A stretch of 64,000 nt of DNA from an uncultured Sulfuricurvum sp. (GTDB taxonomy: Bacteria; Campylobacterota; Campylobacteria; Campylobacterales; Sulfurimonadaceae): NCBI GenBank assembly GCA_903844635.1, contig CAIMUF010000032.1:1-64000 (forward strand), in the 5' to 3' direction. The position numbers and the translations under genes are program-made. Shown here piece after piece: positions 1 to 64,000 of the stretch. The notes beneath the pieces are model-generated. The model was not told where the DNA came from. It ran no database searches and was given only the letters and a program-made list of their open reading frames with translations. Every line of letters begins with the position of its first letter. Position 1 is the stretch's first letter.

Positions 1-10
1 ACCTCTCCTT
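1..10 (-). promoter_or_regulatory. Ribosome binding site of a gene lying off the left edge
   Basis: Read on the minus strand, the first ten bases give AGGAGAGGT preceded by a run of A. This is a strong Shine-Dalgarno sequence, so a minus-strand gene probably starts just beyond the left border. Nothing of its coding part is visible. Confidence 0.4.
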
Positions 11-130
11 TTCTGTGGTTAGAATTTGAAGATAGAGTTTAACATTTAACCTCTTCAAATCCAAAACTACAATTCTTTATTTTATTCGTTTCTCTTATTT
101 TAAGAGATTTTCAAAAATTGCACTTCAGAT

Positions 131-193
131 TTAAATTTTGGTTGACATTAATAAAGATACAAAACCAACCATTAGTAATTCACGTGCTTTCAT
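131..193 (-). CDS. Possible 20-residue hydrophobic peptide
   Basis: A short minus-strand frame starts with ATG at 193, five bases after a GGAGGT ribosome binding site, and stops with TAA at 131. It would encode 20 residues, basic at the start (MKARELL) and then hydrophobic (VGFVSLL). I do not recognise it. It may be a small membrane peptide, a leader for the gene off the left edge, or the surviving start of a broken gene. The strong ribosome binding site is the only positive evidence. The rest of 1-281 is AT-rich and shows no other gene; a weak A/T-rich hairpin lies at 91-107. Confidence 0.25.
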   Translation of the reverse strand: MKARELLMVGFVSLLMSTKI

Positions 194-281
194 TATAAAC
201 CTCCAAATTGACATGAATAAATTGTAGTCCAATTTAATGAGAAAAAAATGAATACATTGTTCATTTAATGGATTTATATTC

Positions 282-1109
282 TTATAAACTCAAATGAGAA
301 AGTTCTTTTTTTGCCTTTTGAATATCGTTTTCAATTGCTTTTTTGAGCAGTTCCAAGGAGTCAAATTTTTGGTTTTTTCGTAAAAATTTTACAAAACTGA
401 TCGATGCTGTCGTACATACTCCGATCGTTTCTCCTAAAACATGGATTTCAATAGCATAACGCCCGTCCGTGGTTACTCTGTGTCCGATAAAAACAACACA
501 CGGATGAAAATGTTCTTCCTCATCAAGTCTGACCAAGGCCGCATAAACTCCTTCATACGGGAGCAAAAATCCGGGGCATTCGAGATTGATCGTCGGGACA
601 AGGCTAGTTTTACCAATTCCCTGCCCTTTGATAGCCGAACCTTTGATTTGATAATTATGTCCTAAAAAACGGTTTGCTCCGCTTATATCTCCAATCTGAA
701 TTTTGGCACGGATTTTATGCGAATGAACGGAATCTCCTTCGATACATACCTGCTCGATTACCTTGACTTCACCCATAAATAATTCACCCAAATTTGCATG
801 AGAATAACGGCGGTTTTTTCCAAAATGAAAATCATAGCCAACCACAATCTTTTTTAAATGGGGAAACCGTTTTTGAAGCATAGCAACAAATTCTTCCCCT
901 TCTAAATGGCGAATATCCTCTAATGAATAGTAGACAATTGGATAATGCGTGTAGTGTTCACGCTCGCGTGAGGGAGTGAGATTCGCATATCCTGTTTCGA
1001 TAACCACAATGGCACCATGAGCACCTAATTCGCCAAAAAGTGACTGATGCCCTACATGCATCCCATCAAATCCGCCAATGGCGATCGAATCAACCTTTGA
1101 TAAATCCAT
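282..1109 (-). CDS. ribF: Bifunctional riboflavin kinase / FAD synthetase
   Basis: Converts riboflavin to FMN and FMN to FAD in the cytoplasm. The N-terminal adenylyltransferase half carries the nucleotidyl-transferase signature GGFDGMHVGH at about residues 12-21. The C-terminal kinase half has GIGKTSLVPTINLE at about residues 165-178, which corresponds to the family's PTxN motif. At 275 residues it is shorter than the roughly 310 of the E. coli enzyme, as usual for Campylobacterota. The start overlaps the end of tlyA by 20 bp, so the two are almost certainly one operon, tlyA first. I see no FMN riboswitch upstream. Confidence 0.93.
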   Translation of the reverse strand: MDLSKVDSIAIGGFDGMHVGHQSLFGELGAHGAIVVIETGYANLTPSREREHYTHYPIVYYSLEDIRHLEGEEFVAMLQKRFPHLKKIVVGYDFHFGKNRRYSHANLGELFMGEVKVIEQVCIEGDSVHSHKIRAKIQIGDISGANRFLGHNYQIKGSAIKGQGIGKTSLVPTINLECPGFLLPYEGVYAALVRLDEEEHFHPCVVFIGHRVTTDGRYAIEIHVLGETIGVCTTASISFVKFLRKNQKFDSLELLKKAIENDIQKAKKELSHLSL

Positions 1110-1800
1110 AGCACGTCTCCTGATTTCCTTCTTTACCCGCTATGTGTGCTACTTCTTTAGCCACTAATTTCCATCCTATCAAAGAACAGGTATCCTCAAA
1201 ACGGATCATTGCTTTACCGATTGCGCTGTTATCTTTTACCACTCCATTTTTATCACGCTTGACTTCGCGTCCTACTTGAAACTGTGGTTTAAACAAAACA
1301 ACAATGTATTTTGATGCCAATTGATTAATTGACTCTAAAATAAGTTCCAATGGGATAAAAGCAACATCACACGTTACTATTTCATAGGTTTTTTCTCTCG
1401 AAAAATGTCGAATATCCGTATTTTCATGAACCGTTACGCGAGAATCACTTCGTAAGCTCGGATGTAACTGATCGCTTCCTACATCGACACACGTGACACT
1501 TTCCGCACCTTCTTCCAGTAAAACCTGAGTAAATCCGCCCGTACTTGAACCAATATCAAGAGCGGTAAGCCCTTTTAAATTCCACTCGGTAAACGGGAGA
1601 AATCCTTTGAGTTTAATGGCTGAGCGACTCACATACAGCGCAACATCAGCTATTTCTACCTTCATCGTTTCATCGGCTTCAAATGATACTTTATCAATGA
1701 TTTTTCCATCCACACTTACAGCATGATCCTTGATCAACTGTTGTGCTTTATTTCGACTTTCCACTAATTTGCATTCCACTAAATAACTATCAAGTCTCAT
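1090..1800 (-). CDS. tlyA: TlyA family rRNA 2'-O-methyltransferase / hemolysin homologue
   Basis: A 236-residue protein with an N-terminal S4 RNA-binding domain (about 1-60, MRLDSYLVECKLVESRNKAQ) followed by an FtsJ-like methyltransferase fold. The SAM-binding loop is ALDIGSSTGGFTQVLL at about residues 80-95. TlyA proteins 2'-O-methylate cytidines in 16S and/or 23S rRNA, which affects capreomycin sensitivity; the hemolysin name is historical. It is followed by ribF with a 20 bp overlap, an arrangement common in this phylum. Its start faces the plus-strand dehydrogenase gene across an 85 bp gap that must hold both promoters. Confidence 0.9.
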   Translation of the reverse strand: MRLDSYLVECKLVESRNKAQQLIKDHAVSVDGKIIDKVSFEADETMKVEIADVALYVSRSAIKLKGFLPFTEWNLKGLTALDIGSSTGGFTQVLLEEGAESVTCVDVGSDQLHPSLRSDSRVTVHENTDIRHFSREKTYEIVTCDVAFIPLELILESINQLASKYIVVLFKPQFQVGREVKRDKNGVVKDNSAIGKAMIRFEDTCSLIGWKLVAKEVAHIAGKEGNQETCYGFIKG

Positions 1801-1885
1801 ATTAATCCATCGTATTGTAATACGTTATCGTGACATAACTTTGTTTAGGATACCATTGCGTCAAAATTTTAGGGTAAGGATTTGT

Positions 1886-5981
<4,096 letters not shown>

Positions 5982-6025
5982 AAAAAGCCTTTTTTTCCAA
6001 AATTACCATTATTTTACTACAAATG

Positions 6026-6148
6026 TACAATCTTTGTTCCAAATCCCCCCAATACTGAGGAACGTCCGTGAAACTTTTGACACTTGAATGGATTTTGAGA
6101 AACTCTTTAACGGCACAGGAAAGTTTTCCCGTCCCGATACCGTGATTT
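6026..6148 (-). pseudogene. Decayed duplicate of the mutS2 3' end (Smr domain fragment)
   Basis: Read on the minus strand, this stretch encodes HGIGTGKLSCAVKEFLKIHS followed by SVKSFTDVPQYW, nearly the same as the end of the intact MutS2 at 9494-9610 (HGIGTGKLSYAIKEFLKIHP, SVKSFTDAPQHL). By hand alignment about 120 bp match at roughly 80 percent, mostly with transitions, plus a one-base deletion close to the end. If that base is restored, the frame ends KIVHL and stop, against KIVRL and stop in the intact gene. Homology stops sharply upstream at about 6148. It is too short to be expressed as anything useful. It marks the left border of the accessory island. Confidence 0.85.
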
Positions 6149-6168
6149 CCAGTTTTTATCCAGACGCA

Positions 6169-6200
6169 TAGGCTAAAAGTAGCCTGTCCCCTTTATTTTT
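6169..6200 (-). repeat. GGGGACAGGCTACTTTT-type motif, copy 1
   Basis: On the minus strand this reads AAAGGGGACAGGCTACTTTT and ends in a perfect six-base inverted repeat, AGGCTA-AAAG-TAGCCT (6169-6184 on the plus strand). A second, diverged copy in the same orientation lies at 7154-7180. From memory, sequences of this type often sit next to IS200-like/REP-associated Y1 transposase genes. No such transposase is present here, so this would be a footprint at most. Confidence 0.5.
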
Positions 6201-6628
6201 TAGTCTCTTTCATGCTTATTGCCGTGACCTTTATTCCCATGATCATCACCTCTGCCTTTGTCTCCGTGGTCATACCCGCGATCACCGTGTTTTTCTTGAT
6301 AACGCGGAACATACTCGCGTTCGTACCAATCATTGCGCACAAACAAGACCCGCTCACCGCAGGCGTGATATTCACGACAATGTCTCTTCCAATTTCTGGC
6401 GTGGCTCGGCGGAACACGCAGATAGACTGGTGGGCGATTCATCATTATCCCTCGTTCAACGATTATCGGTTGAGCGTAGAGCACTCTTGGTTGTGGGAAA
6501 TTGCCGATGTCAATTTGGCCATAAAAGCCGGGCTGGCCAATGCTAATCGATACACCAACGTCGGCAGCGAGTGCCGGAGCAGTGAAAGTTGCAGCGGCAA
6601 TTACCGCTGATAGGAGAAAACGTTTCAT
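6200..6628 (-). CDS. Secreted hypothetical protein with His/Gly/Asp-rich tail
   Basis: A 142-residue protein with a clear Sec signal peptide (MKRFLLSAVIAAATFTAPALA, cleavage after ALA). The mature part begins ADVGVSISIGQPGFYGQIDI and contains two cysteines about 11 residues apart (KRHCREYHACGERV). The last 40 residues are rich in His, Gly, Asp and Lys (DRGYDHGDKGRGDDHGNKGH), which could bind metal ions. I know of similar proteins mainly from Betaproteobacteria, where their function is not known. Codon use is richer in G and C than in the flanking genes. With its location in the island this suggests transfer from another phylum. Confidence 0.7.
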   Translation of the reverse strand: MKRFLLSAVIAAATFTAPALAADVGVSISIGQPGFYGQIDIGNFPQPRVLYAQPIIVERGIMMNRPPVYLRVPPSHARNWKRHCREYHACGERVLFVRNDWYEREYVPRYQEKHGDRGYDHGDKGRGDDHGNKGHGNKHERD

Positions 6629-6694
6629 TATGACCCCTTTTTTCTATAAATATCTTTTTACTATAACATAAAATTACATATTTCATAGTGGAAT

Positions 6695-7110
6695 CTATGA
6701 AACAAGAAAATTCTCGATCTTCGGCGCTACCGTCATCGCTTTTTCGATATAAACGGTTTTAAAAAACGGATCGAATAGTTAAACCACTGAGCAAACATAG
6801 AGACATTAATCACATTACTGCTGGTTCAGATTCGTATCCGGGACACACCGATCCTTCCTGTGATTCGTAACTGATCGTATAGACCCGTACGCAATCCTCA
6901 CAGCGCAGCTCGGTCAGGGTGCCGGATCACCTTTTACAAACTGCCACTATTATACGATGTACATTACATCTTTACAAATATGTTGCTTATTGCAATAAAA
7001 AACTAATAGGTGACATCCTATTCTTCCCACAATCCGTCAGCATCACGAAAGGTGCGAATACCGCTCTCAGCACTGATCCCTGCACCGCTTAGAATAAAAA
7101 CTTTTTTCAT
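6695..7110 (-). pseudogene. cobB: Broken sirtuin (CobB-type NAD-dependent deacylase) gene
   Basis: Three pieces of one sirtuin are left in order on the minus strand. First, 7110-7018: a good ribosome binding site (AGGAG) and ATG, then 30 codons giving [20 protein letters not shown] and ADGLWEE before a TAG. This is the NAD-binding signature of Sir2 proteins. Second, 6930-6810: GTLTELRCEDCVRVYTISYE and then VCPGYESEP, matching the sirtuin zinc module (HG.L..L.C..C, CP.C...); the last cysteine has become tyrosine. Third, 6777-6695: EKAMTVAPKIENFLVS, like a sirtuin C-terminus; this piece is the least certain. About 80 codons between the first two pieces are gone, so no active enzyme can be made. 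Confidence 0.8.
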
Positions 7111-7413
7111 TAATTCTCCTATTACAGGAATTATACTGCTACTAGATTAATTGGGGAAAAAAAGTAACCGGCCCCCTTTTCTTAACAGAACCTATTGTTA
7201 CCCACTCTACATGACCATCGGTGCCTCTTTGGTCGTCTTTCCGCTGGTACGCTATCGAATCAAGATGGGGATTCCAATCAGACATTGGATCGTCTGATTC
7301 ACCTGATCCCCTAATCTTGAACAAAAGGATTAAATTCTTTTGCTATCTCTTGTTTGACCTTCCACATATATAATTCCTCTAAACACACAAAGAATACACT
7401 TTAAGGAAGATAT
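7111..7413. other. Gene-poor stretch with possible gene debris
   Basis: This 300 bp gap separates the cobB remnant from selO. A minus-strand frame at 7367-7311 has a ribosome binding site (GAGGA) and 18 codons (MWKVKQEIAKEFNPFVQD); the next open frame, 7324-7142, continues for 60 codons and runs into the second GGGG motif. Together they could be a frameshifted gene, but I do not recognise the product. The plus-strand promoter of selO must also lie here; I see no convincing -35/-10 pair. Confidence 0.3.
7150..7190 (-). repeat. GGGGACAGGCTACTTTT-type motif, copy 2 (diverged)
   Basis: On the minus strand the core reads AAAGGGGGCCGGTTACTTTT. Against copy 1 at 6169-6200 about 17 of 20 core positions agree, in the same orientation and about 1 kb apart. 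The two copies bracket the secreted-protein gene and the cobB remnant. Confidence 0.45.
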
Positions 7414-9123
7414 GTGAACGCCATGAATAAGACTTCTGCACCCGTAAAAACACTGGACGATCTAGCACGCTTGGCAGATTATTCACTCCTAGACACCCTC
7501 ACCCCAGATCCTGAGGCGAAAGCAAACGGAGTCGACCACTCTGCGCGACAAGTCTTCTCCGGGCACTATGTCTCCGTAAATCCTACACCCATTAAAGAGC
7601 CGCACTACATAGCGCACAGTAAGAATTTTTTTAACGAACTTGGATTTGATGAGGGCTTAGCTACACGTGACGATTTCATGCGAATGTTCTCCGGTGATAT
7701 ATCGAATGTACCTCAGCCACTTCGAACGGTGGGTTGGGCAACGGGATATGCTCTCTCCATCAATGGGAGTGAATACTACCAGCAGTGTCCCTTCCAAACA
7801 GGCAACGGCTACGGTGATGGTCGTGCCGTTTCCATCCTTGAGGCCAATATCAACGGTAAACGGTGGGAAATGCAGCTCAAAGGAGGTGGCAGAACGCCCT
7901 ATTGCCGTGGAGCCGACGGTCGTGCGGTATTGCGTTCAAGTATACGAGAGTTTTTAGCTCAAGAGCATATGCATGCATTGGGCATACCGACTTCCCGTTC
8001 ATTAACTTTATATACCTCCAAATCTGAGACAGTAAAGCGACCGTGGTTTAACCAAGGCTCCTACTCCAGAGACCCCGAAGTGATGATCGAAGAGGATGTC
8101 GCGATCACGACACGGGTTGCATCTTCGTTTCTTAGGGTGGGGCAAATCGAGCTTTTCGGCCGTCGTGCACGTAAAAACGAGCATCCAAAAGCGATGGAAG
8201 AGCTTGAAAAGATCGTGCTGCATTTGATCGATCGTGAGTACAGTGAGGTCATTGACCAGAAGTTACCTCTTGAGGAAAAAGCGCTCTTATTGGCAAGTGA
8301 GTTTCGCAGTCGCCTAACATCCCTAGTGGCAAATTGGATTCGAGTGGGCTACTGCCAAGGAAACTTCAACAGCGATAACACGGCCGTTGGAGGATTTACC
8401 CTCGATTACGGTCCGTTTGGGTTTATTGATATGTTTGACCCAAAATATCAGCCATGGACGGGTGGCGGAGTCCACTTCTCATTTCTCAATCAGCCTCAGG
8501 CAGCCGAACGTAACTTTCATATGTTTTATTCGGCATTGAAACCGCTAATAGAGTCAAATACGGATATTCTAAGCCGATTAGATGAGATTGAACATGGCTT
8601 TGCCCAAGTCATGCAAGAAAAAATGGAAACAATGTTGGCTACGAAACTGGGTCTGTGCACCTTTGATGCCGCACTGTTCCAAGAGCTCTTTATACTGATG
8701 ATCCAAACTCACGTCGATTACACTATTTTCTTTCGTGAACTCTCACATATTCCACAGAACATGGATCCTCTCAAAAAAAGCTTTTATCAAGAATCGATGC
8801 TAGATGAAAATATCCAAACACGCTGGTCGCAGTGGCTGGCAAAATGGAAATCACTCATCGATGCGGCTACACCAGAATCACGTGAAAAGCTCTCAAAAAA
8901 GATGAAACGTGTCAACCCAAAATACACGCTGCGAGAATGGTTCCTGGTGCCTGCCTATCAACAAGCCACTACCGGAGACTATACGCTTATTAGGGAATTG
9001 CAAGAGGTTATGACACATCCATATGATGAGCAGTCCAACGAGATAGAGGAAAAATACTATCGTTTAAAGCCCTCTGAGTTCTTTGAGATCGCTGGAATAT
9101 CTCATGTCAGCTGTTCGTCGTAA
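7414..9123 (+). CDS. selO: SelO/YdiU family protein AMPylator (pseudokinase fold)
   Basis: A 569-residue SelO protein. SelO enzymes have a kinase fold with flipped ATP and transfer AMP to Ser, Thr or Tyr of target proteins, which links them to redox stress. Visible motifs are the ATP-lysine region [20 protein letters not shown] (about residues 152-171), SIREFL, and the metal-binding loop SDN...[14 protein letters not shown] (about 321-345), which keeps the Asn and Asp that bind Mg2+. Most relatives have HGVMNTDN at this loop; here it is CQGNFNSDN. The protein ends in CSS, the place where animal SelO has selenocysteine-Ser-Ser. The start is GTG 7414, six bases after AAGGA; the ATG at 7423 is too far from it. 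It lies inside the accessory island. Confidence 0.88.
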
Positions 9124-9161
9124 TTAATAATTTAGGGCTCCGTATCAGCTGATTCCTATTC

Positions 9162-9476
9162 TTATAATCCGTTTTTAATTGCTTCTTGGATTATCGGGGC
9201 AATTGTTTCTGAATTGATACCGCGTTCTTGACAATATGGTGTTTGCAACCATATAGAAAATTGTTTTTGTCCTTTACTAGCATTACATCCACAACAACAC
9301 AGAGCAATATTTTCTTTCGTAACAATTTTTGCGTCATTAATAATATGTTCCCAACTTGCAGCTGTTTTTTTAGAAACTTTTGCAGGTGTAAATTCAATAC
9401 CGCAATAAACACATCGTTTATCACGTTCACGCACCTCTTGTTCAAGCCATGCGGGGATATTCCAATAGTTCGCCAC
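9162..9476 (-). CDS. HNH endonuclease family protein
   Basis: A 104-residue stand-alone HNH protein. The zinc/HNH module is readable: CVYCG (about 22-26), the catalytic stretch SWEHIIND (about 41-48) and a second cysteine cluster LCCCGCNASKG (about 59-69). Such small proteins cut DNA, usually with unknown target; some belong to mobile elements or to restriction. No methyltransferase or intron lies beside it. The start is a GTG at 9476, 17 bp after the mutS2 stop on the same strand, so it may be read with mutS2. The gene abuts the right border of the accessory island, ending 38 bp from the convergent selo gene. Confidence 0.75.
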   Translation of the reverse strand: MANYWNIPAWLEQEVRERDKRCVYCGIEFTPAKVSKKTAASWEHIINDAKIVTKENIALCCCGCNASKGQKQFSIWLQTPYCQERGINSETIAPIIQEAIKNGL

Positions 9477-9493
9477 TATCTATCTTTACTTTT

Positions 9494-11713
9494 TTATAAC
9501 CGGACGATCTTCGCCCCAAATCCACCTAAATGCTGAGGAGCATCCGTAAAACTTTTGACACTTGGATGAATTTTTAAAAATTCTTTGATGGCATAGGAGA
9601 GCTTGCCCGTCCCGATACCGTGATAAATAATTACCTCATCGAACCCTTGCAAAAGCGCATCAGACAAAAATTTATCGGCTTTTTCACATGCTTCTTCCCC
9701 TCGTAATCCATGAAGATCGAGTTTAAGACCGCTTTTTTGGTCAATCTGCGCGGTATAGGAAGGTTTGATTTTTTTCGGGAGATTACCGCTTGGTTTTAGT
9801 TCTGTGAGCTTGACACGTAAGCGCATCCCCTCCACTTCGATCATCGCATCTTTAGCTCCGATACTTACTATCGTCCCACGCTGCGCACGGTATTTTACCG
9901 CTTGACCCACTTCGTATTTAATCACCTCAGGTTGGGCAATCTTAGGAGCGGGATTTTTAGGAATCAATGCGGTAGCTTTGTTTAACTGGCGATGAATGGC
10001 TGCCATGTCCAGACCTCGTGCGGCTTCTTTGGCTTCATTGATTGCCAAATCGTATTGGGCTCGTAAACGATTTTTTTCGCTGTCAAGTTCTTGGCGTAAA
10101 TTTTCACGTCCCTCTTTGAGTAACCGTTCTTGCTCTTTTAAACTATCCAGTCTCTCATCGACCTCTTTATTTTTACGCTTTAGATTGCGCTCCATCTCAC
10201 TTCCGCGCTCAATTAGAATATTGAGTTTTTCATGATTTTCACCGTAGACTGCTTTGGCTTTGGTGATAATGTTTGCATTGATTCCATACCGTAATGCCGT
10301 TTCAAACGCATAACTTTTACCGATTGTTCCATTCAGAAAATCGTATGTCGGAATACGTCGCTCTTCATCATAGATGGCCGCTAGAAGCTCCACATCGTCT
10401 CTGTCTGCCATCAATGCGGCAAGACGCTTATGGTGCGTCGTGACGATGATTTTCTGACCTCGCTTGATAAGTTCATCCAACACTACAGCAAAAAGTGCGG
10501 CTGCCTCATCGCTGTCGGTTCCCAGTTCAATCTCATCCACTCCGACCAAAGCATTTTTATGTTCAAAAAGATGGCTAAACTGCACCATCCGTCCTGCAAA
10601 CGTCGAAATATCATTGCTCACACTTTGCGGGTCATCGATTACTGCTTCAAGCCGTTTAAAACTTCCTATTCTCGATTTATGGGGATTGAGTTTCATCGGG
10701 ATGAGATATTTTGCCATCGCACACGCACTGAGGATAGATTTGAGAAGCATCGTTTTTCCTCCGGCATTGACTCCGGTTATCATGAGCAGATTTCCTCGAA
10801 ACTCGACACTGATGGGCTTAGGTTTGTGCAAGGCAGGATGTGCAAATTCATCCAAAATAATACTGCTGTTATTTTGAGGCTTTACAATCGCATAATTGTG
10901 CGCACGGGCGAAAAGGACACGTGCTTGATAATGGTCAAATCGCTCAAATTCACGGTCGATAAATCCGATAAACGGCGTTAAGGGTGAGAGCTTTGTACTA
11001 AACTTTTTAGCATACGCATACAATGCCGCATCACGCTCTTGATTAACGTATCGAAGCTGTTCTTTGGAGCGCAAGATGCTATCAGGGGCAACGTAGAAAA
11101 ATCCCGCACCCGTACGTCCTATCACCGCACCTTTTAAGACATGATTAAATCCTCCGTGCACCAACAGACACTCTTCATCATTGATGTAGTGGATTTGGGT
11201 ATCAACGAGATAGGGTGCAAGTTTTTGAGTGAAAAAAAGACGTTTAATGGATTCTTGAATATCGGATTTAATGGCTTTTATTCGCTTCCCTAGTTGAAAA
11301 AGCTCTTCATCCTTAGACTCGATAAAAAGACCCGTTACATCAAAATAGTCATCAATTTCACTAAACGTTTGCGGGATTTCAATCGTCCCCATCCATTCAC
11401 CTATGAGTCCTGCGTAACCGTTATTACGCATTGTTCTAAAATATCGGACTATTTTAATCAGTTCAAACATATCTTCAAAACGTAAAACACCCTGTTTTTT
11501 GAGATGATTAATACTCCCCTCAAACGGTACACTTTTCGGAGGTGCCTTAAATTCCAACAAATCAAGAGCTTCAATAAAACGAAAATGACGCTCTTGATCC
11601 CCCTGAAGGGCGATATTTTGCGCTCGTGAAAAAAAGTGTTCTAAGGCTTTTAAATGAGGAAGAAGATCGAGCTTACCGAAAAGCTCTGCAAGATTAGCGG
11701 AGAGATTATTCAT
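9494..11713 (-). CDS. mutS2: MutS2 (anti-recombination / ribosome-rescue ATPase)
   Basis: A 739-residue MutS2. The ATPase core has the Walker A loop GVNAGGKTMLL and a following DEIELGTDSDEAAAL signature. A long charged coiled coil follows (about 495-580, rich in Glu, Arg and Lys), then a KOW-like segment and the C-terminal Smr nuclease domain with LDLHGLRGEEA and HGIGTGKL. MutS2 proteins suppress homologous recombination in Helicobacter; in Bacillus they act on collided ribosomes. The MutS mismatch-binding domain is absent, as expected. The ATG overlaps the stop of the upstream membrane protein gene (ATGA). A decayed copy of its last 120 bp lies 3.4 kb downstream, at 6026-6148. Confidence 0.93.
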   Translation of the reverse strand: MNNLSANLAELFGKLDLLPHLKALEHFFSRAQNIALQGDQERHFRFIEALDLLEFKAPPKSVPFEGSINHLKKQGVLRFEDMFELIKIVRYFRTMRNNGYAGLIGEWMGTIEIPQTFSEIDDYFDVTGLFIESKDEELFQLGKRIKAIKSDIQESIKRLFFTQKLAPYLVDTQIHYINDEECLLVHGGFNHVLKGAVIGRTGAGFFYVAPDSILRSKEQLRYVNQERDAALYAYAKKFSTKLSPLTPFIGFIDREFERFDHYQARVLFARAHNYAIVKPQNNSSIILDEFAHPALHKPKPISVEFRGNLLMITGVNAGGKTMLLKSILSACAMAKYLIPMKLNPHKSRIGSFKRLEAVIDDPQSVSNDISTFAGRMVQFSHLFEHKNALVGVDEIELGTDSDEAAALFAVVLDELIKRGQKIIVTTHHKRLAALMADRDDVELLAAIYDEERRIPTYDFLNGTIGKSYAFETALRYGINANIITKAKAVYGENHEKLNILIERGSEMERNLKRKNKEVDERLDSLKEQERLLKEGRENLRQELDSEKNRLRAQYDLAINEAKEAARGLDMAAIHRQLNKATALIPKNPAPKIAQPEVIKYEVGQAVKYRAQRGTIVSIGAKDAMIEVEGMRLRVKLTELKPSGNLPKKIKPSYTAQIDQKSGLKLDLHGLRGEEACEKADKFLSDALLQGFDEVIIYHGIGTGKLSYAIKEFLKIHPSVKSFTDAPQHLGGFGAKIVRL

Positions 11714-12039
11714 TCACACTCGGATGCACTAAAAATCTGTTGAGGATAACTCGAATCTTTATTACCGATAAAACTTTGCGTGCCAACACTGTACGTAAAC
11801 GTCTTGTTATCCACTTTTACATTATTACAGATTAAAGCCTTTCCATTCGTAAATTTCAGTTCGATAGCATGAACATGCTTACTTTCTAAATCATTCATAA
11901 TATTATAAAGAATTGCATTGCCCACAATCATGGCAAGTATCAACGAAACAAACCCTTTTTGTCGAAGTGTCAATGCAGTAAAATAATGCATCCACATAAA
12001 AACGACAAGGACAATCCCAAACCAGACTAAATATCCCAT
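11710..12039 (-). CDS. Small two-helix membrane protein, unknown
   Basis: A 109-residue protein. Two hydrophobic helices occupy residues 3-22 and about 29-47. A polar domain of about 60 residues follows, with two cysteines (ALICNNV and SASECE at the very end) that could form a disulfide if it faces the periplasm. I do not recognise the family. It sits between murC (3 bp gap) and mutS2 (4 bp overlap) and is clearly part of that operon. Confidence 0.65.
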   Translation of the reverse strand: MGYLVWFGIVLVVFMWMHYFTALTLRQKGFVSLILAMIVGNAILYNIMNDLESKHVHAIELKFTNGKALICNNVKVDNKTFTYSVGTQSFIGNKDSSYPQQIFSASECE

Positions 12040-12042
12040 AGC

Positions 12043-13353
12043 TTACTTAATCCCTCGTAACTGATAGGTTAAATCCCCTGCCCCAAATCCAACGATTAAA
12101 TCTTTATCATATGTTTTGAGAACCTCATCACCAATGACAACTTGGATAGTATCGCCTTCACGGTGGAGCTTATCAGCAAGAATCAGGTTATAACGTCCAA
12201 ATTCTCCTGCAAAATCAATCTCACGATGTTCTTCGCTAGCTGCCCATACAGGGAGGATAACCAATTCATCCACTCCCTCAAAACACTCGACAAATGCTTG
12301 AAGATTATCAATCGTTCGAGAATATTTATGAGGCTGCCAAATCGCAATAACCTTCTCAAATCCTTTGAGTTCAGCATAAATTTTAAGCGATTGCATCGTA
12401 GCTTTGATCTCAGTCGGGTGGTGAGCATAATCATCCACGATAACACGATCAGAGCCTTTAAAAATTACGTCAAAACGCTTTTTAATCCCACGGAAATTGA
12501 GCAAATGAACACGAATCGAAGCAATACTCATGCTCTGAGCCGCTGCCATAATCGCTAATGCAGCATCCATCGCAATATGCTCTCCAAATCCCCACACTTC
12601 AAACTCGCCAAATCCTTTGAGATGAAAACGGGTGTACGGTTCATCATCGATGAGGGTATACGTGATATTCGTAATGTCGGTGCTTGGATAAAGGCGCAAG
12701 GCATCGCATGTCAACGTTGACATAAACGGATCTTCCGCATTGATAACCCGTACGCTTCCCATCTCGATAAAACGCTGATAGGCATGATGAAATTCATCGA
12801 TGTTGTAGTTGTAGTACTCCATGTGCTCAGGCTCGGCATTAGTAACAATCGAACAGTATGGATTTGAATTTAAGAAACTTCCATCACTTTCATCCGCTTC
12901 AAAAAGCATGACATCGGTACTTCCGTCGAAACGGACATTCGAGCCAAAGCCTTTGGATTCCGCACCAATAATGGCACTTCCGTCCATAATCGCCGCTAAA
13001 ATGGCGGTTGTCGTACTTTTACCGTGAGCTCCGCATACCGCGTAAACTTTTTTCTCATTCAAAATCCGCAATAGCGCATCACGACGGTGCAATACTTCGA
13101 TACCGCGACGTTTTGCCTCAACCACTTCTGAATTTGTCGGTTTGATAATGGCTGAATGAATAACCAATTCACAATCTTCAGGAATATTGTGTGCATCATG
13201 ACCGATAAATACCGTAATCCCTCGCTTACGCAACAGCTCCGTTATATGCGTATCTTTCATATCCGATCCACTGACTTCATGTCCGCTAAAACGCATGTAT
13301 TTGGCTAATCCCGAAATACCAATCCCGCCGATACCGATAAAATGGATTTTCAT
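12043..13353 (-). CDS. murC: UDP-N-acetylmuramate--L-alanine ligase
   Basis: Adds the first amino acid, L-alanine, to UDP-MurNAc in peptidoglycan synthesis, using ATP. The protein has 436 residues. Visible motifs are the N-terminal Rossmann loop HFIGIGGIGISGLA, the Mur ligase P-loop CGAHGKSTTTAILA (about 107-120), EADESDGSF, NAEPEHMEYY and the late DDYAHHPTEI (about 312-321). All are standard for MurC. The ATG overlaps the stop of the upstream gene by 4 bp. The setting within an aminotransferase-unknown-murC-unknown-mutS2 operon is typical of the phylum. Confidence 0.97.
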   Translation of the reverse strand: MKIHFIGIGGIGISGLAKYMRFSGHEVSGSDMKDTHITELLRKRGITVFIGHDAHNIPEDCELVIHSAIIKPTNSEVVEAKRRGIEVLHRRDALLRILNEKKVYAVCGAHGKSTTTAILAAIMDGSAIIGAESKGFGSNVRFDGSTDVMLFEADESDGSFLNSNPYCSIVTNAEPEHMEYYNYNIDEFHHAYQRFIEMGSVRVINAEDPFMSTLTCDALRLYPSTDITNITYTLIDDEPYTRFHLKGFGEFEVWGFGEHIAMDAALAIMAAAQSMSIASIRVHLLNFRGIKKRFDVIFKGSDRVIVDDYAHHPTEIKATMQSLKIYAELKGFEKVIAIWQPHKYSRTIDNLQAFVECFEGVDELVILPVWAASEEHREIDFAGEFGRYNLILADKLHREGDTIQVVIGDEVLKTYDKDLIVGFGAGDLTYQLRGIK

Positions 13354-13811
13354 GCTATTTCCCTTGTGAAAAAACTGATATAAAACTTCCCGCCTTCTTG
13401 CACTGCATTCATATCCACGTACTCTTCGATAAAATCATCAAACGGAATCTTCCCATCACATGCACTTCTGTGAATTTTCATCGCCTCATTAAAACTTTCA
13501 TCTTCACTCAATCCGCCGATAACCTCAAATAAAGCACTTGCATCCGTAGCCGAACCCGCACTGTAATGCTCAACGGCATACTCATACAAAGCACGTAGTG
13601 TTGCGAAATCTTGGACTTCATTCATATCAAGACGTTCGAGATTTTCTAAAGCATTTGTCAATCTCTCTAAGGCTAAATCCAAAATGTTTGCATAATATGC
13701 CATTAACGTATCATCATCAAACATCTCATGCGCCTGCGCTTCAAGAACATACAAGGATGCGATATCCCCTTCACTTTGGGCTTGATGTATTTTTTCTTTG
13801 AGTTCGTTCAT
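13350..13811 (-). CDS. Conserved hypothetical acidic protein
   Basis: A 153-residue, strongly acidic, probably all-helical cytoplasmic protein without signal peptide, cysteine pair or known motif. It has the look of a small helical scaffold (DDDTLMAYYANILDLALERL). Overlaps of 4 bp at both ends with the aminotransferase gene and murC show tight translational coupling. I know of no function. Its place upstream of murC hints at a link to cell wall synthesis but does not prove one. Confidence 0.7.
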   Translation of the reverse strand: MNELKEKIHQAQSEGDIASLYVLEAQAHEMFDDDTLMAYYANILDLALERLTNALENLERLDMNEVQDFATLRALYEYAVEHYSAGSATDASALFEVIGGLSEDESFNEAMKIHRSACDGKIPFDDFIEEYVDMNAVQEGGKFYISFFTREIA

Positions 13812-14944
13812 GACAGTGCCTCCTTTAGGCGATTAAGTGCTTCTATGATTTTGATGGTTTCTTCGACCAGCGCAATGCGAATATAGCCGATTCCGGGATT
13901 TTCACCCGCCTTATCTTCACGAGCCAAAAATTCTCCAGGAAGAACTTTAACGTTGTAGTCACGGTAGAGACGCTGTGTAAATTCCAATGCGTTATCGACT
14001 TTGAGCCAAACATAAAATGTTGCATCCGACGTCTCAATCCCTAAAATTTCCTGTGCAGCTTTAAAATTTTGTGCATAGACATCACGTGCCACTTGCACGT
14101 GTTCATCATCCGACCATGCCATTGCTGCTGCCGCTTGAAGAGGGAGTGGGGATGCACAACCGACATACGTGCGATATTGAGCATATCCTTTTAAGATATT
14201 TGCATCTCCTGCGATAAATCCGCTTCGTAATCCCGGAGCAGAAGAGCGTTTGGAAATCGAGTTAATAACGAGAACATTTTTAAATGACGTATTTCCGACA
14301 TGAGTTGATGCTTCGAGGAGCGATGGGACTTTTTGTGCCGTATAAATTTCGCTATAACACTCATCGTTAATAAGAAGAAAATCGTGCTTTAATGCAAGTT
14401 TCACCCACTCGCCTAATTCTTCAATCGATAATACAGAAGCCGTAGGATTATTAGGAAAATTCAAAATAACCAAATCACAAACGGCAAGATCATCTTCATT
14501 GACCACAGGTTTAAAGCCGTTTTCTTCTGTCAAATTGAGATGAATCACTTTAGCGCGTGATGCAATCGCCGAACCCTCATAAATCTGATAAAACGGGTTG
14601 GTATATGCCATCACGGGCTCTTTTTTATCAAACAAATAATACTGTGGAAAATTAAAAAGCACTTCTCTAGTTCCAAATGAGCTGATGAGTTCATTTGTTT
14701 TCAACTCCACGCCAAAACGACTCTTTACAAATGCTCTCATAGAGTCATTCAGATAGGCTTCACCCGCTGTTTTCGGATAACGGCGTAACTCTTCAGAGTG
14801 CATGGCTAGTGATTTTTGGATAAACGCAGGAGTATCAAATTGCGGTTCACCAATGGTAAGTGCAATAGGTGAATAGGCTGGATTTGGGATAATCCCGTCC
14901 AGCAAAGTGGTTAGTTTTTCAAAAGGGTACGGTTCAAAGTGCAA
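13808..14944 (-). CDS. Class I/II aminotransferase, DapC-like succinyl-DAP aminotransferase
   Basis: A 378-residue fold-type I PLP enzyme. The PLP lysine is in NSISKRSSAPGLRSGFIAG (about residues 230-250); NFPNNPTAS and DECYSEIY are the usual cofactor-binding motifs. Campylobacterota use such an enzyme to make N-succinyl-LL-2,6-diaminoheptanedioate for lysine and peptidoglycan, which suits the murC operon. The start appears to be TTG 14944, because the protein should begin HFEPYPFEKL and the first internal ATG is at codon 48. A TATAAT box lies about 35 bp upstream. The exact substrate cannot be told from sequence alone. Confidence 0.82.
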   Translation of the reverse strand: MHFEPYPFEKLTTLLDGIIPNPAYSPIALTIGEPQFDTPAFIQKSLAMHSEELRRYPKTAGEAYLNDSMRAFVKSRFGVELKTNELISSFGTREVLFNFPQYYLFDKKEPVMAYTNPFYQIYEGSAIASRAKVIHLNLTEENGFKPVVNEDDLAVCDLVILNFPNNPTASVLSIEELGEWVKLALKHDFLLINDECYSEIYTAQKVPSLLEASTHVGNTSFKNVLVINSISKRSSAPGLRSGFIAGDANILKGYAQYRTYVGCASPLPLQAAAAMAWSDDEHVQVARDVYAQNFKAAQEILGIETSDATFYVWLKVDNALEFTQRLYRDYNVKVLPGEFLAREDKAGENPGIGYIRIALVEETIKIIEALNRLKEALS

Positions 14945-14991
14945 AGGACGGTCTTTGTAGTAAAATATAGTGCTATTATTATAGCGTTTTT

Positions 14992-15765
14992 TTACTTATC
15001 CTCTTTCCCGCTGCTGATGGATTCAAATCGTTTTAAATTATAGGCATCAATAATCATATAGCGCGGTTGAGTCATATTGTTAAGACCTGCTTTTGCATTA
15101 TGGTTATCAATCGAAAAAGCCATTTCATACCCCGCTTCTTTTGCCCTTACCAGAAGATCCTCATCATAAATCCCAAAAGGCCATGCCAAATACTTGATAG
15201 GATGACCCATTTTTTTCTCTAAAGTTGCTTTAGATTTATAAAGCTGTGCATGAACTGATTTCTCATATTCCTCTTTAGATAGGCTCTTCTTCTCTCGTTT
15301 AAAATTCGGATGCCAATAGGTATGAGATTCCACATGAAATAATTTTGTCGCTTCCAGCTCACGTAATTGGTCCCACGTCATGGCGTACTTGGCATTCGAA
15401 ATGGCACTTGGATAGATAAAAAGGGTTACAGGGACTTTGTATTTCTTAATAATCGGTGCCATATCGCTGTAAACACTTTTATGACCATCATCCGCCGTAA
15501 TAACAATGGACTTGGCCGGAATCGATTTAATTTCCCCTTTAATGTATTTAGCCGCTGTATCGAGAGAGATAACTGTATAGCCATTGCTCATAAGCCACGC
15601 AAGTTGTTCTCCAAATGCTTTGGTCTTAATCGTCATAGAATCTTTAACCTCTTCCCCGCACCGGTGATAACATAAAACAGGAATACTCTTATCCGCTGCA
15701 AATGCAGTAGTAAAAAACAATGCCCATAAAAAGGCTACTCGAATAATTGAAGTAGGGAATGTCAT
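14992..15765 (-). CDS. Exported polysaccharide deacetylase (NodB fold)
   Basis: A 257-residue protein with a signal peptide (about 1-23, cut after AFA). The NodB domain shows IVITADDGHKSVYSD, the TFDDG-like motif with both aspartates, and ESHTYWHPNF with the H-x3-H zinc ligands at about residues 135-140. The late WPFGIYDEDLL motif is also kept. The family removes acetyl groups from N-acetylglucosamine polymers in the periplasm or at the surface. The gene is monocistronic as far as can be seen, 47 bp upstream of the aminotransferase start on the same strand. Confidence 0.85.
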   Translation of the reverse strand: MTFPTSIIRVAFLWALFFTTAFAADKSIPVLCYHRCGEEVKDSMTIKTKAFGEQLAWLMSNGYTVISLDTAAKYIKGEIKSIPAKSIVITADDGHKSVYSDMAPIIKKYKVPVTLFIYPSAISNAKYAMTWDQLRELEATKLFHVESHTYWHPNFKREKKSLSKEEYEKSVHAQLYKSKATLEKKMGHPIKYLAWPFGIYDEDLLVRAKEAGYEMAFSIDNHNAKAGLNNMTQPRYMIIDAYNLKRFESISSGKEDK

Positions 15766-15877
15766 TAAATCATCTCATTTTGTATAGAATATAAATGTGA
15801 TTATATCCGAAATAAAATTCCATAAACGCCCATAATTAGGGCCTTTAAAAAAACTTTGTATATTTTTATCAAAATGC

Positions 15878-15908
15878 TTGACAAAGGTGGGGGTGAAAGT
15901 GGTATACT
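15878..15908 (+). promoter_or_regulatory. Sigma-70 type promoter of the alanine-rich lipoprotein gene
   Basis: TTGACA at 15878-15883 and TATACT at 15903-15908, 19 bases apart, which is wider than the ideal 17. The ATG of the lipoprotein follows 27 bp later behind AAGGAG. Confidence 0.6.
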
Positions 15909-15935
15909 TCCGCCATATTTCTTAAGGAGTCTTAC

Positions 15936-16163
15936 ATGATGAAAATCGTTTCTGCTATGCTTTTAGCTGCTATGTTTATCGGATGCAGCCAATCTGCAAA
16001 AACTGAAGCTGCACCTGCTGCAACTGAAGAAGTAGCACCTGCTGCTGAAGCTATGCCTGCTGCTGATGCTGCTGCTGTTGAAGCACCTGCTGCTGACGCT
16101 GCTGCTGTTGACGCTGCTGCGCCTGCTGCTGAAGCTGCACCTGCTGCTACACCTGCTAAATAA
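15936..16163 (+). CDS. Small alanine-rich lipoprotein
   Basis: A 75-residue protein. Residues 1-16 are a lipoprotein signal ending FIGC, so Cys17 should be lipidated. Everything after it is a low-complexity chain of Ala, Pro, Glu and Asp built on the unit APAADAAAVE. It should be an extended, negatively charged tether at the inner or outer membrane. No domain is present and I do not recognise a function. AAGGAG precedes the ATG, and the gene has its own promoter (15878-15908) and a hairpin terminator (16187-16206), so it is probably a strongly expressed single gene. Confidence 0.75.
   Translation: MMKIVSAMLLAAMFIGCSQSAKTEAAPAATEEVAPAAEAMPAADAAAVEAPAADAAAVDAAAPAAEAAPAATPAK
15990..16157 (+). 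repeat. GCTGCT-rich low-complexity tract inside the lipoprotein gene
   Basis: Repeated GCTGCTGCT and GCACCTGCTGCT units fill most of the gene. Changes by slippage would add or remove Ala/Pro codons in frame, so the length of the tether could vary between strains. Confidence 0.7.
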
Positions 16164-16186
16164 GTTTAACGTAAGTTATAACTTAG

Positions 16187-16206
16187 CTTCGTGCTTCGGC
16201 GCGAAA
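16187..16206 (+). terminator. Hairpin with UUCG tetraloop after the lipoprotein gene
   Basis: Seven paired bases (TTCGTGC / GCGCGAA, one G-U pair) close a TTCG loop, followed by a T/C-rich stretch. Just upstream is a perfect 14 bp palindrome, TAAGTTATAACTTA at 16172-16185. Confidence 0.6.
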
Positions 16207-16283
16207 TGCATTTCTTTTCCTCTTTAACATCAAATCAAACTAAAATTTACTAAAATGTCCTAAAATAATTTAGGAGATCGCAT

Positions 16284-16730
16284 ATGAAATTTATTCTTCC
16301 CGTGGTATGTTCCATTCTATTAATTGGTTGCGGTAATTCAACCAAAGATTCTACACCTGATACACAACAAGTGTCTCAAACTGCCGAAGCCCCTGCTGTA
16401 ATATCTGAAAAAAACACTACTACACCTACTCCAGCAAGTGAAATAAAGCCAACACTAGAAACGCTTGCAGTTTCAACACCTTCAGAAGTAGATGGCGGAG
16501 CCCTCTTCTCTCAAAAATGTGCTGCGTGTCATGGAAATAAAGCTGAAAAGTCAGCACTAGGAAAGTCACAAATCATTGCACATTTTACAGAGCAACAAAT
16601 TAAAGATGCACTCCAAGGCTATCAAGCTGGTTCATATGGAAAAGAGATGAAAGGCTTAATGCAAGGTCAAGTAAAATTGCTTAGCCCTGAGCAGATCAAT
16701 GCTTTGGCAAAACATATTCCGACATTATAA
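16284..16730 (+). CDS. c-type cytochrome lipoprotein
   Basis: A 148-residue protein. The signal ends in a lipobox (ILLIGC, Cys16). A linker rich in Thr, Pro and Glu spans about 20-70. The C-terminal 75 residues form a class I cytochrome c domain with the haem site CAACHG (about 82-87) and MKGLMQGQ, which offers the distal methionine. It should be a membrane-anchored periplasmic electron carrier. The partner is not visible in the window. It has its own ribosome binding site (TAGGAG) and stands alone. Confidence 0.88.
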   Translation: MKFILPVVCSILLIGCGNSTKDSTPDTQQVSQTAEAPAVISEKNTTTPTPASEIKPTLETLAVSTPSEVDGGALFSQKCAACHGNKAEKSALGKSQIIAHFTEQQIKDALQGYQAGSYGKEMKGLMQGQVKLLSPEQINALAKHIPTL

Positions 16731-16783
16731 CGAGAAATAATTGCTGGGAGTTTCCTAAAAAACTTGATTCATTTACTCGAAAT

Positions 16784-17461
16784 TCATCTTTCACTTTTAG
16801 GTAATGCAAACTTTTGCGTTACCAACTCTCCTTCATCATTAAAAAATAAATAATAAAGCTTATCTTTTTGTACATTCAAACCAGCCAAATAACGTAATGC
16901 TAAATTTGCTTGTAATGATGCAATATGCATCACAATCGGAGCAGTAATACCAGCAGGTGTCTTCTGTGTGATTTTAAACAGCTCTGTAAATGATGCTTCC
17001 TCAAAAAAACATACTTGTCCATTAAATGCTTCAACGGATCCATATACCCAGGGTACTCTTTTAGCTATCGCATAGGTATTAATCGCTCCTCGAGAAGGCA
17101 GATTATCCGTTCCATCAATAATCAAATCTACCTCAATATTTTTTTTTGTAAATTCATCAAAATTACAAATATGAGCAGTAGCTTTGACATACGGACAGCG
17201 TGATTCAATCAATTGAGCGCATACTTCTGCTTTAAATTTACCTTCATCACCACTCTTAAAAGCAATTTGACGATGAATATTGTGCAAACTTACCGTATCA
17301 AAATCAATCATATGGATTTCACCAATACCCGATGCCCCCAAGGCAAAGGCAAGTGATGAACCAAGCCCACCGCTTCCGATGATAGCAATTCGCTTGGATT
17401 GAAGGGAGAGTTGTGTTTCCTCACCCCATAGCTGTACTTGTCGATGAAAATAATGCATCAT
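16784..17461 (-). CDS. ThiF/MoeB/HesA-like E1 adenylyltransferase domain protein
   Basis: A protein of about 225 residues with the E1-type nucleotide-binding motif IIGSGGLGSSLAFALGASG, then DFDTVSLHNIHRQ, where Asp, Asn and Arg bind ATP, and IIDGTDNLPSRGAINTYA. Members adenylate the C-terminal Gly-Gly of sulfur-carrier proteins such as ThiS or MoaD. The two CxxC zinc pairs found in MoeB and ThiF are not here, and no obvious catalytic cysteine is visible, so the substrate is open. No ThiS/MoaD-like gene is next to it. I prefer an ATG at 17461 or 17458 to the GTG at 17470, since GGGAAG directly abuts the GTG. It is the last gene of the metY-metX operon. Confidence 0.75.
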   Translation of the reverse strand: MMHYFHRQVQLWGEETQLSLQSKRIAIIGSGGLGSSLAFALGASGIGEIHMIDFDTVSLHNIHRQIAFKSGDEGKFKAEVCAQLIESRCPYVKATAHICNFDEFTKKNIEVDLIIDGTDNLPSRGAINTYAIAKRVPWVYGSVEAFNGQVCFFEEASFTELFKITQKTPAGITAPIVMHIASLQANLALRYLAGLNVQKDKLYYLFFNDEGELVTQKFALPKSER

Positions 17462-17491
17462 AATAATCACTTCCCTTTTATATAAATTAAT

Positions 17492-19432
17492 CTAACCAAT
17501 AGGTAATTGAATAATAAATTTTGCCCCTAGACGTGTATTTTCTACTCCTATAGACCCGCCAAAGCTCTCTTCAATAATATAACGACACATGTGCAATCCC
17601 AATCCTGTCCCTTGATTGGCTGGCTTTGTGGTAAAATAAATAGTAAAAATTTTGTCCATAATCGATTCATCAATCCCTCCAGCATTGTCCTCAATCCAGA
17701 GTTCTAAAAATCCTTCTACATCAAAAATAGTAATATTGATTTCTCCGAATTTTATTTGCCGCTCCAATATCGCATCGTGAGCATTTTTAATAAGATTCAT
17801 AAATACTTGAATCATTTCATTTTTGGCTAATATGGCTTTAGTCGTCGTTTTTCTCTCAATGTGTCCTGTGATTTTTGCATCATTTAATAATACCGCACTA
17901 AGACGAAGTGCAATCTCTGCCACTTCAACTATATCCTCCGCCTCTTTGTGCTTGTCCATTTTATAATAATTGCGAAAATCATCAATAGTCTTTGACATAT
18001 ACTGTAAATGCTCTTGAAATTGCTCATGTGATGTTTCATATAAACTATCATCACATTCTCCCATATGACGCTTAAAATAAAGATTTTGATTAATAAGAGA
18101 TAATGTATTGAGTGGTTGTCGCCACTGGTGTGCAATTTGCTCGATCATCTCTCCAAGAGCAGCTAAACGTGATTGCTGAACAAAAAGTTCATCTTTTTTC
18201 CGAACTGCCGCCAATGATTCCGCTACTTTATCACTCAATGTTTCATTTAGGTTGCTAAGTTTATCAATATACTCAGACTGAAGCCAATAAACACGATCTG
18301 CTAATGCCCAGGAAAGAAAAATCATCTCGAACGCTGCACCAATTTGCTGAACATGATTAACACCATAAAAATAAGGAATTAACTCAAATTTATTAAACGT
18401 AAAAATCATGGTTCCAACTAGGAAAAAACTCCATCCTGAAAGGTAAAAACGAGCTACCCGATGAGCATGTTTTATCATCATAATACCGGCAGTTAATAAT
18501 AAAAAGGTCGAAAAAATAACCATACTGGCACTAACAAGTATAGTTTGTGAATAAGGCAAAATAGCGGAAATCATTGAAACGCCAAAACTTAAAAACATCA
18601 TTGATTTCAAAACAGTATCGAGCTTCGGAGAAGTCCCTTTTGTTTGTAAAAATCCTCGTCCAAAATACAATGCACTAAACGATGAAAAAGCAATCCAAAA
18701 GCCTGGACCATGATCTATCATCCATCTGCATTTTCCCCATATATAAGTACGTCCTGTACCGTCAAATGACATTTGCCAAAAAATAAAGGTGATTAAAAAA
18801 AGTAAATAACGAAGATAATTTGGGTCTCTGGTGTAAAAATAAATAACAATATTGTATAAAAAGATAACGATAAAAATTCCATAAAAAATTCCTATGGCCA
18901 GAGAGCTGTATTCAATTTCTTCAAATAGTCCTTCAGAAGAATGCAATGTTAGAGGAACCTGCATTGAGCCTTGTGTTTGAACCCGCATCATTAATGTTGC
19001 TTCAGGATACTCTTCCAGTCTGATTTGTGTAACATAATTATGCAAGGGAACTTTATTTTGGGAAGAGAGTAAAGAAGACCCCATTCTTTCAGTCAGAATA
19101 ATTTCACCCGTCTTTGAAAGTAGATAAAGATCAATTTTTTCTAACAATGGGTATTCTATTGATAGCCACCATTCTTTATGTGCAGCATGAGCATCACGCG
19201 TTATCTCTACCTTGAACCAATACGCAGAATGCGTAAAGCCAAAATTGATGCTTTCTTGTTGGTTTGGAACAAAGGATTGATGTAAAACATCCGAAAGATT
19301 CAAATCCCGACTGGCATCTTCAAAAGATGAGACATACGGGGCAAGATCATACGATGAATCCGAACATAGATGGAGAGTTTTTGCTTCTAAAGCCGTTGCT
19401 AATAGTAAGAAAAACCACCAAATATATTTCAT
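17492..19432 (-). CDS. 7TM-DISM sensor histidine kinase
   Basis: A 646-residue membrane sensor. It has a signal peptide (about 1-17), a periplasmic 7TMR-DISMED2-like beta domain (about 30-160, with FWFKVEI-like HSAYWFKVEI), seven helices (about 180-385), a coiled coil, and then a kinase core. The phospho-accepting His lies in GEMIEQIAHQWRQPLN. The ATPase boxes are NLIKNAHDAI, DNAGGID and GTGLGLHMC. The HQWRQPL type of H-box is common in the phylum. DISM domains are thought to bind carbohydrates or other small ligands. No response regulator gene is in the window, so it is an orphan kinase. It starts 1 bp after the nitrilase-like gene. Confidence 0.88.
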   Translation of the reverse strand: MKYIWWFFLLLATALEAKTLHLCSDSSYDLAPYVSSFEDASRDLNLSDVLHQSFVPNQQESINFGFTHSAYWFKVEITRDAHAAHKEWWLSIEYPLLEKIDLYLLSKTGEIILTERMGSSLLSSQNKVPLHNYVTQIRLEEYPEATLMMRVQTQGSMQVPLTLHSSEGLFEEIEYSSLAIGIFYGIFIVIFLYNIVIYFYTRDPNYLRYLLFLITFIFWQMSFDGTGRTYIWGKCRWMIDHGPGFWIAFSSFSALYFGRGFLQTKGTSPKLDTVLKSMMFLSFGVSMISAILPYSQTILVSASMVIFSTFLLLTAGIMMIKHAHRVARFYLSGWSFFLVGTMIFTFNKFELIPYFYGVNHVQQIGAAFEMIFLSWALADRVYWLQSEYIDKLSNLNETLSDKVAESLAAVRKKDELFVQQSRLAALGEMIEQIAHQWRQPLNTLSLINQNLYFKRHMGECDDSLYETSHEQFQEHLQYMSKTIDDFRNYYKMDKHKEAEDIVEVAEIALRLSAVLLNDAKITGHIERKTTTKAILAKNEMIQVFMNLIKNAHDAILERQIKFGEINITIFDVEGFLELWIEDNAGGIDESIMDKIFTIYFTTKPANQGTGLGLHMCRYIIEESFGGSIGVENTRLGAKFIIQLPIG

Positions 19433-19433
19433 C

Positions 19434-20225
19434 TTATTGTCGTTTTTTGAGTGCCTCTTTAAACCCCCACCCTTTTTTCGAATCGTTGAGAGCTTTACGG
19501 TCTAAATCAACAATAAGAAGCTCTTCGGTATTCCCCAAATCTGCTTCAATATCGCCATCAGGTGAAACAACCATGGAATCTCCATAGAACTTCCATGCAT
19601 GTTTTTCATCACAGTATTCACCAACACGATTTGCACGAAGAATGTAACAGTTATGAGTAAATGCTCTCATTTTAATTAATTCTCGCCAGCGATTATGCGA
19701 TTCAAATGTAGATGCACTTGGGACTAAGACAACATCAACATTTTTAGCGGCAATTGCACTCCATAGAGGATCAAAATGGAGTTCAAATCCACCCATAACT
19801 GCAAACTTAAAACCGTTTAGTCCAAATATCATAGGTGACTTTATCGCTTCAATAGGATTAGCAAAAAAGTTCTCTTCATTCCAATGAGGATAATTAATCA
19901 AAAACTGTTGAGGGTAATAACTCACGCTTCGCCCTGTGATTTTGGCAATCATTTTTGTACACTCATTTTTTTTGACAGTGATAATGGGTGCTATAAAAAC
20001 CATATCGTATTTGAGAGCAAGAGCTTTTAGTGTTTCGATTTGATGGATGCTTTGTTCACGAATCATTGAAATCGGTGTTTGAATCAGCTCTTTAAAAAAG
20101 GGGTTAAGAAGATATTCCCCCAACACCATTAGTTTAACACCCTTATTGTGTGCAGCACGCGTATAGTTGTCTAAGGTAGAACCACCCATACCGATTGAGG
20201 GAAGCTGTAAGATTGCACAACGCAT
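19434..20225 (-). CDS. Nitrilase-fold protein lacking the catalytic cysteine
   Basis: A 263-residue carbon-nitrogen hydrolase homologue. The fold is recognisable from the start (CAILQLPSIGMGGS), the Glu motif VLGEYLLNPFF (about 36-46) and the end (WKFYGDSMVVSPDGDIEADL). The catalytic Lys motif is replaced by YPQQFLINYPHW, and the nucleophile motif C-[YF]-[DE] reads FAVMGGFELHFD, with Gly where Cys should be. Hydrolysis by the normal mechanism is therefore not expected. From memory, similar proteins in related genomes share this change, which would make it an old pseudoenzyme. It sits between xseB (1 bp overlap) and the DISM kinase. Confidence 0.8.
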   Translation of the reverse strand: MRCAILQLPSIGMGGSTLDNYTRAAHNKGVKLMVLGEYLLNPFFKELIQTPISMIREQSIHQIETLKALALKYDMVFIAPIITVKKNECTKMIAKITGRSVSYYPQQFLINYPHWNEENFFANPIEAIKSPMIFGLNGFKFAVMGGFELHFDPLWSAIAAKNVDVVLVPSASTFESHNRWRELIKMRAFTHNCYILRANRVGEYCDEKHAWKFYGDSMVVSPDGDIEADLGNTEELLIVDLDRKALNDSKKGWGFKEALKKRQ

Positions 20226-20419
20226 TATTGATCCTGATTTTTGATAATTTGAATTTGTAATTGCGCTTGTTCTAACATTTTTTCAGCCATTTTAAGTTCA
20301 TTCATACCCTGTTCATAGGCCTTAACACTCTCATCCATAGCCAAAGTTGGGTCCATTAATTTTTCTAAAATAGCTTTTGCATTCGTTATTTTTGTCTCAA
20401 AACTTATTGCTTCATTCAT
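20225..20419 (-). CDS. xseB: Exodeoxyribonuclease VII small subunit
   Basis: A 64-residue helical protein with the family pattern FETKITNAKAILEKLMDPTL followed by DESVKAYEQGMNELKMAEKM. XseB binds XseA to form the nuclease that degrades single-stranded DNA. XseA is not in the window. Start and stop overlap metX (4 bp) and the nitrilase-like gene (1 bp), so it is translationally coupled in the metY-metX operon. Confidence 0.88.
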   Translation of the reverse strand: MNEAISFETKITNAKAILEKLMDPTLAMDESVKAYEQGMNELKMAEKMLEQAQLQIQIIKNQDQ

Positions 20420-21513
20420 AATGCATCCTTTACATATTTCTCAATTTTATCAATTTCTACCAAAAAAGCGTCATGTCCATAATCGCTTTTAATTTCAACA
20501 TAATCAACATTTTCTTTTCCAATAGTATGCATTGTTGATGCTATCATTTCCATTTCAGACGGTAAAAACAGAATGTCTTTTTCAAATCCAACCAAGTGAA
20601 GGTCCGCACTAATACGACCAAGCGCTTCTTCCAAAGAGTCAAATCCTCGTGAAAGATCATAGATATTAATGGCTTTGGTAATGTACAAATAACTCAGAGG
20701 ATCAAACCATTTTGTAAAGTTGTATCCATTGTACTCCAAATACGATTCAACTTGGAACTTTCCAAATAACTCGTACAATCCATCATTACGTTTGTACTCA
20801 CGACCAAACTTTCGTTCCATGGATTGGGGTGACAAAAAACTAATATGTCCTGCCATCCGTCCTATCGCCATACCGCTAAGACCATTTTCATGAATCAATT
20901 CAGGGTCATAATATCCATTTTTAAATTCAGGGTCTTTAAGAATCGCCTCTTGGGCTACTTTATTGAATGCAATTGCCCAGGCTTGGGTAGCGTGAGTCGA
21001 TGCCATCGCAATAATTTTTTTGGCAAAATTGGGAAAAAATACCCCGAATGCCAATGCTTGCATCCCACCCATCGAACCGCCGATGACCGCATGCACTTCA
21101 TGGATACCCAAACGATCAAATAAAATGCGTTGCGCTCTCACCATATCCAATATCGTTACAACGGGGAATTTATAACGATAAGGCTCGTTATAAGGATAGC
21201 GGGGTGACATAGGACCGGTAGAACCAAAACAACTTCCGATGACATTCGCGCAGATCACGAAAAAATGATCGGTATCAACCGCTTTTCCCTGACCTATAAG
21301 ACCATCCCACCATCCGGCTTTGTTATCCCCATCATACGTTCCAGCCGCATGATGAGAACCCGTAAGAGCATGACAAACCACTATCACATTATCACGTGCT
21401 TCATTAAGAGTACCGTACGTCTCATAGACGATATCGTATGGCTCTAAAATTCGCCCACTCTCTAAATAAAGAGGGTTTGTGAAATGCTCACTGTGAATCT
21501 GTAGGTTTAACAT
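20416..21513 (-). CDS. metX: Homoserine O-acetyltransferase
   Basis: Acetylates homoserine with acetyl-CoA, the first step committed to methionine. It is an alpha/beta hydrolase of 365 residues. The nucleophile elbow is VIGGSMGGMQALAF (Ser at about 150), and the late SDYGHDAFLVE provides the catalytic His. NVIVVCHALTGSHHAAG is the usual N-terminal motif. Specificity for acetyl rather than succinyl donors is assumed from the family and from the next gene, an O-acetylhomoserine sulfhydrylase, 8 bp upstream. Confidence 0.93.
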   Translation of the reverse strand: MLNLQIHSEHFTNPLYLESGRILEPYDIVYETYGTLNEARDNVIVVCHALTGSHHAAGTYDGDNKAGWWDGLIGQGKAVDTDHFFVICANVIGSCFGSTGPMSPRYPYNEPYRYKFPVVTILDMVRAQRILFDRLGIHEVHAVIGGSMGGMQALAFGVFFPNFAKKIIAMASTHATQAWAIAFNKVAQEAILKDPEFKNGYYDPELIHENGLSGMAIGRMAGHISFLSPQSMERKFGREYKRNDGLYELFGKFQVESYLEYNGYNFTKWFDPLSYLYITKAINIYDLSRGFDSLEEALGRISADLHLVGFEKDILFLPSEMEMIASTMHTIGKENVDYVEIKSDYGHDAFLVEIDKIEKYVKDAL

Positions 21514-21521
21514 AGTACCCT

Positions 21522-22793
21522 TTACGCGTTTAGTGCCTGAACTAAATCAGCAATCAAATCGTCTGTCGCTTCAAGTCCGATACTCAAACGAATAAGCCCT
21601 GAGGGGACACCGCATGCTACCAATTCTTCAGCACTTAATTGTTGATGAGTTGTGGAAGCTGGATGGGTGATAATAGATTTAGAATCCCCAATATTAACCA
21701 CCAATGAAAAGAGATTGGTTGCATCTACAATTTTCTTTGCCAATTCAAAATCATCCACTTCGAAACTTAATAGCCCACTTGACATACCGCCATTAAAATA
21801 GCGTTGCGCATTAGCATAATTACTGTTACTTTTTAAACCTGGATAATTGACTTTTATCACTTTTGGATGACTTTCTAAAAATTCTGCTACTGCTTGCGCA
21901 TTACGAGAGTGTTCACGCATACGAAGAGAGAGTGTTTCAATCCCTTGTATAAACAACCATGAATTAAACGGCGATACAACCGCGCCTAAATCACGCAAAA
22001 GTGAAAGACGAGCACGCAAGCAAAATAGAGGCAATGGAACGTCGACGTACACTAAACCGTGGTAACTCTCATCCGCCTCATTAAACTGCGGATAACGAGG
22101 ATTAGAACGGATGAAATCAACTAAATCATGACGCTCTACAAGTATCCCGCCAATAGCAAGCCCCTGCCCTGTTGTATACTTACTTGCACTGTGCACAACA
22201 ACATCCACGCCATGTTCTAAGGGACGGCATAACACTGGAGTTGCTACCGTATTATCCACAATAGAGAGAATACCGTGCTTTTTAGCAATTGCTGTAATGG
22301 CGGCAATATCAGCAACATCAATACTTGGATTGGTCAAGCTCTCAAAAAAGATCACTTTGGTTTTATCGTCTACCAATGCTTCAATTTCGCTAGGGTTTTG
22401 AACATCAAAATAGCGTGCTTCAATCCCAAAACGTTTTAATGTATACGATGCCTGCGTTACAGTTCCGCCGTAAAGCTGACGTGCACAGAGAATATTATCT
22501 CCTGCTTCTGCCGCATTGGCAATCGCATAAAAAATTGCTGCCATGCCACTCGCCGTTGCCAAACCTGCTGCTCCGCCTTCTAACGTGGCAAACCGTTTTT
22601 CAAACACATCGGTTGTCGGATTGTTCAGACGTGTATAAATATTTCCAAGTTCTTTGAGAGCAAATAAATTTGCCGCATGTTCGACATCACGGAACTCATA
22701 TGCAGTCGTTTGGTAGATGGGGACTGCCATCGTACTTTGACTATCTTTATCGTATCCAGCGTGTAACGCTTCAGTTTGGAGTTGCATTTTCAT
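21522..22793 (-). CDS. metY: O-acetylhomoserine sulfhydrylase
   Basis: Makes homocysteine directly from O-acetylhomoserine and sulfide, a sensible route for a sulfur bacterium. It is a 423-residue PLP enzyme of the Cys/Met metabolism family. The start TEALHAGYDKDSQSTMAVPI, the YTRLNNPTTDVFE motif and the PLP lysine in VVHSASKYTTGQGLAIGG (about 208) are all visible. AAAGG precedes the ATG and a TATAAT box lies close upstream. It is the first gene of an operon that goes on with metX, xseB, the pseudoenzyme, the kinase and the ThiF-like gene. I see no SAM riboswitch in the 96 bp leader region. Confidence 0.93.
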   Translation of the reverse strand: MKMQLQTEALHAGYDKDSQSTMAVPIYQTTAYEFRDVEHAANLFALKELGNIYTRLNNPTTDVFEKRFATLEGGAAGLATASGMAAIFYAIANAAEAGDNILCARQLYGGTVTQASYTLKRFGIEARYFDVQNPSEIEALVDDKTKVIFFESLTNPSIDVADIAAITAIAKKHGILSIVDNTVATPVLCRPLEHGVDVVVHSASKYTTGQGLAIGGILVERHDLVDFIRSNPRYPQFNEADESYHGLVYVDVPLPLFCLRARLSLLRDLGAVVSPFNSWLFIQGIETLSLRMREHSRNAQAVAEFLESHPKVIKVNYPGLKSNSNYANAQRYFNGGMSSGLLSFEVDDFELAKKIVDATNLFSLVVNIGDSKSIITHPASTTHQQLSAEELVACGVPSGLIRLSIGLEATDDLIADLVQALNA

Positions 22794-22889
22794 CCTTTAG
22801 ATTATATTGCACAAATTGTATCAACATCACATAACTTTTCCCATGTTTTCCTAACGGTTTAATGGCCATTAGTTTAATAGGGAATTACT

Positions 22890-25680
<2,791 letters not shown>

Positions 25681-25684
<4 letters not shown>

Positions 25685-25800
25685 ACAGATTCCTTTTTAC
25701 GTTTTGCATTTTTTACCATCAAAATCCCCAAAGCGATAATTGCGAAAATAACGCCAACCGTCTCAGCAATAAAAAGCAAAGATACTGGTTCTCTCATCAT
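25681..25800 (-). CDS. 39-residue single-helix membrane protein between ileS and gatA
   Basis: A small minus-strand frame of 39 codons. It starts with ATG 25800 (or 25797), which overlaps the ileS TGA, and its own TGA overlaps the gatA ATG. The product has a short N-terminus (MMREPV), one hydrophobic helix of about 22 residues ([20 protein letters not shown]) and a basic tail (KNAKRKKES), so it should be an inner-membrane peptide with its tail in the cytoplasm. The double ATGA overlap fills the whole gap between two essential genes, which argues that it is real. I do not know a function. Confidence 0.7.
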
Positions 25801-28553
25801 GCAACAACACTCGCACAACGTTCACACAAGGTCTCTTCATCTTCGCTGTGATATTTCCAACAACGCGGGCACTTCGCTTTAGAAGCGCGAGCAATATTAA
25901 ATATTTCACCCTCAATTTCAAAAGTTCCTAAAATATCTTTCAACTCGCACGCACACCATTTAGAAATAACCAAGTATTCTTCAATGTCTTCTTTTTTCAT
26001 CGATTTCAATAATGAAGATTTTGTTGAAACAACCAATTCAAGGGTATTTTTAATGATTTTTTCTTTTTTCAATCCATCTACAACTTCATTCAGTCCTACA
26101 CGAACTGCTTTTGTATTTACGTCATCCCAATTGCTTGTTACAGGTTTGATCGAAGCGTAAACAACATCAAAAATATCAGCGGCATCTCCTTTGAGAAGTG
26201 CCGGTGCATTTTCAAAAATTTCATCCGCTGTGTACGTAAGGATTGGCGCAATAAGTCCAAGCATCGATCCTGCAATAATTGCCATAGCACTTTGCGTTGA
26301 TCTTCGGCTAGCTGAGTCAGAAGCATCACAATACATACGGTCTTTGGTAATGTCGATATACACACCGCTGAGCTCATTGACGATAAAATAATTCAGCCCG
26401 CTCATCCCTTGGACAAAGTTATACTCTCCAAACAACTTATGTGTCTCATCGAACACCTCTTTTGCTTTTGCCACAATCCATTTATCGATTTCACCCATTT
26501 GCTCATAAGGGACAATGGCTTCAAGCCCATCGAGGTTTGCAAGCATAATACGAAAGGTATTACGAAGTTTTCGGTATTGCTCTGCGGTTTGCTTGAGAAT
26601 ATTACCTGAGATTTTAAGATCCCCTTGATAATCACTCATCGCGACCCACAAACGCAAGATCTCTGAACCGTACTCTTTGAGCACTGTATCAGGAGCGACA
26701 ACATTGCCTTTGGACTTCGACATCTTTTCGCCTTTTTCATCGACGGTAAACCCGTGAGTCAAAATAGCTTTATACGGAGCGATATGTTCCACTGCCGCAC
26801 TCAAAAAGAGTGAAGATTGGAACCATCCTCGATGCTGATCCGAACCTTCTATGTACAAATCAGCAGGATAGGTTCCCGCATCATAGTTACGAGATTTTAG
26901 TACCGCATTCCACGTTGAACCGCTGTCAAACCATACATCTAAAATGTCAGTCACTTTTTCCAAATCATCCGCTTTATGAGGACAACCAGGATAGAGTAAT
27001 TCAGCAATGCTCATTGAATACCACGCATCCGTGCCGTGCATCTCAAAAATCATCGCGATAAAATTCAGTGTTTTCTCATCCAAGATCACTTCACCCGTCT
27101 CTTTGACACGGAAAAATGCAATAGGAACACCCCAGTCACGTTGGCGAGAAATACACCAATCAGGACGATTTTCGACCATTGAGCCTAAACGGTTGCGGCC
27201 GGTTTCAGGATAAAACGTCGTTTTTGCCACTTCTTCTTGTGCGATAGAGCGGAGAGTCTTGGTTTCCCCTTCAGGAATCCCATCAACTGCAATAAACCAT
27301 TGTCGCGTTGCACGGAAAATCAATGGCGTATGTGAACGCCAACAATGCGGATAAGAGTGACGGAATTTGGAGACTTTCAGCAGACTCTCCCCCAATAAAG
27401 CGAGAATAGGCTCATTCGCTTTAAAAATATGCATCCCCACAAACTCTTCAGGATTCGGGAGAAGCTTTTCATGGACCAGCGTCGTGTCATAACATCCCGT
27501 CTCATCGACCGGCATCACGACTTCTAAGTTATAACGTAGACCGATACGATAGTCATCCTCACCGTGCCCCGGTGCAGTATGAACACATCCCGATCCATTT
27601 TCCATCAAAACATGCTCACCCAGAACCAAGTGTGAACCACGACCGTTAAGAGGGTTGATTGCATAAAGATTTTCAAATTTTTGTGCATCGATTTTTTGAA
27701 CAACCGAACCAGTCAGAACGCCCTCTTCGATCATTGCCTCATATCGTTTTTGGGCAACAATATACCCATCGCTTGTTCGAACATACACCTCTTCAGGATT
27801 GAGAGAAATACCGGTATTGGCAGGGAGTGTCCACGGGGTTGTCGTCCAAATAACAATCGCCGCTTTTCCCTCAATCCCCGCGCGCACTTTGGCTTCATCG
27901 GAAAGTTCAAATGCTACATAGATGGAGTAATCTTCTTTATCTTCGTATTCAACTTCGGCTTCAGCAAGAGCAGTACGCTCAGCCCAGCTCCAGTAAACCG
28001 GCTTAGAACGCTCAATCAAAAGCCCTTTTTTAGCAACCGAACAAAGAGTACGATAGATATTGGCTTCAAATTTATAGTCCATCGTCAAATAGGGATTATC
28101 CCAATCGGCAACGATTCCCAATTTTTTAAATTCACTGCGTTGAATATCCACAAATTCAGCGGCATGTTCACGACAAAGCTTACGTACTTCAGCCGTACTA
28201 AGAAGCTCTTTTTTTTGTTTTCCGCCTAGCTTTTTTTCAACCTGTTGCTCAATAGGCAATCCATGACAATCCCAACCTGGGGTGAAACGGACTGATTTTC
28301 CATTAAAATAATTGTACTTAACAATAATATCTTTAAGAATTTTATTCAAAGCATGACCGATATGAGTATGCCCGTTCGCGTAAGGAGGTCCATCATGAAG
28401 CGTGAAGCTTTGAGCACCCTTGCGATTGGTTTTCATACGACTGTACACATCCGAAGATATCCACGATGCATAGCGGAGGGGTTCATTGTTAATCAAATTT
28501 CCACGCATAGGAAACTGTGTTTGTGGTAAAAGGAGGGTATCTTTGTAATCCAT
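25797..28553 (-). CDS. ileS: Isoleucyl-tRNA synthetase
   Basis: Charges tRNA-Ile and edits valine. The 918 residues contain the HIGH motif in PPYANGHTHIGHALNK (about 57-72), the editing-domain TTTPWTLPAN, DVWFDSGSTWN, the KMSKSKGN loop (about 600) and a C-terminal zinc finger (CPRCW ... CERC). The start is preceded by AAGGGA. It leads an operon with the small membrane protein, gatA and guaB. I see no T-box leader. Confidence 0.97.
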   Translation of the reverse strand: MDYKDTLLLPQTQFPMRGNLINNEPLRYASWISSDVYSRMKTNRKGAQSFTLHDGPPYANGHTHIGHALNKILKDIIVKYNYFNGKSVRFTPGWDCHGLPIEQQVEKKLGGKQKKELLSTAEVRKLCREHAAEFVDIQRSEFKKLGIVADWDNPYLTMDYKFEANIYRTLCSVAKKGLLIERSKPVYWSWAERTALAEAEVEYEDKEDYSIYVAFELSDEAKVRAGIEGKAAIVIWTTTPWTLPANTGISLNPEEVYVRTSDGYIVAQKRYEAMIEEGVLTGSVVQKIDAQKFENLYAINPLNGRGSHLVLGEHVLMENGSGCVHTAPGHGEDDYRIGLRYNLEVVMPVDETGCYDTTLVHEKLLPNPEEFVGMHIFKANEPILALLGESLLKVSKFRHSYPHCWRSHTPLIFRATRQWFIAVDGIPEGETKTLRSIAQEEVAKTTFYPETGRNRLGSMVENRPDWCISRQRDWGVPIAFFRVKETGEVILDEKTLNFIAMIFEMHGTDAWYSMSIAELLYPGCPHKADDLEKVTDILDVWFDSGSTWNAVLKSRNYDAGTYPADLYIEGSDQHRGWFQSSLFLSAAVEHIAPYKAILTHGFTVDEKGEKMSKSKGNVVAPDTVLKEYGSEILRLWVAMSDYQGDLKISGNILKQTAEQYRKLRNTFRIMLANLDGLEAIVPYEQMGEIDKWIVAKAKEVFDETHKLFGEYNFVQGMSGLNYFIVNELSGVYIDITKDRMYCDASDSASRRSTQSAMAIIAGSMLGLIAPILTYTADEIFENAPALLKGDAADIFDVVYASIKPVTSNWDDVNTKAVRVGLNEVVDGLKKEKIIKNTLELVVSTKSSLLKSMKKEDIEEYLVISKWCACELKDILGTFEIEGEIFNIARASKAKCPRCWKYHSEDEETLCERCASVVA

Positions 28554-28613
28554 TGGATCCCTTAAAAATTGTAGTTAAAAAGTTGTGCATTATAGCTTTT
28601 AGGGGTTTAAATT

Positions 28614-28642
28614 TTGCTGTCAAAAGCCCTATATGATATACT
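28614..28642 (+). promoter_or_regulatory. Sigma-70 type promoter of the CinA-like gene
   Basis: TTGCTG at 28614-28619 and TATACT at 28637-28642 with a 17 bp spacer, 26 bp before the ATG at 28668. Confidence 0.6.
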
Positions 28643-28667
28643 GTCCTAAATTATTGAGGGTGAAAAA

Positions 28668-29759
28668 ATGAAACGAGATGTCCTTTTTGTCGGAAATAGG
28701 TTGATTTTGAATGAATCGTACGAGCGTTATCTTTTACGCAGTATCAAAGAAAAACTCTCCACTATTGACTCTATCAGTTATTTTGAAGAATCCGACAAAG
28801 GACTGTTTCTTCATCTCGATCAACTCTTAAAGACTGAATCCAAAATCGTTATTATCACCACAAAAAGCACATTTACCATCGTTGGAAAACTTCTTAGTAC
28901 CGTGACTGCAGATAATCAAGTCTTAAAAGACTCCATGCTTATCCCCTCACGTGCGAGTATTTTAGAAAATGGCAGCTATCTCCTCTCCTATAATACTTCC
29001 GAAATCAACGTTATTTTAGCTCATGAGGGAAAAAAACTCCCTCCTGTTTTAATCGAGGATGAACATCGAAGTGGTTGGATTCATGTTTTCAATGAAGAGC
29101 TCTCCAGTGTTTCTGCCTTACTTGACCCGCTCGCTCAAAATTTTGATGTCAAACTTGAATCCTGTGAACTTATAGATGGATGGGTACGGGTAAAGATTAC
29201 AGCAAGAAAACATGGAAATATGGCTCAGTTTATTGCCTCGTCCAAAGGACTGTTGCATCATAAAGTTATTGCAGCTTCTAATATTGCAGCTTTCATCATC
29301 GAAAAACTCTCCAAAAATCAAAAAAAGATCTCTTTTGCGGAAAGTTGTAGCGGAGGCTCGCTTGCGTATTATTTTACGTCTCAAAATGGTGCTTCCAATA
29401 TTTACGAAGGCTCACTTATCACCTATGACAATATTTTAAAAGCCAATTGGCTTGCCGTTGAGGAAGAATCACTCGAAACTCATGGAGCAGTCAGTGCAGA
29501 CGTAGTAAACCAAATGTCTGAAGGTGCTTTGAATGTCAGTTATGCCGATTTTGCTCTCGCCATTAGCGGTGTAGCAGGACCTACCGGAGGAAGTGATCTA
29601 AAACCTGTTGGAACCGTTTACATTAGTGCACGATCCAAAACATCCGTACATACTGAACGATTTTATTTCGAAGGTGATCGCAATTACATTCAAGAACAAA
29701 GTGTCTTGATGGCCGTTAAAATGCTTTTAAACATAGAAAGAGAGCTCTTCTTTAGTTGA
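28668..29759 (+). CDS. CinA-like protein with PncC deamidase domain
   Basis: A 363-residue protein. The last 160 residues are a standard CinA C-terminal domain (PncC, NMN deamidase): KISFAESCSGGSLAYYFTSQ, then SLITYDN, HGAVSADVVNQMSEGAL and AISGVAGPTGG followed by KPVGTVYI. This domain recycles nicotinamide mononucleotide. The first half should be the CinA MoCF-type domain but is eroded: the opening GDE(I/L)L motif reads GNRLIL and the GGLGPT signature is missing, replaced by ITTKSTFTIV. The first half therefore probably lacks ADP-ribose pyrophosphatase activity. It has its own promoter and a hairpin after it. Confidence 0.82.
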   Translation: MKRDVLFVGNRLILNESYERYLLRSIKEKLSTIDSISYFEESDKGLFLHLDQLLKTESKIVIITTKSTFTIVGKLLSTVTADNQVLKDSMLIPSRASILENGSYLLSYNTSEINVILAHEGKKLPPVLIEDEHRSGWIHVFNEELSSVSALLDPLAQNFDVKLESCELIDGWVRVKITARKHGNMAQFIASSKGLLHHKVIAASNIAAFIIEKLSKNQKKISFAESCSGGSLAYYFTSQNGASNIYEGSLITYDNILKANWLAVEEESLETHGAVSADVVNQMSEGALNVSYADFALAISGVAGPTGGSDLKPVGTVYISARSKTSVHTERFYFEGDRNYIQEQSVLMAVKMLLNIERELFFS

Positions 29760-29774
29760 AAATTTAACAGCCAA

Positions 29775-29794
29775 ATTCCCACTTTCGTGGGAAT
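29775..29794 (+). terminator. Hairpin after the CinA-like gene
   Basis: A perfect eight-base stem (ATTCCCAC / GTGGGAAT) with loop TTTC; a run of five T follows after eight bases. It separates the CinA-like gene from the tRNA promoter. Confidence 0.55.
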
Positions 29795-29828
29795 GATAGA
29801 ATCTTTTTATCTAATCGCGTATTTATCC

Positions 29829-29857
29829 TTGACAAAACAACTTCTTTCCCCTATAAT
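29829..29857 (+). promoter_or_regulatory. Consensus sigma-70 promoter of the tRNA operon
   Basis: TTGACA at 29829-29834 and TATAAT at 29852-29857 with a 17 bp spacer: an exact match to the consensus, about 40 bp before the first tRNA. Confidence 0.9.
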
Positions 29858-29896
29858 TTCGCCCTCCCAATCAGCGTTTTTATGATGGTTGAAGAG

Positions 29897-29972
29897 GTCC
29901 CGTTAGCTCAGCTGGTAGAGCATTTCACTTTTAATGAAGGGGTCGATGGTTCGAATCCATCACGGGACACCA
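29897..29972 (+). tRNA. tRNA-Lys(UUU)
   Basis: A 76-base cloverleaf with acceptor stem GTCCCGT / ACGGGAC, anticodon loop CTTTTAA (anticodon TTT), T-loop TTCGAAT and an encoded CCA end. First of four tRNAs in one operon. Confidence 0.97.
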
Positions 29973-29990
29973 TGGTTTATAGTTTTAAGT

Positions 29991-30066
29991 GACCCTTTCG
30001 TCTAGTGGCCAAGGACATTATCACTTCATGGTAAGAACAGAGGTTCAAATCCTTTAGGGGTCGCCA
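29991..30066 (+). tRNA. tRNA-Glu(UUC) with unusual anticodon loop
   Basis: A 76-base cloverleaf with acceptor stem GACCCTT / AGGGGTC (one U-G pair), T-loop TTCAAAT and encoded CCA. The anticodon stem TTATC / GGTAA pairs properly, but the loop reads ACTTCAT instead of the usual CTTTCAC. The anticodon TTC is kept. Position 33, almost always U, is C, and positions 32 and 38 (A and U) could pair and shrink the loop to five bases. The T-stem has one G-U pair. Confidence 0.85.
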
Positions 30067-30085
30067 TTTGTTCAAAAGAGACATC

Positions 30086-30161
30086 GGGAGTTTAGCTCAG
30101 TTGGTAGAGCGCTACCCTTACAAGGTAGATGTCACAAGTTCGAGTCTTGTAATTCCCACCA
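30086..30161 (+). tRNA. tRNA-Val(UAC)
   Basis: A 76-base cloverleaf with acceptor stem GGGAGTT / AATTCCC, anticodon stem CTACC / GGTAG with loop CTTACAA (anticodon TAC), T-loop TTCGAGT and encoded CCA. Confidence 0.96.
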
Positions 30162-30168
30162 TAGTTGT

Positions 30169-30245
30169 GCAGTCGTAGTTCAGTTGGTTAGAACGCCTGC
30201 CTGTCACGCAGGAGGTCGCGGGTTCGAGTCCCGTCGACTGCGCCA
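30169..30245 (+). tRNA. tRNA-Asp(GUC)
   Basis: A 77-base cloverleaf with acceptor stem GCAGTCG / CGACTGC, anticodon loop CTGTCAC (anticodon GTC), T-loop TTCGAGT and encoded CCA. Last tRNA of the cluster; a T-rich stretch follows. Confidence 0.97.
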
Positions 30246-30302
30246 CCTATCTTTAACATTTCCCTTTTCCTTATTCTAATTTCTTTATGCTATCATTTAT
30301 CC

Positions 30303-30896
30303 ATGGAACTAAAACATACCTTATTCACTCTCTATATTTTTATATGGCTTTTGCTTGGTATCAATCCATGGTATCGAGAAGACTGGCTACTGGAAAACCT
30401 CTTAGTCTTTATTACTCTGCCCATTCTTATCTGGAGTGATCGTCGCATTGGCTTTTCAAATGCAAGTGTGTGGATGCTATTTATCTTCTTTGTTTTGCAT
30501 GGTATCGGTGCTCACTATACCTACAGTGAAATGCCCTGGTTTTCTTCGATCACTCAGCTTTTTGGATTCGAGCGTAATCATTATGACAGGGTAACCCATT
30601 TCTTGTTTGGATTTTTGCTGTTTTTACCCTTCTATGAATTATTTATAACATTCCAAAAATCAGTCAAGACAACTCTCATTTTCACCTTTATCTTTCTCCT
30701 TGCGGCTTCAGGCGCATATGAAGTCATCGAATGGATAGCAACCGAAGTAACTCATGCCGAACTTGGTGCGGCCTTTTTGGGCATACAAGGAGATCCTTGG
30801 GACTCTCAAAAAGACATGCTTGTATGTTATTTAGGATCTCTCTTCGCTTTTATCTTTTGGTACCGACGGCTTATAAGATTAAAACGTAAACCATAA
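30303..30896 (+). CDS. DUF2238 / YjdF-like membrane protein
   Basis: A 197-residue protein with about six hydrophobic helices and conserved polar motifs between them: HGIGAHYTYSEMPW (about 79-92), YDRVTHFLFGFLLF (about 104-117), a helix with AASGAYEVIEWIA and GIQGDPWDSQKDML near the end. These match the DUF2238 family (E. coli YjdF), whose biochemical function is not known; the conserved His, Asp and Glu in membrane helices suggest metal binding or catalysis in the bilayer. It follows the tRNA cluster and could be read through from the tRNA promoter. Confidence 0.8.
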   Translation: MELKHTLFTLYIFIWLLLGINPWYREDWLLENLLVFITLPILIWSDRRIGFSNASVWMLFIFFVLHGIGAHYTYSEMPWFSSITQLFGFERNHYDRVTHFLFGFLLFLPFYELFITFQKSVKTTLIFTFIFLLAASGAYEVIEWIATEVTHAELGAAFLGIQGDPWDSQKDMLVCYLGSLFAFIFWYRRLIRLKRKP

Positions 30897-30909
30897 AGAT
30901 ATTTAGCTC

Positions 30910-31113
30910 TTAATGGGTTTCAATTACACCACGGGGATATGACTTATTTTTCTTTTGCTCTTTACTTATTTTGATCGGTTTTTCTTTAAGTGCTTCCGAC
31001 TTTTGATTCACACTTTGATATGGAGGCTTTTTTTGCAACGATTTTATAGCAGAATCTTCTGCATTTATAAACGATGAGAGCAATACTGTCCACAATACTA
31101 TCCATTTAAACAT
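30910..31113 (-). CDS. Small exported hypothetical protein
   Basis: A 67-residue protein: signal peptide of about 18 residues ending FINA, then a polar, lysine-rich chain (KSLQKKPPYQSVNQKSEALK) without cysteine or recognisable domain. The mature part of under 50 residues should be basic and unstructured in the periplasm. It has the same strand as the glycine-zipper gene, with a 34 bp gap. I do not recognise it. Confidence 0.55.
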   Translation of the reverse strand: MFKWIVLWTVLLSSFINAEDSAIKSLQKKPPYQSVNQKSEALKEKPIKISKEQKKNKSYPRGVIETH

Positions 31114-31147
31114 TTTCTACCTTTTTAGTTTACGCACTATAGAATAA

Positions 31148-31585
31148 TTATTTTGCCAACTCAACATTATAAACACGACCATTACGTTTAACGATTTTAA
31201 CGCGTTGTCCAACAAAAAATTGTGTTCCTTTAGAAACAACAACGACCTCTTGTCTATTATCTAATGTAACGGAAAGCTCTTGTGCATTTGACTTGCCTAT
31301 CTCATTTCCAGCATATGCGCCCACAAGTCCTCCACCTAATGTTGTAAGGACTGAACCTCTACCACCGCCCATCGTCGAACCAAGAACACCTCCAACTATA
31401 GCACCTAAAAATCCACCACTGCCTTCATCTTTAACCACAACTGCCCGCACATCCGTAACAACACCTGACTGAGATATCATTTCGTATCTTGAAGCATCTG
31501 CATCAACTTGAGGAACTCCTGATTGTGCACAACCTCCAAAACCAATAATTATACTGCTGTATATAACTGCCAATATCAATTTCAC
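31148..31585 (-). CDS. Glycine-zipper (SlyB/RcnB-like) outer-membrane lipoprotein
   Basis: A 145-residue protein with a lipoprotein signal (lipobox FGGC, Cys19) and a glycine-zipper 2TM segment (about 58-95, GFLGAIVGGVLGSTMGGGRG and TTLGGGLVGAYAGNEIG). A small beta-rich tail follows (LDNRQEVVVVSKGTQFFVGQ). This layout is that of SlyB/Pcp-type outer-membrane lipoproteins that stabilise the envelope. The exact role is unknown. Confidence 0.82.
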   Translation of the reverse strand: MKLILAVIYSSIIIGFGGCAQSGVPQVDADASRYEMISQSGVVTDVRAVVVKDEGSGGFLGAIVGGVLGSTMGGGRGSVLTTLGGGLVGAYAGNEIGKSNAQELSVTLDNRQEVVVVSKGTQFFVGQRVKIVKRNGRVYNVELAK

Positions 31586-31758
31586 AACATCCCCTTTTTT
31601 ATTATTTTATCACCATTTTATTTAAATAGTAATGGTCTGAACACATCACAAACTTTCACTTATCTATTTTGCATAACTTTACATCCATAGAACAAAGAAA
31701 ACCATTAAGTTTTAACACTATATAATGTTCGCAATTCAAACAAATGAGAAGAAACTAA

Positions 31759-32862
31759 ATGTTCAAAAACACTCAAAAACTACATGATAATCATATTCTT
31801 GAAACCTTAGCCAAGATTCTTATTGTAGGCCTTATTTTGTATGGATCTTTTTTAATTATTCAACCTTTTTTAGGGATCATTCTTTGGGCAATTATCATTG
31901 CAGTGACGATAAATCCCATTATCACGCTAGGTGAGAATACTCTCAAAATATCGCGTACAAAGGTGTCAATTTATTTCACTCTTTTCGTCTTTATCCTTCT
32001 GCTGCTACCTACTATCAGTCTTGGAATCTCACTTGCAAGTAATATTCAGTCTCTTCTTGCTGAATTTAAAGCAGGAATTCTTCACATTCCTTTGCCTAAT
32101 GAAAAAGTTGCTTCATGGCCTTTCATCGGAGAACGGTTATTTGGCCTCTGGTCTGAGGCATCAAGCAATCTCAATAAATTTGCTATAGCTCACAAAGATG
32201 ATGTTTCTTTATACATTAAACCTATATTATCAAGCATTGGCGGCGGAATTATGTCGGTTGTTGCCTTTATGGCATCCATGACTATTGCGGCTGTATTTAC
32301 CAGTATGAGCGAATCATCAACTGCATTAATGCATACTATTGCTCGTCGTCTTGCAGGTAAGCAAGGTATAGAATGGGTAAAACTTTCCACAATGACAATT
32401 CGAAGTGTTGTTCAAGGTGTCATTGGTATTGCACTGATTCAATCGATTACAGGATACATTGGATGTGTATTATTTGGCATCCCCTTTCCAATTGTATGGG
32501 CTATCTTAATTATGCTCATTGCTATTGCACAACTCCCTACTATTATTGTTCTCATCTTTCCAATTATTTATATGTTTTTTACAGCCACAACTGCGATGGC
32601 AATAGGATTTACAATTTTTAGTATTATGCTGGGATTTAGTGATAATGTCCTCAAGCCTCTTCTTCTGGGGCGCGGAGTTGATGCCCCGATGCTTGTCATT
32701 TTACTCGGAGCAATCGGTGGACTCATGACTTGGGGAATTCTGGGATTATTTGTCGGTTCTGTATTGCTTGCAGTGGCCTATAAGCTCTTTATGGCTTGGC
32801 TTACTCATGAGGCCGAAGAAATGGGGATGAGTACAGAAGAAATTGCAAAACTTGAAATATAA
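31759..32862 (+). CDS. AI-2E family transporter (PerM/YdiK type)
   Basis: A 367-residue integral membrane protein with about eight helices and the family's order: two N-terminal helices (ILIVGLILYGSFLIIQPFLG, WAIIIAVTINPII), a soluble central part (about 90-150), and late motifs GVIGIALIQSITGYIGCVLF, FSDNVLKPLLLGRGVDAPML and GGLMTWGILGLFVGSVLLAV. The family was named for one autoinducer-2 exporter; members also move Na+/H+ or other solutes, so the substrate here cannot be stated. Single gene with a ribosome binding site GAGAAG. Confidence 0.85.
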   Translation: MFKNTQKLHDNHILETLAKILIVGLILYGSFLIIQPFLGIILWAIIIAVTINPIITLGENTLKISRTKVSIYFTLFVFILLLLPTISLGISLASNIQSLLAEFKAGILHIPLPNEKVASWPFIGERLFGLWSEASSNLNKFAIAHKDDVSLYIKPILSSIGGGIMSVVAFMASMTIAAVFTSMSESSTALMHTIARRLAGKQGIEWVKLSTMTIRSVVQGVIGIALIQSITGYIGCVLFGIPFPIVWAILIMLIAIAQLPTIIVLIFPIIYMFFTATTAMAIGFTIFSIMLGFSDNVLKPLLLGRGVDAPMLVILLGAIGGLMTWGILGLFVGSVLLAVAYKLFMAWLTHEAEEMGMSTEEIAKLEI

Positions 32863-32892
32863 TCAATCATACTACCCCTTTTCCTTGCAATT

Positions 32893-32922
32893 TTGACTAA
32901 ATACTTCAGGTTATGGTATTAT
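32893..32922 (+). promoter_or_regulatory. Sigma-70 type promoter of the lemA operon
   Basis: TTGACT at 32893-32898 and TATTAT at 32917-32922 with an 18 bp spacer, 37 bp before the lemA ATG. Confidence 0.6.
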
Positions 32923-32959
32923 AGTCCAATATAAACACCACAAAAAAGTAGGTAAACAC

Positions 32960-33517
32960 ATGCAAATAGCTCTGATCATATTAGGCGTACTCTCAATTAT
33001 CGCCATTTTGATATACAACTCACTTATTGGCAAAAAAAATCAAGTTGAAAATATTTTCGCAGGGGTTGATACGGTTTTAAAAAAACGGTTTGACCTGATC
33101 CCGAACCTTGTTGCGTCTGTTTCACAATACATGGAACACGAAAAATCAACGTTAGAAAAAGTGACAGAGCTTCGTGCACAAGCAATGAAACCAGGAATCA
33201 GCGATGAGCAAAAAATATCTCTTGATGCCCAACTCACCTCTGCTTTAGGTGCTATTAACATTGCGATGGAAGCCTATCCGGACCTAAAAGCCAACGAAAA
33301 TGTCATGCATTTACAGCGTTCACTCAACGAAATTGAAGAGCAAATATCTGCTGCACGCCGTGCCTACAACCAAGCAGTTACGGATCTAAATAATGCTATC
33401 GAAATGTTTCCGACGAATATAATAGCCGGCTGGATGAATCTGCAACGTAAAGCTGTTTTTGAAATCACGGTAAGTGAACGTCAAAATGTTGATGTTGGTG
33501 CTCTATTTAATAAATGA
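32960..33517 (+). CDS. lemA: LemA family membrane protein
   Basis: A 185-residue protein with one N-terminal transmembrane helix (about 3-19) and a long helical bundle beginning YNSLIGKKNQVENIFAGVDT, with FDLIPNLVASVSQYMEHE, all LemA signatures. The domain faces the cytoplasm or periplasm depending on the species; the function is not settled. The next gene starts 4 bp before its stop and encodes a DUF3137 protein, a pair often seen together. Confidence 0.9.
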   Translation: MQIALIILGVLSIIAILIYNSLIGKKNQVENIFAGVDTVLKKRFDLIPNLVASVSQYMEHEKSTLEKVTELRAQAMKPGISDEQKISLDAQLTSALGAINIAMEAYPDLKANENVMHLQRSLNEIEEQISAARRAYNQAVTDLNNAIEMFPTNIIAGWMNLQRKAVFEITVSERQNVDVGALFNK

Positions 33518-34479
33518 AATCGCTTTCCGAACTTACTGATTTTTATTACAAAGAGCTTTATCCCTCTCTCAACGAACTCGAAAAAACGAGGATGCAAATC
33601 ATCTCTCAGTTAAAATGGTATGGGGGGATGGGAGCCGTTGTTTTCACGCTTACTGCTATTTGGATGGGGAAAAACTTCGGGCTATTTCATCCACTTATGA
33701 TAGCTGTTGCCATTGGTTTTATCGTTCTTGCATCTATTACCTATCGTTTTATGACTCAAGGGTATGCGAAAGACTTCAAAAGCAAGATCATTACTCCACT
33801 TATCGGTGCTATCGATTCAAATCTTCTCTATAATCCTGATTTTATGATTTCACAGCACCTCTTTGAGCGTTCACAGCTCTTTAATCACAAAGTTGATCGA
33901 TACAACGGTAATGATTACGTTAAAGGCTCAATTGATGGCGTTCCACTGGAATTTTCCGATGTTCATGCCGAATATCAGACCAAAGACTCCAAAGGACGAA
34001 CTCAATGGCAAACTCTTTTTCGTGGGCTTTTTCTTGTCGCCGAGTTTAATAAATATTTCAAAAGTAAAACCGTCATCCTCCCCGATCAAGCCGAAAAAAA
34101 CTTCGGCACTCTTATCGGTGGATGGCTCCAATCCATCAATTTTTCACGCGATGACCTCATCCGTCTGGATGATCCCGAATTTGAAAAAGCTTTTGTCGTC
34201 TATGGGAATGACCCCATCGAAGCACGCTATATTCTTAGCCATTCGATGATGAAACGGATTTTGGAATTTCAGAAGAAAATAACCCATCCGCTTTTCGTTT
34301 CTTTTGTCCATAATCATATCCATATCGGTATCGGAACCAAAAAAGATCTCTTTGAACCTGCTGTATTTACTTCTCTGCTGGATTTCAAACAAGCAATGGA
34401 GTACATAAATACCTTACGATATACCATCGGATTAGTGGAAGAATTAAAATTAAATGAGAAATTATGGAGTAAAGAGTAA
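33514..34479 (+). CDS. DUF3137 membrane protein
   Basis: A 321-residue protein with two hydrophobic helices near the N-terminus (about 32-49 and 56-76), then a large soluble domain with VDRYNGNDYVKGSIDGVPLE, the DUF3137 hallmark, and FRGLFLVAEFNKYFKSKTVI. No enzymatic motif is visible. It is translationally coupled to lemA, so the two probably act together at the membrane. It ends one base before the convergent YigZ-like gene. Confidence 0.85.
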   Translation: MKSLSELTDFYYKELYPSLNELEKTRMQIISQLKWYGGMGAVVFTLTAIWMGKNFGLFHPLMIAVAIGFIVLASITYRFMTQGYAKDFKSKIITPLIGAIDSNLLYNPDFMISQHLFERSQLFNHKVDRYNGNDYVKGSIDGVPLEFSDVHAEYQTKDSKGRTQWQTLFRGLFLVAEFNKYFKSKTVILPDQAEKNFGTLIGGWLQSINFSRDDLIRLDDPEFEKAFVVYGNDPIEARYILSHSMMKRILEFQKKITHPLFVSFVHNHIHIGIGTKKDLFEPAVFTSLLDFKQAMEYINTLRYTIGLVEELKLNEKLWSKE

Positions 34480-35055
34480 TTATACTCGTCGAATACTCCG
34501 CCCTAGCACACCATAAAGCTTCTCCAACTTTTCCGCAGTGCCCTCAATCTCAAAGAGTGCACCTTTATCGCCAAATTCTTTAGAAATTATTTGAATATCT
34601 GATTGAGCACTCTCATACTCCACCATTGAAATATTTGAGTAATCGCATTCGATTTTATGGATAAGGAGTTTTTCATATGGCTGTAAAATTGCTTGCGCGT
34701 ATGCCGCATTAGCAGCCTCAGCATAGGCACGTACCAACCCGCCAGGTCCCAGTTTTGTCCCACCGAAATAACGAACGGTGATAATAGCAGCATTGATAAG
34801 CCCATGCCCTTGCAATACAGATAAAGTAGGTTTACCCGATGTCCCTTTTGGCTCACCGTCATCTCCACTGTATTCAACAATCTGATCGAATTCATTTAAC
34901 AATCGGTATGCACTTACAAAATGAACTGCTTTTGGATGCAGTGACTTCAAACGTTGCATCTCGTATTCATATAGAGACACAGGCATACAAAAAGCGATAA
35001 ATTTTGACCCTTTGATCTCAATAGAGTCTGTAAATATTTCACTTACACTGACCAT
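34480..35055 (-). CDS. YigZ / IMPACT family protein
   Basis: A 191-residue protein with the IMPACT N-terminal fold: KGSKFIAFCMPV at the start, then EYSGDDGEPKGTSGKPTL, the conserved DDGEPxGTAG-like loop, and TVRYFGGTKLGPGGLVRAYAEA. A smaller C-terminal domain follows. Bacterial members resemble the protein that binds Gcn1 in eukaryotes; a role in translation stress is suspected but not proven. I start it at ATG 35055 because AAGGAGT lies six bases before it; the longer frame to 35091 adds 12 residues with no ribosome binding site. Confidence 0.85.
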   Translation of the reverse strand: MVSVSEIFTDSIEIKGSKFIAFCMPVSLYEYEMQRLKSLHPKAVHFVSAYRLLNEFDQIVEYSGDDGEPKGTSGKPTLSVLQGHGLINAAIITVRYFGGTKLGPGGLVRAYAEAANAAYAQAILQPYEKLLIHKIECDYSNISMVEYESAQSDIQIISKEFGDKGALFEIEGTAEKLEKLYGVLGRSIRRV

Positions 35056-35249
35056 CACACACTCCTTTAAGATAGTTATCTGTATTTGCATACTCTGTTA
35101 CCCTAAAGTATCTTAAAAATTCAAATTATGATTAAAAAATGATCAATTCATTCTATCGGAATTTGATACAATATTTCGAATGAGACGTTGGAACTGCTAA
35201 TGAGAGCGGGTAATACCAAGGTCCTCATTATTTTCGCTACAATTTCTAA

Positions 35250-36200
35250 ATGCAATCAACCCCTCAACAAGCACTACTTTTCTGGTATAAGGCTAATGGT
35301 CGTCACGATTTACCATGGCGTATAACAAGTGATCCTTATAAAATATATATCAGTGAAATAATGCTCCAGCAAACGCAAGTCAAAACAGTCTTAGAGCGGT
35401 TTTACTTCCCATTTTTGGATAGCTTCCCTACGTTACAAGATTTAGCAGAAGCTCATGTCGATGATGTCCTAAAAAAATGGGAAGGATTAGGCTACTACAC
35501 AAGAGCTCGTAATCTTCATGCAGCATCTCGTCAATGCGATGGCGTCCTTCCGCTCAATGCATATGACTTGATGCAGTTACCCGGTATTGGGCGCTCCACC
35601 GCTCATGCAGTAGCCGCTTTTGCCTACCGTGAAGCGTTACCCATCATGGATGCCAACGTTAAGCGAATACTCTATCGCTATTTCAGACTCGTTGACCGCA
35701 ATGAAAAAAAACTATGGGAATACGCCTATACTCTTTTTGATTCAAATCATCCGTATGAATACAATCAAGCAATGATGGATGTAGGCTCAACGCTATGTTT
35801 ACCTAAAAAACCGTTATGTGAGCATTGTCCCTTTGAGTCTACCTGCCAAGGAAAAAACTCTCCCCTCCTCTATCCAGCACCTAAAATGAAAAAAGTAAAA
35901 CCCGTTCGCAATAGAAATATTGTTATCTTTGAAAATAATGGTAAATTTGCTCTCTATCAGAGACAAGAACGGTTTTTATCCGGATTATGGGGATTTGCTC
36001 AGTATGAAGAGCTAAACGAATTTAAAAATGAATACCTAGGTCACATCACTCAACACTACAGCCACTTCGCCTTAGAAGCAGATGTTTATCGATGTAAAAG
36101 TAACGATGTTGACGAAGAGTTCGAATGGTTTAGCTTGGAAGAAATTTCCGAGCTTTCACTGAGCCGTGCGGATCATAAAATACTGGAGTTTATAAACTAA
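35250..36200 (+). CDS. mutY: A/G-specific adenine DNA glycosylase
   Basis: Removes adenine mispaired with 8-oxoguanine. The 316 residues show DLPWR (about 20-24), EIMLQQTQVKTV, the helix-hairpin-helix LMQLPGIGRSTAHAVAAFAY with the catalytic Asp in IMDANVKRILYR, and a four-cysteine iron-sulfur loop (CLPKKPLCEHCPFESTC). The C-terminal Nudix-like reader domain is there but short (about 225-316), smaller than in E. coli MutY (350). No other gene shares its strand nearby; it overlaps the convergent ttcA-like gene by 11 bp. Confidence 0.93.
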   Translation: MQSTPQQALLFWYKANGRHDLPWRITSDPYKIYISEIMLQQTQVKTVLERFYFPFLDSFPTLQDLAEAHVDDVLKKWEGLGYYTRARNLHAASRQCDGVLPLNAYDLMQLPGIGRSTAHAVAAFAYREALPIMDANVKRILYRYFRLVDRNEKKLWEYAYTLFDSNHPYEYNQAMMDVGSTLCLPKKPLCEHCPFESTCQGKNSPLLYPAPKMKKVKPVRNRNIVIFENNGKFALYQRQERFLSGLWGFAQYEELNEFKNEYLGHITQHYSHFALEADVYRCKSNDVDEEFEWFSLEEISELSLSRADHKILEFIN

Positions 36201-36921
36201 ATCTTTCAGGATCAAAAAATGTTTCATCGCTAATATGACCAAATGCCGAGTTTATTGAAACAAATAAATTCGGATGCTTTTCTTCCATCTCTCCTAACAT
36301 TACTTTCATAGAAGCGCGAGCATGAGGCATTTTGACATCGAACCGCATGGATGGGCACATCTCATCACCGATTGTCGGCATTTCGTTCTCTAGAGCACAT
36401 ACTGCAAGCTGACGTTCACGTAACTGGATGAGCGGTCGAATGACGATCAATCCATTACCCGCCTTATATTTCGGAGCAAGTGCTCTCATATGACCGTTAT
36501 AAATCATATTCATAAAAAAACTTTCCGCTGCATCATCGAGGTGATGCCCAAGTGCGACTTTATTGCATCCGTGTTCAATCGCTGCCTCGTAAAGAGCACC
36601 GCGTCGCATACGGGAAAAAAAACTGCAAAATGAGGAATTTTTACGGATTTTATCGGTAGCAATCTCATACGTATTGGTTGCATGAATATGATGAGTAATC
36701 CCATGCGTAGCACAATGTTCACTGAGCTTCGTTAAATCTTCACCCATACCATACGTTACCGTGACGGCTATAAGCTCAAAGTTAAAGGGAGCACGTCTCT
36801 GCTGCTCACGAAGTGCGTGTATCATCGTCAATGAATCTTTGCCGCCGCTAAGACCGACGAGGATTTTATCACCCTCTTCTATAAGATTAAAAGCTGCATT
36901 CGTTTGTCCGATTTTACTCAT
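36190..36921 (-). CDS. TtcA-like tRNA-thiolation PP-loop ATPase with changed cysteines
   Basis: A 243-residue N-type ATP pyrophosphatase. The PP-loop SGGKDSLTMIH (about 25-35) and GHHLDDAAESFFMNM (about 128-142) match TtcA, which makes 2-thiocytidine at tRNA position 32. The iron-sulfur ligands differ: the CSLC motif of E. coli reads CSFF, and the later PCNLC reads GDEMC, so only one Cys of each pair is left. It may bind a cluster differently, use another sulfur path or modify another site. I chose ATG 36921 (MSKIGQTN), which follows AAGAAG, over the longer frame that runs into mtnN. It is the last gene of the long minus-strand cluster. Confidence 0.8.
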   Translation of the reverse strand: MSKIGQTNAAFNLIEEGDKILVGLSGGKDSLTMIHALREQQRRAPFNFELIAVTVTYGMGEDLTKLSEHCATHGITHHIHATNTYEIATDKIRKNSSFCSFFSRMRRGALYEAAIEHGCNKVALGHHLDDAAESFFMNMIYNGHMRALAPKYKAGNGLIVIRPLIQLRERQLAVCALENEMPTIGDEMCPSMRFDVKMPHARASMKVMLGEMEEKHPNLFVSINSAFGHISDETFFDPERFSL

Positions 36922-36937
36922 AATCTTCTTGTTTAGC

Positions 36938-37630
36938 TTAATTACCAATGCGTTTTACCATCTCTAAAATAAACTTGGCACTCTCAGCAGCAGACGTTTT
37001 TAAAAATGCATCGAAATCATCACTTGCGCCGCCATCTGCAGTATCGCTGATTGCACGTAAAACAAAAAATGGAATACCGAAGTTTTGGCAAACACACGCC
37101 ACACTTGCCCCTTCCATCTCTAACGCATCCGCATTAAACGTTTGCTGTATCCACGATTTTCGCTCGCCACTAGCAACAAATTGATCGCCTGTTGCAATAA
37201 TTCCTTCATACAAATCAACGCCCATATCGATGGCGACTTCAGAGGCAAGAGAACGAAGATTTGCATCGGATTCAATCATCAACGTTCCCTCAGGAATAAA
37301 ACCATATGGGTGACCAAAGGCGGTAATATCAACATCATGCTGACACAATGCAGACGCCATAATTAAATCACCGATTTTCAACTCTTTGGAAATTCCGCCT
37401 GCGACACCGCTAAAGAGTAAAACTTCAGCACCGAAACGTTCCAACATGACCGAAGCAGTAATCGCAGAAAAAACTTTTCCAATTTTTGAATACGCAATTA
37501 CCAGTTCATGGTTTTTATACGTGCACGTGTAAAATACATTTCCAGCATGTTCAAGCGTCTGATAGGTGCCGATACTTTCTAATATTGGATCGATTTCTTC
37601 TCTCATCGCTCCCATAATGGCTATTTTCAT
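36938..37630 (-). CDS. mtnN: 5'-methylthioadenosine / S-adenosylhomocysteine nucleosidase
   Basis: A 230-residue MTAN. The start MKIAIMGAMREEIDPI, LFSGVAGGISKELKIGD (about 76-92), ATGDQFVASG, the substrate stretch DALEMEGASVACVC (about 169-182) and RAISDTADGGASDDF with the catalytic Asp are complete. It cleaves MTA and SAH; in Helicobacter and Campylobacter the same enzyme also hydrolyses 6-amino-6-deoxyfutalosine for menaquinone, which is likely here too. It lies 11 bp after a nitrilase-family gene. Confidence 0.93.
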   Translation of the reverse strand: MKIAIMGAMREEIDPILESIGTYQTLEHAGNVFYTCTYKNHELVIAYSKIGKVFSAITASVMLERFGAEVLLFSGVAGGISKELKIGDLIMASALCQHDVDITAFGHPYGFIPEGTLMIESDANLRSLASEVAIDMGVDLYEGIIATGDQFVASGERKSWIQQTFNADALEMEGASVACVCQNFGIPFFVLRAISDTADGGASDDFDAFLKTSAAESAKFILEMVKRIGN

Positions 37631-37641
37631 TTTAGTTCCTC

Positions 37642-38400
37642 TTAGGTATTTTTTGCAATATAACGCTCTAATTTTTGAAGTTTATGATTCAATGAAACAA
37701 TTTTTGACTCTTCATCCAAAAGAGAGAGTTGATGCTCAACAGAACCAATAGGAGTAATCACCCTGCTTCCTCCCCAAAATCCAAGTCCATCTTCAAATCC
37801 GACACGGTTGACAAAAACAACATATGCTTTCGTTAGCAGTGCAAGAGATTTTAACAAGGCATCCCATTGAGATTCTATCAGCAATCCCTCATCACTAAAG
37901 TCACGTGCAGGGGAAGCAGCCAATACATAAATGACATCAACATCCAATGTTGCAAGAGTAGCAAATGTCTGTGCTCGCCAAACATCTTCACACACAACCA
38001 TAGCCGCAGTTCCATAGACTGTTTGAAAGTTCTTTATTTCATTACCTGCAGCGAAGTAACGTCCCTCTTCAAACATTCCATACGTCGGAAGATGATTTTT
38101 ATGATGAATATGAAGCAACTCACCTTTAGAAAAATAAAGGGCGCTGTTATACACCTTTCCATCATCCCAAATCGCTGCACCTATTGCAATATCACACACG
38201 TTACTAGCCTTTGCCAGCGGCACTAACTCATCAAGATTCCAGGCATCTTCAAAAAGTTTATCTTGAAGCATATAGCCACTCAATGCCAATTCAGGAAAAA
38301 CAACTACATCCGCATCTGAGTTAATATCGATGAGCGCTAAAACCCTCTCTAAATTAGAGCGATTGAGCTTGGGTGCAAACTGGAGTAAAGCTGCTTTCAT
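37642..38400 (-). CDS. Carbon-nitrogen hydrolase (nitrilase family), active type
   Basis: A 252-residue amidohydrolase with the full Glu-Lys-Cys triad: VVFPELALSGYML (Glu at about 37), HHKNHLPTYGMFEEGRYF (Lys at about 105) and MVVCEDVWR (Cys at about 139). The CEDVW form and the FEEGRYF loop resemble the glutaminase domain of NAD synthetases, so it may hydrolyse an amide such as glutamine; the true substrate is unknown. ATG 38400 overlaps the fabD TGA (ATGA) and is preferred to the ATG at 38415. It contrasts with the second nitrilase-fold protein at 19434-20225, which lacks the triad. Confidence 0.83.
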   Translation of the reverse strand: MKAALLQFAPKLNRSNLERVLALIDINSDADVVVFPELALSGYMLQDKLFEDAWNLDELVPLAKASNVCDIAIGAAIWDDGKVYNSALYFSKGELLHIHHKNHLPTYGMFEEGRYFAAGNEIKNFQTVYGTAAMVVCEDVWRAQTFATLATLDVDVIYVLAASPARDFSDEGLLIESQWDALLKSLALLTKAYVVFVNRVGFEDGLGFWGGSRVITPIGSVEHQLSLLDEESKIVSLNHKLQKLERYIAKNT

Positions 38401-39335
38401 GAGAGGGCTTCGCATACCTTTGCAAGTGATTCCATGTCGGATATTCCCATTGTCTCAACTTCAGGTGCATTACGCTTGTTGAGCCCTTTTAACACCGCAC
38501 CGTTACCAAACTCAATCATCACATCGATTTCACTTGCAATGGCTTCGATGGATTGTTTGTATTTAACCGGTTGGATCAATTGAATTTTCAACCATTCAAT
38601 TGCTTCTTTTTTAGTTGCATATTTTTGCGTCGTGGCATTAGAAACAATCGGTGCACTAAAGGTATCATTGACCTTTGCTTCCATCGCTTCGCCCAATGGT
38701 TCCATCGCACTTGAAAGAAGAGGACAGTGGCTCGCAATCGACATATTCAGCAACAATGCCCGTTTTGCTCCCGCTTCTTTGAAGACACTTTCCATGGCAC
38801 TTAAATCTTCTTTGATTCCAGCGACAACAAGTTGACCATTTTGGTTAAAGTTAGCAGGCCAAATCCGCTTACCCTCTGCATTGGCTTTTAGACAAAGTTC
38901 TTCAACGACACTGTCATCAAGACCTAAAATCGCCATCATACCGGCATTAATATCAGCACATGCATTTTGCATTAGCAACCCACGAGTATGTACCAACTCC
39001 ACCGCATCGACGTAATCAATCGCACCACTCGCGCACAATGCACTAAATTCACCCAGTGAGTGACCCAAAAATAATACGGCATCCGTGGGGTGAGCTTCTT
39101 GAAATAATTTATAAGCAATCAAAGAAACCAATAAAATAGCAGGTTGAGTATATGCCGTCTCATTAATCTGCTCATTTTCTTCAAACAATAATTTGCTAAA
39201 ATCAACACCAATGCGTTCGCCTGCACGCTCAAACATTTCGCGGGCTAATGGACTGTTTTCATAAAAAGACTTTCCCATACCAATACTTTGAGAGCCTTGT
39301 CCCGGAAAAATCATTGCTATTTTTTTTGAGTTCAT
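38397..39335 (-). CDS. fabD: Malonyl-CoA:ACP transacylase
   Basis: Moves malonyl groups from CoA to acyl carrier protein for fatty acid synthesis. The 312 residues start with IAMIFPGQGSQSIGMGKSFY and contain the nucleophile motif GHSLGEFSALCASG (Ser at about 93), the Arg region VHTRGLLMQNA and the catalytic His in SIASHCPLLSSAM. The end is coupled to the nitrilase gene, and the start lies 2 bp after the Fis-like gene. Confidence 0.95.
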   Translation of the reverse strand: MNSKKIAMIFPGQGSQSIGMGKSFYENSPLAREMFERAGERIGVDFSKLLFEENEQINETAYTQPAILLVSLIAYKLFQEAHPTDAVLFLGHSLGEFSALCASGAIDYVDAVELVHTRGLLMQNACADINAGMMAILGLDDSVVEELCLKANAEGKRIWPANFNQNGQLVVAGIKEDLSAMESVFKEAGAKRALLLNMSIASHCPLLSSAMEPLGEAMEAKVNDTFSAPIVSNATTQKYATKKEAIEWLKIQLIQPVKYKQSIEAIASEIDVMIEFGNGAVLKGLNKRNAPEVETMGISDMESLAKVCEALS

Positions 39336-39337
39336 TT

Positions 39338-40153
39338 TTATTCCTTTATTTCAAGTTTATACTGTGCATGTTCTGTGATTTTTTTACGTAGAGTATTACG
39401 ATTGAGTCCTAATTTATCCGATAATTGCAACTGTGATTTAAATTTCTTTATTCCTGCACGGATCAAAGGAACTTCATATAAATGCAAAAACTTTCGGTAA
39501 TCATTATTACTGCCCAGCTTCTGAAATAAGAAATTTTCCATGATACCCATGAGATCGTCTTCACCAACACTGCTTAACAAGCAATGCAAATAAACTTGTC
39601 TACGCAATGAGAGAGCATTTTCACTCACATCCGGAATGAATTTACTCGTATCGATAGGATCCATTTTCCCAAATGTTTCTTGAGCTTCTCGCGTAAAGAG
39701 ATCACATAACAAAGCAATATCTTCAGGACGCTCACTTAAAGAAGGGATACTCAGACGAATAGAAAAAATATTTTCTAATTGTTCCTGAGAAAAACGAAAT
39801 CCACCTGTTGCGATAATACGTGTTTTAGTTCGATTTAGAGTCTCTTCAAATCGCTTTATATTGGAAATATCATCAATTCTATGGATAATAATGGCGCTAT
39901 GCTTTTCCAATGAATCCATAAGTTCATCAAAATTACTGGCATCAATAACAGGAGCATGGGGTAATATGTAGCGAGCAAGAGTGAGTTTTCCAGTCCCTCG
40001 AGCACCAATAATTATGGCACTAACCGATAGACCTTTTAAGAGATTAGCAGTTTTAAACGCCTCAAGCGAGGCGCTTGAAGCAGTTAAGAAATTAGTGACA
40101 TCCACAGCCGTGGTTACCACCGCTTCCGCAACATCCGCTATCATCGACAGCAT
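39338..40153 (-). CDS. AAA/Fis-type regulator-like protein
   Basis: Up to 271 residues. A reduced sigma-54-activator-like ATPase part has a Walker A loop GARGTGKLTLAR (about 52-63), RFEETLNRTKTRIIATGG like the sensor I region and a following RLSIPSLSERPEDI, the usual R-finger stretch. The GAFTGA loop that touches sigma-54 is absent. The C-terminus is a Fis-type helix-turn-helix, LSDKLGLNRNTLRKKITEHA. It may be a DNA-binding regulator that no longer activates sigma-54. The long frame starts at 40153, 62 bp inside slyD, without a good ribosome binding site; a GTG at about 40105 would shorten the overlap, so the start is uncertain. Confidence 0.68.
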   Translation of the reverse strand: MLSMIADVAEAVVTTAVDVTNFLTASSASLEAFKTANLLKGLSVSAIIIGARGTGKLTLARYILPHAPVIDASNFDELMDSLEKHSAIIIHRIDDISNIKRFEETLNRTKTRIIATGGFRFSQEQLENIFSIRLSIPSLSERPEDIALLCDLFTREAQETFGKMDPIDTSKFIPDVSENALSLRRQVYLHCLLSSVGEDDLMGIMENFLFQKLGSNNDYRKFLHLYEVPLIRAGIKKFKSQLQLSDKLGLNRNTLRKKITEHAQYKLEIKE

Positions 40154-40613
40154 TTTCAGCAGGGATACCGCTCATAGCTTCTTCTGCTGAAGGATCACGA
40201 ACAACGTTGATCGTTACGCTGAACATTAAATCTTTACCAGCAAGAGGATGATTAAAGTCGATAATAACATTATCACCTTTAACCTCTTTAACAGTAACTT
40301 GAACAGTTCCGCCATCTTCACCTTGACCATACAATGTCATACCAGGATTTAAATCGATACCTGCAAATTGCTCACGTGGAAGCTCTTGCTGTGCATCTTC
40401 ATTATAATCGCCGTAGGCATCGACAGCTTTAACCATCACATCACCTTTTTCACCCATAGACATGTGTGCAATCCCATTTTCTAAACCAGGAATGATTTGC
40501 CCTTTTCCAAACATAAATACTAATGGTTGACCACCAATATTACTGTCCACAACATTCGCACCATCGCGAACTTCATATTCGATCGAAACGATCTGATTTG
40601 CTTCAATTGCCAT
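40092..40613 (-). CDS. slyD: SlyD-type FKBP peptidyl-prolyl isomerase
   Basis: A 173-residue cis-trans prolyl isomerase and chaperone. The FKBP part frames an IF-domain: FMFGKGQIIPGLENGIAHMS, then VDAYGDYN and DFNHPLAGKDLMFSV. The C-terminal tail is metal-binding, rich in Cys, Gly and His (SGCCGSGGNHGCGCH), as in SlyD, which supplies nickel to hydrogenases and urease. It is downstream of the Tol-Pal genes in the same direction, with a 76 bp gap. Confidence 0.93.
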   Translation of the reverse strand: MAIEANQIVSIEYEVRDGANVVDSNIGGQPLVFMFGKGQIIPGLENGIAHMSMGEKGDVMVKAVDAYGDYNEDAQQELPREQFAGIDLNPGMTLYGQGEDGGTVQVTVKEVKGDNVIIDFNHPLAGKDLMFSVTINVVRDPSAEEAMSGIPAENAVDDSGCCGSGGNHGCGCH

Positions 40614-40689
40614 TGACTTGCCTTACAAATTTTAAGATAATGCGATTTTAGCACATTTAGCTATAGATAGGCTGAAAACCATCATATAG

Positions 40690-41559
40690 CTATTTGAGTT
40701 TAGAGAGTTTTACTTTCGCTTCCTCAGCTGCACCAGAACCAGAAAATTTTGAAATAGTTGCATTGTAGAATGCTTTAGCATTTCCAATGTCTCCATTTTT
40801 TTCCATAGATATACCGGTATGAAGAAGAAGTGTCGGCATTGTCGATCCTTTTTCATTTCCAGCAGCGCTTTGCTTATAATATGAAATTGCTTCTTTGTAT
40901 TTTTTTTGCTCAAAACACGTTTCACCTAACCAAAAATAAGCATCTGCAGTTTTATATTTTTTTTGTATCATCAATTCAAAATATGTTTGTGCTTCAGAAT
41001 ATTTTTTTTGGTCAAAGAGTTTTTTTGCTTCTTTTTCAAGATTGGCGTTATCCATCTTTTTTGGAGCATTTGCAGTTGCGGGAAGTGATATTTTGAGCTG
41101 CTTAACCAAAGCACTAAACTCTTCTTTGGTTACGTAGGATGTATTTATTTGATCCACTGTAGCCGAAAGCTCTTCTATTAGCGTTTTAAGCTGAATAATA
41201 TTATCACTGTTTATAGAACTTTGTTTAACCAAATCATCAATCGATTTGGAACTATTTTGATCCGTTATTGATTCATTGATTTTTTCTAACGCCATTCGAT
41301 GTTCATTAACAGATTGTCCAAGCCCTTCTACGATTGCCTGCATTCCGTCTAAACGCTCTGCCACGGACTCAACACGAGCAGTCTGGACATTATTCTTATG
41401 CGCAATTCCTTCTAATTCTTTTTTATTCTCTAGAATTAATTTTTCTTCATGCGTAAGACCATAGGGATTAGGGTTATTAAGATCTCCTGCACCAAAAACC
41501 GAAGGTTCTGCTGCACATAGAAGAGAAGATAGAAGCGTAATAACGACTAGTGAACGCAT
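40690..41559 (-). CDS. cpoB: Tol-Pal system protein CpoB (YbgF)
   Basis: A 289-residue periplasmic protein with a signal peptide (about 1-17), a coiled coil (about 35-150) and C-terminal tetratricopeptide repeats (KKLFDQKKYSEAQTYFELMI; DAYFWLGETCFEQKKYKEAI; STMPTLLLHTGISMEKNGDI). CpoB links the Tol machine to peptidoglycan synthesis. It starts directly after the pal stop, which places it last in the exbB-exbD-tonB-tolB-pal-cpoB row. Confidence 0.88.
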   Translation of the reverse strand: MRSLVVITLLSSLLCAAEPSVFGAGDLNNPNPYGLTHEEKLILENKKELEGIAHKNNVQTARVESVAERLDGMQAIVEGLGQSVNEHRMALEKINESITDQNSSKSIDDLVKQSSINSDNIIQLKTLIEELSATVDQINTSYVTKEEFSALVKQLKISLPATANAPKKMDNANLEKEAKKLFDQKKYSEAQTYFELMIQKKYKTADAYFWLGETCFEQKKYKEAISYYKQSAAGNEKGSTMPTLLLHTGISMEKNGDIGNAKAFYNATISKFSGSGAAEEAKVKLSKLK

Positions 41560-42111
41560 TTACGGGAGCTTGAGATCAACACGACGATTTTTAGCCCAGC
41601 ATTCTTGAGTTTTTTCCAAACAAACAGGATTGCCTTCACCTAGGCTTGTCATGCTAATAGAATCTGCACTAATACCTTCATTAACCAAAGCTGATTTAAC
41701 TGCATTTGCTCGTTTTAGTCCTAGTGCAAAGTTATATTCATCACTACCGAACTCATCGCAGTTACCTTCAAGTTTAAACGTTTTATTTTTAACCAAAGCA
41801 CTGTTGGTTTTTACGTTTTCTTGCATGTCAGCACGAATATCAAACTTGTCATAATCAAACAAGATGCTAGTCACACCCTTGGCAGCATCAACACTTCCAT
41901 TGGTATTGCTGTTTGTATCTGCAGAATTTGCATTGGTAAGGGGAGCTATAACAGCTGAATCTGCACCTGTAGAACTTTGTGCTGCACCTGAAGCTTGATT
42001 TGCACTGCTGCTTGAAGCGCTTCCAGTTGCATCAATCGTTGGAGCTTTAGTTGAACATCCGCTAAATACCAATAGTGCTAAAATTGCACTCACATACGTT
42101 ATACGTTTCAT
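41560..42111 (-). CDS. pal: Peptidoglycan-associated lipoprotein
   Basis: A 183-residue outer-membrane lipoprotein. The lipobox FSGC puts Cys19 at the mature end; a linker rich in Ser, Ala and Asn follows, then an OmpA-like domain with ILFDYDKFDIRADMQENV and the peptidoglycan-binding stretch EGNCDEFGSDEYNFALGLKR. It anchors the outer membrane to the wall and binds TolB. Gene order and spacing to tolB (50 bp) are those of a standard Tol-Pal operon. Confidence 0.95.
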   Translation of the reverse strand: MKRITYVSAILALLVFSGCSTKAPTIDATGSASSSSANQASGAAQSSTGADSAVIAPLTNANSADTNSNTNGSVDAAKGVTSILFDYDKFDIRADMQENVKTNSALVKNKTFKLEGNCDEFGSDEYNFALGLKRANAVKSALVNEGISADSISMTSLGEGNPVCLEKTQECWAKNRRVDLKLP

Positions 42112-42161
42112 TTGAAACTCCTTAATATTATCTGTAGCGAATTATACCAAAAAAAGGTTAA

Positions 42162-43391
42162 TCACCAATCGAGGGATTGTATTCGACCAACATGAAGTGG
42201 AAAAGTAAAACTTTTATTGATCCCTACTCTAATAATCCCTACCAAACTTCGAGACCCTTCTTGTTTAATGTGCAAAATAGCTTCACCGTCGTAGGAAAAT
42301 CTCGGATAATCATTATCACCGCTGCTTGTTAATTGTCTGCTTCCACTACTATTTAAGGAAGCTAAACGTAAATTAAAACCATTTCCATCTCTCGTTTTAT
42401 ACACTAATAAGTTGCGGTAAGTCGTAAATGATGAATTATTTTTTCCCTCATAAACCAATTGTGTTATAGCAGTACTGTTGATTTTTTTTGAAAAGATATT
42501 AGGATTGCCAAAGCGATTTGAAACAAAGGCTATGGTATCAGCACCCATAAACTGACCATTAACATCAATTCCGGAATAGTCAGTAATCCTTTTTTTCTCA
42601 TTTGTAACTAGATCATAAAGATAGATATCTGGTTGTCCGCCAGGAGCCAATGTCAATAACAATTTACTACCATCTTCACTTACATCCGAGCATACAGCCA
42701 TACCATCCGATGATGTAATAGCGTGTTTGCTACCAGATGCTAAATTACCTTTATAAATTGTAGGTTTAAAATCACTTAACGATGTGTAATAAAAATCTGT
42801 TTGTTCTCGATTTGCCCATTTAGTAAAACCGTACAGTCCCCCACTTAGAATAACTTTTTGATAGGCAAGAGTATAATCAGCAGCCACAATTTCAGAATGT
42901 CTCGCACTACTGAGGCGTACCAATAGTACCTTACGTTTCATCCATTCCAAAGGAGCTCCACCCATTTTTATGTTGATGTCATAGGCAATTGAATGAGAGA
43001 GAAACACTAGCATTTCCCTTTGTTTTAAGAGATAAGTTTTATTAAAAAGCTCTAAACTATTTTGAAGCAGTTTTACCTCTGCCTTAAGCCCTCCAGCACC
43101 ATCATCCACCAAACGATACCGAAGTATGTATCCAGCCTCTTTATGAGTCAAAGAAGGTTGCAAACTCTCAAATGATTGCGTTGCATAGGAATCATCAACA
43201 TCAAATAAAGATATAACTTTCATATCCGCACTTAACATTTTATGAAATTTTTGTGTCTCAGCACCTGCAAAAGTACTTCCATCTTCAATAACAAACTTAG
43301 GCAATACCCCAACAGTTTTAGTCACCTCAAGCGTGGTATCTGCACCCCAGAGAGTAATAATAGATAGAATAAACAGTATCCAATAACGCAT
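42162..43391 (-). CDS. tolB: Tol-Pal system beta-propeller protein TolB
   Basis: A 409-residue periplasmic protein with a signal peptide (about 1-16), an N-terminal alpha/beta domain and a six-bladed propeller with WD-like motifs (SEDGSKLLLTLAPGGQPDIY, FVSNRFGNPNIFSKK, PRFSYDGEAILHI). It binds Pal and the transducer protein. The start follows the TonB-like gene by 1 bp. Confidence 0.92.
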   Translation of the reverse strand: MRYWILFILSIITLWGADTTLEVTKTVGVLPKFVIEDGSTFAGAETQKFHKMLSADMKVISLFDVDDSYATQSFESLQPSLTHKEAGYILRYRLVDDGAGGLKAEVKLLQNSLELFNKTYLLKQREMLVFLSHSIAYDINIKMGGAPLEWMKRKVLLVRLSSARHSEIVAADYTLAYQKVILSGGLYGFTKWANREQTDFYYTSLSDFKPTIYKGNLASGSKHAITSSDGMAVCSDVSEDGSKLLLTLAPGGQPDIYLYDLVTNEKKRITDYSGIDVNGQFMGADTIAFVSNRFGNPNIFSKKINSTAITQLVYEGKNNSSFTTYRNLLVYKTRDGNGFNLRLASLNSSGSRQLTSSGDNDYPRFSYDGEAILHIKQEGSRSLVGIIRVGINKSFTFPLHVGRIQSLDW

Positions 43392-43392
43392 T

Positions 43393-44139
43393 TTAATCCT
43401 TAGCAGTCAAAATAATTTCAAAAATAGCTTCATCGCCTTTGGGATTTTTTGGAAGTGCAACTTGACGCAGCCGCTCCTTTAACCAATCCACTTCAGCATT
43501 AAATACTCCACTTCCGGAATAGCTTATAACATGATAAGAGCCAAGCTTTCCATCCCGTGTTATCACTATTCGAACACGGGCACTAAATCCCTGAGTTCCA
43601 GCACCAGGATGAAATTGTGAATAAATTATTCCTTGAATCTTAGCTTTATACGCATCAATTTCAGGACCAGTTGAGGCAGAAACAACTTTAACGCCAGGTT
43701 TTGTTAAATCAAAATTTTTTGCTTTCTCAAATAATTGTGATGTCCGTTTCGTTGAAAGAACTTTTTCTTCTAAAGCACTCAATTCTGAAAGTTCTTTAGA
43801 ATTGGATTTAGATTCTTTTGGAGTTTGAATCACTTTAACACTTGAAAAAAGATCAGTAATTTCAGGCTGAGATTTTTTTACTTCAGCACTTTTAGAATTT
43901 TTTTCTGTCTCAGGCTTTATTTGTGGCAGTTCTTCTGCAGGTTTATTTTGTGGTTTACTTTCGATAGCAACTTGAGAAGAATCAAGTGAAACCGAAATCA
44001 CATCGCTTTTAACTGAAGCATAAGAAACGGGCTTTCTAAATTGACTAGCCTGCCAAGCAATAGTAAATAGAATTAAGAAAAATAAAACAAAAGAAGTAAC
44101 GCCACTTAAAAGAAAAAGACGATTATTATCTCTGGACAT
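43393..44139 (-). CDS. TolA/TonB-like energy transducer
   Basis: A 248-residue protein with one N-terminal transmembrane helix (about 11-28), a long charged periplasmic linker (about 40-150, rich in Lys, Glu and Ser) and a C-terminal TonB/TolA fold (YKAKIQGIIYSQFHPGAG, FSARVRIVITRDGKLGSYHV). Lying between exbD/tolR and tolB, it is most likely the TolA of this system. Sequence similarity alone does not separate TolA from TonB. Confidence 0.82.
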   Translation of the reverse strand: MSRDNNRLFLLSGVTSFVLFFLILFTIAWQASQFRKPVSYASVKSDVISVSLDSSQVAIESKPQNKPAEELPQIKPETEKNSKSAEVKKSQPEITDLFSSVKVIQTPKESKSNSKELSELSALEEKVLSTKRTSQLFEKAKNFDLTKPGVKVVSASTGPEIDAYKAKIQGIIYSQFHPGAGTQGFSARVRIVITRDGKLGSYHVISYSGSGVFNAEVDWLKERLRQVALPKNPKGDEAIFEIILTAKD

Positions 44140-44145
44140 GAAAAA

Positions 44146-44535
44146 TTAGTTGCTTGTAGCAAGAGAAATATTGGTAAGCCCTGATCGCTTAACGCCACTC
44201 ATCACTCCCATAACATCACCGTATTCAAGTTTTTGATCTGCACTGATTCGGACCACACTTTCTCGTGGATATTGATTCGAAAAAAGAGCAAAATTATCAC
44301 TGAAGGTAGCAAACTCAAACGGCTGTTTGTTGACCGTAATGTGTTTAGAATCTGTAATAACAATTTCAATTTCTTTTTTTTCTTTTACTTCGGTTTGTGC
44401 GGAACCTTTAGGAAGTTTAATCAGTTCTTCGTAAATAATATTTGGTGTGATAACCATTAATACTGCTAATAAAACTAACATTACATCCACAAGTGGAGTA
44501 ATGTTAAGTTCTGGTTTTTCATCCCAATCAAACAT
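44146..44535 (-). CDS. tolR: TolR/ExbD-type proton-channel subunit
   Basis: A 129-residue protein with a short cytoplasmic start (FDWDEKPELNITPLVDVMLV), one transmembrane helix that holds the essential Asp of LVDVMLVLL (about 16), and a periplasmic domain. With the neighbouring TolQ-like protein it forms the proton-driven motor for the transducer. Gap to the next gene is 6 bp. Confidence 0.9.
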   Translation of the reverse strand: MFDWDEKPELNITPLVDVMLVLLAVLMVITPNIIYEELIKLPKGSAQTEVKEKKEIEIVITDSKHITVNKQPFEFATFSDNFALFSNQYPRESVVRISADQKLEYGDVMGVMSGVKRSGLTNISLATSN

Positions 44536-44537
44536 AC

Positions 44538-45104
44538 TTAAGACTCTTTCGAAAGAATCGAATCACTTTGCATACGAATTAAGCCAACTACTTCAAAGGA
44601 TTGACGCTTTAAAATTTGATGATATGTATATGCAAAAATAGCAACGAAAATACCTGAAGCAGTAGCAACAAGCGCATCTGAAACTCCGGAAGCAATAATA
44701 CTCATTGTCCCATTGGAGCCGCCAATGTGCTTAAACGTATCCAAGATTGAAATAACGGTTCCAAATAAACCAATAAAAGGGGTAGTGGAGGCTACAATAG
44801 ATAATATTGTCAGCCCTTTCGTCGCCTCTTTCGTCGATGCATAGTGCGCTAAATCAGATAGTGGTTTTGTCAAAAAATTAGCAGATTTGACAAATGGAGC
44901 TAAAAATGAGCGTTCATTAAGTCGATCTGATCCCATTAAAAGTGTTTCCAATGATTCATTCTCAACATCAATCCATTCATTTAGAGAAATCCAACGATAA
45001 ATAAAAATCCAATTAATAAGTATAAAGTAAAGAGAAAGAATCAGTAACACGCCAAGTGTTACTGGATGGCTTTTCGTGATAAAGTCAGAAAAAAGCTCAA
45101 ACAT
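44538..45104 (-). CDS. tolQ: TolQ/ExbB-type proton-channel subunit
   Basis: A 188-residue protein with three hydrophobic helices (about 17-38, 95-118 and 135-160). GLTILSIVASTTPFIGLFGT and VISILDTFKHIG mark the MotA/TolQ/ExbB family, and DALVATASGIFVAIFAYTYH the third helix. It forms the pentamer around TolR. It starts 5 bp after atpC, so the Tol-Pal row may share the ATP synthase transcript. Confidence 0.9.
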   Translation of the reverse strand: MFELFSDFITKSHPVTLGVLLILSLYFILINWIFIYRWISLNEWIDVENESLETLLMGSDRLNERSFLAPFVKSANFLTKPLSDLAHYASTKEATKGLTILSIVASTTPFIGLFGTVISILDTFKHIGGSNGTMSIIASGVSDALVATASGIFVAIFAYTYHQILKRQSFEVVGLIRMQSDSILSKES

Positions 45105-45109
45105 GAGGT

Positions 45110-45505
45110 TTAATGCATATGAGAATATGCAGCTGATTCAATGCGCGCAGAAACAGAAGCAATCATCGCATGTGAATCTGCAACACTGTTGATAAGAGAT
45201 TTTGCCTCATCAAGAGCTGCAGCAATATCACCTTCATTTTCTCCACGAATGGCAACAGCACCATCGACTAATACAGTAACTGTATTATTGGCAACTTGAA
45301 CAACACCCCAGTTGACAACAATGGACTCTTTATTACCATTTTCTTTAATAATATCGATAACACCTGCTTTAAGGAGTGTTGTCAATGCTACGTGCCCAGC
45401 AAGAACACCAAATTCACCTTCTTCTCCCGGAACAGTTACGCTTGTAACCGCGCCATTGAAGATGGAACCATTTGGGGTTAGCACTTCTAAAACTAGAGTA
45501 TCCAT
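45110..45505 (-). CDS. atpC: ATP synthase epsilon subunit
   Basis: A 131-residue subunit of the F1 rotor. It has the beta-sandwich with VLTPNGSIFNGAVTSVTVPG and EGEFGVLAGHVALTTLLKAG and a short C-terminal helical hairpin. It inhibits ATP hydrolysis in many bacteria. Last gene of the atp row, 20 bp after atpD. Confidence 0.95.
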   Translation of the reverse strand: MDTLVLEVLTPNGSIFNGAVTSVTVPGEEGEFGVLAGHVALTTLLKAGVIDIIKENGNKESIVVNWGVVQVANNTVTVLVDGAVAIRGENEGDIAAALDEAKSLINSVADSHAMIASVSARIESAAYSHMH

Positions 45506-45525
45506 TTCATTCCTTTAAAAAGCAA

Positions 45526-47828
<2,303 letters not shown>

Positions 47829-47836
47829 GAGAATCC

Positions 47837-49354
47837 TTAGTTAGCAACGAAAGTAGTTTTGAACTCTTCGATCGCTTTTTTCATCATCCCCATCGTCTCA
47901 TCATCAATTTTTGATGTTGTTCGGATGTTTTCAAGAATTTGTGGATAACTTGCATCAATAAATGGATAAAGATCCGCTTCAAATTTAACAACAGCTGATG
48001 CTGGAAGGTCATCAAGATACCCTTCATTACCTGCAAAAATTATCAGCGCTTGTTTCTCAGCTGAAATTGGAGAATATGGAGGCTGTTTCAAAACTTCAAC
48101 CATACGTTGTCCACGCTCAAGCTGCTTGCGGCTTACTTCGTCCAAATCAGAAGCAAACTGTGCAAACGCTTGAAGTTCACGATATTGTGCCAAATCAAGA
48201 CGCAATGTTCCAGCAACTTGTTTCGTTGCTTTGATTTGCGCTGCACCACCAACACGTGATACAGAAAGACCTACGTTGATCGCTGGTCGGATACCCGCAT
48301 TGAACAAATCAGTTTCCAAGAAAATCTGACCGTCCGTGATTGAAATAACGTTAGTAGGGATATACGCCGCAACGTCACCCGCTTGAGTCTCGATGATTGG
48401 AAGAGCAGTCAAAGAACCTGCACCCAACTCATCGTTCAATTTAGCAGCACGCTCTAAAAGACGTGAGTGGATATAGAAAACATCCCCTGGGTATGCTTCA
48501 CGGCCCGGAGGACGGCGAAGAATCAGTGACATCTCACGGTATGCTACTGCGTGTTTAGAGAGATCATCATAAACGATCAAACCATGACGAGCAGAGTCTC
48601 GGAAATATTCACCCATCGTTACACCGGTATACGGTGCAAGGAATTGAAGCGCTGCAGCTTCTGAAGCCGATGAAGCAACGACAATCGTATACTCCATTGC
48701 ACCCGCTTCTTCAAGACGACGAATAACGTTAGCAACTGTTGATTCTTTTTGCCCGATAGCAACGTAAATACATACTACGCCGTTACCTTTTTGGTTGATA
48801 ATAGCATCAAGTGCAACGGTTGTTTTACCTGTTTGACGGTCACCGATGATAAGCTCACGTTGTCCACGTCCGATTGGAACAAGACAGTCAATTGCTTTAA
48901 TACCGGTTGCCATTGGTTCATGTACTGATTTACGCGCCATAATTCCTGGAGCTTTTTCTTCAATGAAACGACTAAGAGTTGTTTCAATCGGTCCTTTTCC
49001 ATCAATCGGTTCACCAAGAGCATTCACAACACGTCCTAGAAGTGCATCACCTACAGGAACTTGCAACAAACGTCCAAGACGTTTAACGCTCATACCTTCA
49101 CGAAGTAATTTAGCACGGCCAAGAACAACGATACCAACACTGCTCTCCTCAAGATTCATAACAAGACCTTGAGTCCCGTCTTCGAATTCAACCATTTCTC
49201 CGGCCATAACATTGTTTAGACCGTATACTTGGGCAATGCCATCTCCATATGAGACGATTTTACCGGTTTCATTAATATCTACATTAAGTTCGAAATTGCC
49301 AATTCTTTCTTTTATGATTGAACTGATTTCATCTGCTTGTACTTTTGCTACCAC
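47837..49354 (-). CDS. atpA: ATP synthase alpha subunit
   Basis: The 505-residue non-catalytic nucleotide-binding F1 subunit. The P-loop is [15 protein letters not shown] (about 169-183); [26 protein letters not shown] and the [20 protein letters not shown] stretch are typical. It follows atpH by 21 bp behind a strong AGGAG site. Confidence 0.98.
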
Positions 49355-49375
49355 TAGTTTCTCCTTTCGCGAGGG

Positions 49376-49912
49376 TTAAATTGCTTTTAAAATGTGCTCA
49401 GTGATTTGAGCATTAAGGCGGCTTTTTGAAAAATCGATTTCAATATTGAGACCATCTACAACAACACGAACACCATCACACTCTGAAGCTGCAAACTCCA
49501 AAGAAATACTAGCATCCATTTTTGTTCCTAGATCATGTGCAATAGAATCAATTGTCGTTTGATCGATTTTTGAAACGCTGTAAATACGACCGGTATAAAC
49601 ACGCTTGATCGATCCAATTTGACGTTTCAACTCTTTTGAAATGGCTGGTATCAATATTAAACGCCCATTTTCACCCAAAAGTTTAATGAGGTTATTGATT
49701 TCACTGCTCTTAGCACTTTCTACCATTCCAAGGATCAAGGTAGTTTTTGCTGAAGAGGCAATATCATTGCTGTTCATAATTTGAAGAAATTTTGAATCAT
49801 CAAAAGCAGTTGCTAAAACTGCAAAAAGATCAGAAGTATTATCCAATGACGATGAATCTAAAACACCGACAAGAGATTGAACGTAACGTTTAGCAATCAT
49901 TTCTTGCTTCAT
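49376..49912 (-). CDS. atpH: ATP synthase delta subunit
   Basis: A 178-residue protein that ties F1 to the peripheral stalk. The N-terminal helices (MIAKRYVQSLVGVLDSSSLD) and the C-terminal VRVVVDGLNIEIDFSKSRLN match the family. It is directly downstream of atpF. Confidence 0.93.
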   Translation of the reverse strand: MKQEMIAKRYVQSLVGVLDSSSLDNTSDLFAVLATAFDDSKFLQIMNSNDIASSAKTTLILGMVESAKSSEINNLIKLLGENGRLILIPAISKELKRQIGSIKRVYTGRIYSVSKIDQTTIDSIAHDLGTKMDASISLEFAASECDGVRVVVDGLNIEIDFSKSRLNAQITEHILKAI

Positions 49913-50428
49913 TTACGCCACCTTCTTTTTCAAAATATCCGTCATAGCTTCACTACCCATGCTAGCATCACTAGCAGACATAACTTCACCCATGACTTCA
50001 TTAACAACGCTACGTACCATTTGACGTTTCTCAAGATCCATTAATGCATTGCTTTGCTTTTGCATAATGTCTGCATCTTGATCACACTGAGACATAACTT
50101 TATCACTCAAAATTTTGCACTCTTTTTTTGTCATCTCACCAAGCTCATTAACAAAGCGTGTTGCTTCATCAATCTTTAGCTCAGCAGCTTCTTTAAGACG
50201 TTTTGACTCATGGAGACGCTCTTGAACTTTTTCAAGTTCACTTGCGATACCCGCACTTCGTCCACCAAAATAATTTTTGATAGGCTCAGCCAAAAGATAA
50301 TAAAGAATACCCACGAATACAAGGAAGTTGACGGTTCGTTGAACTATATCCGTTGAACCCTCGTGTGCCGCATCAGATCCAAAGAGATATGCACTAAGCA
50401 TTAATACAGTTATTACTATTTTACCCAT
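49913..50428 (-). CDS. atpF: ATP synthase b subunit
   Basis: A 171-residue stalk subunit. Its N-terminus has a signal-like helix (VITVLMLSAYLFG) and a second hydrophobic segment (RTVNFLVFVGILYYLL), then a long charged helix. The extra N-terminal helix is seen in Campylobacterota homologues. It pairs with the b' subunit encoded just upstream. Confidence 0.9.
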   Translation of the reverse strand: MGKIVITVLMLSAYLFGSDAAHEGSTDIVQRTVNFLVFVGILYYLLAEPIKNYFGGRSAGIASELEKVQERLHESKRLKEAAELKIDEATRFVNELGEMTKKECKILSDKVMSQCDQDADIMQKQSNALMDLEKRQMVRSVVNEVMGEVMSASDASMGSEAMTDILKKKVA

Positions 50429-50437
50429 ATACTCTCC

Positions 50438-50860
50438 TTATATCTGATGAAGCTTAGCAGAAACTGCCGCTTGAAAATTAGGGACTTCTAATCGAAGTGC
50501 CCCACTCAATCGTGAACGCTCTTCGGACATCGCCTCTTCGAACTTAGCATACTCTAATGCTAGCTCAGCACGTTTTGCTTCAATTTTGTTACTCGCCAAT
50601 GCTTTGGCCTGAGCAACAACTTTTTCTCTCATTGCGTGCGCTTCAAGTTTACCGTCATTAATAATCTTTTCAGCGGTAGAATGAAATGCAGCAATCTCAG
50701 AATCATTGTTACCAACTTCTTCGAGATCTTTTTTAATATCTGCGTCTCTTTTTTCCATATAGCTGAAAAGAGGTTTATAAAGTAAACTATTTAGAGCGGC
50801 AATAAGGACAAGGAAGACAATCAGTGTACTGACTAACAGCATCGGACTTATATCTAACAT
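50438..50860 (-). CDS. atpF': ATP synthase b' subunit
   Basis: A 140-residue second b-type subunit with one transmembrane helix (about 5-25, SPMLLVSTLIVFLVLIAALN) followed by LYKPLFSYMEKRDADI and a long helix. Two unlike b subunits form a heterodimeric stalk, as in Campylobacterota and photosynthetic bacteria. First gene of the atp row; subunits a and c must be elsewhere. Confidence 0.9.
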   Translation of the reverse strand: MLDISPMLLVSTLIVFLVLIAALNSLLYKPLFSYMEKRDADIKKDLEEVGNNDSEIAAFHSTAEKIINDGKLEAHAMREKVVAQAKALASNKIEAKRAELALEYAKFEEAMSEERSRLSGALRLEVPNFQAAVSAKLHQI

Positions 50861-50925
50861 ACCACCTCCTAAAAGTTACGTGATTATACAACTCTTAAAT
50901 TGAAGGGACAGTTAAACGGAGGGTT

Positions 50926-51774
50926 TTATGACGAAAGTGTGGATAAAAATGTATCAATTTGCTCATTGTCATCAAATTCGATGGTGAGTTTTGATCCTTT
51001 TTTGGATGATTTTAAACCCATTTGTTCTAAAAAGAGCTGTAATCTTTTAAAATCAAGTTCAGCTAATTTATTCATATCATAGGAAGGAGCGGTATCGTTC
51101 GTTTTGATTTTTTTAACCATTTGTTCGACATCACGAACACTCAACTTTTGTCCTATGATCGAATCAATAATAAGAACTTGCTCTTTTTCTTCTAGGCCTA
51201 CAACAACTTTTGCATGACCAGCTGATATTTTTCCATCAATCAGAGCTTTTCGACCTTTATCACCTAACTGCAATAAACGAAGCGTATTGGTGATTTGTGC
51301 ACGACTTTTATGGACAGTACTTGAGAGCTGCTCATGCGTTAATTCATGAATTTCAATCAATTCTTGATAGGCTTGTGCCAAATCAATAGCATTAAGCTCA
51401 TCACGCTGAATATTTTCGATAAGAGCGTGCTGACGCATTTGCTCATCACTTACCGAAACAATAATTGCTTTTATAGTTTTTAATTTAGCCAATTTACTCG
51501 CACGTAGGCGTCGCTCACCTGCAATCAGGATATAGCCATCGAGATCTTCTTTAACTACAATTGGCTGCAAAAGACCATGTATTTTAATCGATTCAGAAAG
51601 TTCAGCTAAAGACTCAGAATCAAAATGTTTTCGAGGCTGATAAGGGTTTGGACGAATTTTTGAGAGAGAAAGATCTTCTACTCCCCCTTTTTTAGGAAGT
51701 TCATTATCATACGCTTCTTCGATTTCACTGAGCAGCGCCCCTAAACCACGACCTAATGCAGATGCTTTTGCCAT
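50926..51774 (-). CDS. parB: Chromosome partitioning protein ParB
   Basis: A 282-residue CTPase that loads on parS sites. The N-terminal CTP-binding region has IRPNPYQPRKHFD, GLLQPIVVKE and GERRLRASKLA; a helix-turn-helix follows (LTHEQLSSTVHKSRAQITNT) and a C-terminal dimer domain. It lies 9 bp after parA. I saw no parS-like TTTCACGTGAAA in the window, but did not scan exhaustively. Confidence 0.95.
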   Translation of the reverse strand: MAKASALGRGLGALLSEIEEAYDNELPKKGGVEDLSLSKIRPNPYQPRKHFDSESLAELSESIKIHGLLQPIVVKEDLDGYILIAGERRLRASKLAKLKTIKAIIVSVSDEQMRQHALIENIQRDELNAIDLAQAYQELIEIHELTHEQLSSTVHKSRAQITNTLRLLQLGDKGRKALIDGKISAGHAKVVVGLEEKEQVLIIDSIIGQKLSVRDVEQMVKKIKTNDTAPSYDMNKLAELDFKRLQLFLEQMGLKSSKKGSKLTIEFDDNEQIDTFLSTLSS

Positions 51775-51783
51775 AAATACCCT

Positions 51784-52566
51784 TTACGCGATAATGGCGT
51801 ATGCCAAATCTTGATACGCGATTGAACCACTTGATTTTACATCATATAAAATAGCCGGTTTGCCAAAACTTGGTGACTCCGCTAGTTTTACATTGCGAGG
51901 AATAACAATAAAATTATCTTCACTTGATTTGAAAAGTTTACTTTGAAAATGTTGGCGTAAATCGGCAAATACTTGACGAGAAAGATTGTTTTGAGCGCTG
52001 TACATTGTCGGTAAAAAACCTTTGATCGTCAATTTTGGATTGATTGTTTTACGTACTAATTTTACGGTATTCAACAACTGAGCCAATCCTTCCAATGCAA
52101 AAAATTCACACTGTATTGGGATGATGACCGAATTGGATGCCGAGAGTGCATTGATCGTCATGGGTCCAAGTGCAGGTGGTGAATCGATAATAATATAATC
52201 GTAATCATCTTTTACCTGTGCAATGGCTCGTTTTAAAATCAGCTCTCGCCCTTTGGCATTGGCTGCATCATAATACTCTTTTTCAATACCGACAAGACCA
52301 ATATTTGAAGGAGCAATAAAAAGTTTAGGTAATGCTGTCTTTAGAATAATTTCACGTAATTTTTTTGCCCCTATAAGGACATGATAAATATTAAATTCAT
52401 AGTTGTTACGGTGATAGCCCAATGAAGTAGTCGCATTGGCTTGAGGATCAGCATCGATCAACAGCACTCTTTTCTCAGCAACGGCTAAGGAAGCGGCTAA
52501 ATTTACAGCAGTCGTCGTTTTACCAACGCCTCCTTTTTGGTTTGCAATTACAATTACTTCGCTCAT
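51784..52566 (-). CDS. parA: Chromosome partitioning ATPase ParA/Soj
   Basis: A 260-residue Walker-type ATPase with the deviant P-loop [18 protein letters not shown] (about 11-28), [10 protein letters not shown] and IIDSPPALG. It drives origin segregation together with ParB. The ATG overlaps the birA stop by 4 bp, which ties the partition genes to the obg-proB-fmt-birA row. Confidence 0.96.
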
Positions 52567-53198
52567 CGTAAACTATATATCCTTTGTCCATTGCATTCAA
52601 GGGAACCGTCTTCGCATAAGACAGCATCATTCAATTCAATTAGTAGATTGTTGGAGTGTGTTGAAAAAGATTTACTTCTTTCAAATTCTAACTGGAATTT
52701 ACTAAATATTTGCTTCCATGATGGAAAACATTTTAGGCGTAACATATAAAGATTGCTTAACTCTTCAGGAGAAATCTCGATGTCTATCATTGCAAAAGTT
52801 TCAGGTGCATTTGTCAAATTAATCCCGACGCCGCAGACAAGGGAATCTCCTACTAAATTAGTAATCAATCCCCCCAGTTTTTGTTCCCCTAAATAAAAAT
52901 CATTTGGCCATTTCAACCATACTTTTGACCCTAACACTTTCAAAGTTTCTTTGAGAATGGTTGCGAAATAAATAGAAGAAGATTCCAGTTTTAAATCATT
53001 AGGTAATGAAGATCGCTTAATGGCAAATGAGATGAAAAAATTTCCCTCTTCACCAATCCAGGTGTTTCCTCGCGAACCTCGTCCTGCAGTTTGTAATGTA
53101 GCCCCGACACAAATAGGTGCTTCTAGCCTTTTTCTTTTAAGAGCATCGATAAGATACCCTTGAGTAGAATCAATCTCATCAAGCCAAAGTATTTCCAC
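52563..53198 (-). CDS. birA: Biotin--[acetyl-CoA-carboxylase] ligase
   Basis: A 211-residue enzyme that attaches biotin to Acc[20 protein letters not shown] (about 32-50) is the biotin/ATP loop and [20 protein letters not shown] (about 93-112) holds the catalytic Lys. It lacks the N-terminal helix-turn-helix of E. coli BirA, so it cannot repress biotin genes. Its start overlaps fmt by 20 bp. Confidence 0.93.
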
Positions 53199-54090
53199 AA
53201 ACCAATCGCTTTCCGTTTAAGTATGCTATAGCAGAGGTCTCTTGTTTTGAAGGAGCCTGCAACGTAATCACTCGAAGAGACCCTTTCGTACATTGAATCA
53301 CAATACCTGTTCCATCAATAGCAATAACCTCTCCTGGATTTCCCACGCTCTCATCGTCTTCCAAAGCAAGTGATTTAATCTTTAATCCTGACTCAATGAA
53401 TATGCCGGGCCATGGTGTAAAAGCGCGATAACGATTATGTATCTCACGAGCATTGTCAAATGTAATCAAGCCATCAGTTTTAGAAATTTTTTTACAATGC
53501 GACGCTTTTAATTCTTCTTGCACCATAGCAGTTTTTTGATCCCAAGTACGTATCACATCCAGTGTTAAATCACACGCAATGTGAGTCAATCGTATGTATA
53601 ATGATTCTACCATTTCATCTGGCGCGATAGTCAAACTTGCAACTTTAATAACAGCGCCCGTATCAAGACCTTCATCCATCCACATAGCCGTTACACCACT
53701 TGTTTTATCATCATTCAGAAGTGATTGCTGTATTGGACTGGCTCCACGATAATTAGGAAGTATCGAAGCATGGAGATTAATACACGGTACATAGTCTAAA
53801 ATTGCTTTGGGTAATATCTGTCCGTACGCCGCTACAATAATCAAATCACACGGAATGTTTAGAACCTCTTCAATGGTATCCTGATCTCTCAAACGGCTGG
53901 GTTGATAAATCGGGATATTTTTTTCTTGCGCCAAAACTTTTACACTGGGCGGAGTCAACAGTGCTTTACGGCCTACCGGTTTATCCGGCTGCGTATAAAC
54001 GGCTACCACTTCTACATCATTAGCTTCAACAAGTGTTCTTAAAATTTGAGTTGCATATTCAGGAGTTCCCATAAAAATGATACGTGTCAT
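53179..54090 (-). CDS. fmt: Methionyl-tRNA formyltransferase
   Basis: Formylates initiator Met-tRNA. The 303 residues include RIIFMGTPEYATQILR, the folate-binding INLHASILPNYRGASPIQQS (about 110-129) with catalytic Asn and His, and TSGVTAMWMDEGLDTGAVI with the Asp. The C-terminal OB-like domain is present. It overlaps proB by 1 bp and birA by 20 bp. Confidence 0.96.
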   Translation of the reverse strand: MTRIIFMGTPEYATQILRTLVEANDVEVVAVYTQPDKPVGRKALLTPPSVKVLAQEKNIPIYQPSRLRDQDTIEEVLNIPCDLIIVAAYGQILPKAILDYVPCINLHASILPNYRGASPIQQSLLNDDKTSGVTAMWMDEGLDTGAVIKVASLTIAPDEMVESLYIRLTHIACDLTLDVIRTWDQKTAMVQEELKASHCKKISKTDGLITFDNAREIHNRYRAFTPWPGIFIESGLKIKSLALEDDESVGNPGEVIAIDGTGIVIQCTKGSLRVITLQAPSKQETSAIAYLNGKRLVCGNTLA

Positions 54091-54857
54091 TAAAGTTCTT
54101 TCCCTTTAAATAAACTTCCGCCTTTATGGGAATCTTCCAGTAAAAAAGATCGTACATCACTCAAATCAAACCCGCTTGCCAAAAACATCGAACCACCACG
54201 TCTGAGTAAGAAGTCGGCTGCTTTAAGTTTGGTAACAATTCCGCCTGTTGCAAAATTATGATTGGGCGTCACTTCCATAATAAGTTCTTCATCCGTAATA
54301 AACTCAATACGTGAACGTACAGCAGCATCCGTATGACTTCGTGGATCTTTGTCATAATAGGCATCTATATCAGAGAGAATTATAAGCATATCCGCACCAA
54401 AATGATGTGCTGCATATGCCGAAAGCTGATCGTTATCTCCCAATACCAATTCCTCGGTTGCTGTTGCATCATTTTCATTGATGATAGGAACAACATTATG
54501 GGCCAAGAGTGTTTCAATAGTATCTTTGGCTTTTTGTGACTCTTCTAGAGTATTAAAATTGGCGGCAGTTACTAAAATTTGAGAGGGAATGAGATTATGC
54601 TGTTCAAATATTTTGCGGTATTTGTTCATTAATATCGGCTGACCGATAGAGGCAAGAGCTTGTTTATTGGCAAGAATTTTTTTATCAAGTTTAAGCTCTG
54701 TATAACCGGCAGCTACAGCACCGGATGAGACTAAAATTACCTCATAACGGGCTTTAAGTTCAGCAATAAAATCGACTAAAGCATGCATGCGATCTTTTGC
54801 AATACGATTTTGCTCACTTAGAACAGCGCTGCCAACTTTTACAACAAGCCGTTTCAT
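54090..54857 (-). CDS. proB: Glutamate 5-kinase
   Basis: First enzyme of proline synthesis; phosphorylates glutamate. The 255 residues comprise only the amino-acid kinase domain: [45 protein letters not shown] and GTGGI-like [14 protein letters not shown]. The C-terminal PUA domain of E. coli ProB (367 residues) is absent, as usual in this phylum. ATG overlaps the obg stop by 4 bp. Confidence 0.94.
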
Positions 54858-55948
54858 TTGCGCTGTGACACTACCATTTGATAAAGTGCATACGTCAACG
54901 GTTTAATATTAAGGGCAATGGCTGAGGAGATAGGGACGATAAAGGCAGGCAATGTTTTATCGTAAAAACCTACATCAAAACTCTCTTGCTCATACACAGG
55001 ATAATCACTGCTAAATCCAAATCGGCTTTTTTTCGCCGCATCCAACTGAACAAGTTTCAAAAACAAATTGGTTTTTTCAATTGCTTCTTCAGTACTCATA
55101 GCATCTGCCCGTGTCAATGCAATAGCATAATTACGTTCAGCCAAAAGTGGTGAAAACGCTACTAATTCTTTTTTGAGTGTTTCATATTGATATTCAAGCT
55201 CATGATACGACGCTAAATCGATCATAAAGAGCAATGTTTTTGTTCGCTCAATGTGGCGTAAGAATTTTAAACCCAATCCTTTTCCCTCAGATGCGCCGCC
55301 GATAATTCCTGGAATGTCTGCCATAATGTATGAATCGTAATCAATGTTGATTTGACCAAGCTTAGGAGTAAGAGTCGTAAACTCATAGTTTGCCACTTCT
55401 GGACGAGCATTCGAAACCGTTGATATAAGCGTTGATTTTCCAACATTAGGAAATCCAACTAACCCAACGTCCGCGATGAGCTTAAGGTCAAGCTTAACGA
55501 CTCTGACAACTTCAGGTTCGCCCGGTTGTGCATACATAGGTTTTTGATTGGTTGATGATTTAAAGTGAACGTTTCCAAGTCCGCCACGTCCCCCTTCTAA
55601 AAAGAGAACTTCTCTTCCATCTTCGAGTAAATCGAGTAACACTTCACCAGTTTCAACGTCTACCACTTGTGTCCCAGGTGGTACTACAACGACAAGTCGT
55701 TGTCCCATTCTTCCTGCCATGTTAGAGCCCATACCTGGTTTGCCTTTTTCAGCTTTTAGGTTTTTATTTCCCTGGAAATGCGATAGTGTATGCGTGTTAT
55801 TATCAACTTTGAAATAAACATCACCGCCTTTTCCGCCATCTCCACCGTTTGGTCCGCCTTGGAGGACGTATTTTTCACGTCTGAAACCAACGCATCCTGC
55901 GCCGCCCTTACCTGAAGAGAGAGTAAGTTCTACACTGTCATTAAACAT
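54854..55948 (-). CDS. obgE: GTPase Obg
   Basis: Ribosome-assembly GTPase of 364 residues from the ATG at 55948. It has the glycine-rich Obg fold ([20 protein letters not shown] and [16 protein letters not shown]) and the GTP-binding domain with P-loop [16 protein letters not shown] (about 167-182) and [16 protein letters not shown]. The longer frame to 56008 adds 20 residues not found in the family; AAAGGA lies just before 55948. A gap of about 195 bp and a terminator separate it from rpmA. Confidence 0.96.
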
Positions 55949-56096
55949 CGAATATCCTTTATATAACGCCAAAAGAAACAATTCTATTGGCTGCTCTGGC
56001 CTGTACAAGGCGCTGAAAATTGTCTTTATAAGACAGAAATTATTTGCTCAATACCACATTTTGCGAAATAAAACACACTATTAAAAAAATAATATT

Positions 56097-56134
56097 TTGA
56101 AAAAAGCATAAGAATCGAGCATAAAATGCTCGAT
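56097..56134 (-). terminator. Rho-independent terminator of rplU-rpmA
   Basis: A perfect nine-base stem, ATCGAGCAT / ATGCTCGAT, with a three-base loop at 56114-56134. On the minus strand it is followed after about eight bases by six T. It lies 9 bp after the rpmA stop. Confidence 0.85.
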
Positions 56135-56142
56135 GGAGGAAA

Positions 56143-56400
56143 TTAAGCGGCAGGTATTACTGAAACTTGTTTGCGTTTTTTGTCTTTGCGCTCGAAAGCA
56201 ACAACACCGTCAACTAATGCATACAAAGTGTGGTCTTTACCCATACCGATATTTTTACCTGGGTGAACTTTGGTTCCACGTTGACGAATAATAATATTAC
56301 CCGCACGTACTACTTCACCACCATATTTTTTAACACCGAGTCTACGTCCCGCTGAGTCGCGGTTATTCTGTGTACTACCCTGACCTTTTTTGTGAGCCAT
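56143..56400 (-). CDS. rpmA: 50S ribosomal protein L27
   Basis: An 85-residue ribosomal protein: [20 protein letters not shown] at the start and [20 protein letters not shown] in the middle are the L27 signatures. Its N-terminus reaches the peptidyl-transfer centre. It lacks the cleaved leader known from Firmicutes. Second gene after rplU. Confidence 0.98.
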
Positions 56401-56416
56401 GTTGTTCTCCTACTAA

Positions 56417-56725
56417 TTACGCGTTGATCGCAGTGATACGAACGCGTGTGTGATCTCTACGGAAACCACGTTTTACTTTACTGTCTTTACGACGACGTTT
56501 TTTGAAAATTACGACTTTACGGTCACGACCTTCATTGATTACTTCAGCCATAACAACAGCACCCTCTACGAATGGAGTACCAGTGCGAAGCTCGCCGCTA
56601 TTAACAGCTAAAACTTCTTTGATTTCGATGGCAGTTTTAGGATCTAGTCCCATTTTATCGAACAAGAGGATATCGCCCACTTGAACTTTGTACTGTTTAC
56701 CACCATTTTTAATGATTGCGTACAT
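56417..56725 (-). CDS. rplU: 50S ribosomal protein L21
   Basis: A 102-residue ribosomal protein starting [20 protein letters not shown] and containing [26 protein letters not shown] stands six bases before the ATG at 56725, so I prefer it to the ATG two codons upstream. It leads the rplU-rpmA operon; a TATAAT box lies at 56762-56767 on the minus strand. Confidence 0.98.
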
Positions 56726-56761
56726 TAGCATTCCTTACCTATAAGTCTACAAAAGTTGCGA

Positions 56762-56767
56762 ATTATA
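56762..56767 (-). promoter_or_regulatory. -10 box of the rplU-rpmA promoter
   Basis: TATAAT in the order GGCTATAATTCG on the minus strand, about 37 bp before the rplU ATG. No clear -35 hexamer, as often in this phylum, where AT-rich periodicity takes its place. Confidence 0.5.
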
Positions 56768-56958
56768 GCCAAACATTTTTTAAGCTTGGATTAAACAGGA
56801 TTATCTAGTGAAAGTAAGACCAATAATTTTCTCCACATTCTCCATTATTATTTAAAAACCAACTCTTTTTTAGAATCACAAAGGTATTATTTTACACTAA
56901 ATTGCTCTAATAACCCTAAAAAACTTCCTCATCTTAAAAAATTAGTGAGACATTAAAC

Positions 56959-57531
56959 ATGACAACACGCAGAGTACCCTTTGGCTGGAATGAGCATCCT
57001 AAAAGAAATGCTGTATTTTTAGCTATCTATGTTGAATCGATTTCACCTTGGAAATATTTTAAGGATGATATGCAGCACATAAAATGTCCTGCCCTCATTA
57101 TGATCGATCGTTGGGATGGACGAATGGGATTTCCAGGAGGGACGGTTGATGAGAATGAATCCCTATTGGATGCCCTTGTACGTGAGGTAAAGGAGGAAAT
57201 CGGAATTACGATCAAACCCTCTCAAGTCCATCCAATCGCAACGCATGAAAGCCGTATAGTCACTCACTTTTATGGATTAAAAGTTCTCGAAGCAGAATTT
57301 TTGCATATTTACTATCATATACTCAATAATTTTTCCCGCTCTATTCTCCTTCATGCATACGAAGAGGGTGACCAATCGCATTTTATGTCGGAAATTACAG
57401 GAATTAAAATTGTCCCGCTGATTCAGCACGAAAACAAGGGAATAGTACATTTTATGAAAAATGCCTTTGCCGGAGCGACGAAAGAGGATCTTGAAGTGCT
57501 TTTATCTGAGGTACTAAATATCCGTCTCTAA
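56959..57531 (+). CDS. Nudix hydrolase resembling the NUDT16 group
   Basis: A 190-residue protein. The Nudix box is complete: GFPGGTVDENESLLDALVRE directly followed by VKEEIG, with the Glu residues that bind Mg2+. The context around it, LIMIDRWDGRMGFPGGTVD, resembles the NUDT16 family (inosine diphosphate and capped-RNA hydrolases) more than MutT. The substrate is not known. The start (TTRRVPFGWNEHPKRNAVFL) is unlike the usual Nudix start. Single gene; I saw no promoter in the 230 bp gap before it. Confidence 0.78.
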   Translation: MTTRRVPFGWNEHPKRNAVFLAIYVESISPWKYFKDDMQHIKCPALIMIDRWDGRMGFPGGTVDENESLLDALVREVKEEIGITIKPSQVHPIATHESRIVTHFYGLKVLEAEFLHIYYHILNNFSRSILLHAYEEGDQSHFMSEITGIKIVPLIQHENKGIVHFMKNAFAGATKEDLEVLLSEVLNIRL

Positions 57532-57537
57532 TTTAAC

Positions 57538-57566
57538 TTGACATATTAATAATGGAGAGCTACAAT
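57538..57566 (+). promoter_or_regulatory. Sigma-70 promoter of the marR-RND efflux operon
   Basis: TTGACA at 57538-57543 and TACAAT at 57561-57566 with a 17 bp spacer. Transcription should start near 57573, just where the operator begins. Confidence 0.85.
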
Positions 57567-57575
57567 TCCCTCAAT

Positions 57576-57593
57576 TAGTTGCATAGTCAACTA
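57576..57593 (+). promoter_or_regulatory. Probable MarR operator
   Basis: A perfect inverted repeat TAGTTG-CATAGT-CAACTA between the -10 box and the ribosome binding site. Size and half-site type suit a MarR dimer. Its position over the start of transcription predicts repression of the whole operon. Confidence 0.75.
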
Positions 57594-57605
57594 TAGGAGA
57601 AATTT

Positions 57606-58076
57606 ATGAATCGATGTGAATGCCCAGTTGATGAATCATTAGGCTGCTTGACCAATCATGCTGCTTTTGCGGCGCGTACGTTCTTAACACGACAACTTGC
57701 ACTTAACGGTATTGATATGACCATCGAGCAGTTTAAGGTGATGGTTGCATTATGGAATGAAAAAAGTGCTACACAACAAACCATTGCCGATTTTGTTGGT
57801 AAAGATAAAGCGAGTATCACGCGGCTCATTGTAGGTTTAGAAAAACGTGCATTGATCGCTCGCACCACTGATGAACATGATAAACGATGTAACCTTGTCA
57901 CTCTTACGCCGCATGGAATTGCATTGGAAAAACCTACTATGGAAACGTTAGCTGGTGCAAATGCATATATCCATAACGACATCGATCCCAACGAACTTGC
58001 TATTACTTTACGCGTCTTAAAACAGATGTGCTCTCTTTTAAATTATTCTAAAAATTCACCCAAGGAATCCAAATGA
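57606..58076 (+). CDS. MarR family transcriptional regulator
   Basis: A 156-residue winged-helix repressor. The recognition region is ATQQTIADFVGKDKASITRL (about 57-76), and the wing TDEHDKRCNLVTLTPHGIAL (about 91-110) has the Asp and Arg typical of MarR. Four cysteines (two in the first 20 residues, CECPVDESLGC) could allow redox sensing. It overlaps the adaptor gene by 4 bp and should repress its own operon through the operator at 57576-57593. Confidence 0.88.
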   Translation: MNRCECPVDESLGCLTNHAAFAARTFLTRQLALNGIDMTIEQFKVMVALWNEKSATQQTIADFVGKDKASITRLIVGLEKRALIARTTDEHDKRCNLVTLTPHGIALEKPTMETLAGANAYIHNDIDPNELAITLRVLKQMCSLLNYSKNSPKESK

Positions 58077-59203
58077 ACCGTTTTACCACACTAGCGCTAT
58101 CCACTGCTTTACTACTCGCACTTGGCGGATGTGAACGCCCTAAAGCTGCCGGTATGGAGAAGCCGCCAGAAGGGCCTGTGCTTGTCACAACTACAGAAGT
58201 AAAAACCGGTAATTTCCCCGCTATACTCGAAGCAACCGGGCAAACTCAAGCATTTTATACGGTCCAGGTCTTTGCACGAGTTAACGGATATCTCCAAAAA
58301 AGAGCTTATATCGAAGGTGCACACGTCAATAAAGGGCAAACCCTCTTTACGATCGATCCTTCTGATTTGAAAAACTCCTTAGAGAGCGCAAAAGCTGCAT
58401 ATGAACTTGCAAACGCAAACTACAGCAATGCAAAAGCCGTTTTGAATCGTATCAAACCCTTGGCGCAAGCCAATGCCGCTTCTCAGCAAGATCTTGACAG
58501 TGCGACTGCCAATGAGCGTAATGCCGCTGCAGCCGTAATGGGAGCAAAAGCTTCGTTGGAGCAAGCCAAACTCAATCTTAGCTACACCACGATTACATCC
58601 CCCATCAGCGGTTTTGTCGATAAATCTAAAATCGATGTCGGTACTTATGTTGCAGCAGGAGCCAATGGACTGCTTACCACGGTCTATCAAACCGATCCAA
58701 TGTACGTCAACTTTACCTTTAGTGAAAATCAAAAAATTGCACGACAAAATGCTATTTCCAGCGGTAAACTGGAAGCTCCTAAAGATGGTAAATATGAGGT
58801 AGAACTCACACTTAGTGATGGAACGACGTTAGTACGAAAAGGAGAAATCAACTTTATCGCACCATTTATCGATTCAACGACTGGAAATATTACCTACCGT
58901 GCACTTATCGACAATGCTGATCATAAACTTTTGCCGGGTCAATTCGTTCACGTGAAAGTCAAGGGGATGGAGTGGAAAAATGCCCTTTATGTCCCTCAAA
59001 AAACATTGTTGACAGGAGATAAAGGGAAGTTTGTTTATGCGATTGAAGCCAATAATACGGTTACCCCTAAAGCTGTCATGGCAGGTGAATGGGTAGGTGA
59101 CAATGTTTTAATAGAAGGCGATATCACTGCAGGTCAAAAAATTGCCGCCGATGGGCTTCCTAAACTTAAACCTGGAGCGGAAGTCATTCCGAATACAAAA
59201 TAA
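58073..59203 (+). CDS. RND efflux periplasmic adaptor, lipoprotein
   Basis: A 376-residue membrane-fusion protein of the AcrA/MexA type. The lipobox LGGC (Cys19) anchors it to the inner membrane. The lipoyl-like half-motifs are VQVFARVNGYLQKRAYIEGA and LSYTTITSPISGFVDKSKID, with a coiled-coil hairpin between them (about 105-165). It joins the pump to the outer-membrane channel. The next gene starts on its last base. Confidence 0.93.
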   Translation: MNRFTTLALSTALLLALGGCERPKAAGMEKPPEGPVLVTTTEVKTGNFPAILEATGQTQAFYTVQVFARVNGYLQKRAYIEGAHVNKGQTLFTIDPSDLKNSLESAKAAYELANANYSNAKAVLNRIKPLAQANAASQQDLDSATANERNAAAAVMGAKASLEQAKLNLSYTTITSPISGFVDKSKIDVGTYVAAGANGLLTTVYQTDPMYVNFTFSENQKIARQNAISSGKLEAPKDGKYEVELTLSDGTTLVRKGEINFIAPFIDSTTGNITYRALIDNADHKLLPGQFVHVKVKGMEWKNALYVPQKTLLTGDKGKFVYAIEANNTVTPKAVMAGEWVGDNVLIEGDITAGQKIAADGLPKLKPGAEVIPNTK

Positions 59204-62200
59204 TGTTTAGTAAATATTTTATCAATCGACCTGTTTTATCAACTGTTATTGCAATGATTATCATGTTGCTTGGCTTTGTAGCAATCAAAACGCTGCCGAT
59301 CTCACAACTTCCTAATCTCACGCCTCCAACTGTCGTGGTAAGCGCACAGTATCCGGGTGCGGATGCACAAACAATCGCGAATACTATCCTCACGCCATTA
59401 GAGTCTCAAATCTCCGGTGCTGATGGGCTGATGTATATGTCATCCAAAGCCGCCGCATTGCCTGGAAGCGCTACGATTACATGTACTTTTAACATCGGCG
59501 TCAATCAAGATTTAGCCGCAGTAGATGTACAAAATCGGATCAATTCCGTTATCGCACAGCTCCCTCAAACGACACGTGATCTTGGGGTAAGTGTTCAGAA
59601 AAAGACCTCCGACATCTTGTTACTTGTCGCCGTTACTTCTCCAGATGGCAGTTATGATTCGACTCAAATCAGTAACTATATCTCTGCTAATCTTCTCGAT
59701 GAGATCAAAAAAACTCCGGGAGCCGGACGTTCACAAATTTTCGGCCAACGTGACTATGCGATGCGCATATGGCTTAACCCTGACAAAATGGCTTCTTTGG
59801 GTGTAAGCACAACCGATATCGCTGGCGCAATCAAAGACCAAAACCTACAAGTTTCTCCGGGGCGTTTAGGACAAGGACCTACGAACGATGCGCAAATGTG
59901 GACAATGCAGCTCACCTCTAAAGGGCGTTTTTCAACTCCTGAAGAGTTCCAAAATATCATTGTTCGTGCCAAAGCTGACGGTTCGATGCTCCGTCTCAAA
60001 GATGTTGCCAGAGTTGAACTCGGAAGCCAGAACTACGAATTTTTCGGACGGGTAAACGGTAAGCCTGCGGCTATGATCGGTATTTTTGCCGATACCAATG
60101 CAAATGCACTGGATACCTCTGCGGCCGTCGCCGCTAAAATGGAAAAACTCTCCAAAAAATTCCCGAAAGGAATTGAGTACAACATTCCCTACGATACGAC
60201 TGACTTCGTCAAGATTTCGATTGAAGAGGTTGTCTTTACACTTCTTGCCTCTATCCTATTGGTAAGTTTGGTTATTTATCTCTTTTTACAAAGCTCGCGA
60301 GCAGCGATGATCCCAATTCTCTCGATCCCGATCTCTCTTACTGGTGCTTTTATCGGAATGTACCTCTTGGGCTATTCGATCAACACCCTCACCCTCTTCG
60401 GACTGGTTCTCGCTATCGGTATTGTCGTAGATGATGCCATCGTCGTTATAGAAAACATGGAGAGGATACTCCAGGATGAGAAACTCTCTCCTCGCGAAGC
60501 AGCTATCAAAGCCATGAGCCAAATCTCCGGACCAGTAGTAGCAATCGTCCTTGTTATGTGTGCTGTTTTTGTCCCTGCCACCTTCCTTGGAGGAATGACG
60601 GGACAGCTCTATAAACAATTTGCTGCAACAATTGCAATTTCCGTCGTATTTTCAGGCTTTATGGCATTAACCTTTGCCCCTGCAATCGGTGCACTTATTC
60701 TCAGACACCATGAAAATGAACCTGCCCGTTTTTTCCGCTGGTTCAACCGTGTTTTTGCAAAAATGACCGACAATTATGTCCGCCGTTCGGGATGGATGAT
60801 TCGTAAATCGTTTATATTTTTCATCATTTATTTATCAACTTACTTCTTTATCGGATTTTTTCATAAAACTCTGCCTAGTGCCTTTTTACCAATGGAAGAC
60901 CAAGGGTATTTCATTACGAGCGTTAACCTCCCAGATGGAGCTACTGCCAATCGAACTTTAGAGGTAGTAAAACAAGTCGAAGCTATTTTGAGCAAACAAG
61001 ACGGAGTGTACAAATACACTGCCATTACAGGACTTAATATCCTTACCTTCTCTCAAGAGCCTAATTCAGCGGTTATCTTCACCCGACTTAAACCTTGGGA
61101 TGAGCGAACTACGAAGGAGCTAAAAGTATTTGGTATTCTCGGAACCTTAGGACCAAAACTGGGCAGTATCAAAGAAGCGAAGGTATTTGCTATGCCGCCA
61201 CCGCCGATACGGGGTATGGGACCATCGGATATGTTCAGCTTGCGCCTGCTCCAACCTGGAGACAACGATTTTAACAAACTGGCACAAGCGACCAATGCCT
61301 TTGTCGGTGAACTTCGCAACGATCCAAGCATTAAAAACCCGATGAGCACGATGAACATCAATACTCCTACTCTGAGCGTCGAAGTGGATCGTGAGAAAGC
61401 AAAAATGATGGGTCTTGCTATCAGTGATGTATTCCAAACACTTCAAGCAACAATAGGAAGCATGTACGTCAACCAGTTCGATAAAAACGGTAAAACCTAC
61501 TGGGTGCAGATGCAATCTGATTCGCCGTACCGCGCCACTCCCGAAGATATCGGTAGAGCATGGGTTCGCTCATCCGCTGGGCAGCTCGTTCCGCTCTCTT
61601 CAGTGGTACATGTGAGCATGTCAAGCGCGCCATCATCCATCGAGCATTTTAACGGTGTTCTCTCTACCACCGTTATGGGTTCTCCTGCACCGGGATACAG
61701 TTCCGGTGATTTGATTAAGATTTTAGAAGCAAAAGGGGATTCTGTCTTACCTGCTAGTGTTACATACGATTGGGACGGTTTATATCTCCAAGAAAAACTG
61801 GTCGGGTCTAAAGCACTTATGATTATGGCATTTGCCTTGGTTTTGGTTTATTTGATTCTTGCGGCATTGTATGAGCGCTGGACATTACCAATCTCGATCA
61901 TGCTTGCGGTCCCATATGGTATTATGGGAGCCTATACCGTAGTCTGGCTGATTCCGTTTTTGAATAACAACGTCTTCTTCCAAATCGGCTTACTGACCCT
62001 CATAGCCCTCTCGGCAAAAAATGCGATTTTAGTTGTCGAGTTTGCCGAAGAACAGCGACAAATGGGAAAAAGTATTTACGACTCAGCGATGGAAGCGGCA
62101 AGATTGCGTTACCGTCCGATGATGATGACCTCGTTCGCCTTTTTGGCGGGAATGTTACCTCTCATATTCAGTTCCGGTGCCGGCGCTATGGGACGATTCT

Positions 62201-62334
62201 CGATCGGTGTTGCAATGTTCGGCGGTATGTTGGCTGCAACGTTTATCGAACGGTATTTCATCCCTTTCTTGTATTATTGGGTTTCAACCATTAAAGAGAA
62301 AATTGCTCCAGAAAAAGGAATTACTCATGAATAG
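59203..62334 (+). CDS. RND multidrug efflux pump, HAE1 (AcrB-like)
   Basis: A 1043-residue inner-membrane pump with 12 helices and two large periplasmic loops. The N-terminus MFSKYFINRPVLSTVIAMII, the proton-relay Asp pair in GIVVDDAIVVIENMERIL (about 402-419) and the second-half motifs GLLTLIALSAKNAILVVEFA and RYRPMMMTSFAFLAGMLPL are the AcrB marks. It exports drugs, bile-like compounds or solvents by proton antiport. The stop overlaps the channel gene by 8 bp. Confidence 0.96.
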   Translation: MFSKYFINRPVLSTVIAMIIMLLGFVAIKTLPISQLPNLTPPTVVVSAQYPGADAQTIANTILTPLESQISGADGLMYMSSKAAALPGSATITCTFNIGVNQDLAAVDVQNRINSVIAQLPQTTRDLGVSVQKKTSDILLLVAVTSPDGSYDSTQISNYISANLLDEIKKTPGAGRSQIFGQRDYAMRIWLNPDKMASLGVSTTDIAGAIKDQNLQVSPGRLGQGPTNDAQMWTMQLTSKGRFSTPEEFQNIIVRAKADGSMLRLKDVARVELGSQNYEFFGRVNGKPAAMIGIFADTNANALDTSAAVAAKMEKLSKKFPKGIEYNIPYDTTDFVKISIEEVVFTLLASILLVSLVIYLFLQSSRAAMIPILSIPISLTGAFIGMYLLGYSINTLTLFGLVLAIGIVVDDAIVVIENMERILQDEKLSPREAAIKAMSQISGPVVAIVLVMCAVFVPATFLGGMTGQLYKQFAATIAISVVFSGFMALTFAPAIGALILRHHENEPARFFRWFNRVFAKMTDNYVRRSGWMIRKSFIFFIIYLSTYFFIGFFHKTLPSAFLPMEDQGYFITSVNLPDGATANRTLEVVKQVEAILSKQDGVYKYTAITGLNILTFSQEPNSAVIFTRLKPWDERTTKELKVFGILGTLGPKLGSIKEAKVFAMPPPPIRGMGPSDMFSLRLLQPGDNDFNKLAQATNAFVGELRNDPSIKNPMSTMNINTPTLSVEVDREKAKMMGLAISDVFQTLQATIGSMYVNQFDKNGKTYWVQMQSDSPYRATPEDIGRAWVRSSAGQLVPLSSVVHVSMSSAPSSIEHFNGVLSTTVMGSPAPGYSSGDLIKILEAKGDSVLPASVTYDWDGLYLQEKLVGSKALMIMAFALVLVYLILAALYERWTLPISIMLAVPYGIMGAYTVVWLIPFLNNNVFFQIGLLTLIALSAKNAILVVEFAEEQRQMGKSIYDSAMEAARLRYRPMMMTSFAFLAGMLPLIFSSGAGAMGRFSIGVAMFGGMLAATFIERYFIPFLYYWVSTIKEKIAPEKGITHE

Positions 62335-63769
62335 ATATTCTACCTATGGATCTCTGATCCTTACTGCTTTATTGGTGAGCGGATGCGCTATAGGTCCAGA
62401 CTACGTACGTCCTGATGTTCCCGTACCGGAAACCTTTCTTCATACGGATGCCAATAAAATAGCTCAGCAAAATATTAACCTCCAATGGTGGAAAAGCTTC
62501 AACGACGCTTCTCTTACCCACTATGTTAACGAAGCACTATCAGCTAACTATGATCTTCAAGCATCCCAAGCTTCAGTTGATGCATTACTGGGTAAATTTG
62601 ATCAGGCGAAATCGTATCTCTACCCTCAAATCAACGCCAATGGCTCTTTGGATCGTAAAGGAGTAGAAAATGCTTCTAGCGGTGGAGTTAACTTACATGA
62701 GGGGATCACATCTACCTATGCAGGATCACTATCTTTAGCCAGTTATGAGGTTGATCTATTTGGAAAAGTACGTCGTGCAAATGAAGCTGCTCGTGCAACA
62801 CTCTTATCGAGTGAATATGCATCACAAACTCTCAAGCTTTCCATAGCATCCAATGTGGCCGCATCCTATATGAAACTTTCATCTCTGCAAGGACAAATCG
62901 ATTTAGCAAATGAAAATGTTACTTTAACAAAGGATATTTTAAAATTTAATGAGCTCAAATACAAACATGGCGTTATAGCCGAAACTGTTTTATTGCAGTC
63001 CTTATCTGAAGTCGAAAGTGCAAAAGCAACCTTATCTGGGCTCGAATCTTCAAAAATTTCTGAAGAATCGACATTCAATATTCTCTTAGGCCGTAACCCG
63101 TCTGCGGTTAATACGTCTCCATTAAGCTCAATCGTTGTCCCAGAAATTCCGAATGCTTTACCGGCGAGTATCTTAACCAATCGTCCCGACATCGCATCAG
63201 CCGAACAAAATCTCATTGCAGCAAATGCTCAAATCGGAGTAGCCCGTGCCGCGTATTTTCCAAGCATTAAATTAACAGGAATGCTAGGGGTACAAAGTCT
63301 TGACCTTAATAACTTTGTCTCGAATCCAGCACGTATATGGGATATTGCTCCATCAATCAGCATCCCGATCTTTTCAGCTGGCCGTATTGCAGGTGAAATT
63401 AAAACTGCCGAAGCCGATCACAACCAAACCCTTGCAGTCTATAAAAAGAGTATTGTAAATGCTTTTAATGATACCGACAACGCTATAGGGCAAACGACTA
63501 AAGCAAAAGAGCAAGTCACCTACCAAGGTGCACGCACCAATGCAATCCAAAAAGCACTCTTACAAAGTAAACTACGTTATAACGTTGGAACTATTAGCTA
63601 CAGTGATATGCTGCTTGTTCAGCAACAATGGCTCCAAGCTTCTCAACAATTTCTAATTGCCAAACAAAATGCTCTTATAACCACGATCTCTCTTTACAAG
63701 GCATTAGGAGGTGGCTGGAATGAAGAACAAACTCCTCCGCTGCCCAATTTACTTCCGGCAGGACGTTAA
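62327..63769 (+). CDS. RND outer-membrane channel lipoprotein (NodT/OprM type)
   Basis: A 480-residue TolC-like channel. The start is ATG 62327 (MNRYSTYGS), behind AAAAAGGA; the longer frame belongs to the pump gene. A lipobox VSGC (Cys19) follows, then [16 protein letters not shown], the NodT signature, and two repeats of helical hairpins with the second opening at [20 protein letters not shown]. It completes the three-part pump. Nothing on the same strand follows; the ridA gene runs toward it. Confidence 0.93.
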
Positions 63770-64000
63770 CTATCGCTCAAAAGAGCGATAGCATCGATTT
63801 CAACCAATGCATTTTTAGGAAGTGTTTTAACAGCAACCGTGGAACGAGCAGGTTTATGATCCCCAAATGCAGCTGCGTACAATTCATTAACCGCACTAAA
63901 ATCATTCATGTCGTCTAAAAATATCGTTGTCTTAATAACTTTATCCAAAGAGCTTCCTGCTGCTTCCAAAACTGCCTTTAAATTAGCCAATACTTGCGCA
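63766..64000 (-). CDS. ridA: RidA family protein (right-edge partial)
   Basis: The last 77 or so codons of a RidA/YjgF protein, which removes reactive enamines and imines. Visible are [20 protein letters not shown], then [20 protein letters not shown] and [20 protein letters not shown] with the conserved Arg, and the end DAIALLSDS. The frame is open to the border, so the first 45 or so residues lie outside. It ends 4 bp into the channel gene, tail to tail. Confidence 0.93.

Follow-up and report, generated by a model that had tools for sequence, protein, structure and literature searches.

The nearest solved structures to the protein described here are those of CJ1056C of Campylobacter jejuni (PDB 9wpn and 9wpo, released 2025-10-08), deposited under the title 'nitrilase superfamily protein CJ1056C from Campylobacter jejuni'. 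Since CJ1056C already has crystal structures, neither the fold nor the family is new. A passage in PMC5841378, citing Reid et al. 2008, names cj1056c as a putative carbon-nitrogen hydrolase gene and states that low pH modulates its expression in vitro. Our search of the literature on CJ1056C and on inactive nitrilase relatives found no description of the family's missing cysteine. A second point of reference is the N-carbamoylputrescine amidohydrolase AguB, represented by the M. truncatula structures 5h8i-5h8l and, in the genome under study, by the paralogue L001. AguB shares with our protein the fold, two Glu residues and the FYG motif, but it has Cys, Lys and Asn where our protein has Gly, no conserved Lys, and Lys in place of the Asn. 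By the curated model TIGR03381 the protein is not an N-carbamoylputrescine amidase: it scores 53.4 against a cut-off of 410.25.

How does the present locus compare? The window, by which we mean the whole stretch of 64,000 nucleotides that was analysed, comes from a Sulfuricurvum species, judging by its 97-99% identity with named Sulfuricurvum contigs. It contains a gene for a 263-residue protein that we call nit-like (Table 1). The protein matches PF00795 with an E-value of 3.1e-20, scoring 73 bits where the cut-off is 23.2, and its AlphaFold (AF2) model has a pLDDT of 95.9. In structure comparison the model scores a Z of about 30 against catalytic nitrilases and 40.2 against CJ1056C, with an rmsd of 1.2 over 257 residues. 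By both its descent and its fold, nit-like is thus a member of the CN-hydrolase (nitrilase) superfamily. We identify CJ1056C as its orthologue from the best full-length match (43-44% identity) and from the shared signature of Gly, Lys91 and QQ: the phmmer alignment pairs the Cys place with GFE in CJ1056C, position 91 with YKK and positions 106-107 with QQ, although CJ1056C is diverged and comes from another family of the order. Cj0947c and HP0757, which we had first taken for the orthologues, were dropped in favour of CJ1056C on the strength of the structure title.

An earlier note on this DNA had described a nitrilase fold in which the catalytic Cys is Gly, the Lys motif is missing and the Glu is kept, and the protein bears this description out. 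Gly146 lies in VMGGFELHFD and aligns with the paralogue Cys, where nearly all rows of the complete paralogues read C-[YFW]-[DE]; residues 104-110 are YPQQFLI; and Glu37 and the second Glu, E117, are both present. The normal homologue that the earlier note had offered as a contrast, at 37642-38400 of the window, does have Glu, Lys, Glu and Cys. The source genome encodes five PF00795 proteins, the fifth of which (L005, 1399-2283) contains Cys in ICFELRF and is neighboured by what we take to be a protein-L-isoaspartate methyltransferase gene; relatives of L005 also occur in genomes without nit-like.

Table 1. Coordinates in the window of nit-like, its key codons and its neighbouring genes.
Feature	Positions	Strand	Basis
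Cys-less CN-hydrolase homologue (nit-like), CJ1056C orthologue	19434..20225	-	ORF, PF00795, AF2 model
Glu37 codon, canonical first Glu, kept	20115..20117	-	computed from ORF start at 20225
Lys91 codon, family-specific	19953..19955	-	computed from ORF start
Codons 106-108, where the canonical Lys may belong; no Lys in nit-like	19902..19910	-	
H114-W115-N116-E117 family signature, including second Glu	19875..19886	-	98-row counts
Gly146 codon, catalytic Cys position	19788..19790	-	208-row alignment
xseB (exonuclease VII small subunit), upstream of nit-like and coupled to it	20225..20419	-	
metX-like gene, upstream of xseB in many members	20416..21513	-	context in the earlier note
7TMR-DISM sensor histidine kinase, neighbour of nit-like in few genomes	17492..19432	-	
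ThiF/MoeB-like gene, often downstream of nit-like in other genomes	16784..17458	-	

Is the loss of the cysteine local, or is it a property of the family? A sample of 298 genomes was requested by phylum, and all of the listed genomes belong to the order of the window; nit-like was found in 268 of them at E <= 1e-10. The alignments comprise 208 family rows, made up of 128 of the 268 positive genomes (a set of 98 and a further 30) and 80 loci from named records, the best 80 of 474 relatives, whose species may overlap with those of the 128. The 128 genomes span 11 coded families, and 29 of the 30 further genomes come from one family. In these homologues from the Campylobacterales, a collection that the earlier note had proposed for the Campylobacterota, position 146 is Gly in 205 of 208 rows, Ala in two and a gap in one, and Cys in none. 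By set, this is Gly in 96 and Ala in two of 98 rows, Gly in 80 of 80, and Gly in 29 of 30 with one gap; the gap probably comes from the partial row L344, judging from its match to 62-261. Three of 98 rows do have a Cys somewhere within 143-151, but none has it at the catalytic position. A homologue at the same locus with an intact Glu-Lys-Cys triad, which the earlier note had said would overturn its reading, was sought in the 208 rows and none was found. On this evidence the Cys-to-Gly change is fixed and of long standing, and we reject a local loss. As to the other residues, Glu37 is present in 97 of 98 rows (the exception is L101, whose frame is longer and whose alignment may be at fault), H114 in 97, W115 and E117 in all 98, N116 in 80 and H150 in 95, and invariant or nearly so are E37, K91, W115, E117, E148, R179, W180, R197 and FYG. 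The frames are open in nearly all loci. Second copies were left out of the 98-row set (L003, L104 and L105, of L006, L103 and L101, respectively). Two genomes of genus g20 have split family matches (L101/L105 and L103/L104), one with a 394-aa frame that perhaps carries an insertion. A search of plasmids for family members returned distant matches alone, the best at 26% identity, and a search of phages returned none.

The family also appears to have a single source. Of the 51 rows in the tree, the 16 from the family group together with support of 100/100 and the other 35 all have Cys; a single origin of the Cys-to-Gly change is the simplest reading. Rows left out of the alignment or tree are L294 and L296 (for length), L309-L311, L232, L279, L292, L299, L304 and six family copies. 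The dN/dS of nit-like against its five nearest relatives is 0.017-0.024, with dS below 1 for three of them, while dS is saturated for most other relatives among the 25 compared. These values point to strong purifying selection.

The second change concerns the lysine. All 38 aligned paralogues (identical copies L279 and L292 left out) have the catalytic Cys, and all have a Lys in the part of the hairpin that aligns with 99-114. By alignment the family has no conserved Lys at this canonical YRKxHL place, and the aligned column varies with the aligner: phmmer against MtCPA gives 106, MAFFT gives 108, and hhalign, read by eye, gives 107 against AguB, 108 against the L005 type and 106 against the L293 type. 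Since the three programs thus give 106, 107 or 108, our first mapping to Gln106 was dropped as a firm assignment. Lys is found at 106 in none of 98 family rows, at 107 in one and at 108 in six. At position 108, 69 of the 98 rows have Ile, Phe or Leu and 14 have Arg; of the 30 further genomes (29 of one coded family), 21 have Arg there and five have Lys. The position is not uniformly hydrophobic, and this further set counts against a simple claim that no basic residue is present. Lys91, on the other hand, is found in 207 of 208 family rows with one gap (98/98, 80/80 and 29/30), where the 38 paralogues have Asn in 33, Asp in four and a gap in one. The AlphaFold model has strands at 88-96 and then 101-105, in sequence as in a hairpin, and Lys91 should accordingly lie on the strand beside that of the old lysine and may reach into the pocket.

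What, then, does the protein do? We think it probable that nit-like is a non-hydrolytic, ligand-binding or sensing homologue of the CN-hydrolases. The known thioester route of these enzymes requires a thiol, and because nit-like has lost its thiol nucleophile, amide hydrolysis by that route is closed to it. We propose an ancient, single-copy Campylobacterales protein of the CN-hydrolase fold whose remodelled pocket would bind a small molecule, and which would serve as a binding protein, a sensor or a carrier. The binding or regulatory role suggested in the earlier note is thus still the best reading, with the nucleophile absent, the change fixed and selection strong. The retention of both Glu, a Lys and invariant polar residues under such selection fits a pocket that still binds something, and the family-specific residues are Lys91, His114, Trp115, His150 and Arg179. 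Structures of cysteine mutants of nitrilases with ligand, as titled (4izs, C145A with butyramide; 6ypa, C146A with glutaramide; 5h8l, C158S with putrescine), show that a pocket with Ala or Ser for Cys can hold a ligand. Against this reading, the survival of both Glu and a lysine leaves room for a different chemistry, and several genomes do without the gene.

Such a chemistry is possible though rather unlikely. Nit-like would then be a working enzyme in which Lys91 takes the role of the lysine and Glu37, Glu117 and His150 serve as general acid or base or bind a metal, in a reaction that needs no thiol, for example that of a lyase or isomerase. The near-invariance of Lys91 against Asn or Asp in the paralogues, and of both Glu, His114 and His150, argues for it, and the secondary structure of the model suggests one hairpin that would hold both lysine places. 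A little more doubtful is a fuller version, in which the site was rebuilt at or near the base of the Campylobacterales by moving the lysine to the Asn place on the partner strand, removing the thiol and adding His114 and His150, and was then fixed for a new, cysteine-free chemistry.

The neighbourhood offers a further candidate. In the window the genes run metX-like, xseB, nit-like, histidine kinase and ThiF-like, where the metX-like gene is putative and named from the context given in the earlier note. The stop codon of xseB shares one base with the start codon of nit-like (TAATG), and a single base separates the nit-like stop from the ATG of the kinase (TAAGATG). Two small secreted-looking ORFs lie at 15936-16163 and 16284-16730, one rich in Ala and Pro, the other bearing a CxxCH motif of the kind found in c-type cytochromes. 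The constant neighbour of nit-like is xseB, which lies directly upstream of it, often overlapping it, in 93 of 98, 48 of 51 and 80 of 80 loci in three sets that overlap. Of the tight coupling to both neighbours reported in the earlier note, the xseB part stands across the order, while the kinase part holds in the window and in few other loci. Might nit-like bind XseB or the XseA-XseB complex? We regard this as improbable, for all the constancy of the pair: sharing an operon is in itself no proof of contact, three genomes carry nit-like with xseB elsewhere, and among 20 listed genomes that lack nit-like, 18 keep xseB and 19 keep xseA.

Nit-like is absent from 30 of the 298 genomes at E <= 1e-10, and since several genomes lack the gene, its role appears dispensable in some lineages. 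The 20 listed comprise 11 of coded family f7, which we guess to be Arcobacteraceae, five of genus g17 and four others. In the 14 whose xseB surroundings were inspected, no family member follows xseB; a ThiF-like gene takes that place in G044, and in three of four g17 loci the place is taken by what we presume to be a sigma-70-like gene, which follows nit-like in related genomes. These loci look like gene loss from a standing operon. G062 and G082 (the latter in two contigs) show neither xseB nor nit-like at the thresholds used.

That nit-like partners or modulates the 7TMR-DISM histidine kinase next to it, the link drawn in the earlier note, is very hard to credit: the idea has the one-base spacing in the window in its favour, but a homologous kinase lies directly downstream of nit-like in 16 of 130 loci only. 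Loci with a kinase between nit-like and the ThiF-like gene include some Sulfuricurvum, and at least one genome of the same genus has the ThiF-like gene directly after nit-like with no kinase between; overall the ThiF-like gene lies downstream in at least 42 of 98 loci, where some flanks are short. Likewise, the methionine link was one of operon position, and we reject a methionine function: the metX-like gene lies within 700 bases upstream in at least 69 of 98 loci, some with short flanks, and the gene persists in the rest with no metX beside it. Finally, a decaying or recently inactivated amidase gene, to which the loss of Cys and Lys might seem to point, is ruled out for practical purposes by fixation over 11 coded families, open frames and a dN/dS near 0.02.

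The nit-like family is real, old, well kept and pseudoenzyme-like. To our knowledge, little has been written on nitrilase-fold pseudoenzymes that are fixed throughout an order. The present one is preserved across the Campylobacterales, to which Campylobacter and Helicobacter belong, and has solved structures at hand. The binding and relocation readings predict a ligand in the pocket and a Lys91 that points into it. The exchange of lysines is the most interesting new point of the family, and one that the deposited CJ1056C structure could show. Another relative for comparison is the small amidase-like paralogue of the L005 type, which has CFELRF for the GFELHF of nit-like and shares with it a Gln two residues before the hairpin Lys place, but which has a complete Glu-Lys-Cys triad and falls in a separate clade. 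A further parallel is that of the WNK kinases, whose catalytic lysine stands on another strand. Their fold is unrelated, and in nit-like the nucleophile is lost as well and relocation is a candidate; the likeness would be that a catalytic lysine has changed strands, and Lys91 could be such a relocated lysine.
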